A DNA stretch of 64,000 nucleotides from Spiroplasma floricola 23-6 (GTDB lineage: Bacteria; Bacillota_I; Bacilli_A; Mycoplasmatales; Mycoplasmataceae). Location: positions 496,001 to 560,000 of the forward strand of contig NZ_CP025057.1 in NCBI RefSeq assembly GCF_002813555.1. The letters are read 5' to 3'. Made by a program: the position numbers and the translations under genes. This document shows positions 1 to 64,000 of this stretch, in pieces (the first letter of the stretch is position 1; each line of letters starts with the position of its first letter). Below the pieces are notes generated by a model. The model saw only the letters and a program-made list of their open reading frames with translations, searched no databases and was not told the origin of the DNA.

Positions 1-1023
1 GTATCTTGTAAAGATCCAGTTACTCCACCAAAGGAAAATAAAACAAAATGATCTGATGAAGATATTCTTCAAAGACTAGGAAATTTGAAATTTGAAGAAA
101 TGAATAACGGAGATATAAAAATGATTTCAAAAGATAATCATTTTGAAATATGATCTGGTAGTGAAAATGGAAATAAATATGAAAGAGTTATTACAAAAGA
201 TAATGTAGAAAATAGTAAAATAAATTACTTTTATAATAGTTTATTGCCAACTGATGTAAGTTATGAAAAACCATTTGGTATTGAATTAATGTCTTCATTT
301 TACATTGGAAAAAATCAAGAAGAAGTAAAAAAAGCTCGTTCTAACGATATAGATAATTTACTTTCTGTTTATGGTTCAGAAATGACAAATGATATGCAAT
401 GAAAATTAAGAGGGAAAAATGCTTTTTCAATATATTTTGGACTTTTATTTCTAGTAGAAAAACAAGTATTTAAGTGTTCAAATTTTTGATCAAGTGATGT
501 AATTAAAGTTAAAACAAATAAAGGAAAAGAAATATATTTAGGCTTATCTTCATTTTATGTTGATTATTTTATTGGATATGTAACAACTAATTTAAGTAAG
601 TGAATAAAAGAATTCTTTGAAGAAAATAAGGAATTATTAAAATCTCCAGATTTAAAAGTGGAAGAAATTATTAATGAAAAAAGCTCTATTGTTAGTCAAA
701 AAGATAATCAACATTTAAATTTAAGAATTTTAAATGCAAATTTTAAATTTACTGATATTATTCAAAATGTAAATGGTGAAAAAAGATGAATTAGGGGAAT
801 AATGGAATCGTTTTTTGATAAAAAAGTAACAGAACAAAACTTTAAATATAAAAAAATTGATAACTCTTCTTTTAAAGATTATGTATTCAATTCTACATGA
901 GATGATAATGATATAAATAAGGATAAGGAAAAACATTATAATGGTGGGTATGAAATAATGGGTCCAAATAATGAAAAATGAGAATACAATAGCAAAATTT
1001 ATATAAAAATAGATCTTATTTAA
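1..1023 (+). CDS. Lipoprotein paralogue A, 5' end cut by window edge
   Basis: The frame is open from base 1 to TAA at 1021 and begins inside a prolipoprotein signal (V-S-C, then K-D-P-V-T-P-P), so the Met and most of the signal peptide lie off the window. About 340 residues remain. Trp is coded by TGA at several positions. The protein is rich in Lys, Asn, Glu and Asp and has no domain I recognise. It is a close paralogue of the next gene (1102-2181): the first two thirds are nearly identical and the C-termini diverge. Expected to be anchored by a lipid-modified Cys on the outer face of the membrane. A U-tailed hairpin follows directly. Function unknown; lipoprotein call secure by comparison with the complete signal peptide of the copy. 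Confidence 0.8.
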
Positions 1024-1037
1024 TAAACTTAATAGCT

Positions 1038-1068
1038 AAAAAAGTTAACAAAATATGTTAACTTTTTT
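1038..1068 (+). terminator. Rho-independent terminator after lipoprotein A
   Basis: Twelve-base perfect inverted repeat (AAAAAAGTTAAC ... GTTAACTTTTTT) with a seven-base loop; the right arm ends in six Ts. It separates the two tandem paralogues, so each is probably its own transcription unit. Confidence 0.85.
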
Positions 1069-1101
1069 GTAAAAAGAAAAAAATGAAAGGAGATAATAAA
1101 T

Positions 1102-2181
1102 ATGAAAAAATTATTAACAGTGCTTGGATCTTTAAGTTTGGTAGGTTCAACTTCAGTTACAGTTGTATCTTGTAAAGATCCAGTTACTCCACCAAAGTAA
1201 AATAAAACAAAATGATCTGATGAAGATATTCTTCAAAGACTAGGAAATTTAGAATTTGAAGAAATGGATAATGGAGATATAAAAATGATTTCAAAAGATA
1301 ATCATTTTGAAATATGATTTGGTAGTGAAAATGGAAATAAATATGAAAGAGTTATTACAAAAGATAATGTAGAAAATAGTAAAATAAATTATTTTTATAA
1401 TAGTTTATTGCCAACTGATGTAAGTTATGAAAAGCCATTTGGAATTGAATTAATGTCTGCATTTTACATTGGAAAAAGTCAAGAAGAAGTAGAAGAAACT
1501 CTTTCTAAAGATATGGATAACTTAGTTTCTGTTTATGGTTCAGAAATGACAAATGATGTGCAATCAAAATTAAGAGGAAAAAATGCTTTTTCAATATATT
1601 TTGGACTTTCATCACCAACAGCAGAGCAAGTATTCAAATGTTCAAAATTTTGATCAAGTGATGTAGTTCAAGTTAAAACAAATAGTGGAAAAGAAATGTA
1701 TTTAGGTTTATCTTCATTTTATGTTGACTATTTTGTTGGATATGTAACAACTAATTTAAGTAAATGAATAAAAGAATTTTTTGAAGAAAATAAAGAACAA
1801 TTTAAATCTCCAGATTTAAAAGTAGAAGAAATTATTAATGAAAAAAACTCTATTGTTAGTCAAAAAGATAATCAACATTTAAATTTAAGAATTCAAAATG
1901 CTAAATTTGAGTTTACAGATCTTATTGAAAAGGATAATGGTGAAAAGTATCAAATTGAAACAGCAATGAGTTCATTTTATAATAAGAAAGTTAGAAACCA
2001 TTATTTAAAATATAAGGAAATTGAAAACTCTGCTTTTAAAAATTATAAAATTATTTCTGATTGAGATGATAATGATAAAACTACGGAAAAACATTATAAT
2101 GGTGGTTACAGAATAATTGGTTCAAATAATGAAAAGTGAGAGCGTAATGATAAAATTTATATAAAAATAGATTTTGTTTAA
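1102..2181 (+). pseudogene. Lipoprotein paralogue B, interrupted by a nonsense codon
   Basis: ATG at 1102 follows a good AGGAG site at 1089. It opens a complete prolipoprotein signal peptide: MKKLL, a hydrophobic core, then V-V-S-C. The frame meets TAA at 1198-1200 after 32 codons. At this place paralogue A has GAA (Glu) in an otherwise identical context, so a single G-to-T change explains the stop. Beyond it the same frame stays open (with TGA as Trp) to TAA at 2179, giving about 359 codons homologous to paralogue A over the whole length. Only a short secreted peptide would be made unless the stop is read through. The rest of the frame is well preserved, so the lesion looks recent. Alternative: a sequencing error at 1198. 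Confidence 0.8.
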
Positions 2182-2196
2182 AATATTTTATTGGAT

Positions 2197-2236
2197 AAAA
2201 GGTTGAAACTATTTTAAGTTAGTTTTAACCTTTTTT
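2197..2236 (+). terminator. Rho-independent terminator after lipoprotein B
   Basis: Hairpin AAAAGGTTGAAACT ... AGTTTTAACCTTTT with one G-U pair, followed by a run of Ts. Confidence 0.75.
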
Positions 2237-2325
2237 ATTAGTCTATTTATTAAAAAAGTAATCTTGGGCTTTTATTTATTCCAATTAAAAAAAAGTGTAA
2301 AATATTATGGTTAGAGGTGAAAAAA

Positions 2326-3561
2326 ATGATACAAAAACCAAGAGGAACAGAGGATTTAGTTGATTTAAAAGTAAGAGAATACTTTGCTTTAGAAGTAATT
2401 ATTAGACAAATAGTTGATTCATTTAACTATAATGAAATTAAAACTCCAATTTTTGAAAGTTTAGAACTTTTTAAAAGAGGTGTGGGACAAGAAACAGATA
2501 TTGTTTCTAAAGAGATGTATACTTTTAAAGATAGAAAAGATAGAGAATTAACTTTAAGACCTGAAGGAACTGCTCCAACAGTTAGAGCAATTTTAGAAAA
2601 TAAAATGTATATTAATGAAAACTTACCTTTAAAATTATTTTATTTTGGTTCAATGTTCAGATATGAAAGACCTCAAGCAGGAAGAAATAGACAATTTAAT
2701 CAATTTGGAGTTGAAGTTTTTGGACCAAAAACAGCTGAAATTGACAGTGAAATTATTTGTCTATCTTCTACTATTTTAAATACAATAGGATTAGACAATC
2801 ACACAATACACTTAAATTATTTAGTTAATGGTGAACAAAGAAAAAAATATATTGAAGATTTAAAAAAATATTTAAAACCAAAAAAACTTTGTGATGATTG
2901 CAAAAAAAGAATGGAAGTAAATCCTTTAAGAGTGTTAGATTGTAAAATTGATTCAAAACAATTTAATGATGTTATTGATATGAAAGATTATTTATCAGAT
3001 CAAGATAAAAAATACTTTGAAAATTTAATATTAAATTTAAAAAATATTGGTATCAAACCAATTATAGATAAATTACTTGTTAGAGGATTAGATTATTATA
3101 CTGGTTTTGTTTATGAAGTAAAAGATAAAAATGGATCAACATTACTTGGTGGGGGAAGATATGATGAGCTTGTAAATCAACTTGGAAATGTTGATTTATC
3201 TGCAGCTGGTTTTGGACTTGGAATGGAGCGAATTTTAATAGCACTTCAAGAAGAAGAAATTTATATTTCTCAACCAGTTAGTTTAGATGCATATATTATA
3301 GGATTGAGTGAAAAAGCAAAGCAGTTTTCAAATATCTTACTTTTAGCGCTAAGAAAGTCAGGATTAAAAGCTGATTTTGATTTTATGAGCAGAAGTATGA
3401 AATCTGCTTTTAAACAATCTGAAAAACTAAATGCAAAAAATATCATTATTATTGGAGACAATGAATTAAAAGAAAATGTTGTTATTATAAAAAATCAAAT
3501 AACAAAAGAAGAGAAAAAAGTAACTTTTGATAAAATCGTAGATACAATAATGGGAGAATAG
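2326..3561 (+). CDS. hisS: Histidyl-tRNA synthetase
   Basis: Class II aminoacyl-tRNA synthetase that charges tRNA-His. The N-terminus MIQKPRGTEDL is the family signature. Motif 2 is seen as F-R-Y-E-R-P-Q-A-G-R, the histidine loop as L-V-R-G-L-D-Y-Y-T-G-F-V-Y-E, and motif 3 as A-A-G-F-G-L-G-M-E-R. The C-terminal anticodon-binding domain is about 95 residues. Length is 411 aa, normal for the family. I chose ATG 2326 over an in-frame GTG at 2317 because the GTG is part of the AGAGGTG ribosome-binding site placed 6-7 bases before the ATG. aspS starts 3 bases after the stop, the common hisS-aspS operon of Firmicutes and Mollicutes. Confidence 0.97.
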   Translation: MIQKPRGTEDLVDLKVREYFALEVIIRQIVDSFNYNEIKTPIFESLELFKRGVGQETDIVSKEMYTFKDRKDRELTLRPEGTAPTVRAILENKMYINENLPLKLFYFGSMFRYERPQAGRNRQFNQFGVEVFGPKTAEIDSEIICLSSTILNTIGLDNHTIHLNYLVNGEQRKKYIEDLKKYLKPKKLCDDCKKRMEVNPLRVLDCKIDSKQFNDVIDMKDYLSDQDKKYFENLILNLKNIGIKPIIDKLLVRGLDYYTGFVYEVKDKNGSTLLGGGRYDELVNQLGNVDLSAAGFGLGMERILIALQEEEIYISQPVSLDAYIIGLSEKAKQFSNILLLALRKSGLKADFDFMSRSMKSAFKQSEKLNAKNIIIIGDNELKENVVIIKNQITKEEKKVTFDKIVDTIMGE

Positions 3562-3564
3562 AAA

Positions 3565-5283
3565 ATGAAACGTACACATACATGTGGTGAACTTAGTTTA
3601 AAAAATGTCAATCAAAATGTAATTTTACAAGGTTGAGTTACAAAAGTTAGAAAAATGGGAGCAATGAATTTCATTGATTTAAGAGACAGATATGGAATAA
3701 CTCAATTAGTAATTGATGAATCAATTAGTTTAGAAAATGTTAAATCAGAATATGTTTTAGAAGTTGAAGGAAAAGTTATTGAAAGAAAATCTAAAAACTT
3801 AGAACTTAAAACTGGAGAAATTGAAATTAAAGTAAGTAAAATAATTTTAATTAATAAATCTGAATTGACTCCTTTTGAAATAAAAGATGGAATTAAGTCT
3901 CAAGAAGATACAAGATTGACTTATAGATATTTAGACTTAAGAAGAGCTGAAATGCAAAATAATTTACTTGTAAGAAGTAAAATGAATCATACAATAAGAA
4001 ACTTTTTTATTGAAAAAGACTTTATTGAAATAGAAACTCCAATTTTTGGTAAATCAACACCAGAAGGGGCAAGAGACTTTTTAGTTCCTTCAAGATTAAA
4101 TCAAGGAAAATTTTATGCTTTACCTCAATCACCTCAATTATATAAGCAATTATTTATGATAGCTGGTTTAGATAGATATTTCCAAATTGTTAAATGTTTT
4201 AGAGATGAAGATTTAAGAATTGATAGACAACCAGAATTTACGCAATTAGATATGGAAATGTCATTTGCAGATGCAAATGATGTTATGCAAACAATTGAAG
4301 CTTTAGTTAAAAAAGTAATTTTAGAAATTAAAGGAATTGATATTAAAGAACCAATTCAAAAAATTACTTGACATGAGTCAATGGACAAATATGGAAATGA
4401 TAAACCAGATTTAAGATTTGGTTTTGAAATTCATACATTAAATGATATTTTTAAATCTACTCAAATACCTTTGTTTTCTAATCTAGAAAATAAATCAATT
4501 AGAGCAATTTGTGTTGATTCTTTATTGAATAAAAAACAGTTAGAGGACTTGAGTGAAGTTGCAAAACAAAATAGTGTCAATATTTTAGCATTTGCAAAAT
4601 ATGATTCTAATGAATGAACAGGATCAATTGGTTCAAAACTATCTGATGAAGAAAAAGTAAAACTAATTAAGGAATTTAATATTAAAACTTCTTCAACAAT
4701 TCTATTTGTAGTTGAAGAATATTATAAAGCAAGTCAAGCTATGGGATCAATTAGAAATAGAATTGCAAAGATTTTAAACTTATTGAATTGCGAAGAAATG
4801 AAATTAGTTTGAATAGTTGATTTTCCTTTATTTGAATTTTCAGAAGAAGAAAATAGATATGTTGCAGCCCACCATCCATTTACTATGCCAGCAGATAAAT
4901 CACTAAATAATTTTGATTCTAATAAACAAGATGCATTGGCAAAAGCATATGATATTGTTTTAAATGGTTTTGAAATTGGTGGAGGAAGTCAAAGAATTAC
5001 AGACTCTTTATTACAAAAAAGAATGTTTGATGCCGTTGGTTTATCAAAAGAACAAATTGAAACAAATTTTGGATGATTTGTTAATGCTTATAAATACGGT
5101 GCTCCATATCATGCAGGTTGTGCTCTTGGTTTAGACAGAATTTGTATGATATTAACTGGCTCAGAAAATATTAGAGAAGTTATTGCATTTCCAAAAAACT
5201 CATCAGGAATTGATCCAATGACAAATGCTCCAGATATAGTTGCAAATCAACAATTAGAAGAATTAAATATTAAGTTAAAGTAA
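3565..5283 (+). CDS. aspS: Aspartyl-tRNA synthetase
   Basis: Class IIb synthetase, 572 aa. N-terminal OB-fold anticodon-binding domain starts M-K-R-T-H-T-C-G-E-L, with Q-G-W-V-T-K-V-R (Trp from TGA) and F-I-D-L-R-D-R-Y-G. The catalytic domain has motif 1 (I-E-I-E-T-P), motif 2 (C-F-R-D-E-D-L-R-I-D-R-Q-P-E-F-T-Q) and motif 3 near the C-terminus (G-C-A-L-G-L-D-R). The bacterial-type insertion domain lies between motifs 2 and 3 (roughly residues 280-410). Several TGA codons fall at expected Trp sites, which supports code 4. Start ATG 3565 lies 3 bases after hisS; its ribosome-binding site, GGGAGA, is in the end of hisS. A terminator follows. Confidence 0.97.
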
Positions 5284-5330
5284 TTATGAAAGATGTTTTT
5301 AAAATATAAAAAAATATTAATTTAAACACT

Positions 5331-5368
5331 AAAAAATGGAAAAAATCTTTTGCTTTTTCCATTTTTTT
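5331..5368 (+). terminator. Rho-independent terminator of hisS-aspS
   Basis: Hairpin AAAAAATGGAAAAA ... TTTTTCCATTTTTT with a run of Ts. Confidence 0.8.
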
Positions 5369-5429
5369 CTAAAATATTTGTATAATTTTAGGTATTTTAA
5401 AGTTTATAAAAATAAGGGGAGAATAAGAA

Positions 5430-5851
5430 TTAAAAAAATTATTAAGTATTTTTGCTGTAACTAGCTTAGTTGCAACTACATCATCAACAGTTATATCATG
5501 TAAAACTAATAAAGGGGATGGAATTAAAAGTTTAACTTTAGCATCTGATAAACAAATAAAATGGTTATAAAAGAACTATTAGAAAATGTTAAAGCTGGAA
5601 AGACAGAATTTCCAGTAGAAATAAAAAAACAATCAAAATTAGATGAAATATGTAGTATACTGCAAAATATCTTTGGAATATACTCTTTGTCAATAGTTGA
5701 AATTGTTGAAAAAAATGAAGAAATTATTTTAAACAAAACTTTGGAAATATGTAAAAATCATTTAGGCACTTTTAAAGTTGAAGTTGAAAGAAAAGATAAA
5801 GGCTTTGCAATAAGTTCTCAGGAGCTAAATAGTGAAAATTTATTTTCTTAA
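5430..5851 (+). pseudogene. Degraded small lipoprotein
   Basis: After a strong AGGGGAG site (5414-5420) the frame reads xKKLLSIFAVTSLVATTS then S-T-V-I-S-C, a typical prolipoprotein signal of this genome. The codon where ATG is expected is TTA (5430) and no ATG is near. The frame ends early at TAA 5568. A second frame shifted by one base then runs as 5561-5851 (ATG, 96 codons), with the composition of these lipoproteins (lysine- and glutamate-rich). Restoring one A in the A run at 5558-5561 joins the two halves into one protein of about 140 aa. Both the missing start and the frameshift point to a decayed gene. TTA is a rare permitted start in code 4, so weak expression of the first part is possible. 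Confidence 0.65.
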
Positions 5852-5884
5852 TACTGATATTTTAAAAAATATCAGTATTTTTTA
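5850..5884 (+). terminator. Rho-independent terminator
   Basis: AATACTGATATT ... AATATCAGTATT hairpin followed by Ts, directly after the stop codon of the degraded lipoprotein. Confidence 0.8.
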
Positions 5885-6029
5885 TTTAATTAAAATTTTT
5901 ATAACTACCTTTAAAAATCATGAAATAAATACTTTTTGAATTTATTTTGGAATAATGCTCCATATTTAATTATTTTTAAACTAACAGAATTATTTTAGTT
6001 AAAATAGTCATATAAGAAGGAGAAGTTTT

Positions 6030-6968
6030 ATGAATGAGATAAGAGTAGGAGTAGATATTGGAGGCACCCATATCAAATATGCATTTATAAAAGAAAATGA
6101 AATTATTTATAAAAATAAATTAGATACACCTAAAAAAGATATTATTGAGTTTATCTTTGAGCAAATTAATATTAGTTTAGAAAAAGAAAACATAAATTAT
6201 GATGATGTTTTATCAATTTCTTTAACCATACCTGGAATAATTTTTAAAACCGGAAATGCAACATCTGTCAATTTAGGATGAGATAATTATCCTGCATTAC
6301 AAGAAGCTAAAGAAATATTTAAAAATAAAAAAATAGCAATTTTAAATGATGCTAAAGCAGCAGTTTATGGAGAATACGTACATGGTTTAAAAATGAAAAA
6401 ACCAAATGTTTTAATGTACACAATTGGTACTGGAATTGGTTCAGGAACAATTATAAATAAACAACTATATTTAGGCAATAATACTGGAATGGTTGGGGAA
6501 GTTCATGGGGGAAGTTTTCAAAATAAAAAAGATTGTAAATGTGGTCAGGGAGGATGTGTTGAAGCAGTATCTGGAGCTCAAAACATTGAAAGAATTTTAA
6601 ATGAAAGAAAAAATGAATTAAGATTAAAAGATAGTGAATTGTTAAAAAAAGAAAAAGTCTCAATAAAAGATCTAAAAAATGAAATATTGAGTGACAATCA
6701 ACAAATTTATGATATTTTTTATGAAAATCTTTTGCCATTGACTGATCATATGGCAACTATGATACATATGTTTGATTTTGATGTAATAGTAATTGGTGGG
6801 GGAGTTTCAAAACTGGGAGACTATATTTTAAAAATAATAGAAAAACAAATTAAAAGTAAAATCTTAAAACCTTATTGAGAAGCATTAGATTTAAGACTTG
6901 CAAAACTTCAAAATGATGCAGGAATAATTGGTGTAGTTGAATATTTAAAAAATAATTTAGAAGGTTAA
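6030..6968 (+). CDS. ROK-family sugar kinase (glucokinase-like)
   Basis: Cytoplasmic ATP-dependent kinase of the ROK family, 312 aa, probably phosphorylating glucose or another hexose. The N-terminal phosphate-binding loop is V-D-I-G-G-T-H-I-K, the catalytic Asp is in L-N-D-A-K-A-A, and the ROK zinc motif C-K-C-G-Q-G-G-C-V-E is complete. A second glycine-rich segment, V-I-G-G-G-V-S, is near residue 255. Start ATG 6030 follows AGAAGGAGAAG. It is 15 bases upstream of a GH1 glycosidase, so the kinase probably acts on sugar released by that enzyme. A second, more diverged ROK protein lies at 59358. Exact substrate cannot be read from the sequence. Confidence 0.88.
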
Positions 6969-6983
6969 AAAGTGAAATAATAT

Positions 6984-8354
6984 ATGATTAAATTTGATAA
7001 AAATTTTGAGTTTGGAGTTTCTCTTTCAGGTCCTCAAACAGAAGGTAATAAAAATAAAACTCATGAAAATACAATGGATTATTGATTTAAAAGTAGTCCA
7101 CAAGATTTTTTTAATCAACAAGGACCTGCTTTGACTTGTGAATTTTATGATACTTATAAAGAAAAGTTAAAATGATTAGATCAAATAGGTTTAGAAACTT
7201 ACAGAACTTCTATTCAATGATCAAGATTGATAGATAACTTTGAACAGTGTACAGTAAATGATGATGCTTATGAGTTTTATTTAAATTATTTTAAAGAAAT
7301 TAAAAAAAGAAAAATTAAGTTAATTGTAAATCTTCACCATTTTGATATACCTTATGAAATTTTTAAAAAAGGAGGATGAGAAAATAAAAAAACAATTGAA
7401 CTTTATTTAAATTATGCTAAAAAGTGTTTTGAATTGTTTGGAGAAATTGTTGATGAATGAGCAACATTTAACGAACCTTCTGCAAATGTTGAATGTCAAT
7501 ATTTATATGGATTTCATTTTCCAAAAGTACAAGATTTTAAAAGATCTATTCAAGTTTATTTTAATTTAATAGTTGCTCACTCTAAAGTTGTTAATTACTT
7601 TAAAACAATTTATCCAAATAAAAAAATTACAATAATTATAAGTGTCAATCCTGCATATCCAAAATCACAAGATAAAGCAGATTTAAAAGCAGCTGAATTT
7701 AGAAATATGATATTTGTTTATGGTCAGTTAAATTTAATTTTAAAAGGTATATGAACTAAAGAATTGCAAGATTTTTTAAAACAATATGATTTAACTCCTC
7801 AATATTTCTTAGAAGAATTGGAAGAAATAAAAAAGGCAAAGATTGACTATATTGCTTTGAATTACTATCAACCTTCAAGAGTTAAAACTAAAGAAAGTAA
7901 AAATCAAGAAGAAAAAATTATGCCTTGATCATTTTATGATTATTATGAATGACCAGAGAGAAGAATCAATCCATATCGAGGATGAGAAATATATCCTGAT
8001 GGACTTTATGATTTGGCTATGCTAATTAAAAATGAATATGACAATTTTCCTTGAATGATAAGTGAAAATGGTATGGGTGTAGAAAATGAAGAAAAATTTA
8101 AAGTTGATTGAATTATAAATGATAATTATAGAATTGAATTTATTGAAGAACATTTGCAATTTTTAAAAAAAGCAATTGATGAAGGTTCAAATTGCTTTGG
8201 CTATTCATTGTGAACTTTTATAGATTGTTGAAGTTGAACAAATGCTTTTAAAAATAGATATGGTATTGTCGAATATAATTTAGAAACAAAAACCACAGCT
8301 ATTAAAAAATCTGGAATATATCTCTCTGAACTTATTAAACTGAAATTTAAATAA
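6984..8354 (+). CDS. Glycoside hydrolase family 1 (6-phospho-)beta-glucosidase
   Basis: GH1 enzyme of 456 aa with a (beta/alpha)8 fold expected. The acid/base glutamate is in T-F-N-E-P (around residue 168) and the nucleophile in I-S-E-N-G (around residue 357). R-T-S-I-Q-W-S-R and N-L-H-H-F-D-I-P are family signatures, and the end carries Y-S-L-W-T-F-I-D-C-W-S-W. It has no signal peptide, so it acts on an imported glucoside, most likely a 6-phospho-beta-glucoside delivered by a PTS, as is usual in Mollicutes. Trp is frequent and mostly coded by TGA. The ribosome-binding site is weak (AAAAAGTGAA), which suggests coupling to the kinase 15 bases upstream. Phospho- versus plain glucosidase is inferred. 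Confidence 0.9.
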
Positions 8355-8373
8355 TTAAATCTCAGTTTTTTTG
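8337..8373 (+). terminator. Terminator overlapping the GH1 stop codon
   Basis: AAACTGA ... TCAGTTT hairpin, extended through the stop codon by TTTAA/TTAAA pairing with one mismatch, followed by Ts. Confidence 0.7.
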
Positions 8374-8496
8374 TTTAAAAATAATAATAGTATATAATTT
8401 CTAGATAAAATATAAAATTATTTTACAATTATAAAAGGATTTTTGTAGATAAAATATTTTTATATCTATATGATAATGAAATAAGGGGGTGAAAAA

Positions 8497-9258
8497 ATGA
8501 AATCTTTCAATTTTCAATTGACATATAAGTACTTTTTTGGACTATTATCATTTTTTACTATTTTTTCTTACTATATTTGAAATATAGCAACAGGAAATGA
8601 AATTAATAGTACATATAGTGGAAATTATGAAGTATACACAATAGATTATTTTACAACTTTTACTTTATTATCAAATGTTTTTGTTCAAGCTTGATTTTTA
8701 TATGCAGCAATTAATCACAAAAATGAAGGAAAAACTAAATTATTAAGTTATACAACTGCAAATTCACTTGTAACTATGATTACTATTACTTTGATCGTTT
8801 ATAATGGTATTTTAATTCCAGTTGATGGTTTTCCAACTCATCCATTTTCAATTTTTGTTACTTTAATTGATCATGCAATAGTTCCAATTGCATTTATTCT
8901 TTATGTAAATTTATTTATGAGAAATAAAGAACAAGTTAATTTAAAAGAATTTTTCTTTAAAAAATTCTGAATCCAATTTATGATGGTTTTAACTTATTGC
9001 ATCTTTGCCATGATTAGAGGAGAGTTAAGATATAACAGTTCTTCTGACTTATATTTTAAAGAGGGTGTAAGAAATCTACTTTATCCTTATTTCTTCTTAG
9101 ATGTTCATCACGTTGGGCCAGGAGGTATTCCTGGATATGGATGATTCTTTATTGCATTTTTTGCAATAGCAGGATTACTTGTAGCATTTAGTTTTTTATA
9201 TAACTTCATAAATAATAAAGTTATTACTAAGGATTTTTATCAAAAAATAAATAAATAA
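8497..9258 (+). CDS. Pr6Pr-like multi-pass membrane protein
   Basis: 253 aa, mostly hydrophobic, with about six membrane segments. The features Y-F-T-T-F-T-L-L-S-N near residue 55, L-I-D-H-A-I-V-P-I in the middle, and the R-G ... L-Y-P-Y-F-F-L-D pattern toward the end resemble the Pr6Pr family (Pfam), integral membrane proteins of unknown function. ATG 8497 follows AAGGGGGTG. A paralogue with the same spacing of motifs is at 52171. There is no operon partner, and a 142-base leader region lies upstream. Family assignment rests on motif memory, not a search. Confidence 0.65.
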
Positions 9259-9283
9259 GTAATTTTAATTTTAAATATTACTA

Positions 9284-9289
9284 TATAAT
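9284..9289 (+). promoter_or_regulatory. -10 element for the Gly/Arg-rich gene
   Basis: TATAAT in TACTATATAATATAAGAG. Transcription would start near 9296 and leave a leader of about 70 bases before ATG 9369. Confidence 0.5.
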
Positions 9290-9368
9290 ATAAGAGTGTT
9301 AGACACATCTTTTGATAGCGTATAAATTATTGCCTTTAAAAGACTTATATAGAAAGGCAGTAGAAACA

Positions 9369-9620
9369 ATGGGATTCGATAACAATAGAGATAACTTTAG
9401 ACGTTCAAGAAATGAAAATGGATCAAGAGATAGTGGAAGATCTGGTGGATCTGGTCATGGTGGAGATCGTGGCGGAAGATTTGGTGGCCGTGGTAGAGAC
9501 AATGGTGGAAGATCTGGTGGACAAGGTGGAAATTCAGGAAGAATTGATAACTTTGAAAAGCCATTATTAGAACTTTTAAAAGAAATTAATGAAAAATTAG
9601 ATCTTTTAATTAAAAAATAA
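9369..9620 (+). CDS. Small Gly/Arg-rich (RGG-type) protein
   Basis: 83 aa from ATG 9369, which follows AGAAAGG. The frame is open further upstream to a TTG at 9312, but that lies near the likely transcript start without a ribosome-binding site. Residues 10-57 are a low-complexity run of Gly, Arg, Ser, Asp and Asn with repeated G-R-S-G-G, G-G-R-F-G-G-R-G and G-G-N units, expected to be disordered. Residues 58-83 form a short amphipathic helix (L-L-E-L-L-K-E-I-N-E-K-L-D-L-L-I-K-K) able to oligomerise. RGG tracts are known to bind RNA or DNA, so a nucleic-acid role is possible but not shown. The GC-rich codons make it stand out from its surroundings. A strong terminator follows. Confidence 0.75.
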   Translation: MGFDNNRDNFRRSRNENGSRDSGRSGGSGHGGDRGGRFGGRGRDNGGRSGGQGGNSGRIDNFEKPLLELLKEINEKLDLLIKK

Positions 9621-9631
9621 TTAGTATTTAG

Positions 9632-9667
9632 AACTTTTAAATAATTTTATTTAAAAGTTTTTTTTAT
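9632..9667 (+). terminator. Rho-independent terminator
   Basis: Perfect 12-base stem AACTTTTAAATA ... TATTTAAAAGTT with a four-base loop, followed by Ts. Confidence 0.85.
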
Positions 9668-9820
9668 TTTTAAATCTCAAATAATTTAATTTGCAAAGAA
9701 AAATTGAATTTATTATTATTTTTGTTATTATACAAAATATAACTTGAATATCTAAAGTTCTAACAAAGCTAATATTATGATGTTTTTTAAATAAATAAAA
9801 TATGAAAGAAGTTAAATTAT

Positions 9821-10354
9821 ATGAGAATAATACCTTATGAACTTTATGAATATGCACCAGATTTATCTTTAACTGCTTTAAGAAAAGAGTTTGGAATGCA
9901 TGATTATTGTTTAAATTTAAATTTGAAAAATAAAGCAATGCAACCATTTTTGGATATGGGAAGAAATTATTTTAATTTACTAGTATTTAAATGGAATCAA
10001 GAAATGTTAAAAAGAAATCATTATATAAACACATTTCACTCAAATTATGCTTTAAATACTACTTTTACAGAGGAAAAAACTGATTATCTTTTAATTCTTG
10101 AATGTATTATTCAATGAGAGTTAAAAGACTTTGAACCTTACAATACAAAGTTAAAATGATTTGATATATCTATACAATATTTTCAAAATAGTAGTTTAAA
10201 AAATAAAAAATTTACTTTAACTCAATATAATAGTTTATTAAAATGATACAAAGAAAAATTTATGTGTTTAAATGATTCAAATAAGTTAAAACCTAAAAAT
10301 TTAGATATTAATTTAGTATTGAATTATTTTAAAGAGTTTTTTAGTACATTATAG
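9821..10354 (+). CDS. Possible pyrimidine dimer DNA glycosylase-like (TIGR02328-like) protein
   Basis: 177 aa. It begins M-R-I-I-P-Y-E-L-Y-E-Y-A-P and continues L-T-A-L-R-K-E-F-G; a later segment reads Y-F-N-L-L-V-F-K-W-N-Q-E-M-L-K-R-N-H-Y. This layout recalls the TIGR02328/pyrimidine-dimer glycosylase group (an M-R-x-W ... L-P ... R-E start, then a helix ending E-M-x-x-R-G-Y). The match is from memory and is weak. TGA Trp codons occur in the C-terminal half. AAAGAAG at 9804 is a poor ribosome-binding site. It stands alone between a terminator and the ilvA promoter region. If the assignment fails it is a hypothetical protein. Confidence 0.45.
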
Positions 10355-10415
10355 TTTAAACACTAAAAATGTTTTCTTTTAATAAAAGAGTTTTTATTTT
10401 TTCAAAATATAAAGA

Positions 10416-10432
10416 TTTTTTTTTTTTTTTTT
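10416..10432 (+). repeat. T17 homopolymer upstream of ilvA
   Basis: Seventeen consecutive Ts, immediately followed by ACTAATATAAAGG. TAATAT at 10435-10440 could be a -10 box, with the T run filling the space back to a -35 position near 10412. Length change by slippage would alter promoter spacing. Confidence 0.6.
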
Positions 10433-10446
10433 ACTAATATAAAGGT

Positions 10447-10468
10447 GAAATAGAAAATTTTCTATTTC
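10447..10468 (+). promoter_or_regulatory. Perfect 22-base palindrome before ilvA
   Basis: Half-site GAAATAGAAAA followed at once by its reverse complement, ending 20 bases before the ilvA ATG, just downstream of the putative -10. It is perfectly symmetric with no loop, which fits a dimeric operator better than a terminator; there is no T run after it. The ribosome-binding site GAAAGAAAGGA follows. Confidence 0.5.
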
Positions 10469-10488
10469 GAAAGAAAGGAATCTTATAT

Positions 10489-11730
10489 ATGGAAAAATAT
10501 AATTTACCAAAAGAAAAAATTGAAGAAAGATATGAACAAATTAAACAACATATAAACATAACCCCTATGATATATGCAAATAAATTAAGTATGATTAGTG
10601 GTAATCAAGTATATGTAAAATTAGAGAATTTACAAAAAGCAGGTTCTTTTAAAATAAGAGGAGCCCTATCAAAAATGATGTCAATTAGTAAAGAAGAATT
10701 AAAAAAAGGAGTTGTAGCTGCAAGTGCAGGGAATCACTCACAAGGAGTTGCTTATGCATCTAACTTGTTAAATTGTCCAGCAACAATTGTTATGCCTGAA
10801 ACAGCTCCACTTGCAAAAATCAATGCAACAAAAAATTATGGAGTAGATGTAATATTACATGGTAATTTTTTTGATGACGCTCAAGCAAAAGCATCAGAAA
10901 TTGTAAAAGAAACCAAAAAAACCTTAGTTCACGCATTTAATGATTTAGATGTTATTATGGGACAAGGAACCTTAGGAATTGAAATTTTAGAGCAAGTAAA
11001 AGATGTTGATTATGTTCTAGTTCCAGTTGGAGGAGGAGGAATTCTTTCTGGAATAGCAACATATATCAAACAAGTTAATCCAAATTGTAAATTAATTGGA
11101 GTAGAGTCTGAAAATGTACCTTCGTATTTTGAAGCAAGAAAAACAGGAAAACCACATACTGTGGCAAGTAAGTTATCCATTGCAGATGGAATTGCAGTAA
11201 AAGAAACTGGGGACATTACTTTTAATCTATTAAATAGATATGTAGATGATGTTGTACTAGTTTCTGAACAAGAAGTTGCAGAAACTATTTTATTTTTATT
11301 TGAAAATTGTAAAGTTGTAGCAGAAGGTGCAGGAGCAGTTACATGTGCAGCTGTATTATTTAATAAATTAAACATTACAAATAAAAAAGTTGTTTGTCTT
11401 TTAACTGGTGGAAATATTGACGTTACATCATTTATTAACATAGCAAATAGAGCTTTAATTGCTCAACACAGAAGAGTAATTTTAAAAATAAATGCTCCTA
11501 TTTCAAAAGATCATTTATTAAAAATTACAAATGTATTTGCAAAAAGATTTGTGCAAATACATAGAATAAGTGACTCACAAAATGACAATAAATTAGAAAT
11601 TAACAGAGAAATTATTAAAGTTGTTTGTGATATTAATACAAAAGAAGAATTAAAACTAATAGTTGAGGATTTAGAAGAAATGGGATATGAAATAATGGAC
11701 AAAAAATATATTGAGGAGATAATTAAATAA
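10489..11730 (+). CDS. ilvA: Threonine ammonia-lyase (threonine/serine dehydratase)
   Basis: PLP enzyme of 413 aa that deaminates threonine to 2-oxobutyrate (and often serine to pyruvate). The Schiff-base lysine is Lys55 in G-S-F-K-I-R-G-A. The phosphate-binding glycine loop is V-G-G-G-G-I-L-S-G near residue 185, with A-S-A-G-N-H-S-Q-G-V-A before it. The C-terminal 80 residues are an ACT-like domain (R-V-I-L-K-I-N-A-P-I). The size and single ACT domain fit the catabolic/biosynthetic clade seen in Firmicutes. It overlaps functionally with ridA, one base downstream, whose ribosome-binding site GAGGAG lies in the last ilvA codons. The remaining isoleucine pathway is not in this window, so a degradative role is the simpler reading. 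Confidence 0.93.
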   Translation: MEKYNLPKEKIEERYEQIKQHINITPMIYANKLSMISGNQVYVKLENLQKAGSFKIRGALSKMMSISKEELKKGVVAASAGNHSQGVAYASNLLNCPATIVMPETAPLAKINATKNYGVDVILHGNFFDDAQAKASEIVKETKKTLVHAFNDLDVIMGQGTLGIEILEQVKDVDYVLVPVGGGGILSGIATYIKQVNPNCKLIGVESENVPSYFEARKTGKPHTVASKLSIADGIAVKETGDITFNLLNRYVDDVVLVSEQEVAETILFLFENCKVVAEGAGAVTCAAVLFNKLNITNKKVVCLLTGGNIDVTSFINIANRALIAQHRRVILKINAPISKDHLLKITNVFAKRFVQIHRISDSQNDNKLEINREIIKVVCDINTKEELKLIVEDLEEMGYEIMDKKYIEEIIK

Positions 11731-11731
11731 A

Positions 11732-12106
11732 ATGAAATATATAAAAACTGATAAAGCTCCAAAAGCAATTGGTCCTTATTCTCAAGCTGTTCTTCTAGAC
11801 AATGGAACATTATTTGTTTCAGGACAATTAGGATTAGATCCACAAACTATGGAATTAAAACAAAATATTAATGAACAAACTATACAATCACTTAAAAATA
11901 TAGAAAATATTTTAAATGAAGCAGGATATAAAAAAAATAATATAGCAAAAGTTACTATTTTATTAAAAGATATTAATGATTTTAATACTGTTAATGAAAT
12001 TTATAATTCATTTTTTGAGCAGCATAAACCAGCAAGAAGTACTTTTGCGGTTAAAGAACTACCAAAAAATGGTTTAGTTGAAATAGAAGCAATAGCTTTT
12101 AAATAA
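11732..12106 (+). CDS. ridA: RidA family enamine/imine deaminase
   Basis: 124-aa RidA (YjgF/YER057c/UK114) protein. K-A-P-K-A-I-G-P-Y-S-Q-A at the N-terminus, S-G-Q-L-G-L-D-P in the middle and A-R-S-T-F-A-V near residue 104, including the catalytic Arg, are family marks; the end reads L-P-K-N-G-L-V-E-I-E-A-I-A. RidA hydrolyses the reactive 2-aminoacrylate and 2-aminocrotonate released by PLP dehydratases such as IlvA. Here it starts one base after ilvA, so product and scavenger are made from one message. No TGA codon is used. The next gene begins 4 bases after its stop. Confidence 0.95.
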   Translation: MKYIKTDKAPKAIGPYSQAVLLDNGTLFVSGQLGLDPQTMELKQNINEQTIQSLKNIENILNEAGYKKNNIAKVTILLKDINDFNTVNEIYNSFFEQHKPARSTFAVKELPKNGLVEIEAIAFK

Positions 12107-12110
12107 TCAA

Positions 12111-13769
12111 TTGAGACAAGAAGAAGCCTTAGGGTTTGTTCAAGAAAATGAATTATATTTAAATAAGAATACTGATACTTTGTATAAATACAGTGAAATC
12201 AAAAACAATATTAATTATTTCTACAAGTGTGAATTAAAATATTTAAGAGAAAGATATATTAAAAAAGTAATTTCAAAAGAAGAGTATCTATCAATTAAAG
12301 CCAAATTAAAAGAAGTAGTTAAAAACTACAATGATAAAATTAATATAATTTTAGATTATACTTATTCATTATCTCTTGATGCTTTTAATAAAGGAAATGA
12401 GTTAAAAGATAAAATAGATTATGTACAGCTAAAAAAACAATATGAAGATGAAATTGATGAGATTAAAAAAGAAATAATATTGGATTCTGAAAGAAAGCAA
12501 AAAATTAAATTAGTTAAAAATAATTATGCTACTTATAAAAAAAATATTTCTTCCAAAGTAATTAAATTAATAGGAATAATTATGGTACCTTTATTTCTTT
12601 TATCTGCTTTATTGTTAAATTATTTATATTATTTTGAAAAAGCAAATAATGGTAAAGAGTTTGACTTTAAAGATTCAAATCATTTAGTGGCTTTTATAAC
12701 AGTAATAATAGGTTGTCTTTTAATATTAGGTTTTCTTGCATTTATGTCGATATTTACGATCAAAAGATTATTTTTAGATAAACAAGAAAATTTATTTGTA
12801 GTTTCAACAATTGGAGGTGTTGGAAGTTTTACAGATACTATTGGTGTTGGAAGTTTTGCAGTAACAGTTGCTCTTTTAAATGCAACTGATTCTGTAAAAG
12901 ATATTAAAAAACTTCCAGGTACTTTAAATATGGGTCTTGCAATTCCAAATCTATTTGCAGGAACTTTATTTGTAAGTGCAATTGAAGTTGAACTAGCAAC
13001 TTTAATATCTTTAATAATTGCTGCAATGTTTGGAGCATTTGTAGGAGCAAAACTTGTTAATAAAGTTAATAAAGCTTTTGTTGCAATTTTCGTGTCAATA
13101 TGTCTTGCCATTGCAGGATTATTGATGATGTTAGCTCAACTTAAAGTTATTGGAAATGTTGAAGGTTCAAAAGATTTACCAAATGGGTTGGAAGGTTGAA
13201 AAATTTATGTAGGAGCTATTAGTTTCTTTGTAATTGGGGGACTTCAAAGTTTTGGTGTAGGTCTTTATGCTCCAGCTTTAGCAATAATTTCTTTATTAGG
13301 AATGAATATTGCAGCTGCTTTTCCAATTATGACTTGTGCTGCTGGTTTTTCAATTCCAACAACTGCATGAACTTTCCACAAAAATAATGATTATTGTCCA
13401 AAAGTAAGTTATGGATTAATGTTAGGGGGAGTTATTGGTACAATTGTAGCATTTTGTACAGTATTTGTAGGTATTCAGGGAGGTGCTGGTCTTGAAATGT
13501 CAACATTTACTTGATACTTAAAATGATTTGCAATAGCTGTTATGTATTATGCTTCAACAATGTTAATGCTAAAATTCATTAAATTAATTAAGGAAAAAGA
13601 TAAAGAAAAAGTAGTTGAAAAAACATATGAAAATTTCTTTGAACAACAAGACTCCATGAAAAAAATTGAATATGAATTAAAAGAAATTTCTATGATTAAA
13701 GATATTAACTTAGATAATCTGAAAAAAACTTTAGAATCTAAAAAAATAAAACTTCATAAATGAAATTAA
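12111..13769 (+). CDS. TauE/SafE-like membrane transporter with a charged N-terminal extension
   Basis: 552 aa. Residues 1-150 are hydrophilic and helical (Lys/Glu/Tyr-rich, coiled-coil-like). From about residue 151 there are eight or more membrane segments. The stretch S-T-I-G-G-V-G-S-F-T-D-T-I-G-V-G-S-F and the later second-half repeat (G-G-L-Q-S-F-G-V-G-L-Y-A-P-A-L) are typical of TauE/SafE carriers, which move sulfite, sulfoacetate or other small anions. The start is TTG 12111, the only plausible initiator in the open frame; no clear ribosome-binding site precedes it, so coupling to ridA (4 bases upstream) is likely. A short charged tail follows the last helix. Its place after ilvA-ridA suggests export of a product such as 2-oxobutyrate, which is an inference. 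Confidence 0.72.
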
Positions 13770-13776
13770 ATTTTGT

Positions 13777-13808
13777 AAAAAACTCTACTTTAAAAAGTAG
13801 AGTTTTTT
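13777..13808 (+). terminator. Terminator of ilvA-ridA-tauE
   Basis: Perfect stem AAAAAACTCTACTT ... AAGTAGAGTTTTTT with a four-base loop and terminal Ts. Confidence 0.9.
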
Positions 13809-14102
13809 GTTTATTATCCATTGTATTAACTACAAAAAAATGTTATTCAAATTAAAAGTAAAATATACAAAGTATTGTATGTTTTCAACTCTAAATTGTT
13901 ACATATAACAAAATTTACTATAAATAAAAGTCCAATAATTTATTATTAAAAATTAGCTTAGAAGGTTAAATAAAAAAACAAAATAGAAAATAATATTATT
14001 TATTTTAAGCTCAATAACTATGTATATATTTTTAAAATTTTAAGAATTTAGATATATTTTATTTTTAAAAAATATGTTATTTTATTAAAAGAGGAAAATC
14101 AA
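13809..14102. other. AT-rich intergenic region
   Basis: About 290 bases, very AT-rich, between the terminator and the chitinase gene. I see no open frame with a ribosome-binding site, no tRNA and no strong hairpin. It must hold the chitinase promoter, but no clear consensus pair stands out; AGAGG at 14090 is the ribosome-binding site. Confidence 0.6.
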
Positions 14103-15410
14103 ATGAAAAAATTATTAAGTTTTATATCTACAGTATCACTAATAGTTTCAACTTCAAATAGTGTTATTTCTTGTGGTGTTTTGGATGGTAATAACAATAA
14201 AAAAATAAGTTTATCATCTGTTATTTTAAACTCAAATTTAGATAAAATTGCAAATAATTCTGCAAGTACAATTTTAGCTACAGTTAAATTAAAAAACTCT
14301 CAATTTGAAACAGAACATGTTCAATTAACTAATATAACAAAAACAACTGCAACTATTGTAAGCAAAAATGATGGTTATTATATTGGAAATGTCACTGTTA
14401 CTTTTACTATTAAAGAAGAAAATATAGAGCAAATAGATAAAGTATTAGTTGGTTACTATTATGATTGAGGAGGAACTGGCCAAGTAAAACCAAGTTTTCA
14501 AGAACTTGCAAATACAAGATATAACGTAATTGATGTTTCTTTCTTATATTCAAGTTCAGCATATCAAATGCCTATTTATCAACCCATAAATGCATATGAA
14601 GTAAAAGAGGGAATCAAATTATTACACTCAAAAGGCAAAAAAGTTCTTATTTCAATGGGTGGAGCTACAGGAAGCGAAATGAGATTTAGAACTGATCAAA
14701 AAGATCAATTAAAAAATACTATTCTTTCAGTTGTAAATGATTATGGATTTGATGGACTGGATATTGACTGAGAAGGTGGATGTTTATCTGATAGAATAAG
14801 TCAAAAAGTAACAATTGATGCACTAAAGGAAATTAAAGATGCTAATTTTGACTTTATTATAACTATGGCTCCAGAAATGCCATATTTAAAAAATAATACA
14901 GAAGATGGTTCAAAAGGAAGTTATATTCCATTTTTAAAAGGATTAGATAAATATTATAATTGAATTAATCCTCAATTTTATAATGGCTGAGCTTTTGGGA
15001 CTTATGTTGAACAAGAAGAAGCTAAAAAATTTAATTTACCTTATTTAAGCAATATTTCAAATGATGATTTAGAACATAGAGCAGAATTTTACTATATGAT
15101 GACAAAGTATATGACAACAACTTATAGTTCAAATAATGATTTTTATCTAATAAATCCTGAAAGATTTGTTTTAGGAGCTTCTACAAATGAATTGGCTGGT
15201 AGAGGCGCTGCAACTGAAGAAGCTATTAAAAAATCATATCAATGATTGAGTGAAGATGGAATATATACAAAAGGTCTTATGACCTGAGCTGTAAATTATG
15301 ATGTTTATGAAGGTACTTTAATAATAAATGGCCAAGTAGTTAATTGAAAAAAATGAAGTTATGAATCATGATTTAATGAAACTCATGGAAAAGAAAATAA
15401 AAGTAAATAA
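14103..15410 (+). CDS. GH18 chitinase-like surface lipoprotein
   Basis: 435 aa. A prolipoprotein signal peptide ends at Cys24 (V-I-S-C). Residues about 30-110 resemble the Ig-like N-terminal repeat common in lipoproteins of this group. The GH18 barrel follows (V-L-V-G-Y-Y-Y-D-W from about residue 115), with L-I-S-M-G-G at about 183 and the catalytic signature D-G-L-D-I-D-W-E at 217-224, whose last Glu is the acid. Downstream blocks M-A-P-E and Q-F-Y-N also fit the fold. The enzyme should face outward and cut chitin or related GlcNAc polymers. No chitin-binding module is visible. pepF starts 39 bases downstream on the same strand. Confidence 0.88.
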
Positions 15411-15449
15411 TCAATATTTTTAGTGTATAAATTATTTTAGGTGATAAAA

Positions 15450-17258
15450 ATGAAAAGAAAAGAAGCTGAAAGTAAATACAAGTGAAATCTAATTGATCTT
15501 TATAAAACAGATGAAGAATTTTTTAAAGACCTTGACTTATACATTAAAAAAAATAAAGAATTGTTAAAATATAAAACCAGTTTGAATACAAAAACTGGTT
15601 TTCTTGGTTTATTAAGAGATTCAATAGTAATTGAAAGTTATATTTCAAAGATAAATCATTTTTTAAAACTTTTATATGTGGAGCAAAAAAATGAAAGATT
15701 AATTAATCTTGAATCAATTTATAGTAAAAAAATGCAACAATTTGATGGTAAATTTTCATGAATAAATGAGGAAATTAAAAATGTTGGAGAAAAACAAATA
15801 TTGGAATGATTGCAAACTGATGAAAAGTTAAAATATTATTCAAAAAGTTATAAAGATTTTTTTAAACATATAAAGTATTTGCTTCCTCAAAGAGAAAGAG
15901 AATTAATTTCAAAAGTATCTAATTCAAGTTCTATAATTTATGAAATGTATGAAATAATGAAATTTAAAGATAATGAAGAAAAAGTATTAGACTACAAAGA
16001 TAAAAAATATATTGTGAATCAAAAACTGCTTTCAGATTTATTTTCTCACTCAGATCCAATAAAAGATCAAGAACTTAGAGCTTTATGTAGTTTAAAATAT
16101 AATGAAAATAATAATATTAAAAAACATAGTTTTGCAAAAGTTTTTGAATCTATTATAAAAGAAGAGATTGAATCTGCTCAAATTATTGGCATGAAAAGCT
16201 TTAAAGAGAATTTTTTTGATGATGATGATTTCTCTTTTCAAGATTTTCTAAATTTATTAAGTTTTACTTCTAAAAACTCTAAGGTTTTTTATAGTTATTA
16301 TCAAATTATAAAAGACTATTTAAAATTAGAAAAATTTTATGGTACTGATTCTAATTTAGAACTTGTTAAAGTTGAAAAAAGAAGTTATTCAGTAGAAGAT
16401 GCAAAAAATATAATTAGAAATTCACTGAAAGTTTTAGGAGAAGAATATATCTCTAATTTGGAATATTGTTGATCAGATAATAAAATTGATTATTTTGAAG
16501 ATAAAAATAAATCAACTGGAGCTTTTACTGTAAATAGTTATACTTATGATTCACTTATTGCAATGAATTTTACAAATGATATAGATTCTATTTCAACTCT
16601 TGCTCACGAAATTGGTCATGCAGTTCATAATTTATTTGCTAAACAAAATCAACCAAGACCTTTAAATGGTTTTTCAAATATGATTGCAGAAGTGGCATCA
16701 ACATTTAATGAGCATTTATTATTTGATTATTTATTGAAAAATGAAAAAAATGAAAATAAAAAATTAAAGTTAATTCAGAATAGAATAGAATTTATTTTTA
16801 ATAATTTTTTTTCAGCTATTGCTGATGCAGAATTTGAATTTCAATGTTATCAAGAAAGTGAAAAGGGTACAGTATTAACACTTGATAAAATATCTGAAAT
16901 TGTAAAGGAATCAAATAGAAAAATTTTGGGCAAATCAATTTTTGATAAATTCAATCCTGAAAGTTATAAATTTAGTTGAATATCTATTTCTCATTTATTT
17001 GAACAGCCATTTTATATCTATAAATATGCTGTTTCTATTGCAGTTTCATTTAAATTATATTCAGAATTTAAAAAGACAAATAATTCAGAACAAATAATAA
17101 ACTTTTTAAAAGAAGGGGGAAATTTAGAAATAACTAAATTGTTTCTAAAGTATGGTTTTGATTGTAAAGATGAAAATTCTTATAAAGATATAATTAATGA
17201 AGCTAATAGTTTAGTTAAAGACTTTGAAAAATTATTATTAAAAAAACAACTTAATTAA
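15450..17258 (+). CDS. pepF: Oligoendopeptidase F (M3 family)
   Basis: Cytoplasmic zinc metallopeptidase of 602 aa that cleaves short peptides. The zinc-binding and catalytic H-E-I-G-H motif is at residues 386-390, with the third ligand Glu in I-A-E-V-A-S-T-F-N-E-H about 27 residues later. The N-terminal S-K-Y-K-W-N-L-I-D-L-Y is the M3B start signature. Length matches PepF of Firmicutes. ATG 15450 follows TTTTAGGTGAT. Several Trp residues use TGA. A perfect hairpin at the stop codon ends it, and the next gene runs in the opposite direction. Likely recycles imported peptides to amino acids. Confidence 0.95.
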
Positions 17259-17271
17259 AAGTTGTTTTTTT
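17241..17271. terminator. Bidirectional terminator between pepF and the minus-strand gene
   Basis: Perfect 12-base stem AAAAAACAACTT ... AAGTTGTTTTTT with a six-base loop, T-rich in both directions. It overlaps both stop codons. Confidence 0.85.
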
Positions 17272-17965
17272 AATATACATTTGATAAAAATCTTGAGTAA
17301 TATCTAGTAATTGAATTTGAAAATACTATTATTTCAATTGATAAAATATTGATATCTATTAAATTTTGTTCAGCTATCTTATTTTTTTTCTTTAACATTC
17401 TACAATATTTCATAATTTCTCTAACAACAAAATCTATATTTGTAATTACTTCTTTACTTGAGAAAACTTTTTCTGATAGCAAATCAATATATTCATCTTT
17501 TTTTATAATTTTAGAAACTTCTTTTCTAAATAATTCAAAGTATTTCATAATGCAATCATTGACTAGTTCCAAAGCATATTCTTGTTTTTTGCCAATATTT
17601 TTATTTTCAATATCGTTAAAATAAACACATAATAACTCTATTGATTTTGCTCATCCAAGAAGTGAAACATAATCAACAATTAATTTATGAAATTTTGATA
17701 ATAATCTCAAATTTGAGTTTATTAATTTAAACTTTTGATTATAAAAGTTTGAATAGTTATCTATTTGCTGAAAAAATTCGATATATTTGTTATAGTCAGT
17801 TGTATATTCAAGTTTAAAATTATCGAGATTTTTATTAAATTTAATCAACCAAATTTTAAGTCTTTTAACATTTTTTTTAATATCCTTTTCTCAATAGGGA
17901 CTAACATTTTTTAAATTATTAATATCTTTTTCACTTATTTTAAAGGGTTTAAAATTATTAATCAT
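17270..17965 (-). CDS. Hypothetical helical protein, divergent from 18036
   Basis: 231 aa, read from ATG at 17963-17965 with TGA read as Trp at two or more internal sites; a standard-code reading breaks it into pieces. It is predicted to be all alpha-helical, rich in Lys, Ile, Asn, Phe and Tyr, without signal peptide or clear membrane helix. The ribosome-binding site is weak (AGAAAG). It faces 18036 across a 70-base divergent promoter region, and both proteins have nearly the same length and similar composition, which suggests an old duplication. I recognise no family. Confidence 0.7.
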
Positions 17966-18035
17966 TTTATCAAACTTTCTATAAATTGATATTTTTATTA
18001 TATATTAATAATATACAAAGAAAAGGAATACTTTT

Positions 18036-18728
18036 ATGCTTGGCAAATATGAGTTTAAAAAAGAAGAAATTGAAGAAGTATTTATTTTTTTTGAACCTGC
18101 TGTTCATACAATTCGTGTTTTATTAGATGAACAATGAAAGCTGATGAATCATTATAATTTATTAGATAAGGATTTTTTAAAAATATTTAATTTCTTTAAT
18201 AACATGCAATATTTAGATCAATTCAACGAAGGAAAAGATTTAATTGCTTTTTATTATAATGATTTTTGAAATATATTAATAAATCTTAATAAAAGTCAAA
18301 TAGTGGATAGACATAGATTTTGACCTAATATAATTTCAATTTTTCAGATGTCAAAATTATTAGATAGATGAATTAAGATTAGTTATGATAATTTAAAAAA
18401 AGGGAAAAAAATATTGAATATTAAAGATTGTTTAAACGACACTAAAAATATTATTACAAATTATTATAAACACTTAAAAGAAGCTGAAAAAGACTTATTT
18501 TTTAATAAAAAAATAAACTCAGTTTTGTATTTATTTGAAAATTCAAATAATTTTGAGAATATGGAAAAATGTGCAGAGCTAATTTTAGAAACTATAGAAG
18601 AAAAACAAATAAATAATAATAAAATTCACAATATTTTTGAACCCGATTCACAAGATTATTGAAATACATTTAATATTCTTACAAGAATATCTATTTTATC
18701 TAGTTTCGCAATTTTATTAAAAAATTAA
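18036..18728 (+). CDS. Hypothetical helical protein, divergent partner of 17270
   Basis: 230 aa from ATG 18036 after AAAAGGA. It has several in-frame TGA Trp codons, no signal peptide and no membrane helix, and is helical and charged in the middle (residues 110-175). Start F-K-K-E-E-I-E-E and the end N-I-L-T-R-I-S-I-L-S-S-F-A can be laid against the partner's K-I-S-E-K-D-I-N-N and N-I-L-S-I-E-I-I-V-F, a weak resemblance seen by eye only. No recognised domain. Followed by 150 bases of AT-rich spacer. Confidence 0.7.
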
Positions 18729-18879
18729 ATAATTTTAAATTAATTTAAAAATCTCTATTTAAGCTTATTAACAAATAAACAATTAAATGCTTTTACATAG
18801 CCTAATATAATGTGATGCTTTATATTTACCCCTAATTTTGTTATAATAATTAATATTGAATCTTAAGGGAGATAAAAAT

Positions 18880-19992
18880 ATGCAAGTAAAAAAAATTATA
18901 GCTAAAAATTTCTTAAATCCAGGAGAGCAAACTTTTATTTTTAATGATGAACAAATTTTAACCCATGGTGTATATAATGATGCAAATGAAGTTTTAATAA
19001 TAAATGATTTAATAAACGGTTCTTGATTTAATTCAACTATGAGTTTTGAAAAATATTATCCAAAATTTGCAAAAAAATTAAAAGGAAACGAGATGGATTT
19101 CCAAATTGATGCTTTATTTGTATTAACTGATGAAGAATTAGAGCAATTTAACAAAATTCTTAAAGGTCTTGGAGTTGCAAGACCACACAAATCAAAATTA
19201 TATTATTATTCAATTAAATGTATATTTCCATTTATTTTCCCAATAGTTACTGTAGTTCCTGCAGAATTTGAAGATGAAAAAATAATAGGAATTGGAAATC
19301 ATTATGAAAAATTCTTTAGAGCAAATTTAACTAAAAGAGATATTTTAAGTACAATGGGTATTTTTGCTGTAGGAAAAATTAGAGAAAAATATTTTGAATT
19401 TAAAGATATTGAAGTAAGTGAAGAGGACAAATTAACTTATAGAAACTTTTTAGATGTAATTAAAGCAGTATATCAATATGATGAAGAATTTATTAGAAAA
19501 TTTGGTCAAGCAATTTACAGTATTGATGATGGAGATATTATCAATTATGCTGATGAATATGAGTTCTTTTTGAAAAATAAATATTTTAATGATTTTTTAG
19601 ATACAATTCCTTTATTTAGAGAAGAACCGATATTTAGAGATTATTTTTCAAAACTTTTATATGATATTTATTTGATAGATATTAAATGAATCTATTCAGT
19701 TAGAACTTTAAATAATATTGTTGAACTTAGACAAAATGTATTTGATAATTATTGTGAAAGAGCATATTACTCAGAAGAATTAATAAACTTTTTTAATGTT
19801 AAATTTAAGCTAAATAAAAAGTTATTTAACTATATTGCTCCAACAAATCAATTTAGAAGAAATATAAACATGGACAAAACACTTATTTATAAGGATGAAC
19901 CAAAAATAACATCAATCTTTGAAAAGGGCGCAGTTGATCCAAAAATTATTAGACCAAAAGAAGTAAAAACATTTAAAAAAAGAAGAAGATAA
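18880..19992 (+). CDS. Hypothetical protein, 370 aa
   Basis: ATG 18880 follows AAGGGAGA. The protein is soluble, with alternating beta and helix segments and no signal peptide or membrane helix. Residues 1-50 are beta-rich (V-K-K-I-I-A-K-N-F-L-N-P-G-E-Q-T), residues 80-150 contain a hydrophobic strand pair (F-P-F-I-F-P-I-V-T-V-V-P), and the last 35 residues are basic, ending F-K-K-R-R-R. The basic tail suggests nucleic-acid or membrane contact, an inference. It is 64 bases upstream of the SEC-C-like gene on the same strand, with no terminator seen between, so they may be cotranscribed. I do not recognise the family. Confidence 0.7.
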
Positions 19993-20056
19993 ATTATAGA
20001 TAAATAATTAGGAACTATTGTTCATAGTTTATCTATTTTTTTTATGGGGAATTATT

Positions 20057-21367
20057 ATGGCAGAAATTAAAGAAACTGAATTATTATCTAATCTTGTTGA
20101 TATACAACAATTATATAAAAATGCAAGAAACACAAAAATTTCAAATGAAGATACACAAAAGTTTATTGACTCAATTTTTGGTAATTATTTTTTAGATAAT
20201 GACAATATAAACTTTTTACTTAAAAATGGTTACAATTTTTTCTCATTTGATGATGAAGAATTATGTTTTTGTTTAAGTGGTTTTCAATTTAAAAATTGCT
20301 GTAAATTAGAATTAAAGAATGAAAAAAATAAAAATTATATTCCGTTCATTAAAGCAATTATTAAATTTGAAAAATATAAAGATTACTTAGAATTTTCTTC
20401 AAAATTATTTGAAAAAGTATATTTAAAATTAGCAAAAAATGAAAAATGTAACTTACCATATTGTCAAAGTAGTGCAGTTGAAAATTCACTATATAATATA
20501 AATTTTGATGAAAATGATTATGTTTCATCAAATAAAAGAAATATATTTGATAATTATTATCAAATGGGTTTATCATTTTTTAATAGAGTAGAAAATAATC
20601 AATTTAAATTCTTTGGCTTTTGTAAGGAACACGATAATCAAATTAAAAGTATTAAAATAACAAAAGATAGTGTGGATCAAGATATTCTGCTTTTAAATTT
20701 TGTAACTATTGTTTATAAATTATTTATTGCAAGAGTTCAATTACAAGTTTTAAAAGAAGAATTTAGAAGTTATTTTAACTCTATAGATGAAGAAAATATT
20801 AAAACTTTATTTATATATAATTTAAAAAAAATATCTAATCATGTAAGTTCCTTATTAGAATTTTATAGTTTTTTTATTGAATCATTAAAAGGGGAATCAA
20901 TGAAATATGAAATTATTAAATTTACTTTAGCTAAAACAAATAATTTTAAAATCTTTGATGTTATCCAACCTCAAATTACACCAGAAAATTTTAATGTTAT
21001 TAATTCAATTAATAATATTTTTCTTACAGAAAAATTTGCAACTATAGTTATGCAAGAAGATAAAAAAAACTCATTTGTAACAATGGTTTTTGATAAAACA
21101 AATAAAAGTGTTAAAGATTTCTTTGATCAATATTTAAAAATTATTAAAAGAAATAGTAAAAGTGAAGAGGCATTTATTTCAAATTGTGCTTTAATTTTAG
21201 CTGACAATATTATCTATAATGAAAAATGATTTAACAAGTTAGAAGAGCAAGAAAAATACTTATACTCTGCTTTAAATAAATTTAGATTTGAACATCCAAA
21301 TATGGGACAAGAATATTTAAAAATGAAATTTTTTGCAGGTTTTAATAAAGGAAATAATTTCTTTTAA
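20057..21367 (+). CDS. SEC-C-motif-like zinc protein of unknown function
   Basis: 436 aa from ATG 20057, which has GGGGA upstream; an in-frame TTG at 20018 is less likely because it lies before that site. Residues 70-82 read C-F-C-L-S-G-F-Q-F-K-N-C-C, which follows the SEC-C zinc pattern C-x-C-x-S-G-x-x-x-K-x-C-C (normally found at the end of SecA and in many small proteins). A second cluster, C-N-L-P-Y-C near residue 130 and F-C-K-E-H near 185, could be another zinc site. The rest is helical with Lys/Asn/Phe-rich segments. Function is unknown. A strong hairpin follows. Confidence 0.65.
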
Positions 21368-21404
21368 TATAGTATTTTTATATCCTATTGTTTTATTGAA
21401 ATAA

Positions 21405-21432
21405 AAAATGCTGCTTTATTTAGCAGCATTTT
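21405..21432. terminator. Bidirectional terminator
   Basis: Perfect 11-base stem AAAATGCTGCT ... AGCAGCATTTT with a six-base loop, between the convergent genes at 20057 (plus) and 21438 (minus). A-rich left and T-rich right arms let it work both ways. Confidence 0.85.
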
Positions 21433-21437
21433 AAATA

Positions 21438-21614
21438 TTATAAAGAATGTTCTCAGTCTATATTATTTTCTTCATCTTTATTTTTTTTATAACAACTATC
21501 GCATACAAAAATAGCTACTTCATCGTTAATATTTTCATCATAAACATAGATTCTTTTTTTATCCATAAAATTTAAATCATTGTTACAATCAGTATTTTGA
21601 CATTGCTCTTTCAT
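21438..21614 (-). CDS. Small zinc-ribbon-like protein
   Basis: 58 aa, start at 21612-21614 on the minus strand, behind a strong AGGGAGTG site. Cysteines are arranged as C-Q-N-T-D-C near the start and C-D-S-C in the middle (V-F-V-C-D-S-C-Y-K-K), a likely zinc ribbon. It is acidic at the C-terminus, with one TGA Trp codon five residues from the end. Too short to classify; a regulator or RNA/DNA-binding accessory is possible. Confidence 0.7.
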
Positions 21615-21699
21615 ATTTTTCACTCCCTAGTATTATTTTACTTAATATTGCTAAAAAAGATAGTTAGATATATTAAAAAAGAAGATTTTTATATAAAAA

Positions 21700-21731
21700 A
21701 AAAAAAAAAAACGATAATATATCATTTTTTA
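21700..21731 (-). terminator. Terminator of guaC with a long U tail
   Basis: On the minus strand AAAAATGATA ... TATCGTTTTT forms a stem (one G-U pair), followed by the complement of a 17-base A tract at 21695-21711. It lies directly after the guaC stop. Confidence 0.7.
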
Positions 21732-22691
21732 GAAATTACTTGTTTTTAATATAACATAATCTACTTTTTTAATATCTTTTAATGTTCTTCCTCCAGAATA
21801 TGAAATAGATGATTGTAAATCTTCTTGCATTTCTTTGTAGGTTTCCATTAATTTACCTCTAACTTTAATTAATTCTTTTTTTCCTTCAACATATCTTTTT
21901 TCACCTTTATTATATTCACTTGCGCTTCCATAATATTCTTTAAATAATTCTCCATCAATTGTAACATTATTTCCTGGTGATTCTTCATGAGCTGCAAATA
22001 AACTACCAATCATGCACATAGTTGCTCCAAATCTTATTGATTTTGCAATGTCACCGTTAACTCTTAAACCTCCATCAGCAATAATTGGTTTATGAGCTGC
22101 TTTGCTACATCATTTAATAGCACCCAATTGTCATCCACCAGTTCCAAAACCAGTTTTTAATTTAGTAATACATACTCTTCCAGGTCCAACTCCAACTTTA
22201 GTTGCATCAGCACCTCAGAATTCTAAATCTCTTACTGCATGGGGTGTTCCAACATTTCCTGCTATTATAAATGTTTTATTTTCTAAGTGTTTTCTAATAT
22301 GTTCAATCATATTTCTAACGCTTAGTGAATGTCCGTGAGCTATATCAATTGTTATATAGTCAGGAATTACATTTTCTTTTGCAAGTTTTTCAATAAGTTT
22401 ATAGTCTTCTTTTTTAACTCCTACACTAATTGATGAAATCAATTTTTTTTCTTTCATTTTTTTTGTAAATAAAAATGAATCAACATTAAATCTATGCATT
22501 ACATAAAAATGTCCTTCTTTTGCAAGCATTTCACATATTTCTTCATTAATAACTGAAGCCATGTTTGCTGGCATAACTGGCATTTTAAATGTATATTTTC
22601 CAAGTTTTGTTTCTGTGTTACATTCACTTCTTGAATTTACTACACACATACTTGGTATAAGTTGTATATCTTCATAGTCAAAAGCGTACAT
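21729..22691 (-). CDS. guaC: GMP reductase
   Basis: 320 aa, the GuaC/IMPDH fold. It converts GMP to IMP with NADPH, allowing guanine nucleotides to be recycled to adenine nucleotides. D-Y-E-D-I-Q-L-I-P is the N-terminal signature. The catalytic Cys is in G-P-G-R-V-C-I-T-K, followed by [11 protein letters not shown], typical of the Firmicutes GuaC branch rather than IMP dehydrogenase; no CBS domains are present. P-I-I-A-D-G-G and R-F-G-A-T follow. TGA Trp codons join two segments. ATG at 22689-22691 is preceded by AAGGAGAAA. Purine salvage fits a mollicute lacking de novo synthesis. Confidence 0.93.
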
Positions 22692-22764
22692 TTGTATTTC
22701 TCCTTATGTCCTAACAAATTATAGCAATAAAATATAAATAAATAAGGTTTTTTAAGTTATTTAT

Positions 22765-23367
22765 TTAAAAATTTTTAGCTGCTTTAATTATTTGATCTGC
22801 TATTGTATCTATTGCTTCATCTGGATTTGTTGTTGAAACTGGAGCAATTTTTGTTCCTGCAAATAGAATAGGTTCATTTACTTTTGCACCTACAAAGTTT
22901 CATGTTCCTTTTAGAAACTCTGTATGATTTCCTCATGGATATCATCCAAAAGGAGCTCCTTGTGTAGTTAGGATTTGAACAGTTAAATGTTCTAATAATC
23001 CTTTTGCATCTCCTTTTTTAACATATTTATATGAAAAAGTTTGATCTGCTAATAGAACATGATCTAGATAATTTTTAATTAAACCAGACACGTTAAAATT
23101 ATTCATTGGACTTGATATAACTATTTTATCTACTTCTTTTAATTGATTAATATATTTTAAAGCATCGTTTTCATTGAAATATACTCCAAAGTTTTCTCTT
23201 GATAAAGTTTTGTGAGCCATTTCTTCTTTATTTAAATCTAAATTAATTATTTCATCATCTGGATTTAAAGCTTTGTATTCTTTAATAAATCTATTTGTTA
23301 AAGCTAATGAAAATGATTTTTCAGCAGGACTAACTGTTCCTGTAATTACTAACACTTTTTTTGACAT
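22765..23367 (-). CDS. FMN-dependent NADH-azoreductase / flavodoxin-fold quinone reductase
   Basis: 200 aa flavodoxin-like fold. The start, V-L-V-I-T-G-T-V-S-P-A-E-K-S-F-S, is the FMN phosphate loop. S-S-P-M-N-N-F-N-V-S-G-L-I-K-N-Y-L-D matches the AzoR/acpD block (P-M-Y-N-F-x-x-P-x-x-L-K-x-x-x-D). T-Q-G-A-P-F-G-W-Y-P-W-G is the third FMN contact, with Trp from TGA. The enzyme reduces quinones or azo compounds with NAD(P)H through FMN; the natural substrate in Mollicutes is unclear. Strong site AAGGAGAG before ATG 23365-23367. It lies 73 bases upstream of guaC on the same strand. Confidence 0.88.
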
Positions 23368-23467
23368 AATTTCTCTCCTTATCGCTAGTTTAATTTTATA
23401 ATTAAATTAATAAAAATAATTTATTAATTTAAGAAATTATATATAAAATAAATAAAAGAGGTATAAA

Positions 23468-24091
23468 ATGGAAAAAGTTACAATAATTATTATTGCTGGG
23501 GGAAGTGCTGGGGGAAAAACAACTGTAGCACAAACAATAGCAAATGAAATTTTTATGGACAAAGATGTAGTACATTTATCAATGGATAGTTATTATAAAG
23601 ATTTTAGTGATTTATCTTTTGAAGAAAAGCAAACTTTAAATTTTGATCATCCCAGTTCATTAAATATAGAATTACTTTGTCAACATTTAGATAATTTAAA
23701 ACAGTTTAAATCTATTGATGTTCCTGTTTATGATTTTAAAACTCATTCACTTAAAAATGAATTTATTAAAATAAATCCTTCAAATGTTGTTATTTTAGAT
23801 GGTATTCTTTCTTTACATATAGAGGAAATCAGAAAAAGAGGAGATATTAAATTATTCATTAGAACTGATGATGATATAAGATTTATCAGAAGACTTTTAA
23901 GAGATGTTAATGAAAGAGGAAGAAAACTAGAAGATGTTGTTAATCAATATCTAAATACTGTAAAGCCAATGCATAAATTTTTTGTAGAGCCATCTATTGA
24001 TTATGCTGATTTAATTATTCCTTATTATGAAGGTAACAATATTGCAATTGACATGGTCGCTTCAAAAATAAGTAGTCTGCTAAAAAAATAA
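23468..24091 (+). CDS. udk: Uridine kinase
   Basis: 207 aa. It phosphorylates uridine and cytidine with ATP or GTP in pyrimidine salvage. Walker A is G-G-S-A-G-G-K-T-T near residues 11-19. M-D-S-Y-Y-K-D, then N-F-D-H-P-S-S, then D-V-P-V-Y-D-F are the nucleoside-binding blocks. D-G-I-L carries Walker B, and I-R-R-L-L-R-D-V-N-E-R-G-R is the lid. ATG 23468 follows AAAAGAGGT. It is divergent from the azoreductase across 100 bases. A terminator follows at 24117. Confidence 0.95.
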   Translation: MEKVTIIIIAGGSAGGKTTVAQTIANEIFMDKDVVHLSMDSYYKDFSDLSFEEKQTLNFDHPSSLNIELLCQHLDNLKQFKSIDVPVYDFKTHSLKNEFIKINPSNVVILDGILSLHIEEIRKRGDIKLFIRTDDDIRFIRRLLRDVNERGRKLEDVVNQYLNTVKPMHKFFVEPSIDYADLIIPYYEGNNIAIDMVASKISSLLKK

Positions 24092-24116
24092 AATCATTTT
24101 AACCATTAATATATAA

Positions 24117-24145
24117 AGAAAATGAGTTGGAAAACTCATTTTTTT
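24117..24145 (+). terminator. Terminator after udk
   Basis: AATGAGTT GGAA AACTCATT hairpin followed by seven or more Ts. Confidence 0.85.
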
Positions 24146-24201
24146 GATAAAATTTTTCTCATATTTAATGTTTTTTTAGTAATTTTTATGAAAAAAACAA
24201 T

Positions 24202-24228
24202 AAAAACCCCTTAAATAAAGGGTTTTTT
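24202..24228 (+). terminator. Second U-tailed hairpin upstream of parE
   Basis: AAAAACCC ... GGGTTTTT stem with a 10-base loop and following Ts, 66 bases before the parE ATG. It may back up the udk terminator. If the parE promoter lies upstream of it, it would act as an attenuator. Confidence 0.5.
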
Positions 24229-24293
24229 AAGAAAATTGACATTAAATATTTAAATGTGATATATTTATTCTAAATGGAATATGAGGTAAAAAT

Positions 24294-26228
24294 ATGAATG
24301 AAAATAATAAAGATTTATCTTATACAGAAGATAGTATTCAGATTTTAGAAGGTTTAGAAGCTGTTAGAAAAAGACCAGGTATGTATATTGGTTCAACTGA
24401 TTCAAGAGGACTTCATCATCTAGTTTGAGAAATTGTAGATAATTCAATTGATGAAGCATTAGCAGGTGTTTGTACAGAAATTAATGTTTCAATCGAAAAA
24501 GATGGATCAGTAACTGTAAAAGATAATGGTAGAGGAGTGCCAATTGGGAATTATAAAGGTACAACTCAATCAACTCCAGAAATAATATTTTCAGTTTTAC
24601 ATGCTGGGGGTAAATTTGGTGGAGATGGTTATAAAACTTCAGGAGGACTTCACGGTGTTGGTTCTTCAGTTGTTAATGCACTTTCAAGTAAATTTAAAGT
24701 AACTATTTATAGAGATGGTGTTATTTCTAAAATCAAGTTTGCAAATGGTGGTAAATTAGTACAACCTTTAAAACAAATTGGAACAAGTAAGCAAAATGGA
24801 ACAGTTGTTAATTTTTTGCCTGATGAAACAATGTTTTCAACAACTAAGTTCTCTTTTTCAACAATTAGTGAAAGACTAAAAGAGTCAGCACTATTAAATT
24901 CAGGACTTAAGTTAACATTGAAAGATAATAGAAGTGATAAATATGTTGAATATATTTATGAAAATGGTTTAACAGAATTTGTAAATGAACTTAAAGGAGG
25001 TCAAAAATCTTTATGTTCTCCAATTTTATTAAAAGGAAGCGAACAAAATATTGATGTGGAGATTGCTTTAACATATACAACAGATTTTTCAGAAACAGTT
25101 TTAGGTTTTGCCAATAATGTTAAAACAAGTGATGGGGGAACTCATGTAACTGGTTTTAGAACAGGTTTAGTAAAAGCATTAAATGAATATGGAAAAACAG
25201 AAAATATTTTAAAAGAAAAAGATAAAAGATTAGATTCATCTGATATAAAGGAAGGCTTAATTGCTATTGTTACTGTTAAAGTTCCTGAAGATTTAATTCA
25301 ATATGAGGGACAAACTAAAGGAAAGTTAGGTACTAGTGAAGCAAGAACTGCTTGTGAAAAAGTTACAGAACAAAGTATTAGTTTTTGATTACAAGAAAAT
25401 AAAACAATAGCTATCTCTATTATTGAAAAAGCTCTTTTAGCAAGAAAAGCAAAAGAAGAGGCAAGAAAAGCAAGACAAGCTGTTAGAGATCAAAAATCTA
25501 AATTTAAAGCAAGAAATATGCTTGGTAAATTAACTCCTGCACAAGGTAAAAATAAAGAAGATAATGAATTATTCTTAGTGGAGGGAGACTCAGCTGGAGG
25601 AAGTGCAAAATCAGGAAGAGATAGAAAATTCCAAGCTATTTTGCCTTTAAGAGGTAAAGTTATTAATGCAGAAAAAACTAAATTAATAGACTTATTAAAA
25701 AATGAAGAAATAACAACAATTATTAATGCAATTGGTGCAGGTATTGGAAGTGATTTTGATTTAAGTGATTCAAATTATGGAAAAATAATTCTAATGACCG
25801 ATGCTGACACTGATGGAGCACATATTCAAACATTGCTATTAACGTTTTTCTATCGTTATATGAAGGAATTGATAATAAACAAAAATATTTATATTGCTAT
25901 GCCACCTTTATTTAAAGTAACAACAGGTTCAAATAAAAAGGACTTTATTTATTTATGAACTGAAGATGAATTAACAAAGTTTATGAAAAAAGCAAAATCA
26001 AAACTGGAAATTCAAAGATATAAAGGGTTAGGAGAAATGAACGCTGACCAACTTTGAGAAACAACAATGGATCCAGAATATAGAAAGTTAATTCAAGTTA
26101 CAATTGATGATGCACTTGCTGCAGAAAATTCGTTTAGAACTTTAATGGGAGATAATTCTGAAAAAAGAAAAGAATGAATTGAAGAAAATGTAAAATTCAC
26201 ACTTGAAGAAAAAGTTGAATTTATTTAA
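24294..26228 (+). CDS. parE: DNA topoisomerase IV subunit B
   Basis: 644 aa GHKL ATPase subunit of topoisomerase IV, which decatenates replicated chromosomes. [10 protein letters not shown] holds the ATP-binding Glu/Asn. D-N-G-R-G-V-P-I and [14 protein letters not shown] are the N and G boxes. The TOPRIM domain carries [15 protein letters not shown] (around residue 425) and [18 protein letters not shown] is typical of ParE; parC as neighbour supports ParE over GyrB. Trp codons are TGA. ATG 24294 follows ATGAGGTA. The next gene starts 33 bases later. Confidence 0.95.
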
Positions 26229-26261
26229 TCAATAATAAGTATTTAAAGGGGTGATAATAGT

Positions 26262-27242
26262 ATGGAAAGCAAATTGAATTTTAATCAAAAGGTACAGATT
26301 ATTTTAAGTAAATTTGAAGAGCACAATAAAATAAATAAAGATATTAAAAGATATGGAAATATATTTAATACTTTTGCTTTTACTTGAGAAATTAAAAAAC
26401 CAAATTTATTTTTTGAATTAAAATCAACTGATTATGATGAAAATAATTTTTCCATTACATCACTTGCCGGAGAACAATCAATTGAAATAAATATTGAAAA
26501 TGATAATGAAGTTAACTGATTAATAAAAACACTTAATAAATTTATTGAAAAATCTTATAAAACAATGAAAAAAGCAAGAGAATTTTCAAAACCTAATGTA
26601 GGAATTTTAATTTATGATGAATTCACTGATTCTTACTTTTTAAATCCAACAACAGGACCAATTCTTTTAAAATCCAAAGAAATTTTAAAAGAAATTTCTT
26701 CAACAAGAATTGATATTTTTAATATTTTTATTAATTTGCGTTCTATTGCTGTTGAAGAAGACAGAAGAATTGAAATTTTTGGTTATTCAAAACAACAAAT
26801 CATCAAATCAATTAATCAATCAATTAATAATATTAAAGAGTGCTCTACTAAAATAAGAAAAATAGAGGGTATTCCAAGATATATTGCAACATTAAAGCAA
26901 GAAGAAGAAAAAATCTTTTATAATAATTATGCAACAGTCAATTATGATTTAGAAAGTGAAAATCTTAAAAAAGTTAATGAAGTTCAAGTAGAAGCTAATT
27001 TGGAAAAGATTGAAGATTTAGAAAAAATATATATTCAAATAAGAAGAGATGAAGAGATAAACAAAACAATGATGGATTTAGCAAGAAGTTTAATTGCAAA
27101 AAATGAACCTAAACTTTATACACAAAATTCAATAACAGGTATGTGAACATTATCAAAAGAAGGTAGAGATACCATGAGAAATCTAAATATAATTGATTTC
27201 ATTAATACAGATATTAGTGAAATCAATTATGAAATATATTAG
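26262..27242 (+). CDS. Unknown protein encoded between parE and parC
   Basis: 326 aa from ATG 26262, with AAAGGGGTG upstream. It sits in the same orientation 33 bases after parE and 12 bases before parC; its TAG stop overlaps the parC ribosome-binding site (TAGGAGG), so expression of the three genes is coupled. It is soluble, with no signal or membrane helix. Residues 1-95 are mixed alpha/beta (a Trp in F-A-F-T-W-E-I-K-K-P), and residues 105-290 are helical, with long charged coils (I-N-Q-S-I-N-N-I-K-E, then V-E-A-N-L-E-K-I-E-D-L-E-K-I-Y). TGA Trp codons occur at about residues 42, 86 and 295. I recognise no family. Location suggests a link with chromosome topology or segregation. Confidence 0.75.
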
Positions 27243-27254
27243 GAGGAAAATATA

Positions 27255-29960
27255 ATGGCAGTTAAAGATGAAAAGGGAATTATTAATTTTGCACTTGAAG
27301 AACTGATGGGTGATCGTTTTGGAAGATATGCTAAATATATCATCCAAGAAAGAGCCTTACCTGATGTTAGAGATGGTTTAAAACCAGTACAAAGACGTAT
27401 TTTGTTTACAATGAATGAAATCAATTTAACTCATGACAAAGCATACAAAAAATCAGCTCGTGTTGTTGGGGATGTAATTGGTAAATACCACCCTCATGGA
27501 GATACTTCTGTTTATGATGCTCTTGTTCGTATGAGTCAACATTGAAAATTAAATATTCCTTTAGTTGATATGCACGGTAATAATGGATCAATTGATGGAG
27601 ATAGTGCAGCTGCAATGCGTTATACTGAAACAAGACTTGCAAAAATTTCAAGTATAATTTTAGCAGATCTTCAAAAAAATACTGTTTTATTTGCTCCAAA
27701 CTATGACGATTCAGAAAAAGAACCAACTGTTTTACCTGGATATTTTCCAAATATTTTAGTTAATGGAGCAACTGGAATTGCTGCAGGATATGCAACAAAT
27801 ATGCCTCCACACAATATTGTTGAAGTAATTGATGCAATTATTGCAACAATTAAAAATCCGCAAATTAAATTAACAGATATTTTAAAAATTGTAAAAGGTC
27901 CAGATTTTCCAACTGGGGGAATTGTAATGGGACAAGAGGGAATTGAATCTGCATTTGAAACTGGAAAAGGAAGAATTATACTTCAATCAAAAATGCACAG
28001 AGAAGAAGACAATATTGTTATTGATGAAATTCCTTATGAAGTTGTTAAACAAGATCTTGTAAGAAAAATAGGAGATGTTGTTGACGCAAATCCACAAATT
28101 GAAGTAAAAGAAGTTAGAGATGAAACAGATAGAACTGGATTAAGAATTGTAATTGAATTATCTCCAAAAGCAGACTATGAAATTACAAGAAAATTCTTAT
28201 TAAAAAATACACCATTACAAGTTTCATATAATTATAATAATGTTGTTATTGTTGATAAACAACCAAAACAATTAGGTATTATTCCAATAATTAATGCTTA
28301 TATAAAACACTATAAAGAAGTTTTTACAAGAAAAACTCAATATGATTTAGATAAGGCAGAAAAAAGATTAGAAATAATTGATGGTTTAATAAAAGCAATC
28401 TCTATTTTAGATGAAGTAATACAAATTATTAGAAATTCATCAAATAGAAGTGATGCTATTGCTAACTTGATTCAAAAATATGAGTTTAGTGAAACACAAG
28501 CTATTGCTATTGTTGATTTAAGACTTTATAGATTAACTTCAACTGATATTGTTAAATTAGAAGAAGAAAAAAAAGAACTTGGACAATTAATCTCTGAATT
28601 TAAATCAATATTAGGAGATGTAAAAGTTTTAGATTTAAAAATAATTGAACAATTAACAAAAACAAAAACTGAATTTAAAGTTCCTAGAAGAAGTGAAGTT
28701 GTAGGCGAAATTGAAAACATTGATGTAGAAATTAAAAAAACAATTGTAGAAAAAGATTACACAATTTGAATCTCACAAGATGGTTATCTAAAAGCAATTG
28801 AAGACTCACAACTTGGAAAAAACTCAATGGAAGACTTTAAACGTAAACCAAATGATATTTGAATTTCACAAGTGCCTGCTTCAAGTTTAGATTTTATTTT
28901 ATTAGTATCAAGTGCAGGAACATACTATTCTATTCCTGTTTATAAGATTACTCCAAGTAAATGAAAAGAAACAGGAATGCATATAAATAAAGTTGCAACA
29001 ATTTCAGGAAATGAAAAAATTCTTGCTGCATTTGTTGTAAAAAAATTTGAAAATGCAAAACAAGAAATATTGTTAGCAACTAAAAAAGGTATGATTAAAC
29101 GTACTCCAATTGAAGATTTGAAAACAAAATTATTTTCTAAACCATTTAGAATTATTAAATTACAAAATGAAGATGAACTTGTGTCTGCTTCATTAGTAAC
29201 ATCTCAAACAAGAACAGTAACAATGCTTACAAGAACTGGATTTGCAGTTAGATATGATATTGCAGAAATTCCTTCTGCAGGTCCAAATGCAAAGGGTGTT
29301 AAATCAACAGTTGTTAAAGATGAAGATATTGTTGCAGGTAAAGCATTTACAACTGGAGATGTTCTAATAATTACAAATAAAGGTAATGTTAAAAAAATTA
29401 AACAAGATCTTGTTCCAATTATGACAAGACCAAAACGTGGTGTTAGATTATATCCATGAAATAAAAAACGTGATGAATTTGCAACATTCTTATACAATGT
29501 TCAAACAAAAGATATTCTAAATATTTTAGATGAAGAAGATAACTTAACACAATTAAATGTTAAAAACTTTAAATTTGCTGAATTAGAAGATGTACCTGAA
29601 GATTTAGATATGCCAGAAATAATAACAAGTACTTTAGAAAAATCATTTATTATTAAAAATGGTGATATGCCACCAGCTCCAAGAAGTGGTGATGAAGAAA
29701 TTGCTAAAGTTATTGAACCTAAGAAAAATATTGTAGAAAAAGAAAAAGTTGAAAAAAAGAAAGTTGTTAAAGAAACACAAGAAGTTGAAAAACATATTGA
29801 AGTTAAAAAAGTAGAAAAAAATGAAGTACTTGAAAAAACAAATGAAACTAAAAATATTGAAGTAAAATTAGTTAACAATTCAAAATTAGAAAAAGATAAT
29901 TCAAATATTGAAGATGAAGATACAAGTGAACTTAAAATAGATATAGATGATCTAGTTTAA
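27255..29960 (+). CDS. parC: DNA topoisomerase IV subunit A
   Basis: 901 aa. The N-terminal breakage-reunion domain has [22 protein letters not shown], then R-I-L-F-T-M-N, and the catalytic Tyr123 in M-R-Y-T-E-T-R. The C-terminal part contains beta-pinwheel repeats (about residues 500-770). The final ~110 residues are a low-complexity tail rich in Lys and Glu ([10 protein letters not shown] and similar), ending in acidic D-I-D-D-L-V. Such a tail is longer than I expect of typical ParC. ATG 27255 follows TAGGAGGAAAATATA. TGA codons replace Trp at about residue 97 and elsewhere. Forms the heterotetramer with ParE. Confidence 0.95.
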
Positions 29961-30024
29961 AAAACTTCTAACTATTTAATATTCTTAAATAGAAGAATTA
30001 CTTTTAATTTAAAATAAAAAATTA

Positions 30025-30048
30025 TAAATACTTTCTAAGTATTTTTTT
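30025..30048 (+). terminator. Terminator after parC
   Basis: AAATACTT TCT AAGTATTT hairpin with T run, before the next gene at 30077. Confidence 0.75.
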
Positions 30049-30076
30049 GTTTTATTTATGGTTAAATTATTAAGAA

Positions 30077-30520
30077 ATGAGTGATAACTTGATTATTCAA
30101 ATTATTGGTTTATATGAAAAAGATAATAGAAATTTAGCGAAATATTTATCAAAAAAATACTCAATGATTTTTTTAGATATATCGTATTTTACAAACAATA
30201 ATAAAAAAGAAATGATTGATAAATACAGTTCATTTATTTTGAATAACAAAGATTTTATTATAACTGGTTCAATGAGTGAATTAATTTATTCATCTTTTTA
30301 TAATAGAGATTACTTAATTTGATTGGATAAAAAAGATGAAGAAAAAATAAATAATAATATTAAAATACATAAATTTAATTCTTTATATAAAGAATTTGTA
30401 ATGGCTAAGTCTTTTAAAATAATTATTGATTCAAATTTAAATTTAAAAGATCAAGAAAAAATATTTTTAAGTATTATGGAGAAAAATAATTATGATTACA
30501 TACAAGGGAAAAATAAGTAG
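30077..30520 (+). CDS. Hypothetical protein overlapping recD2
   Basis: 147 aa from ATG 30077. The first 80 residues look like a small alpha/beta fold: I-I-Q-I-I-G-L-Y-E-K-D, then S-M-I-F-L-D-I-S-Y-F, then D-F-I-I-T-G-S. This strand-turn-helix order recalls a nucleoside-kinase fold without the Walker A lysine, so any such kinship is tentative. One TGA Trp separates the two parts. Its last 29 bases overlap the start of recD2 (30492), so translation is probably coupled. Weak ribosome-binding site (TAAGAA). Confidence 0.6.
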
Positions 30521-32702
30521 ATTTATTTATAAAGGAGAAAATGGATTTGCTATAGCTATTTTTATTTTATTTAATAATGAAAAAAAATCTATTACTTTGA
30601 CTGGACCTATATCTTTAATGAAAATGCAAATTATTTATGAAGTTACAGGAGAAGAAGTTGAAGATATAAAAAGAAATCAAAAAAACTTTTCTGTTAAAAG
30701 TTTTACACAAGTGAAACATTTTGATAGAGAAGGATTAATAAAATATTTAAGCTCTCCAGCTTTTCCCACAGTTGGAAAAAAACTTGCAGAAAATATTGTT
30801 GATTATTTTAAAGAAGATATTTTTAAAAAAATACTTGAAAATAAATCAGAGCTTTTGAATATTAATGACATGACAGAATCAAAAGCAGAAATTATTTTTG
30901 ATGTAGTTTGTTCAAAATTTGGAGATAACAAAATACTTGATATATTTATTGAAAACAATTTAAAGATGGAGTTTTTAAATTCTCTGCAAAGAGAATTTGA
31001 GGATTCAAATATTATAGAAGATATTTTAAAAAATGATTTCTATAATTATGCAAATATAAATAAATTACAACCTTTTTTTGAGGTTGACAGAGTGGCATTG
31101 ACTTTCGGTATTGAAGAAAATGATGAAAAAAGAATATCATGATATGCTAGTGAATATGTAAAGGAAATTTTATTTAGAGAAGGTAATACTTATACTTCTT
31201 TAGAAGAATTAACTAAAAAATTAAAACAACAATTTAATTTACCAGATAAAGAACTTTATAATAAATTGCTTTTTGCAAAAAATGAAAAGATACTTTATTT
31301 TAAAAATGAAAAAATTTATACTAAAGAAAGTTATGAAGATGAACAATACATCGCAAAAGAATTATCTACTCTTTTGAATAAATCAAATTCCTTTGTAAAG
31401 AGATTTGATTTTCAAGAAAAAATTAGTGAAGTGGAAAAATTTATTTCATTAAGAAGTGGAATTGAAAATTTTAAATATAATGAAGAACAGATTGATGCAA
31501 TAAAAAAATTTATTGATAATGATATTTCAATTATTACTGGTGGTCCAGGAACTGGTAAGACAACAGTTATTACAGGAATTATAAAAATTTATGAATTAAT
31601 TTATAATGATTCAAATTTTGCAATCACTGCACCAACTGGAAGAGCTGCAGGAAAAATAAAAGATGATTCTGGATATAAAACCTCAACAATTCATAGATTA
31701 TTGCAATATTCAGGAAATGATATATTTGAAGCTAATGAAGAAAAACCAATTTATAAAAACTTAGTTGTCATTGATGAGTGTTCTATGATTGACAATCACT
31801 TATTTGCTTCTCTTTTAAAAGGTGTAAAAGGAATTAAAAAACTTCTATTAGTTGGAGACATTGAACAATTGCCAAGCGTTAATTATGGAAATTTATATCA
31901 AGATTTAATTGAATGTAATCAGTTTAAAACTACAAGACTTATTAAAAACAATAGACAAAAAACTAATAAAGGGGAATTGAATTCGATAATTGAAATATCT
32001 AATGCTATTAAAAATGAAACTATTAATGATTTTGATTTTGAAAACTCTACAAATGTAAATTTTGTATTTTCAAAAGACTATAGTCAAGTAGTAAATATTT
32101 TAAAAGAAACTTATTTAAATTTAAATCCTTCAAAATTAGAAGAACAATTAAATGAGATTCAAATTATAGCTCCGATGTATAAAGATCAATTAGGAATTGA
32201 TAATATAAACAGCATTATTCAAAATCTAATTAATCCAGCAACTTCAAAAGTGTATAAAAGATTTGATGCAGAATTTAGGGTAAATGATAAAGTAATGTAT
32301 ATTGAAAACGATCCAATTTTTGAACTTTCAAATGGAGATGTTGGATATATCAAAGAATTAAATTTTATTGGTGATAAACTAAAAACAGCAAAAGTAGTAT
32401 TTAATGAAAGAGAAATTGAAATGGGAAATAGCTCATTTCAAAAAATTAAATTAAGTTATGCTTGTTCTATTCACAAAACACAGGGAAGTGAATATAGAAA
32501 TACCATTTTAGTTCTAGATGGAAATAATAGAGCTTCAAATTTCATTTTGAATAAGAAAATGCTTTATACTGCAATAACTAGAGCAAAAGAACAATTAATT
32601 ATTATTTCAGATAATAATTTATTTATAAAATCTTGTTATAAAAACGCAAAAGAAAGATTAACTACACTAAAAGAAACTATAATTTCACTCAATATTGAAT
32701 AA
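30492..32702 (+). CDS. recD2: RecD2-type ATP-dependent DNA helicase
   Basis: 736 aa SF1B helicase. An N-terminal OB-like and HhH region (F-P-T-V-G-K-K-L-A-E, about residue 93) precedes the motor. Walker A is G-G-P-G-T-G-K-T-T (about residue 355). Motif Ia is T-A-P-T-G-R-A-A, motif II V-I-D-E-C-S-M-I, motif III L-V-G-D-I-E-Q-L-P-S-V, and motif V/VI Y-A-C-S-I-H-K-T-Q-G-S-E ... L-Y-T-A-I-T-R-A-K-E. The length fits RecD2 of Firmicutes, which act without RecBC. ATG 30492 has GGAGAAAAA upstream, inside the previous gene. Likely role in repair of broken or stalled replication forks. Confidence 0.93.
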
Positions 32703-32740
32703 TTTATATATATAATATAAAAGGACAAGGGGAAAAGTAA

Positions 32741-33934
32741 ATGAAACATAAGAATACATATACAATTGCTATAGTTATTACTGTATTGCTTGTAACAACA
32801 TTTATAGTTGCTGGTTCAATTTACAGTTCAATTGATGTTACAAAAATTTTAGAGAATAAATTATCAGAAAAGAATAATGACTCTTGAACTAATATCCAAG
32901 GACAAAATTTTGAAGTATTAAAAACTACAATCACTAACCCATTATCATTAGCATTTTTCTTATTTGGTATAGGAGGAGTTGACGAACTTAAAGCAACTTC
33001 AGATCCATTTAAACTTATAGTTTTTACAATAACTTCAATTATTATTATTCCCACTTTATTAATAGTATTTTTTCTTTATATGTCAATAATAATAACATTA
33101 ACTTTAATTGAATTTATTAAAAGAGATTCAGAGGTAATGACACTAAAAAATGTAGGTAAATATGGTATGTACGTTTCATTTATTTCATCATTTTTATTTG
33201 CATTAATAGGGATTATAATATTTTGTTCAATTGAAAATAATCTTCAAAAGAATTATCAAGGTTTTGAAAAATATGATTCATTCTCTATCATGACTTTTTT
33301 AATACATTTATCAAAAGGAACAATTTTTAGTTGAGAAAAAAATGGATTGCTAAATAGTCCAAATATTGTTACAACTGTAAATGTAGCTTTAGTTTTCTTA
33401 GTAATTCTATTGCCAATAGCTTTCTTTTGTTTAATAATATTTTCATCATTTTATATTGCAATTTTTGTTGCCAAAAAAGATAGTAGATCTTCAAGATTTT
33501 TCAATTGATTAAAAAATATTAGAATTGATTCATTAAAAGAATACATTCAATTAAATCTTAGAAGTCCTTGAATTTGAATATTGTCAATTACTTTTGCATT
33601 TACAATAATAATTCCTGGTTTTGTACATCCTTATACAAACGTAACACAAATTTTAATAACTCTAATTAGTATTATAATTATACCAGTTGCATTCTTGCCA
33701 ATGATAATTGGCTATATTATGGCTAAAAAAATTAAGAGATTTAATTATAATAGATTAATGTTTATTCAGATTTTATTATTAACATTAATAATTTTATTAA
33801 TTCAATTAAATGCATCAATTTTCTTAAAAGATTATATGTTCAAATTTACTTGACTAAGTGCATTTCTACCACTTGTTACTTGTACTATATCAATGTTTGC
33901 AGCATTTGGTTTCATTAAATTTTCAGATAAATAA
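32741..33934 (+). CDS. Multi-pass membrane protein of unknown function
   Basis: 397 aa with about eight hydrophobic segments (roughly residues 7-27, 87-118, 135-160, 212-240, 278-297, 303-325, 333-358 and 372-392). A Ser/Asn/Asp-rich loop sits between the first two (residues 28-65). There is no lipobox. ATG 32741 has CAAGGGGAAAAG upstream, 38 bases after recD2. A terminator follows. I see no signature of a known transporter family. Confidence 0.65.
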
Positions 33935-33959
33935 AATAATACGAATGTGTTATTTTTTT
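33933..33959 (+). terminator. Terminator after the membrane protein
   Basis: AAAATAATAC ... GTGTTATTTT stem, one G-U pair, four-base loop, followed by Ts. Confidence 0.7.
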
Positions 33960-34009
33960 GTTTAAAAATCAAGGAAATGACTTAAAATATAATTGTTAGG
34001 AGTCAAAAT

Positions 34010-35152
34010 ATGATTTTAAAAAATGCAAAAATAGTGTTAGAAAAAGAAATCATTGAAAATGGATGATTAGAATTAGAGGGTAAAAAAATTAAATCAATTA
34101 ATCGAGGAAGTACTGATTTAGAGGGTGTTGATTTAAAAAACAATTGATTAATGCCAGGATTTATTGACTGTCATGTTCATGGGGGCTATGGTGTGGATTT
34201 TGAAAGCGGGACAATTGAAGCTTTTGAAAAATTCTCAAAAAATGTTGCAATTGAAGGTATTACAAGTTATGTTCAAGGAAGTGTAACAAATTCTAAGGAA
34301 AATAATGAAAAGTATCTTCATCAGTTTGCACAATTTATGAAAAAAGAACCAATTGGTTCTAAATGTTTAGGATTACACTTAGAAGGACCTTTTATTTCTA
34401 AAGAGAAAAAAGGAGCTCATGAAGTTTCTTTATTGGAAAAACCAAATATTGACTCATTAAAACAACTAATAAAATATTCAAATGACAATATTAGAATTGT
34501 AACCTATGCAGCTGATTTACAAGATGGTAGTTTTACAAAATATATGTTAGAAAACAATATTTTACCAAGTGTTGGACATACAAATATGAGATTTGATCAA
34601 TGCTATAAAGATTATGAAATAGGTTTTAGACATGTAACTCATTTATTTAACGGAATGAGTGGTGTGAGTCAATATGAACCAGGTCTTGCAACATTTAGCT
34701 TATATCAAGATGATATTTTGTGTGAAGTAATAACAGATGGAATACATATTGAAAAAGATACTTTAAAATTAATTTACAAAATTAAAGGTCCAGAAAATAT
34801 TTGTATTATCACTGATGCAATGAATGCAAAAGGTTTACCAGATGGTGAATACAAATTGGGGAATTTGGAAGTTATTAAAAAAGGTATGAAAGTTTCTTTA
34901 AAAAGCAGTGGAGTTTTAGCAGGAGCTGGAGCAACCTATGATCATAATGTTAGAACAATGATAGAAGCAAATCCCGAAATTAAAATGCCAGATTTAGTTA
35001 AAATGACTTCAATCAATATTGCAAAACAGTTAAAAATATTTTCTCAAAGAGGAAGTATTGAGGAAAATAAATTTGCAGATTTAGTTGTTTTAAACAATGA
35101 TTTGCAAGTTTTAAAAACAATAGTAGAAGGAAAAGTAATATATGAAAAATAA
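34010..35152 (+). CDS. nagA: N-acetylglucosamine-6-phosphate deacetylase
   Basis: 380 aa amidohydrolase that removes acetate from GlcNAc-6-P, the step after PTS uptake. The metal site begins with P-G-F-I-D-C-H-V-H-G-G. The Glu ligand is in H-L-E-G-P-F, and later His ligands are in S-V-G-H-T-N and H-V-T-H-L-F-N-G-M-S. The catalytic Asp is in I-T-D-A-M-N-A-K-G (residue about 270). Length is normal. ATG 34010 follows TTAGGAGT. The next gene overlaps by 11 bases. No nagB is present in the window. Confidence 0.95.
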
Positions 35153-35720
35153 AATTAATCCTAGAAGTTTCACAATGATAAAATTTTTGTTAACTTTAGG
35201 TTTAATTTTTAATTACTCAATTTCACTAGTATCAGTTATTGATGTTTTTAAAAGTAAAAATAATAATTTATTATTAAATACAAAAACATACTTAGCAGTT
35301 CAACTACTATTATTTATTTCAGCGATTATAAGTATTTTAATTTTTTTCTTAGTTAGAAAAGATGTTAATAAGAAATTAAGTTATAAGTATAATAAGAAAG
35401 AAAAAAAATTAATTTATATAATATGTTTTCTTGTAGCTTTAATTTTCTTGATATCTTTAGTTAATTTACTTATGTTTTTATTTTTATTTAAAAATATTAT
35501 TATAATGATATTTACATTTTTAATTATTCAGTTATTATTAGGAATTGGTGTTTCAATTTTGGAAAGTTACTCAAGACTTACAGAACAAGCTTTAGTTAAT
35601 AAATTATGATTTAATAATGAAGAAAATACACAAAATGTAGATAAAACTTCTAAAACTGAAACAAAAGTTTTAGATAAAAAAGATGATTTTAACCCATTTA
35701 TGGAGGAAAATAATGATTAA
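35142..35720 (+). CDS. Small four-helix membrane protein
   Basis: 192 aa, overlapping nagA by 11 bases at the start and the next gene by 8 bases at the end (ATGATTAA). Four membrane helices span about residues 12-33, 45-70, 85-110 and 112-138. The C-terminal 40 residues are charged and soluble (T-Q-N-V-D-K-T-S-K-T-E-T-K). No known domain. The embedding between nagA and an oxidoreductase suggests a role in amino-sugar metabolism or transport, by context only. Confidence 0.65.
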
Positions 35721-36696
35721 ATTTGGAACTATAGGAACTTCTTTAATTACAGAAAACTTTATTCAATCTGCAGTTAAAAATCCGAACTGTAAAATAGTTT
35801 GTTGCTATTCAAGAGATAAAACAAAAGCACAAAATATTATCAGAGAAAATAAACTTTATGCCAAAGCAGTTGACAATTTTGATCAAATGTTAGATGAAGT
35901 TGATGCTGTTTATATTGCTTCACCAAATGGTTTACACTATGAACAAGCAAAATACTTTTTAACACAACAAAAGCATGTTTTGCTTGAAAAACCTTTAACG
36001 CTTTTATTTGATCAAGCAGTTGAATTATTTGAAATTGCTAAAAGAAATAATGTTTTTTTAATGGAAGCATATAAAACTTTTCATTGTCCACAATTTTCAC
36101 ATTTATTTGAATTTGTAAAAAATTATCAACCATTTATAGCAAATTTAAATTTAAATAAATATTCTTCAAGAATGGAGAAAGTCAAACTAGGTCAATTTGA
36201 CTCTGTATTTGATGCAACCCTTGGGAAGGGATCAACTTATGATATGCTGATTTATCCAGTTGAATTAAGTATTGCACTATTTGGTCCTGTTGTTCAAGTA
36301 AAGGCAATGGGTCAAAAACTTACAAATGGAAGTGGAATGAGTGATTGTGTTCTTTTAACACATGAAAGTGATGTTCTTACAAATATTGTTTGTAGTAAAG
36401 TAAGCACAGGAAGAATTCAAAATGAATTACTCTCTGACATAGCAACACTGACTTTTAAAAATGTTATACAATTAGAAGAGATTAATTTGTATAATCATAC
36501 AAATTCAGATGAAGTTCAACTAATTCATAAATCAAATAATGATAAAGATTTATTTGAATATGAAATATCTGTATTTTTAAAAATGATATATGAAAATGAT
36601 TTTTACTTAAGGGACTATTTATTAGATATTAGTTGTGAAGCAATAAGAGTTTTAAATTTAGTTGAAAAAAATCAAGAAAAATTAGGAGATAACTAA
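35713..36696 (+). CDS. Gfo/Idh/MocA family oxidoreductase
   Basis: 327 aa NAD(P)-dependent sugar dehydrogenase fold. The N-terminal Rossmann motif reads [10 protein letters not shown], a G-x-I-G variant of G-x-G-x-x-G. [11 protein letters not shown] follows near residue 74, and L-L-E-K-P-L-T near residue 94 carries the conserved E-K-P. The C-terminal domain (residues 120-327) is Gfo-type. ATG 35713 lies within the end of the previous gene, with TGGAGG at 35700. deoC begins one base after its stop. The substrate, perhaps a carbohydrate derivative, cannot be read. Confidence 0.88.
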
Positions 36697-36697
36697 A

Positions 36698-37360
36698 ATG
36701 AAATTAAATAGATATATAGATCACACTTTATTAAAAGCAGATGCTAAAAAAAAGGAAATCGAAAAATTATGTAATGAAGCTAAGGAATGGGATTTTGCAA
36801 CTGTTTGTATAAATCCATGTCATATTAGTTATGCAAAAGAATTACTAAAAGGTACAAATGTTGGTATTACAACAGTTGTTGGTTTTCCTTTAGGAGCAAA
36901 CACAAGTGAAGTAAAAGTTTTTGAAGCAAAACAAGCAATTGAAAATGGTGCAACTGAAATTGATATGGTTATCAATATTGGTGCAGTAAAGGATGCTAAT
37001 TGAGATTTAGTTTTAAATGATATGAAAGCTGTAAAAAAAGCATCTCCAAATAACTGTGTTAAAGTTATTTTAGAAAATTGTTTGTTAACAAAAGAAGAAA
37101 TTGTTAAATGTTGTGAATTGGCTTTAGAAGCTAAATTGGAATTTGTAAAAACCTCAACAGGTTTTTCAACATCAGGAGCTAACTTAGAAGATGTTGTTTT
37201 AATGAAATCAATTGTTAAAGATAAAGCAAAAGTGAAAGCAGCTGGAGGAGTTAGAACTTTTGAATATGCAATTAAAATGATTGAAAATGGTGCTGAAAGA
37301 TTGGGTACAAGTGGTGGAGTTGCCATTGTAAAAGGTGAAGAACATAAAAATGGATATTAA
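36698..37360 (+). CDS. deoC: Deoxyribose-phosphate aldolase
   Basis: 220 aa class I aldolase that splits 2-deoxyribose-5-phosphate into glyceraldehyde-3-phosphate and acetaldehyde. Y-I-D-H-T-L-L opens it. The Schiff-base lysine is Lys151 in F-V-K-T-S-T-G-F, and the second lysine lies in V-K-A-A-G-G-V-R-T. The fold is complete to [11 protein letters not shown] 36698 follows TTAGGAGA, one base after the oxidoreductase stop. It ends the nagA operon and is followed by a terminator. Feeds nucleoside breakdown into glycolysis. Confidence 0.95.
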
Positions 37361-37380
37361 AACATTTTTGTAAATATAAT

Positions 37381-37408
37381 AAAAACTGCTTTTATAAAGC
37401 AGTTTTTA
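37381..37408 (+). terminator. Terminator after deoC
   Basis: AAAAACTGCT TTTA ... AAGCAGTTTTT stem with trailing Ts. Confidence 0.85.
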
Positions 37409-37424
37409 TTTTTTGAAAAAAGTT

Positions 37425-37470
37425 CTTTATTATTATAATCCTTTAAGAATTATAATAATAAAGTTTTTTA
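37425..37470 (+). repeat. Perfect 15-base inverted repeat with T tail
   Basis: Left arm CTTTATTATTATAAT, nine-base loop, perfect complement at 37449-37463, then TTTTTT. It could be a second terminator after deoC. Its pure A/T stem, apart from one G-C pair, is unusual for a terminator and could also be a protein site. Confidence 0.6.
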
Positions 37471-37525
37471 TTTTCTATTCTTATTTTTAATTAGTAAAAC
37501 CATTTTAATTTGTCTATTTTGAATG

Positions 37526-37543
37526 TTTTTTTTTTTTTTTTTT
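37526..37543 (+). repeat. T18 homopolymer upstream of arcA
   Basis: Eighteen consecutive Ts in front of GAAATAAGATA, about 230 bases before arcA. TAAGAT at 37548 could be a -10 box with the T tract as its spacer. Prone to slippage. Confidence 0.6.
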
Positions 37544-37706
37544 GAAATAAGATATTTCTGTAAAACAGTTATAAAAATGGAAATATTTCCCTTTTTATAT
37601 AAATTAAAATTTTTATTTAAAAGAAAGAAAGAAATAATTATTTTAATTTATAGTTAATATTTAAAACTTTAATATAGAGAGTTTAGTATTAAAGATTTAA
37701 ATTTAA

Positions 37707-37734
37707 TTGAACTTTTTACAACTTACCTTATAAA
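37707..37734 (+). promoter_or_regulatory. Putative sigma-70-type promoter of the arc operon
   Basis: TTGAAC, a 16-base spacer, then TATAAA. Start of transcription near 37741 gives a leader of about 30 bases to ATG 37771. Confidence 0.55.
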
Positions 37735-37770
37735 TCAATATCAATTGTATAAATTTAAGGAGGAATAGAT

Positions 37771-38955
37771 ATGAAAAATAAAATTAATGTGTATTCAGAA
37801 ATAGAGCCTTTAGAATCTGTTTTATTACATAGACCTGGTAAAGAAATTGAGAATTTAACCCCTGATTTACTTGAAAGATTGTTATTTGATGATATACCTT
37901 TTTTAAAGGTTGCTCAAGAGGAACATGACAAATTTGCTGAAGTTCTTATAAATAATAAAGTTCAGGTTTTTTATATTGAAAAACTTGTACAAGAAGCTTT
38001 AGATCAAAATCCTAACTTAAAAGATAAATTTGTAGATCAATTTATTGATGAAGCAAAAATTGAAAAAGAATGAAAAAATAAATATCGAGAATTTTTAATG
38101 AGTATGTCTAATCTTGACATGGTAAATGAGATGATAGGAGGAACTAAAAAAATTGATTTAGATCCAAAAGATAAAAGTGATTATCCGTTTATATCAGATC
38201 CGCTTCCAAATTTATTATTTCAAAGAGACCCATTTGCTTCTGTAGGAAATGGAGTATTTTTAAATAAAATGTGAAGTGTTACAAGAAACAGAGAAACAAT
38301 ATTTGCTGATTTTGTGTTTAAAAATCACAAAGACTTTAAAGAACAAATTGAAATATATTATGACAGAAATAATGAGTTCCCAATTGAAGGTGGAGATGTT
38401 CTAGTTTTAAATAAAGAAATTTTAATTATAGGTATATCTCAAAGAACAAGTATTGATGCTGTTAGATTACTTTCTGATAAGTTATTTAAAAATACAACAT
38501 TTAAAAAAATAATTGCAATGGACTTACCTAAATCAAGAAGCTATATGCACCTTGATACTGTCTTTACAAATATTGACTATGATAAATTTATTGTTCACCC
38601 ATTAATTTTTGACGATATTAATAACTTTAAAATAATTGAAATATCACAAGAAGGTGAAAAAGAAATTAAAGAAAGTTTAGTTAAATTTTTAGAAGATATA
38701 ACAGGCAAAAAAATTCAACTAATAAAATGCGGTGGAGAGGATTCAATTGCTGCAGGAAGAGAACAATGAAATGATGGAACAAATGTTTTGGCAATTGCTC
38801 CTGGAGTTGTTATTGCTTATGAAAGAAATTGAGCTACAATTGATCTTTTAGAAAAAGCAAAAGTAAAAGTTTTAAAAATACCAAGTAGTGAATTGTCAAG
38901 AGGTAGAGGTGGACCTAGATGTATGTCTATGCCTATTGTAAGAAAACAAAAATAA
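37771..38955 (+). CDS. arcA: Arginine deiminase
   Basis: 394 aa. Converts arginine to citrulline and ammonia, the first step of the ATP-yielding ADI pathway. Start signature is [31 protein letters not shown] carries the catalytic Asp, I-E-G-G-D-V-L the Glu and a later Asp, [10 protein letters not shown] the His, and the nucleophile Cys384 lies in [11 protein letters not shown] near the end. ATG 37771 follows AAGGAGGAA, one of the strongest sites in the window. TGA is used for Trp. First gene of the arc cluster. Confidence 0.97.
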
Positions 38956-38980
38956 TAAAAAGAAAAGAGGAATTTTAAAA

Positions 38981-39973
38981 ATGATAAATTTAAGAGGAAG
39001 AAGTTTGCTAACAGTATTAGATTTTTCTAGAAGAGAAATTGAATACTTACTTGATTTAGCAAGGGACTTAAAAAGAGCGAAATATGCTGGAAATGAAGTT
39101 CAAAGATTAAAAGGTAAAAATATATGTCTTTTATTTCAAAAAACAAGTACTAGAACAAGATGTGCTTTTGAAGTAGCAGCAATGGATCAAGGAGCTGGTG
39201 TAACTTATATTGGTTCTGAAGGATCACAAATGGGAATTAAAGAATCAATTGCAGATACTGCTCGTGTTTTAGGAAGAATGTATGATGCAATTGAGTTTAG
39301 ATGTAACAATCACAGTGATGTAGTTGAACTTGCTAAATATGCTGGAGTTCCTGTATTTAATGGTTTGTCAGATAAATTTCATCCAACTCAAATGATAGCT
39401 GATTTTATGACCATTATTGAAAAATTTGGAACTTTAAAAGATAAAAAACTTGTTTTTTGTGGTGATGCAAGAAATAATATGGGAAATTCATTAATGGCTT
39501 GTTGTGCAAAATTAGGAGTTTCATTTACAGCAGCAGCTCCAAAACAATTATGACCTGATCAAGATTTAATTAAAACTTGTAAAGAAATTGCCAAAGAAAC
39601 AGGAGCTGTAATTGAATTTGAAGAAGATATTAAAAAAGCTGTTGTAGGAGCAGATGTCATTTATACAGATATATGAGTTTCTATGGGAGAACCAGATTCT
39701 GTTTGAGATGAAAGAATAAAATTATTGAAACCATATCAAGTTACTATGAATTTATTTAAATTAGCAAATAAAGATGCTATATTTATGCACTGTTTACCTT
39801 CATATCATGATTTAAATACTGATATTGGTAAAAAAATTAATGAAAAATATGGTTTAAGTGAAATGGAAGTTACAAATGAGGTTTTTGAATCAAAAAAATC
39901 ATGAGCTTTCGAAGAAGCAGAAAACAGACTTCATTCAATTAAAGCAATTATGGTTGCTATGATTGGACTTTAA
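38981..39973 (+). CDS. arcB: Ornithine carbamoyltransferase (catabolic)
   Basis: 330 aa. Converts citrulline and phosphate to ornithine and carbamoyl phosphate. The carbamoyl-phosphate loop is Q-K-T-S-T-R-T-R, followed by [19 protein letters not shown] with the catalytic Cys is near residue 270, and E-V-T-N-E-V-F-E closes the ornithine-binding part. ATG 38981 follows AAAGAGG, 25 bases after arcA. Size and motifs fit the catabolic ArcB; putrescine carbamoyltransferase is a less likely alternative. Confidence 0.95.
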
Positions 39974-40015
39974 AAAATACTACTTTAGCAATTTTAAATT
40001 TGTGAAAGGAGTATT

Positions 40016-41488
40016 ATGAAAAAAATAAAAGATAAAAAGAAATTTCAAATGCCAACAGCTTTTACAATTCTTTTCTTTATAATTACATTCTTTGTTCTTC
40101 TATCTTGAATATTGCAATGAAGTGGTGTAACTTATGAAGCTAATAAAGAAACTCATACTGTACAAGCGTTAGGTATATTAGATATATTTTATTCAATCAT
40201 TCAAGGATTTCTTTCTAAAGCTGAAATAATAATTTTTATATTAGTTTTAGGAGGATTTATAAATGTAGTTTTAGAAACCAAAGCTCTAGAAGCTTTTACA
40301 CAATCAGTGTCTAAAAAATTAGGTAATAAAGCTATTTGATTGATTCCAATATTAATGCTATTCTTTAGTTTTTGTGGTTCAACATATGGAATGGCAGAGG
40401 AGTCACTTGGATTTTATTTAATTATAATTCCTTTAGTATTGTCATCTGGATATGATAAGTTTACAGGTTTATTAATAGTATTGTTTGGTGCTGGAGCTGG
40501 TGTTTTAGCTTCAACTGTTAATCCATTTGTTATTGCAGCTGCAACTGATGCAGCTGGGGGTAAAATCTCAAGTGGAGAAGGTATGGCTTGAAGATGAATA
40601 AGTTGAATGTTTATTAGCACATTTGCGATTTTATATGTAATGTGATATGCAATTAGAACTAAAAAAAATCCCAATAAATCAGTTACATTTTCAACTTTAG
40701 AAGAAGATAAAGTATTCTTTTTAGGAGAAAGTGTTGAAGAGATTAAATTTAACAAAAGAAGAGTTGCAACTTTAATTGTATTTTTAATAACTTTTGTAAT
40801 TATGGTCATATACTTAGTTGCATGAGATTCAATTTTAGGGGGAAATAAATTTGAATCAGCTGGTAAATGAATGAATAAAAATATTCCCTATCTTACTGCT
40901 CTTGTTCCAGGTTTTGGAAAGGGATACTTACCAGAAGTTGCTTTATTTTTCTTTGTAAGTTCTTTAATAATGGGAGCTATTAATTGAAAAGGTGAAAAAA
41001 ACTATGTTGAGCAAATGATCGTAGGTACAAAAGATATGTTAGGAGTTTGTCTTGTAATTGCAACAGCAGCTGGTGTTGGTGTTGTAATGGAAAAATCAGG
41101 TATTCAACTTCTATTTGTAAATGGACTTTCAAGTGTAATGAAAGATATGAATAAAACTTTATTCATATTAATCTCATTTATCTTATTCCTACCTTTATCA
41201 TTTGTAATTCCTTCTACAAGTGGATTTGCAGCTGCTATATTTCCAATTTGAGGACCATTGGCAGTAACAATTGGAGCAGGTTCAGGAAGTGTTCTTGCAT
41301 TTAGTTTTGCAAGTGGAATTATAAACCTATTTACTCCAACTAGTGGAGTTGTTATGGGAGCTTTAGGAATTGCCAAAATGGATTATGGATCTTTCTTAAA
41401 AGAAGCATGAAAATTCATTTTAGGAATTACATTAGTTTGTTGCTTATTATTAATTATTGGATCATTTATGCCATCAAGTATATTTTAG
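40016..41488 (+). CDS. arcD: Arginine/ornithine antiporter-like permease (YfcC/C4-dicarboxylate carrier superfamily)
   Basis: 490 aa with about twelve membrane segments. Blocks S-F-C-G-S-T-Y-G-M-A-E-E and A-G-A-G-V-L-A-S-T-V-N-P-F are typical of the YfcC family, which supplies the ArcD function in many Mollicutes and lactic acid bacteria. Near the end, I-P-S-T-S-G-F-A-A-A-I-F-P-I and N-L-F-T-P-T-S-G-V-V-M-G mark the second half repeat. ATG 40016 follows GAAAGGAG, 42 bases after arcB. The role, exchange of external arginine for ornithine, is inferred from position within arcA-B-x-C. Confidence 0.85.
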
Positions 41489-41506
41489 AAATGGAGATAT
41501 AAAATT

Positions 41507-42439
41507 ATGTTAAAAATTGTTGTTGCTCTTGGAGGAAATGCTTTAGGAAATACACCAAATGAGCAAAAAGAAATAGTAAAAGAGACAGCTAAGAATTTGG
41601 TAGATTTAATTAGTGCTGGACATAAATTAGTTATTGTTCATGGTAATGGACCTCAAGTTGGAATGATAAATCAAGCATTCAATATTGCAAATACTTATGA
41701 TAAAAAATCTCCACTTGTGGATTTTCCAGAATGTGGAAGTATGAGTCAAGGATATATTGGCTATCATTTGCAAAATGCTATTAAAAATGAGTTTGAAAAA
41801 AGAAAAATGAACTCCAATAACGTTATAACTTTAGTTACTCAAACCAAAGTTAGTAAAGAAGATAGTGCTTTTAAAAATCCAACAAAACCAATTGGTGATT
41901 TCTATGAAAAGCAAGTTGCTTTAGAACTTAAAGAAAAAAATAACTGAGATATGATAGAAGATGCAGGTAGAGGATATAGAAGAGTTGTGGCTTCACCTAA
42001 ACCAGTTGATATAGTTGAAAAAGATGTAATTAAATATCTTCTAGAAAAAAACGTTTGTGTCATATCAGGGGGAGGAGGAGGAATTCCTGTAATTGAAGAA
42101 AATAATCAATTACAAGGAGTTGCTTCTGTAATTGACAAGGATTTTGCAGCTGCTAAAATAGCTGAAATAATACAAGCAGATAAATTAATCATTCTTACAG
42201 CAGTCAATAAAGTTCTTATAAATTATGGTAAAGAAAATCAGACTTCTCTTGATTCTGTTACTCTAAAAGAATTGGAAAAATATATTGGTGAGCATCATTT
42301 TGCACCAGGAAGTATGCTACCAAAAGTTCAAGCAGCAATGGAATTTGTAAAAAATAGTGGCAATCAAGCTTTGATTGGTTCACTTACAGAAACAAAAAGT
42401 GTAATTGAAGGAAAATCTGGAACTATTATTAAAAAATAA
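41507..42439 (+). CDS. arcC: Carbamate kinase
   Basis: 310 aa. Makes ATP from carbamoyl phosphate and ADP, the energy-yielding step of the ADI pathway. N-terminal V-A-L-G-G-N-A-L, then V-H-G-N-G-P-Q-V-G; central G-R-G-Y-R-R-V-V-A-S-P-K-P and I-S-G-G-G-G-G-I-P-V; C-terminal A-P-G-S-M-L-P-K-V-Q-A-A. All family landmarks are present. ATG 41507 follows TGGAGAT, 18 bases after arcD. A terminator ends the operon. Confidence 0.97.
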
Positions 42440-42476
42440 ATTATCAATGAGTATAAAATTAAATTGATGATTAGAT

Positions 42477-42505
42477 AAGGTTGTTTATAAAGCAACCTTT
42501 TTTTG
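42477..42505 (+). terminator. Terminator of the arc operon
   Basis: AAGGTTG ... CAACCTT stem with a nine-base loop and seven Ts. Confidence 0.8.
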
Positions 42506-42512
42506 ATATAAT
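42504..42512 (+). promoter_or_regulatory. Extended -10 promoter for the coiled-coil gene
   Basis: TGATATAAT (TGn-TATAAT), directly behind the arc terminator and about 35 bases before ATG 42547, which has GGGGAGG upstream. Confidence 0.6.
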
Positions 42513-42546
42513 ATAGTTGTTATTTTGTATCTTGGGGAGGTTTATA

Positions 42547-44232
42547 ATGGTAAAACATGGTTTTGAAATTGAAAATTATAATTTATCACCATCAATTAGA
42601 AAAAGAATTGATGATTTAATAAATTTAAATTTAAATCCTTCAACAATTAGTTTGATTACTGCTGAATTTTCCTCAATAAGTGATGAAATAAAGCAAAATA
42701 TAGGAAAATATATAGCAAGACTTTTAGAAATAGAAAATTTTTTGCTTGAACAAGAATATAACAAAAGTAAAGATGCAAATTATGGCTTAAATTTTAAACA
42801 AGAAATAAATATCAAAAATCGTCAGACAAATCTTTTGAGAATACAACAGATTTTTGCTAAAAAAGATAATGAAAATGAAAGAGTAAATATTCAAAATAAT
42901 GATCAAGATGTTAATAATCATTCTGGATATTTAAAGAGTTATAAAGAGGCAATGTTTATTAAAAATGAAAATGAAAAAAGTAGAAATGCTAAATTAGAAG
43001 AATTAGCAAATAAAAAACGAAGAATAGAGATGGCAGTTTTAGAAGAACAAGAGAAAATAAAAACTGCTCAAAAACAGTATCAAAGAGCAAAACTTGATGA
43101 TGATGAAATTACTCAAGAAATAAAGCTTAATATTATTAAATTTGCAAATGGTAGATTAAAAGAAATATCTGAAGCTATTGAAACTTACAAAACAGTTGAC
43201 AAAATACCAAATGAAGTTATTGATAGTAAAATTATAAACTCAAAAAATCAACAAGAAAACTTTGAAAATAAATTAAGCAAGGATAGTTTTTTTAATGAAG
43301 AGGATATCACACAAACATTGGAAATAGATTTAGAAACATTTTTTGATGTGCCTGGATTTGAAGAAGATGATAATTATGAATATGATGAATATTATGATTA
43401 TGACTTTGATGATTACAATGAAGAAGAAAAGGAAATCAAACTTTCTGATATTGATTCAATAAAAAAACAAACAAATCAACATAAATATAATGAATTAGTT
43501 TCAACTAAACAAGAATCAAAACAAGAATCAAAACAAGAATCAAAACAAGATAAAAAAATATTAAAAGAAATAAATGCTGAAAAAATAATAAAGAAAATTA
43601 AAAAGAAAAATAGAGCAAAAGATAAAGAAATTGAAAGAATTTTAAAAGAAAAAGAACAACTTGAAAAAGAGCTAATCAAATTAAAAGAAGAAAAGAAAAT
43701 TATTGAACTTAGAGAATGAGAAAATAAAAAGAAAAAATTAAATGAAAATTTTGAAGAAACATTAAAAAAAGAAAAAAGAAAATTTGATACTACTCATCAA
43801 ATTCTTGAAAAAAAATGAAAAGCTGAGTCTATTAATCAAGTATTAAATTCAAAGAAAAAGGCTTTTAATGCTGTAAAAACTATAAAGGAAAAATCTAATA
43901 GTAATCCTGAAATAGATTCAAACAATGAATTGATATCACTTGAAAAAGCAAATGTGCGTAAAGTATTATTTGAAGAACTGCAAAGTTTAAAAGAAAACAA
44001 TGAAGAAAAAATCTCATTTCAAAATAAAAATGATATATCAATAGAAGTTAAAAAACAAAATAAATTTGAAGAAGATGAAAAAAGAATAGGTTATTTGGAA
44101 AGAAAAAGATCTCTTAATATAATTTCAAAAGAAGAGTTAAAAGAACTTGAAACTAAAAAGAAAAATAATAATCATATTTCTTCAAAAATAAATTTAAAAA
44201 AATATAGATTAGTTACAAAACATAGCTCATAA
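42547..44232 (+). CDS. Large charged coiled-coil protein
   Basis: 561 aa, hydrophilic, with no signal peptide or membrane helix. Coiled-coil helices cover about residues 140-230 and 325-430 (long runs of Lys and Glu, such as K-K-I-K-K-K-N-R-A-K-D-K-E-I). Residues about 260-300 are highly acidic and rich in Tyr (Y-E-Y-D-E-Y-Y-D-Y-D-F-D-D-Y). Next come three perfect Q-E-S-K repeats. Start ATG 42547 has GGGGAGG and an extended -10; an in-frame upstream start at 42517 would lie before that site. The shape suggests a cytoskeletal or scaffold protein, as found for several mollicute coiled-coil proteins, but I do not recognise it. Confidence 0.7.
43507..43550 (+). repeat. 12-base tandem repeat inside the coiled-coil gene
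   Basis: AAACAAGAATCA in three perfect copies plus two thirds of a fourth, in frame, coding the Q-E-S-K repeats. Copy number may vary between strains without breaking the frame. Confidence 0.9.
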
Positions 44233-44267
44233 AAGAATAAAAGTTGATTTATTAAAGGGAAAATAAA

Positions 44268-44798
44268 ATGAAAATAAAATTAGTTGAACCTAAAATTGAG
44301 TATGAACAAAAATTAATAAATGCAATTAATGAATTTTTTGAAGTTGATAATATAAAAAACGACATTAATGGTAGCTCAAATATTACTAGTTTCGATTCAA
44401 TTCAAAAGTGATTAGATTTTATTAATAAAAAAAATCTCGATGTAAATTTGGTTCCTTTTAATCAATATTTAGTTATTAATGAAACTAATGAATTAATAGG
44501 ATTTGTAAATATAAGATTATCTTTAAATAATTATTTACTAAATTTTGGAGGGCATATAGGTTATTCTGTAGTTCCTAGCCATAGGCAAAAAGGCTATGCA
44601 ACAGAAATTCTTAATCAAGCATTAAAAGAATGTTGAAAAAATAATATATTTGAAGTATTAGTTACTTGCAAAAAAGATAATACAATTTCTGAAAAAGTTA
44701 TTCTCAAAAACGGTGGAGTTTTAGAAGATTTGAGAGAAAATGATAAAATAGAATATAAGAGATTTTGAATTAATAAAACAAATGGCGTTATTAGTTAA
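44268..44798 (+). CDS. GNAT-family N-acetyltransferase
   Basis: 176 aa. The acetyl-CoA loop is V-V-P-S-H-R-Q-K-G-Y-A-T-E-I-L (R-x-x-G-x-A), preceded by the usual beta strand H-I-G-Y-S-V, and followed by I-L-K-N-G-G-V-L-E, all typical of the Rim/acetyltransferase-3 type. ATG 44268 has AAAGGGAAA, 35 bases after the coiled-coil gene, so the two may share a transcript. Substrate unknown; a terminator follows. Confidence 0.85.
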
Positions 44799-44818
44799 CA
44801 AATAAAGCCATTTTTTTT
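44780..44818 (+). terminator. Terminator after the acetyltransferase
   Basis: AAATGGC ... GCCATTT stem spanning the stop codon, then eight Ts. Confidence 0.7.
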
Positions 44819-44851
44819 ATGCTAAAATAACGTTATGAGGTATGATAAATA

Positions 44852-46645
44852 ATGCAAGCAGGTCAACAACTTTTCAATGGTTTTGATATATCATGATATA
44901 CAAAAAATAGAATGAAGAGCTTTCTTAAAAAAGTTGGAGCAAGCTTTGGTTTTGTAATTATTTTAATGCCTATCTTTGGAATTATTTTATCTATAGGAAA
45001 TGCTGCAAATGTAAGTTTTTTAAAAGAAATAGGAAGTATTTTATTTTCAAATATTGGTATTTGATTTACACTTGCAATAATAATTGGTTTTACTTCAAAT
45101 AAGGGAGCAGCAGTCTTTACAGGAGTTTTATCTTATCTTGTAGTAAATGTTTTTATTGCAGCTTCAATAAATAAAAATAATGAAAATACTTTTTTTAATA
45201 TTTGATTTTGACATAATCTTTCAGTAAATGCATATTTATCAAAATTATTTTTTGGTGGAATAGAAACGTTTAACTCGGGAGTTATTGGGGGAATTCTAAT
45301 AGGAATTTATGTAACTTATATTTACAATAAATTTAAAGATACTCAACTTCCTAAAGGATTGGAATTTTTTGCAAGAGAGAAATTAGTTATTATTTTATCT
45401 GTTATTTTCTCTTTAATTTTTGCATCGCTTTTTATAATTATATGACCTGTATTTGGTTTTATATTAACTGCAATAGGAAGTGGAGTTGCTAAATCTCCAA
45501 TTGGACTAGACTCATTTATTTTTAGAACAGTTCAAAGAATGTTAATTCCTTTTGGATCTAGTTTATTGTGACAATCACCAATGTGATATACCCAAATAGG
45601 AGGTAGTTTAAATGAATATCAACAAGATTTATTAATTCAATATTTATATAGAGTAACATCTCAAGAAAATCTGCAAACAATTAATTTATTAGCTTCAATT
45701 CCAGAAAAAGGCCACAGTCAACAAGAAATTATTGAGATTTTTTCTAAATACTTAAATGAATATATAAGCTATGATTGATTATTTAAATCTATGAATGAAT
45801 GATTTGAAAATACAAATAGTATTTTTGCTACTAATCCAAGTGGAGATCAAATTATTTGAAATATAGTTTCAACAAATAAATATATAACAGTTGATGATTG
45901 TTGAAATTCTGGATTAAGAATAAGTAGGTTTATATCTGGGGGATATGTTAATTCAATTTTTGTTCTCCCAACATTGAGTTGTTTAATGTTTTTAATGACT
46001 CCAAAAGGAGAAAAAAGAGCTAAAGTGGGTATTTATATCACAGCTGCATTAACTGCAATGCTTGTGGGTGTGACAGAGCCTGTAGAGTACTTATTTTGTT
46101 TCACTATGCCATTATTCTATTTTTCAATATACTGTCCTTTTAATGGTCTGATAGCTGCAATTACCTCTTTATTTAAAGTTAAAGTTGGAACTTCTTTTTC
46201 AACAGGTTTATTTGATTTTACACTAAGTGGAATTGTTCCAACTGTAAATGGCGTAAATACAAGAATATGAATTATTCCATTAATTGGTATTTGTTCATCA
46301 ATTACAATCTTTGCAATAGCATTTTTCTGATTTAAATTTTTTAATAAAAAAGAAAATTTAATTAATATAAATGCAAGAAAATTAAGAGACTCTTTACAAT
46401 TATTTATTGAAGATTTGGGAGGATTTAAAAATATTAAACAGTACTCTTTAAAAGAAAATCAATTAGAAGTAGTATTTAAAAATGTACCTGATTTCAAAAG
46501 TTTATTTAATTATGTTAATAAAATTGAAAAACAAGAAAAAGGACTAAAACTTTCAATTAAACCAGAAAATGAAGAGGTAGTATTATTATTCGACAAAATA
46601 TATGAAAATAGAAAGACAAAGAAAGAGATTAATAAAAGTATTTAA
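44852..46645 (+). CDS. PTS EIIC permease (glucose/GlcNAc type) with a degenerate EIIB domain
   Basis: 597 aa. Residues about 25-500 form the EIIC membrane part with ten or so segments. Typical elements are F-G-S-S-L-L-W-Q-S-P-M-W, G-G-Y-V-N-S-I-F-V-L-P-T-L, and the sugar-site signature G-V-T-E-P-V-E-Y-L-F. A central soluble loop (about 260-345) is longer than usual. The last ~85 residues align with EIIB (E-D-L-G-G-F-K-N-I-K-Q-Y), but the segment that normally reads A-C-A-T-R-L-R is L-K-E-N-Q-L-E, so the phosphorylated Cys and the Arg residues are missing. There is no EIIA. Uptake would need an EIIB from elsewhere. ATG 44852 has ATGAGGTA upstream. Confidence 0.85.
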
Positions 46646-46739
46646 CTCATATTTTTTATAATTTTAAAATAAAGAAAATACAATTTTTTGTTAATGTTAT
46701 TTTTAAGTGTAAAATTATTTTGAAGGGATAAACTTTGTC

Positions 46740-47135
46740 ATGAATAAAAAAAACTTAACAAAATTTCTATTTATAATTTATGCAATATTTGCAAGTTTTT
46801 TTATTATGAGTGTTTTGGGTCTATTTTTAGTACCATTATTTAATAAAAATTATGATCTAATTACAGTTTTTTCATCTATTTATTTAGAAAGTATTATAGG
46901 ATTTGTTATTTTCTATTTTTCCATTGGATTTATTTTTTGTTCTATAGCATCATTTTTTATGATGAAAAGTTATGAAAAAGACAAATTCACTAAAAAAGTT
47001 ATTTGATTTTCAATTCCTGGGTTTTTAGCAATGATTTGAGCAATTCCAATGGGTTTTATTTTATATAAATATATAACTTATTTTAAAAAACAAAAAAAAA
47101 TTATTACAAGAAAAAGATTTAATTGAAGAAGATAA
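46740..47135 (+). CDS. Small membrane protein with an ambiguous C-terminus
   Basis: 131 aa as read: three membrane segments (residues about 9-33, 44-68 and 88-112) and a short basic tail. ATG 46740 has GAAGGGA upstream. The frame crosses a run of nine As at 47092-47100. If one A is skipped the tail becomes L-L-Q-E-K-D-L-I-E-E-D-N-K-E-S-K-F and ends at 47154, an amphipathic acidic tail like other proteins here. The in-frame reading ends in R-F-N-W-R-R. The choice depends on the length of the A run. No family recognised. Confidence 0.6.
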
Positions 47136-47165
47136 CAAAGAATCAAAATTTTAAAATTAATATAA

Positions 47166-47202
47166 AAAATGAGATACTTCATTCTACAAAGTATCTCATT
47201 TT
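47166..47202. terminator. Bidirectional terminator between 46740 gene and coaBC
   Basis: Perfect 14-base stem AAAATGAGATACTT ... AAGTATCTCATTTT with a nine-base loop, between converging genes. Right arm touches the coaBC stop codon at 47201. Confidence 0.9.
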
Positions 47203-48376
47203 AAATGTTGTCATTTATAGTTTTTAAAATATTAAAAGCAACTTTATCTTTTTTTAATTGTTCAAATTCAATAACTTTTTTTGATTTAGCCAATAATATT
47301 TTAATTTCATTAAATTCAGATTCCATTGCATTTGCTAAATTAACAATTAGCATATCTAAATTCTTTTCATTTAATTTATTTCATGCTTTTTCTAAGTTAA
47401 AATCATTTGCAAGAGAAAAACCTACTAAAAATTGATGAGTTTTTTGTTTGCCAAGTTCTTTTAAAACATCAACAGAAGGGGATAAAGAAATTTTCAGATC
47501 TTCATCTTTTATTGATCTTTTTTCTATTTTTTTGTCAATATAATTTTCAACTTCAAAGTCATATAAAGCAGCACTACAAATAACTACATCATATTTTTTA
47601 TAATCTTTTAACATTTCCTCAAGCATTTCATTGTTTGTTTTTACATAAATATTATCTTTATCAATATTGTTTGCTATTAAAGTATCACCAAACACTGTTT
47701 TAAGATATTTTGAGTTATTTTTTAAGATATTTCTTAATTCACTGCCCATTTTGCCACTACTTGCGTTTGTAATGTATCTAACTTTATCAATATAGCTTCT
47801 AGTTTTTCCAAAATTAAGCAAAATTGATTTTTCTTTTAATTTATCGAATCTATTTAAATAATTATCTATAACTTCTACAACTTCAATAGGTTCTAAAGCT
47901 CTTCCAATTCCTTCATGACCACTTGCTAATTTACCATATTTGGGCTCAATTCATTCAACTTTATTGGTTGAAATCAATATTTCTTTGTTTCTTTGATTTA
48001 TAGGGTTTAAATACATATTTGAATTCATACTTGGAAATAAAATAGTATTATAGTTTGAAACAGCAAATATTAAACTTGCAATATCATCTGCTATTCCACT
48101 AGATATTTTTCCTATATAATTATAACTTGCAGGATATACTATATTTAAGGAACTTTCAAAGGCAATCTTTATGTGATCTCCATAGTGATGATTATCATAG
48201 AAATCCCTGTCAAAAATATCTTCTAAATGATCAATATTGTTTAAATTAACAAATTTCTTAGCATTTTTTGTAGCAATTATTTTAACTTCATATCTTTCTT
48301 TTAATAAGTTATAAACTTTCAATGATTTGCTTGCAGCTATTCCACCTGTGATTATTAAATTTACTTGTCTTTTCAT
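47201..48376 (-). CDS. coaBC: Bifunctional phosphopantothenoylcysteine decarboxylase / phosphopantothenate-cysteine ligase
   Basis: 391 aa, two domains. Residues 1-175 are the flavin-dependent CoaC domain (I-I-T-G-G-I-A-A-S-K-S). His68 in G-D-H-I-K-I and Asn118 in F-P-S-M-N-S-N-M match the catalytic His and Asn. Residues about 190-391 are the CoaB ligase, with I-T-N-A-S-S-G-K-M-G and a C-terminal ligase segment. The enzyme makes 4'-phosphopantetheine for coenzyme A. The Cys normally found in the L-A-C-G segment is Ser152 here (L-A-S-G-H-E-G-I-G-R). ATG 48374-48376; weak ribosome-binding site (TGGAC). TGA is used for Trp. Convergent with the 46740 gene. Confidence 0.9.
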
Positions 48377-48446
48377 ATTTTAGTGTCCATTTCTTTTATA
48401 ATTATCTTATTTTTTTTTATTTTTTTCATTTTTTTCTTAAAAAATA

Positions 48447-48475
48447 TAGACATAATTAAATTAACAATCTATAAT
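48447..48475 (+). promoter_or_regulatory. Promoter of rpsU
   Basis: TAGACA, a 17-base spacer, then TATAAT; transcription start near 48482. The best -35/-10 pair I saw in the window, as expected for a ribosomal protein gene. Confidence 0.65.
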
Positions 48476-48499
48476 AAATTTTGACTAGGAGTTGAAAAA

Positions 48500-48664
48500 A
48501 TGGCAAGTGTTGTTGTACGCGAAGGTGAACCAATTGAAAAAACACTAAAACGTTTTCAAAAAGTAGCTGCTTCAAATAAATCTGAAGCAAGAAAACGTGA
48601 ATATCATTTAAGTAAAAAGGAAAAACGTATTTATAAACAAAAGCAAAATAAAAAATTTGGATAA
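48500..48664 (+). CDS. rpsU: 30S ribosomal protein S21
   Basis: 54 aa: begins M-A-S-V-V-V-R-E-G-E-P-I-E-K-T-L-K-R-F, the S21 signature, and ends in a very basic tail (Q-K-Q-N-K-K-F-G). S21 binds the 30S platform near the anti-Shine-Dalgarno sequence and assists initiation. ATG 48500 follows TAGGAGTTG. Convergent and divergent neighbours and its own promoter and terminator make it monocistronic. Confidence 0.95.
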   Translation: MASVVVREGEPIEKTLKRFQKVAASNKSEARKREYHLSKKEKRIYKQKQNKKFG

Positions 48665-48685
48665 GATCCATTTTTTTTTTTTTTT
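48656..48685 (+). terminator. Terminator after rpsU with a T15 tail
   Basis: TGGAT AAG ATCCA hairpin over the stop codon, followed by fifteen Ts (48671-48685). Confidence 0.75.
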
Positions 48686-48756
48686 CTTATTTAAGTTTCT
48701 TCTTAACAAATAAGATATAATATTAATATATTTAATTATTAAACAAGGAGATAACT

Positions 48757-49197
48757 ATGGCAATAAAAAATTCACAATCAAATGAGGTTAAAGTTTTAAG
48801 ACCAGATGCTGTAAGCAAAAAAAATCCAAATCTTAATAAATTTGATAAGAAAAAAATTATAATTCCAGAATTTACTTCAAAAGTTGAATTACTAAAACAA
48901 GCTAATAAAGTAGCTTCTTATAAAAATTCAAAAGGTCAAAATTATCTAAATGATTTACCTGAGGGAGTTAGAAAATCAATTGAAGAAAAAGAAAGAATTA
49001 ATTTAGCACTAAATTTTGGTAAAAGTAATGAAGCTGAAGAAATAAGAAAAAGACTTTCAATTGAAAAAAAACCAATCGATAAAAAAAGAGCAAATGAACT
49101 AAGAAATGAAAGAGAAGCATTTTTTAGAGCCAATATTGAAAAATTACAAATGTCAAATTCATCTAAAAAAAGAAGAACTAAAAAAGCTAGTATCTAA
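48757..49197 (+). CDS. Small basic hypothetical protein
   Basis: 146 aa from ATG 48757 (AAGGAG upstream; TATAAT at 48716). Very rich in Lys, Glu, Asn and Arg, soluble and mostly helical (K-S-I-E-E-K-E-R-I-N ... R-K-R-L-S-I-E-K), ending in a basic cluster (S-K-K-R-R-T-K-K). The basic charge and placement beside rpsU suggest nucleic-acid or ribosome association, which is an inference. No recognised domain. A strong terminator follows. Confidence 0.7.
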   Translation: MAIKNSQSNEVKVLRPDAVSKKNPNLNKFDKKKIIIPEFTSKVELLKQANKVASYKNSKGQNYLNDLPEGVRKSIEEKERINLALNFGKSNEAEEIRKRLSIEKKPIDKKRANELRNEREAFFRANIEKLQMSNSSKKRRTKKASI

Positions 49198-49200
49198 TAG

Positions 49201-49232
49201 AAAATGAAATTTTAAAAAAATTTCATTTTTTT
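49201..49232 (+). terminator. Terminator after the basic protein
   Basis: AAAATGAAATTT ... AAATTTCATTTT perfect 12-base stem with Ts. Confidence 0.85.
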
Positions 49233-49266
49233 TATATTTTAGTCGATTTTTTAAAGGGGGATTAAT

Positions 49267-49818
49267 ATGTATTATTTGAAATGTACAATAAAAGATATTT
49301 CAACAGATTTAATAATTATTGAATCAGCCAATATTGGCTATAAAGGCTTTAAACTTTTTAATGACTTTGTAGAAAAAGAACAAGAGATAAATTTATATGT
49401 AGTAAATTATAAAAATGAGTTTATTAATGAACTTTTATTTTTTAATAAAAAAGAATCTAGAGATCTTTGTGAAATTCTTTTAAATATTAAAAATGTAGGA
49501 ATAACAACTATCAAAAAAATATTTTTAAAAATGAAATATGAGCATTTTATAAAACTATGTGAAGAGCAACATATTGATGAAATTATTTTAAAAACTAAAC
49601 TATCAGAAACAATTTGTAAAAAAATTGTACAAGAGATTAGAAACAAGATATTTAATGAGAAATATAATGTAAAACAAATGAGAGTTATAAATTCTTTAAG
49701 CAAATTAGGTTATAAAATTTCAGATATTTATAAATCAATTCAACAAATTGATTTTAATTTAACTGAAGAAAACATTTTAAAGAGTGCTATTTTAAATTTA
49801 AACAGTTATGGAAACTAA
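49267..49818 (+). CDS. ruvA: Holliday junction helicase subunit RuvA
   Basis: 183 aa. An N-terminal OB-fold (Y-L-K-C-T-I-K-D-I-S) is followed by a helix-hairpin-helix (I-K-N-V-G-I-T-T-I-K-K-I-F, about residue 76), a weak second hairpin (L-S-E-T-I-C-K-K-I-V-Q-E-I-R), and a C-terminal three-helix domain (S-L-S-K-L-G-Y-K-I-S-D-I-Y) for RuvB contact. The second hairpin lacks the usual G-I-G. ATG 49267 has AAAGGGGGA upstream. It overlaps ruvB by 11 bases. Binds the four-way DNA junction and loads RuvB. Confidence 0.88.
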   Translation: MYYLKCTIKDISTDLIIIESANIGYKGFKLFNDFVEKEQEINLYVVNYKNEFINELLFFNKKESRDLCEILLNIKNVGITTIKKIFLKMKYEHFIKLCEEQHIDEIILKTKLSETICKKIVQEIRNKIFNEKYNVKQMRVINSLSKLGYKISDIYKSIQQIDFNLTEENILKSAILNLNSYGN

Positions 49819-50746
49819 TATTTTTAGACCAAATTGTTTAGAAGAATTTATAGGACAAAAAAATGTAGTTTCTAATTTAAATGTTTTTGTTCAATCTGCA
49901 AATAAAAGAGATAAAAGTTTAGATCATATTTTAATTCATGGTCCTTCTGGTTTAGGTAAAACAAGTTTGGGTTATTTGGTATCAAAAATAATGAAAAAGA
50001 AAATATATGTTCTTAATGGTCCAAGTTTGCAAAAACCAAGTGATATTATTTCTCCTTTAACTTCTTTAAAAGAAAATGAAATTTTATTTATAGATGAAAT
50101 TCATTCTGTTTCAAAAGAGGTTTTTGAAGTTTTATATCCAGTTTTAGAAGACAATAAATTAAATATTATTATTGGTAAAGAATATAATTCAAAAGTTGTA
50201 AATATAAAAATTCCTAATTTTACTTTAATAGGAGCAACAACTGAATTAAATAAATTAACTACTCCATTCATAAATAGATTTCCAATATCTTTTCATTTTC
50301 AACATTACAGTGATTTTGAAATTTTTCAAATACTTAAGATAAATAGTAAAAAATTAAATATAAATTTAAATGATGAAATATTTAAATATATATCTAAATT
50401 TTGTCAAAATACACCTAGAGTAGCTATAAATTTATTGAAAAGAATATATGATTACATAATAATTCTTGATAATAAAAATATAGATATAAATTTAATAAAA
50501 GATATTTTCAAAAAATTAGAAATTTATGATTCAGGTTTAAATTCACAAGAAGTTAGTTATTTAAAATTATTAAATAAATACAACTATTTAGGAATTGAAA
50601 CAATTCAACAAATGTTGGGTCTTCAACAACAAATAATAATAAAAAATATTGAACCTTTATTAATTAGAAATTTTTTAATAGAAAAAACAACTAAGGGAAG
50701 AAAAATTACAGCTAAGGGAAAAGAATGAATTGAAAAAAATTTATAA
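49808..50746 (+). CDS. ruvB: Holliday junction helicase subunit RuvB
   Basis: 312 aa AAA+ motor. R-P-N-C-L-E-E-F-I-G-Q-K opens it. Walker A is G-P-S-G-L-G-K-T-S (a Pro-to-Ser change in the usual G-P-P-G), Walker B L-F-I-D-E-I-H, and sensor 1 G-A-T-T-E-L-N-K-L-T-T. The Arg finger region reads I-N-R-F, keeping the final Arg. The winged-helix domain ends the protein (G-R-K-I-T-A-K-G-K-E-W). No RuvC is in this window. TGA is used once near the C-terminus. Drives branch migration with RuvA. Confidence 0.93.
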
Positions 50747-50809
50747 AACTATTGTAAACTTAAAATGAACACTTATAATAATTTGTATAGAAAAAGGGAA
50801 AATAACAAT

Positions 50810-51091
50810 ATGAAAAAATTATTAACTGTTTTGGGTAGTGCAATGTTAACAACTAGCACATTAGGAGCATCACTAAATACTGTTTCTTGTGGTGAAAATT
50901 ATACATTAGCTGATTTTCAAAAATTATTGAGTGAAATTGAAAATCTTGAGGAGAACAAATATACAGAAGAATCTTTACAAAATTTAATGATTGTTATGAT
51001 TGAAACCTCAACAAATGTTATTTTAGGTAAATCTGTTACTAAAAATTATAAGAAACTTAAAAATGCAATGAATGCTTTAGTATTAAAATAA
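50810..51091 (+). CDS. Small lipoprotein
   Basis: 93 aa. MKKLL-type signal peptide ends in N-T-V-S-C (Cys27). The mature part (66 aa) is helical and charged, with no domain. An in-frame ATG at 50765 lies before the GGGAAAAT site and would spoil the signal peptide, so 50810 is taken as the start. Likely anchored on the outer face of the membrane. The same signal type occurs at 1102, 14103, 53614, 54621 and 60641. A large hairpin follows. Confidence 0.75.
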   Translation: MKKLLTVLGSAMLTTSTLGASLNTVSCGENYTLADFQKLLSEIENLEENKYTEESLQNLMIVMIETSTNVILGKSVTKNYKKLKNAMNALVLK

Positions 51092-51100
51092 AATTATTTA

Positions 51101-51173
51101 TGGATTTATAAATAATGAATTAGGATAATAAATTATCCATAATTTATTCTTTATAAATTTTTTTATTTACAAA
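51101..51173 (+). terminator. Large nested hairpin after the small lipoprotein
   Basis: Inner stem GGATAAT AA ATTATCC, extended by AATTA/TAATT, inside an outer stem (ATTTATAAA ... TTTATAAAT) that ends in seven Ts. It is larger than a usual terminator; it may end transcription but could also have another role in the 3' end. Confidence 0.65.
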
Positions 51174-51276
51174 AAAATTTATAAATTAAGATATTTAATA
51201 TAAAATGTATTTTTTTTTAAAAATAATTATTATCTTTATAACCAAAAATTTTTTAAGAAAAACTATATATGAAAAG

Positions 51277-51285
51277 TGATAAAAT
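51277..51285 (+). promoter_or_regulatory. Extended -10 element for the S66-like gene
   Basis: TGATAAAAT, about 22 bases before ATG 51307, which has GATGAGG upstream. The leader would be about 15 bases. Confidence 0.5.
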
Positions 51286-51306
51286 AATAAAGATGAGGAA
51301 ATAACT

Positions 51307-52155
51307 ATGAAAATAGCTGCATTTAATATAATTGATAGTGTTGAAAAAAATGATATAGGTTATTTTGAAAACTCTGTAGAATTCTTTAAAAATAAAGGTT
51401 TTAAAGTAATTGTTCCAGAAAATAAAATGACAGACAATAAGCAAGAATGAATTGAAAAAGATTTTGAAAGAATAATTAATAGAAAACCTTTTATTGCTTT
51501 ACCAACTTTTTGTAAAGCAAATGAGGTTAATTTTATTAAAAAAGCTAATTGAAAAAAAATTAAAAAATCAAAAGTAATATTTTGTGGTAATTCTTTTATA
51601 ACACCGTTTTTAAATGCTATTTCAAAATTTACTTCAAATGAAGTTTTATATGGACCAAATTTTATAAGTAATTTTAATTTGGAGTCTAAAGATGATACTT
51701 ATGTTTCTTTAATAAAAAAAATATCAATAAAACATGATATTGAAGAAATCCAATTAAATAATCCTAAATTTTTTGGTAAGAAAATAGTTAAAGGTAATTT
51801 AATAGGAGGAGAAATTACTTCTTTTTTAGAAATGTATAAATCTGGATATATTTCAAAAGTAACAAAAAAAGATATTTTATTAATTGATGGTATTTTTAAA
51901 GATAAAGAAGATATTAAAAAAATAATATTTATTTTGAAAAGATATAAAATATTAAATAAAGTTAAAGGAATTTTAGTTTGCCAATCAGTTATTGACAATC
52001 AAGAAATGTTAAAAATATTTTTGTCAGAAATGCAAAAAATTAAAAAAACTAATATTGCTATTGGTTTAAAAGGTATGATGTCAGATGAAATAAATATATT
52101 AAAATTAAACAAAGAAATAATAATTAATTTTAAAGAATTTAAAATTTTACAATAA
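51307..52155 (+). CDS. Degenerate S66 (LD-carboxypeptidase/MccF-like) family protein
   Basis: 282 aa. The layout follows the S66 family: an early N-terminal alpha/beta domain, G-F-K-V-I-V-P around residue 31, V-I-F-C-G-N-S-F-I-T (usual: G-Y-S-D-I-T, Ser nucleophile) with Ser96, and K-G-N-L-I-G-G-E-I-T-S-F-L (usual: G-G-N-L). The later block that should hold Glu reads L-L-I-D-G-I, and the usual catalytic His block (G-H) reads G-L-K-G-M-M. So Ser is kept while Glu and His look lost. The substrate, a peptidoglycan tetrapeptide, does not exist in a wall-less cell, so another role is likely. Start ATG 51307. Confidence 0.6.
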
Positions 52156-52170
52156 TTGAAGGGATAAATA

Positions 52171-52980
52171 ATGAAAAATAAAGTATGATATAAAAATTGA
52201 CTTTGATATAGTCATCTTGTTTTGGCAGTAGTTTTTTTAAGTTTTTTAATTTGAGGTCTTTATTTGTGTGCTTTTAAAGAGTTTTGATATATAGATGAAT
52301 GATCATCTAATAGATATTCATTAAAATATTTTACAAACTTTGATGTATTAATGAGTTTTTTTTCAGTTCAAGTGAATATAATGACAATAGTTTGATTAAT
52401 TTTTTATGTATTAAATTTTAATAAAAGAAATTATGGTGTTACAAGCACAAGATTTAGAATGACTATTATGAATTTAAATTTAATAGTATTTATTATTTTT
52501 TGAGTTGGAATAATTTATTTCTTCTCAATTGATCCCAATGAATTAAGCAGATATACAAAAGGGCAAATTGCATGTACTATAGTTACTCATTTTATTGCTC
52601 CTTTAACTTTAATTGCATTGTATTGATTTACTATGGGTGAGCAAAAGTATAATTATTTAGATTTATGAAAAAAATGAGATCTTCACATAACTATTTTATA
52701 TTCATTTTTATATATGATTTATGTTTATGTGAGAGGAACTATGTATGAAAAAGATTACTTCTTTGCACCTGCATGACCATATCCATTTTTAAATTTTAAT
52801 AATTTATTTGTTGGAAATTCAGTTGTAGGTTATATGTTGTTATTATGTGTTATATTTATTATTTGAATTGTCGCTCATCATTCACTTTTAATTTTTATAA
52901 ATAATTTAGCTTATAAAAATAGAAATAAAAATAAAACTTCTAATAAAATAAGTAAAACTCAAGTTGTAAAACATGAATAG
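52171..52980 (+). CDS. Pr6Pr-like multi-pass membrane protein, paralogue of 8497
   Basis: 269 aa, about six membrane segments, Trp-rich (mostly TGA). It shares landmarks with the protein at 8497: Y-F-T-N-F ... S-V-Q-V-N, T-H-F-I-A-P-L (D-H-A-I-V-P-I there), and a central R-G followed by Y-P-F-L (R-G ... Y-P-Y-F there). The C-terminal 25 residues are basic and soluble. ATG 52171 has GAAGGGA, 16 bases after the S66-like gene, so both belong to one transcript. Function unknown. Confidence 0.6.
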
Positions 52981-53006
52981 TTACTATATGGCAGTAAAAA
53001 AAGTAA

Positions 53007-53015
53007 TGTTATAAT
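53007..53015 (+). promoter_or_regulatory. Extended -10 promoter
   Basis: TGTTATAAT, 32 bases before ATG 53047 of the next gene. Confidence 0.5.
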
Positions 53016-53046
53016 AATAGTAATTCAACTGTGGAGGTAATTCAAA

Positions 53047-53559
53047 ATGGAAAATAAAGTTTATAATTTAAAAAAATCAAGTTTAGGAAAAGTTTCTTTT
53101 TTAGAAGGTACATCATTTTGTATGATTGAAGGAAAAACAAATAATAATCAAAAATTTAAAGAACTTATTATTGTAAGAACTGTTGAAGAAGCTATTAAAA
53201 AATTTCCACAATGATGATCAGAGGTTATTTACTCAAATATAGAAGATAAATTAACATTTGATAATAAAATAATTGATTGACTAATTCAGGAATGAGAAAA
53301 AGGGATTATATCTTTAAAAAATGAAATGTATGAAAACTTTGCTATTGAAGAAATTAAAAATATGAGTCCAGTTGAATTTATTAGATCTGAACCTGAAATG
53401 ATAGCATTAACATTAGTTCATATTACAGTTAGGCACACAAATGGTTTTTTAAGTGTGCCAGTTAATAATATTGAAATTTCAATTAGATTTGTTAAAAATA
53501 TATTGACCATTAATTTTTGAGAAGAAGGAAATCCAAAAACTGAAAAGCCTCAAATCTAA
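53047..53559 (+). CDS. Hypothetical protein, 170 aa
   Basis: ATG 53047 with GGAGGTAATTC upstream, a strong site. Soluble, mixed alpha/beta. F-P-Q-W-W-S-E-V-I-Y-S-N (both Trp from TGA) near residue 54 and E-E-I-K-N-M-S-P-V-E-F-I near residue 100 are the most distinctive stretches. No signal peptide, membrane helix or metal motif. I do not recognise it. A terminator follows. Confidence 0.65.
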
Positions 53560-53584
53560 AAGATTAAATTTTAATCTTTTTTTT
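53558..53584 (+). terminator. Terminator
   Basis: AAAAGATTA AATT TAATCTTTT hairpin with Ts. Confidence 0.8.
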
Positions 53585-53587
53585 ATT

Positions 53588-53596
53588 TGCTATAAT
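53588..53596 (+). promoter_or_regulatory. Extended -10 promoter with very short leader
   Basis: TGCTATAAT. Transcription would start near 53603, leaving about 11 bases before the TTG start at 53614. Confidence 0.6.
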
Positions 53597-53613
53597 TTAA
53601 ATGGTGAAAAACA

Positions 53614-54621
53614 TTGAAAAAAATATTAAATCTTTTATCTTCAATAACAATAATAAGTTCTTCAATTTTAACTGTAACTTCATGTGGAAATCCAATATCA
53701 GGAAGTAGTTTTTATAATACAAATTACAATAAAGCTTTTGGTATTATATTTTCTACAAAAGCTGAAGATAAGAGCATAAATTTTTCAATGTTACCTGATT
53801 TAAAAGCAATTCCTAAACCAGATCCTGGGCGATTAAAACCTTCTACTTTTAATTATGCAACTGATAAAATAAAAAAACTTAAGCTTAAAGACAACGAAAT
53901 AAAACTGAATTGTGAGAATTATGTATGTAATCAAAATAACTCGTTTAAGGGTAAAAAACTTACAAGAGAAGAATACAATACAAATGATGAAGATAAAATT
54001 ATTATTCAATATGCAATTGATGATTTAGCTCAATGATTTTTAATTCCCCCAGATTTTAATGAAGAAATATTTTATGATTTTAGTAATTTAGTTTTAAATG
54101 CAAATTATCAAAATAATATTTATTTTTTTAATAAAAATAATGAATTAGAAACTGAAGAATTAATTCTATGATCAAAACAAGATTATATTAATATATCAAA
54201 TGAAAATAAAAAAATTGAGAATTCCTTTACTTTTTTTGACAAAGATATAAGATTGACAACTGAAATTATTGACTTAATTTTAAATTCAAAAAATTCTAAA
54301 ATTGAAAATATTATAACTTTACCTGAAAAGAATAATGAAAATAAAAATAAGCGATTAGTAATTAATTTTGAAGATATTGATAAAGAAAAAGAAACTTTGA
54401 CAAAACAAAGTGTGGAAAATTTATTTAAGTATTATCAAAACAATTTAAAATTTACAGAGAAAGTAGAAACTGAAAAACCTGAAAGTGATAATAGTCAAGT
54501 TGTTTCAAAAAAAACTTATAAATCTGATAATTTGAAATCTTTTGAAATTGAAAAAGCTGAAATTAAAGAAATAGTTATTAATATAAATTATAAATTAGAT
54601 GTGAAGGGAGAGAGCAAATAA
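53614..54621 (+). CDS. Lipoprotein starting at TTG
   Basis: 335 aa. TTG 53614 begins M-K-K-I-L-N-L-L directly at the expected place of a signal peptide ending T-V-T-S-C (Cys24); there is no ATG in frame nearby. ATGGTG at 53601 offers a weak ribosome-binding site. The mature part is hydrophilic, Lys/Asn/Glu-rich, and uses TGA for Trp at several sites (A-Q-W-F-L-I). No domain recognised. The stop TAA shares its last A with the ATG of the next lipoprotein (TAATG), so the two are translationally coupled. Confidence 0.8.
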
Positions 54622-55427
54622 TGAAAAAAATTCTTTCAATTTTCTCTTCAATATTTATAATTCCTCTTGCATCAGCATTAAGCGTTTCTTGTGAAGCAAT
54701 TGTAACAATTGCATCAAAAAGTTATAAAGGTAAAACAGATGAAATAAATATATTTTTTAATGGTAAAAATATCATAAAACCTTATAATTTAAAATACCTA
54801 GAATTTATAAATGACTCATGAGAGCACTTTGGTTTTGAGTCAAGTTTATCTTCAAATAAGATTGAAAATAATCTAATCCTAGTTACAACTGATGAAGAAA
54901 AAAATTTTATTAATGTTTTATCAGAAATTTATAAACCCTTAGTAATTGCAACGGATTTATATGATTTTACAGGAATGACTATTATAGTTGAAAATATATT
55001 TTTAAATTCAATTAATGTAAAAAGAGTTAATGAAAATGACTATAGCACAACTATTGAATCAGAACTTGCATTAACTATAAAAAAAGGCTGAAAAGAGCAG
55101 GGGAAAATACTAGCTTCTTTAAGTAATTCAACACCTTTAGATAAAGCAGAAACATTTTTATTTATAAATAAAATTATCAATGGAATAGAATTGAATTTGA
55201 AAGTTAGTGATAATATGGTAAAAGATGAAAAAACTAATGAAAAATATTATGAAATTCAAGGCTCATTATCTGAGACACAACAAGCTCAGTTTACTTCAAA
55301 ATTAATTTCTAGAGCAAATGCAAAATTATCTTTAGATTTAACAGATAAAATAACTTTTGATGATAAACAAAATACATTACAAATTGATGGTATTAACTAT
55401 AAATTTGTTGAAAAAAGCAATGTTTAA
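54621..55427 (+). CDS. Lipoprotein coupled to 53614
   Basis: 268 aa; ATG 54621 overlaps the upstream stop by one base, with AGGGAGAG before it. Signal peptide M-K-K-I-L-S-I-F-S-S ends in L-S-V-S-C (Cys24). Mature part hydrophilic, alpha/beta mix (N-I-F-F-N-G-K-N-I-I; I-E-L-N-L-K-V-S-D), unknown function. It ends with E-K-S-N-V inside a palindrome it shares with the converging gene at 55424. Both lipoproteins probably work together at the surface. Confidence 0.8.
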
Positions 55428-55440
55428 ACATTGCTTTTTT
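55411..55440. terminator. Perfect 30-base palindromic bidirectional terminator
   Basis: Half-site AAAAAAGCAATGTTT followed by its exact complement with no loop. It contains the stop codons of both converging genes, which overlap by four bases (TTAA). T-rich ends in both directions. Confidence 0.85.
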
Positions 55441-56248
55441 TAAATACTTTGCTGCTTTTAAAAATTTGATCTATAAGTTCAATTTTTCCTCTTAATTCTT
55501 CGCTAATCATTATTCCTTTATTAAAAATAATTATTTTAGAGTTTTCGTTAATTTTTTCTACACTAATTTCATCAATTTCATTTTCGTTAATTTCTTGACC
55601 AATTATATTCTCAAAATAGTGTTCTATAATTTTGCTAGCTTCTCTTTTCTTTTCAAAATCAGGATCATTTTCCACAATTTTCATTTCATCTTTGTAAAAA
55701 TCACTTTGTTTTGGATTTTCCATATTTCAGATTTCTAGCTTTTTTAATGTTTTTTTTAGATTAGCTTCTAAAATATATTGAAGATCTTCATATTCAATTT
55801 CAGCTAATAGGGTATCTTCTCCAAGTTTACTCATTAAACTATCAATTATATTTAAAGATTTACTTAAATTTTTTATTATATTATTTAGTTGCATTTTCAT
55901 AATTAATTCAGTTATTTTTTCTTGAATATTACTTGGATTTTTTTGAATAATTTCAAATAATTCTAATTGGGCATCTGCTCCAATATTTTTCATATCATCA
56001 CCATTTTTGATATTTAAGCTATATTTTTCAATAAATTTTTTAATATCTTCATATTTCTTAATTTCTTCAATCTCTAATTTAATATTATTTAATATATATG
56101 AAGTAACATTTACATCTGGAGAGAAACTTCCAAAACCTGGATCATTGTCATCTAAAAAACTTAATTTGAAATTATCTATCTTTTCAATTATAAATTTTTT
56201 GAATCATTTTACAGAAATCTCATCTGTATATTCTTTTAAATTTTCCAT
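55424..56248 (-). CDS. Hypothetical helical protein, 274 aa
   Basis: Starts at ATG 56246-56248 (GGTG site in TATAGGTGAAAATAT). It needs TGA read as Trp twice, near residues 15 and 174, or it breaks into three pieces. Soluble, acidic, Ile/Glu/Lys/Asn-rich and mostly helical; residues 85-175 look like a helical bundle. No signal peptide. Its end reads K-K-S-N-V, the same four last residues as the converging lipoprotein, because both are encoded in one palindrome. Divergent from the exonuclease-like gene. Confidence 0.7.
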
Positions 56249-56339
56249 ATATTTTCACCTATACAAATATAATATATTATATTGGTTAATTTTTGAACTG
56301 AAAAATATGATATTATTTATTTAAAGTAGGTATATTATT

Positions 56340-57275
56340 ATGAAAAGAAATTCAATAAAAATTATCGATGAAGGATTCTTTTTATTAAATGAAAATCAAA
56401 ATTTCAGATTTGATAGAGAAGCATCTAAAAAAATTCTTGAGAACATTCAATTTCCAATAATAGTTTTAGATACAGAATTTTTTAATCATTCTCATGATAA
56501 TGGAAATAATGATAATCAGTTGTATAGCGAATCAAATAAGGATTTAGTTTATGTTATTCAATATTCATTTGCTAAATCATTAAAAGAAATCTCTAATAGA
56601 GATAATAAAAAAGCTATAAAATCAATAACAATAAAAAGAAACTTTAATGATAAAACATATGATTTTTTTGATCAATATTTAAAAATGATTATTTCATTTT
56701 TAAATATGTGTAGAAATAAAGAAATTAGAACAATTGTTTGTGCAGGAGCAAGCAATGATATAAAAATTATTAATCAATGAATTAATGAAAATAAAAAATT
56801 ATTTGCACGAAAAACTTTGAAAATGGCTTTCTATAATAAGGAATCGAAAGAATTAAATGCAAATTATTTTGATATATATGATATTTTAGAAAAAACTTTT
56901 TCTTTTTCAAATACTACTAAAACAGGAGAAGAATTTTGAAAAAGAGAAAATTTACCTAAAGGGAAACAAAACGAAGAAATGATTGCCTTAACAGGAACTA
57001 AAAAATTTTTTGATTGATTCGAAGAAATAAATCAAAATTTATTAAAAGATGAAAAAGATGATATTTACTCAATGTGTTGTAATGCTTATTCATTTTTCTC
57101 AAAGTCAAAAGATGCAAAAATAGATTTTGAAGAGTATAAGCAAATGAATAGAAATATAAAGAAAGTTATTGATCATTGTTATAATGATGTTTTAAAAGTT
57201 CTAGAATTTTTATCTTTTGTATATGAATTTACTCATGTATCTTATTCAAAAAATGTTTATATAAAAAAATATTAG
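56340..57275 (+). CDS. Putative DEDD-type 3'-5' exonuclease
   Basis: 311 aa. I-V-L-D-T-E-F-F-N (Asp44, Glu46) is the first catalytic D-x-E of DEDD nucleases. C-A-G-A-S-N-D-I-K (about residue 138) fits the second Asp in the helix-strand context, and D-H-C-Y-N-D-V-L-K-V-L (about residue 281) fits the last H/Y-x-x-x-D. Spacing (about 95 and 140 residues) is longer than in RNase T but within range. TGA Trp codons are present. ATG 56340 has AGTAGGT upstream. It could process RNA or DNA ends. Assignment by motif only. Confidence 0.6.
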
Positions 57276-57302
57276 TGTTAAAAAAGTAAAATTTAATAAT
57301 GT

Positions 57303-57311
57303 TGGTATAAT
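57303..57311 (+). promoter_or_regulatory. Extended -10 promoter of yqeG-yqeH
   Basis: TGGTATAAT, 24 bases before ATG 57336. Confidence 0.55.
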
Positions 57312-57335
57312 TATAATTGATTAGAGGTGCAAAAA

Positions 57336-57920
57336 ATGGCTAAAAAAAAGAGAACTAATTTCTTATTATTAAACTATTTTAAACCATCAATTTATCTTGA
57401 AAGCTATGAAAAAGTCAATTTAGATTCACTTAAAAATAGCGGAATTAAACTTGTAATGTGTGATATGGACAATACATTAATAGGTTGAAATGAAAGAATT
57501 CCTTCAATTGATGTTATAAATTTTGTAAAAAATGTTTACTCTCATAATATGGAATTTGTATTATTTTCAAATAATATAAGAAGTAGAGTTGAAAATTTTG
57601 CAAAAAAAGCAGGAATTAAAAACTATTTTTGAGATTGTAAAAAACCTCTTTTAGGAAAAATGAAAATTGTAAAAAAGTTATTTAAATATAAAGAAGAGGA
57701 AATAATTTTAATAGGAGATCAATTAGTAACTGACGTTCTTGTAGCAAATAGAGCACATATTAAAAGTATTTTAGTATCACCTTTAAGTAGAAATAAAGAA
57801 GAAAGTAAAACTATTCAATTTTTAGAAAAACATATATTAAAAAAATTGTCACAAAAAAATATTTTACATGAAGGTTTCTATAATGAAGGAGAAATAGGGG
57901 GTAACTATGAAATTCTCTAA
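57336..57920 (+). CDS. yqeG: YqeG family HAD-type phosphatase
   Basis: 194 aa HAD superfamily protein. The catalytic D-x-D is M-C-D-M-D-N-T-L (about residue 44), then F-S-N-N for motif II, and G-D-Q-L-V-T-D-V for motif IV. The N-terminal F-K-P-S-I-Y-L-E is a YqeG mark. ATG 57336 follows AGAGGTG. In Bacillus yqeG precedes yqeH, and the same order is kept here with a 14-base overlap. The family includes mitochondrial PGP phosphatases; the role in Mollicutes is unsettled, and a ribosome-related link has been proposed by gene context. Confidence 0.9.
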
Positions 57921-59199
57921 TAAAGATAAAGTAGAAGAAAATGATGAAAATTTTAAAAATGATCAAGAAAACTCATTAAAAGCAGAAGATAATTCAAGTA
58001 ATAAAATTAAACAAAAAAGTAAAGTTACACTAACAGAAGCAACTCCAGGTATTGGAAATACAACAAACTTTAATTCTAAAGGTCCCAAAAAATGCATTGG
58101 TTGTGGGAGACAATTACAAACAACTGATGATAGACAACCAGGATTTAGTTTAAATATTGAAAAACAAGATTTGTGTTTAAGATGTTTTAAAATTAAATAT
58201 TATAACAAGCTTGTAGAACAAGAAATTAATGATCAAGACTTTATTAATATAATTGATGAAATCAATTCAACAACCAAAAAAATAAGATATTACTATGTTG
58301 TAGATATTTTTGATTTACCAGGAAGTAGAATGACCTGATTAGAAAAATTAATTTCTAAAAAGGAAGTTATTATCCTTGTAAATAAAATTGATTTATTTCC
58401 TAAAGCTGTTAAAAAAATTAAAATATTTAATTATATTAAAAAGTTTTTTGAAGATTCACCAATACGAGATTCAAAAATCATTTTAACAAGTTCAATTAAA
58501 CAAGACTATGTTTACTCTCTTTTAAATGAATTAAAATCAGTAGACTATGATCAATATATTGTGGGTATTTCAAATGCTGGAAAATCAAGCTTAATAAATG
58601 CTTGTTTAAAATTGAATAAACAAATTCCTTCAATAGTTACTTCGAAATATGTAAATACTACTTTAGATAAAATTAAAATTAATTTTACAAAGAACAATTT
58701 TGTCTACGATACACCAGGGCTTGTAAAACACAATCATATTGCCATTGCAACAGCTCCAAATTATTGAGATTTCTTTTTCTTTCAAAAAGAGATTAAACAA
58801 GTTACTTATCAGTTAAATGCTGGTCAATCAATATTTTATGGAGGACTTGCTTGATTTACTTTTGAAGAAGGACAAGCAATTAATGAAAAAAGTGGAAAGA
58901 AAATGAAAACTAATTTTCATTTATATATAAATAAGCAAATGCCTTTGCACAGAACTAAAGCACTAAATGCTCAAGTTTATTTTAAAAAAAATCGTCATTT
59001 GCTTGCTCCAAGATTATTAAGCAATGATATAACTTTTGAAACTAAAATGTTTGAATATAATGATGAAAGAAAAATTGATTTACATATTTCTGGATTGGGA
59101 TGAATTAGTTTTAAAACTTATAAAGATTTAAAAGTTTCAATAACAGTTCCAAAAACAGAATATGGAATTAAAATAACACAATTAGAATCTTTGATATAA
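57907..59199 (+). CDS. yqeH: Ribosome biogenesis GTPase YqeH
   Basis: 430 aa circularly permuted GTPase for 30S assembly. A zinc finger with C-I-G-C-G-R-Q and C-L-R-C-F (about residues 62-98) precedes the GTPase motifs in permuted order: G4 N-K-I-D (about 160), then G1 G-I-S-N-A-G-K-S-S (about 220), then G3 D-T-P-G. An N-terminal extension of about 55 residues is charged and disordered. C-terminal domain with I-S-G-L-G-W-I-S-F. TGA gives Trp. ATG 57907 overlaps yqeG by 14 bases, with GGGGGTAA before it. Confidence 0.95.
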
Positions 59200-59205
59200 A
59201 ATAAA

Positions 59206-59270
59206 AATATAAAAGATTTTTAGTAATTAGTAAATATTTTTTATTTTTACTAAAGTATTTTATATTTGAA
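59206..59270 (+). terminator. Possible terminator after yqeH
   Basis: Imperfect inverted repeat (AAATATAAAA ... TTTTATATTT with TTTAGTAA/TTACTAAA pairing inside), T-rich. Weaker evidence than the other terminators. Confidence 0.45.
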
Positions 59271-59357
59271 TAAAAACTAAAAAAATTCCATAATTTGCTA
59301 TTATTAAATACTTAAAAATGTTATATTTATATTAATTAATTTTGGGGAGGACTATAA

Positions 59358-60320
59358 ATGAAATTAGTTTTAGCCATTGAAATAGGCATTACATCATCAA
59401 AAGTGGGTTTAGTCAATCAATATGGAGATTTGCAAGCTAAGTTTTCAGTTGATCATGATTTAGATAATTTATTGCCTAATTTATATAATAAAATAATTGA
59501 AGGTTTAGAAGCTATTGGTATTAATTATGAAAAAGAAGTAGAAAAAGTAGGTATAGCAATGGGTGGTTATGTAGATCACATTTTTGGTATAATAAAATTT
59601 TCTGCAAATTTGCAATTAACAAATTATAATGTAAAAGAAGAAGCTGAAAAATTATTTAATAAACCAATTTTTGTAGTAAATGATGCAAATGCAAGTGCAT
59701 TGGGTGAATTTTGAATTGGAGTTGCAAAACAATTTGATTCTATTATTTTCTACTATATTGATAAAGGAATTGGTGGATCTGTTATAACTGAAGGTAAATT
59801 AGCACCAGGAGCTAGAGGTTTTGCAGGAGAATTTGGTCATGGTGGGGGAATTTTTCAAACAAAATATCCTTGTCCTTGTGGATTAGAAGGATGTATTGAG
59901 CCAATGTCTTCAACTTCAGGAATTGAAAATCACTTTAAAATATCTTTTAAAAATAAAAGAAATCATCCAGCAGCTAAATTTTTCAAAAATAAAGAGGAAA
60001 TTACATTTAATGAAATAGTTGAAGTTTTTAAAAAAGAGGAATATCCTGTTGAAATAAAGGACTTGCTAGAAGAAGCACTTGAACCAATTATTATGCATAT
60101 GGCTTTAATGATAAATGCTTTAGATCCAGAAGCAATTATTTTAAGTGGAGAATTGACTTTATTAGGAGACAAACTGATTGAAATTATTAAAACGAAAATT
60201 AAAAAGTATATAATTGATATGTTTTTAGAAGAATTAACTATCGAAATTGCTGAACTTGGAGATGATTCAACAATGATAGGTAGTGCGTATTATGCATTAA
60301 ATGATTGAAAAATATTTTAA
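59358..60320 (+). CDS. Diverged ROK-family protein
   Basis: 320 aa, ROK fold. The N-terminal phosphate loop reads A-I-E-I-G-I-T-S-S-K, where D-I-G-G-T is usual (Asp to Glu, Gly to Ile). The catalytic Asp is retained (V-N-D-A-N-A-S-A-L-G-E), as is the zinc motif (G-H-G-G-G ... C-P-C-G-L-E-G-C-I-E). It has the end I-I-L-S-G-E-L-T-L-L. ATG 59358 has a strong GGGGAGGAC site. It is upstream of a DUF896 gene and a GH85 lipoprotein, so it may act on an amino sugar or glucose, or be a regulator without DNA-binding domain. Kinase activity is uncertain because of the altered loop. Confidence 0.8.
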
Positions 60321-60337
60321 TTTTCAATCATTTTTTT
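60299..60337 (+). terminator. Terminator over the ROK stop codon
   Basis: AAATGATTGAAAA ... TTTTCAATCATTT stem with nine-base loop, containing the stop codon, followed by Ts. Confidence 0.85.
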
Positions 60338-60355
60338 ATGAAAGGAGCTTAAATT

Positions 60356-60553
60356 ATGGAGCACTTATTAAAAAGAATTAATGAACTAGCTGCTATTGCA
60401 AAAGAAAGAAACTTAACAGAAAGTGAATTAGAAGAAAGAACTAAATTAAGACAGGAATATATAAAATTGTTTAGAAAAGGATTTGAACAACAACTTTCAA
60501 ATGTAATAATTGTTGATAAGAATGGCAATGAAATAAAGAAAAATAAAAAATAA
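60356..60553 (+). CDS. DUF896 family (YnzC-like) protein
   Basis: 65 aa. L-L-K-R-I-N-E-L-A-A-I-A-K-E-R-N-L-T is the DUF896 start (helical hairpin), and L-R-Q-E-Y-I-K-L-F-R-K-G-F is the family's second block. Small helical proteins of this family are found across Firmicutes; YnzC of Bacillus lies beside the SOS operon. ATG 60356 has AAAGGAGC upstream. Role unknown. Confidence 0.9.
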   Translation: MEHLLKRINELAAIAKERNLTESELEERTKLRQEYIKLFRKGFEQQLSNVIIVDKNGNEIKKNKK

Positions 60554-60640
60554 AAGAAGTTGCAAACCTTGTAAAATAATTTTTAAAAAAAATAAAATTA
60601 TTTTATTATTTTTATCTATAATAACTTTAAGGGGGAATAT

Positions 60641-63202
60641 ATGAAGAAGTTATTATCAGGACTTATGATTTTTACAGTAGTAAGTTCAACAAGTGTTAAT
60701 GTACTTTCATGTGGTAGAAAAACATTTGGAACAGATTTGTCAAAATTAGAGGATTATAGTTGAAATAAAGAGGAACCTTATTTTAAAAATTATAATGAAG
60801 TCTCAACAATAGACAGTCCAGAAAATTTTAAAGATTTAGGAAAAGTAGAAGCTTCAAATAAAGCTGAATTTTTTGATATATCAAAAATTAATACAGGTTT
60901 TAAAACACAAAATGAAATTGCAAAGCAAGCAACTACAGGAGTACCTTTAAATAGTAAATTTTTACCTAATGGAGGTAGACTTTCTGATGTTCAATTAATT
61001 GAAAAAAAAGATTATTATACAAGAATTAATAAATTAGTTGATTGAAAGTATGATCAAGATTTAGATGCGAAATATAATAAATCAAGAATTAAATTACAAG
61101 ATAGTGAAAAAGTGCAAGATAGATGAGTTGATTCTCAAGATAAGAGAGTTAAAGAAATGAATATGTCTACAATAATTGATTCTACTTCAAATGAAAATAC
61201 AATTGTTGGAAGAAATAGAACTTATGAGAGATCATTTAATAATTATCAATATAATGATATATTGGTAAGTTGAGCAGGAGCAATAGATGAAGGAATAATA
61301 GTTCCTCCAGGAAAAAATCAAGTTGAAAAAGCTCATATTAATGGAACTAAAATATTAGGAAATATTTTCTTAGATGGATATCATGGTTTAACTAAAGAAA
61401 GTATCAGTGGTTTTTTAGAAAAGGATAATTCTGGAAACTATTTAGTAGTTGATGTCTTAATTGAAATGGCTAAAAAATTAGGATTTGATGGTTGATTTTG
61501 AAATAATGAACCAAATGGTTCAAATCCAAGTGGATTTGTTGTAGATTACAATATAACTGTAGAAATTATGAGACAATTACAAGAAAAAATTAAAAAAAGT
61601 GAAGATGAAGAAATTAAAAATTTAATGGTTATTGGTTATAAAAATTATGGTAGTTTAGCAGTAGACAAAAATGGAACTGTTTCTGATAAAGAATCTGAAC
61701 AAATTTATAATAATACAAATCAATTTTTAAATGACTTCTATGTTTTTCCAAATGAAGTTAAAGCATTTACAGATGCAAAAAATATTAAAGATAAAAAATT
61801 TGATATTTATAATATGTTTAATGCAGGTGCTTGAGTTGGAGGAAAAATCTGACTTGACAGTAATAAAATTGGAACAAGAGATTATAGAGATTTAACTCAT
61901 CTTTTAGTAGATGAAAGTGGAATTCCATATGATTCAACTAATGCAGAAAGTATGAAAAAATTACAAAAAGATTATATGGACCCTAATGGAAAAGTAAAAT
62001 TTGCAAAAGCAGATAGTGAATATGCAGGAGCTCAAAACTCTTTATCTTTATTTGCAGGTCATGTTCCTTATGATTTAGCATCTCAAGATATGGACAAAAT
62101 ATCTAGTGAAAAAAGTATGGATTTAGATACTTATGGTATGGTTGCTGCAAATAACTATGATGATATTTTATATACTGGAAAGAAAAAATCTCTTGCAAAT
62201 GACGATATAGGTCTTGCCTATTTTCCAAGTAATAAATTTGATGATGAAATAAGTAAATATCCTCATAAATATAGCTATGGTGTAGGAAATATTGTTGCAG
62301 AAAAAACTACTTTAATTGATTCAAATAAAAAATTCATTACTAATTTTTCTACTGGACAAGGAAATAGATTTGCAACTCTTGATGGCTCTTCTAAATATGA
62401 GATTAAAAATTTTCCATGAAGTAATACAAATATAGCTGATGTTCAACCAACTTATAAATGAATGGTAAAAAATAGAGAAAAACAAATTTCTGCATTTGAT
62501 GGAATTAGTGGTTATTACGATTATTATGATCCTTATTTAAAAGGTAACTCAATTGCTTTAGGATCTGGTTATGATAATAATGGAAAAATTAAAGAGGCAA
62601 GTTGAACTAAAGGTGAAAAATATGATTGAACAATTATGGGTTCTAATTATTTAACAAATGAGAATAAAAATGTAGAAATTATTTTTAAAGCTCCTGAAGA
62701 AATTGCAAATACTGTTCAGCTGTCTTTAAAAGATTCAAACAATGTAAAAACTAATACAAATATGTCAACACCAACTAATTTAGGTAATGGTTGATGATCA
62801 ATTAAACAAGATGTTGCTAGCTCAATTTCTAAAATTGGTATTAATTTCACTGCTGTTGAAGATAAATTTAAAATTAATGTTGGTCAAATTTCTGTAGTTA
62901 AAGGAGATTCTAAAAACTTATTAGAAGATTCAAATCCACAAACTAAAATTCAAAGTGAATTGGAAATTTCAAGAGGAGATATAAAAAATCTAAGATTGAA
63001 TTTTGAAAATTTAATTGATGAAAGTATATACAGTTATTATGAAATATATAAAAAGAATGCAAATGATAAATTAACTCTGATTGGTATGTCTAATTCAGAT
63101 AATTATTTCATTAAAAATATTGATAAAAACACAAATGAATTTTACTTAAAAACTACAAATAATTTAACTAAAAAAATAGAATGAATTAAATTTGAAATTT
63201 AG
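60641..63202 (+). CDS. GH85 endo-beta-N-acetylglucosaminidase-like lipoprotein
   Basis: 853 aa. The signal peptide (MKKLLSGLMIF) ends in V-L-S-C (Cys24). The GH85 barrel spans roughly residues 80-600. K-I-L-G-N-I-F-L-D (about residue 237) precedes the catalytic block G-F-D-G-W-F-W-N-N-E-P, with Asn288 and Glu290 as the assisting Asn and acid/base (N-x-E). The enzymes cleave the GlcNAc-GlcNAc bond of N-linked glycans. Beyond residue 650 are beta-rich domains (carbohydrate-binding-like). TGA supplies many Trp residues. ATG 60641 has AAGGGGGAA upstream. The ABC transporter gene follows 10 bases after the stop. Confidence 0.85.
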
Positions 63203-63212
63203 GTGATAGAAA

Positions 63213-63914
63213 ATGATTCAAATTAATAATGTATCAAAAAGTTTTGGTAAAAAAGAAGTTTTAAAAAATATATCCCTAGAAATTAAAGATGGAGAGGTTT
63301 TTGGTTTATTAGGTTCAAATGGTAGTGGAAAAACTACTTTAATGGAAATTTTAGTTGGACAATTAAAGCCAAACTCTGGTGAAATTTTAGTGGATAATAA
63401 GAAAAATGGTTACAAAAATATAGGTATACAATTTCAAGAAGGATTTTGACCAAAAGGTGTAACTTCATCTTTAATAATTAATTATTTCAAAAAGAACTCT
63501 AAAGCTGTAAAAAGCAAAGAAGTTCAAGAGTTAATTGATATTTTTGAAATTCAAGATTTTTTAAAAAAAGATTTGAATAGTTTAAGTGGGGGTCAAAAGC
63601 AAAGGCTAAATACTCTTTTAGCTGTTATTAATGATCCAAAATACATTTGTCTTGATGAAATGATAACAGGTTTAGATTTAAAAATGCAATTTAAACTAAT
63701 AAATTATTTTGAAAAAATGAAAGAGCAAGGAAAAACAATAGTGATTATTTCACATATTCCTGAAGAAGTAGAAAAGTTATGTGATAGATTCGTTATTCTT
63801 AAAGATGGAGAATTGTTTTATTATGCAGAAGTTAAAAAAGCTGTTAAAGAATTTGGTTCAATAAGAAATTTAATGATGATTTATTATAATGAGGAATTGA
63901 AAAAAAATGTTTAA
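63213..63914 (+). CDS. ABC transporter ATP-binding protein
   Basis: 233 aa. Walker A is G-S-N-G-S-G-K-T-T, the signature L-S-G-G-Q-K-Q-R, Walker B I-C-L-D-E-M, then D-loop G-L-D and switch H-I-P (I-I-S-H). Typical of the single-subunit ABC type with a paired permease. ATG 63213 has TTTAGGTGA upstream, 10 bases after the GH85 lipoprotein, so it is cotranscribed with it. It overlaps the following permease gene by 8 bases. Substrate unknown. Confidence 0.93.
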
Positions 63915-64000
63915 TAAAAATGATAAAAATACCAAAGAAAATGAATCAAGATTTCTTAATGAATCAATAATGCTTTGAAATAATTTAAAAGTAATATCTA
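63907..64000 (+). CDS. ABC transporter permease, 5' end only
   Basis: Frame open from ATG 63907 to the end of the window (31 codons): a polar, Asn/Lys/Glu-rich start, then L-W-N-N-L-K-V-I-S with Trp from TGA, as in the cytoplasmic N-terminal helix before the first membrane segment of ABC-2-type permeases. It overlaps the ATPase gene by eight bases, the usual arrangement. Identity rests on position. Confidence 0.6.

Follow-up and report, generated by a model that had tools for sequence, protein, structure and literature searches.

Serine in place of the flap cysteine in a probably functional CoaBC of Spiroplasma floricola and its relatives

The window, i.e. the whole stretch of 64,000 nucleotides analysed here, harbours a coaBC gene encoding a protein with Ser at the position of the flap Cys of the CoaC domain, a residue to which a review ascribes redox activity and without which, according to the same source, the ene-thiol is not reduced (PMC9604783). 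This raises the question of whether the CoaC half can complete its reaction with another residue or whether the cell obtains pantetheine by another route, the two options named in the original prediction for this locus.

Searches with protein and profile revealed a single copy of coaBC in the genome, with genes for a PTS transporter, rpsU, ruvA and ruvB as neighbours. The protein matches TIGR00521 (coaBC_dfp) over residues 3–387 with a score of 263.7 bits, compared to a curated cut-off of 219.7, and is made up of two domains:

47201..48376, minus strand: coaBC open reading frame, 391 aa, ATG at 48376, TGA read as Trp
47852..48376, minus strand: CoaC (flavoprotein decarboxylase) domain, residues 1–175; PF02441 at residues 5–158, 73 bits
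47204..47839, minus strand: CoaB (phosphopantothenate-cysteine ligase) domain, residues 180–391; PF04127 at residues 180–357, 142 bits

The CoaB residues conserved in the family, among them Asp197, Arg200, Lys283, Lys286 and Asn346, are present in the window protein, and the fusion to CoaB sets its CoaC apart from the EpiD type, in which the HFCD protein consists of one domain and is encoded next to a lanthipeptide precursor. Two small ORFs on the plus strand, at 46740–47135 and 48757–49197, flank coaBC/rpsU; neither has a match in NCBIfam, and the latter is conserved in congeners beside rpsU and ruvA.

When aligning the protein with Dfp of E. coli K-12, the sequence of which was taken from its genome record, the following CoaC active-site features were located:

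48173..48175, minus strand: catalytic His68 (E. coli His75), by alignment
48011..48034, minus strand: substrate motif PSMNSNMY (PXMNXXMW/Y), residues 115–122, including Asn118 (E. coli Asn125)
47900..47935, minus strand: flap loop GKLASGHEGIGR, residues 148–159, corresponding to the GxxACGxxGxGR loop
47921..47923, minus strand: Ser152 at the position of E. coli Dfp Cys158, codon AGT (ACT on the plus strand)

The window loop aligns with GSQACGDIGPGR of E. coli Dfp, and both the codon count and the alignment to Cys158 confirm the residue and the coordinates given in the original prediction, which was also right in stating that His68 and Asn118 are retained. The flap Cys that is usual in TIGR00521 is Ser152 in the window protein. 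His68 is present in every full-length sequence, be it of Cys-, Ser-, Thr-, Asp- or Glu-type (named after the flap residue), and the Pro, Met, Asn and Met of the motif together with the catalytic His are present in 24 of 24 Ser-type proteins. A sequencing error was rejected since 24 distinct Ser-type genes agree; all of these encode Ser at the flap position and the 21 genes with codons read have AGT or AGC there, which excludes an error in a single assembly. The window CoaC domain contains no Cys at all, which speaks against a mere shift of the thiol to another place in the domain; a relocated Cys was rejected for the other Ser-type proteins as well, which contain 0–2 Cys with no position common to all. 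No second CoaC was found in the window genome by protein and profile search.

An alignment of CoaBC across relatives, proposed together with the original prediction, was performed after searching 60 related genomes. It bore out the substitution: coaBC was found in 18 of the 20 sampled genomes of the genus, all 18 with L-A-S or M-A-S at the flap position, and six further Ser-type proteins came from three sister genera of the family (G030, G170 and G202; G388 and G418; G426), while one genus of the same family (g8) has retained Cys. Sorted by flap residue, the sequences of the order comprise 28 with Cys, 24 with Ser, five with Asp, three with Glu and a single one with Thr. A sequence search outside the mollicutes showed Cys in 61 of 61 fetched CoaBC (one from E. 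coli, 37 from Bacilli, and another 23 from groups such as the remaining Bacillota, Zixibacteria and Deltaproteobacteria), and a wider contig search with the single window protein as query returned distant Cys-type relatives only. The Asp or Glu at this position belongs to CoaBC of other mollicutes (L111–L115; L125, L126 and L129), and the Glu-type group also deviates at several otherwise conserved CoaB residues.

In a maximum likelihood tree of 70 sequences, built with the flap site masked and by a quick method giving approximate branch support, a single branch (SH-aLRT 99) separates the 24 Ser-type proteins from all others, and the five Asp-type (SH-aLRT 93) and the three Glu-type (100) proteins also group together. 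As the Ser-type sequences form one clade a single change explains them, and on this tree the replacement of Cys by Ser happened once, in the ancestor of the genus and its sister genera. Four changes account for all states, with Ser, Thr, Asp and Glu each having arisen a single time, and it is suggestive that all four residues are able to give or relay a proton, even if four events are no statistical proof.

To see how the two domains are constrained, about 35 positions conserved in at least 95% of 84 full-length Cys-type proteins can be compared with the Ser group, where only position 152 is systematically replaced and the others are invariant or almost so. The dN/dS values (NG86) of close pairs are 0.07–0.17 for CoaC and 0.06–0.23 for CoaB, with similar values for Cys-type pairs, and purifying selection on CoaC is as strong as on CoaB. 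Both observations indicate that CoaC is selected as a protein and not just carried along. Ser152 itself is invariant across sequences down to ~55% identity, in frames that are full-length and open.

Two congeners (G008 and G013; L171 and L172) lack coaBC while having CoaX, CoaD and CoaE, and no remnant of the gene was found at the syntenic site, which has the PTS transporter gene on one side and rpsU on the other. This counts against an active CoaC in the window organism and, being a clean loss, it shows that some species can do without the pathway. Broken-looking coaBC genes with in-frame TAA/TAG stops were seen in two related genomes (G385:C1:603564-604700, from a related genus, and G036:C1:344878-345288). 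The clean losses and the broken-looking copy in G385 would be expected from neutral decay, with CoA synthesis no longer under selection, the Cys lost and the gene disappearing, but a Ser152 that does not vary at such divergence, dN/dS far below 1 and open frames make decay highly improbable.

The remaining genes for CoA synthesis were identified in the window genome, all above their family cut-offs, with CoaX at G000:C1:1141998-1142600, CoaD at 1141449–1141874 and CoaE at 680997–681533. No type I PanK was matched, and the type II PanK search gave 0 matches, as did its control. The combination of CoaX, CoaD and CoaE without CoaBC is found in many other mollicutes, which implies that in some relatives phosphopantetheine comes from elsewhere or that CoaX is used differently. 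A survey of the genes for CoA synthesis across 62 mycoplasmas describes patchy pathways and type III PanKs with an altered PAN motif, lacking the Arg that binds pantothenate (PMC8721197). In the CoaX of the window genome (L131), LGADF takes the place of the PAN motif hGhDR, and the Arg is absent in all 39 aligned mollicute CoaX, with or without CoaBC; the B. subtilis CoaX row in this alignment served as a visual guide only. A coupling between the loss of Cys and the loss of this Arg was rejected, the Arg being missing alike in Cys-type, Ser-type and CoaBC-less mollicutes.

It could then be proposed that the CoaC half stalls, that pantetheine, phosphopantetheine or breakdown products of CoA are imported, and that the protein is kept for CoaB or as an oligomeric scaffold. 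The many relatives without CoaBC, the deletions in G008 and G013 and the missing Arg of CoaX all agree with this, as does the need of M. smegmatis CoaB for CoaC in dimerisation, described in the structure paper (PMC7794376). It is nevertheless unlikely, as CoaC is under the same tight constraint as CoaB, its other active-site residues are kept in 24 of 24 proteins and CoaB without CoaC would lead to a dead-end product, while pantetheine use by type III PanK is not known according to the survey (PMC8721197). Supply of pantetheine or other salvage is possible in the window organism, but salvage does not explain an otherwise intact CoaBC in 18 of 20 species. The second option of the original prediction is in this way a possibility that leaves the conservation unaccounted for, and the first, a CoaC using another residue, fits best since Ser is clade-wide, fixed and of single origin, the conserved residues are kept under purifying selection, and Thr, Asp and Glu occur elsewhere.

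The reading preferred here, to which a probability of about 0.7 can be given from sequence comparison, is that the window protein works as a bifunctional CoaBC, that Ser took the place of the flap Cys in a single event and that the proton would come from a non-thiol donor. The cysteine moiety of the substrate would be oxidised by FMN and decarboxylated in the usual manner by way of His68 and Asn118, after which the ene-thiol would be reduced by FMNH2 with a proton from a donor at or near position 152. Candidate donors are Ser152 itself, a water held by Ser, or Ser152 backed by a His specific to the clade:

48188..48190, minus strand: His63, putative partner or alternative donor, invariant in the 24 Ser-type and present in 4 of 84 Cys-type proteins

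His63, five residues N-terminal of His68, is one of five CoaC residues that vary little or not at all within the Ser clade but are seldom seen in Cys types, the others being Asn6, Ser116, Trp142 and Ser152. The active site of the yeast PPC decarboxylase is shared between subunits, one contributing the His and another the Cys and the PXMNXXMW motif (PMC9604783), and by analogy His63 and Ser152 could lie opposite each other where two subunits meet. However, His63 and Ser152 changed together, maybe on a single branch, and covariation can therefore not test the role of His63. The role of the thiol would in this mechanism be that of a general acid and not of an obligatory redox centre, so that other side chains capable of handling a proton could substitute. 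Given the clade-wide Ser and the occurrence of Thr, Asp and Glu elsewhere among the mollicutes the "essential" flap Cys is apparently replaceable; that CoaC catalysis has no need of a thiol, with Ser, Thr, Asp and Glu types all active, Cys a general acid and the Ser type working by Ser152/His63, is a more tentative proposal, put at somewhat below even odds.

EpiD and MrsD, peptidyl-cysteine decarboxylases, are HFCD enzymes with a reaction ending at the ene-thiol. They share the fold and the lack of a matching flap Cys with the window protein but act on peptides and have no fusion to CoaB. It is conceivable that the Ser type likewise halts at the oxidised ene-thiol, this product being used or reduced by something else, and a Ser-type profile does score EpiD slightly above AtHAL3a, though the gap is small and may be compositional. 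The intact fused CoaB, the full-length TIGR00521 match and the complete CoA gene set all speak against such an end point, and the product would be without known use here, which makes it quite improbable.

The change of a catalytic residue across a clade, in an otherwise ordinary CoaBC, is real, and the enzyme is by its sequence most likely active. A missing Cys alone is insufficient ground for calling a CoaBC inactive, a point that bears on how reduced bacteria, including mollicutes, acquire CoA. The natural Ser, Thr, Asp and Glu enzymes form a ready set for the question of acid versus redox function with no need for artificial mutants, and if they prove active without a thiol the role of the flap Cys would be shown as general acid catalysis.

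When comparing with known systems, E. coli Dfp and TIGR00521 share with the window protein the domain order, the length, the catalytic His (His75/His68) and Asn (Asn125/Asn118), PXMNXXMY, the CoaB lysines and the GxGR flap, and differ in having Cys158 where it has Ser152. AtHAL3a and the yeast Cab3-Hal3 PPC decarboxylase have the HFCD flavoprotein chemistry, the His and PXMNXXMW in common with it, but need Cys175 and Cys478, respectively, in place of Ser152. Cys-to-Ser mutants of E. coli Dfp and AtHAL3 reportedly do not complete the reaction. The statement in the original prediction that this mutation stops the studied enzymes is supported by a published result for yeast, where Cab3 C478S can neither rescue a cab3 deletion nor support growth (PMC9604783), and Ser alone is consequently inadequate in a Cys-type background. 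No publication on a Ser-type CoaC was found in an open-access library of papers, and the mycoplasma survey is silent on the CoaC Cys in its accessible part (PMC8721197). A parallel in lacking the flap Cys is the bifunctional CoaBC of M. smegmatis (PDB 6TGV), in which two textbook catalytic residues differ from E. coli Dfp, with Gly at the position of Cys158 and His (PAMH) at that of Asn125, whereas the window protein retains the Asn. The accessible part of the structure paper makes no comment on the missing Cys; silencing of CoaBC is reported to be bactericidal in M. tuberculosis (PMC7794376), and this, together with the Gly of M. smegmatis, is in favour of the functional reading preferred above. 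Since the M. smegmatis protein is also without the flap Cys, this residue alone does not define the TIGR00521 family, and, judging from that Gly, it is not universal outside the mollicutes.
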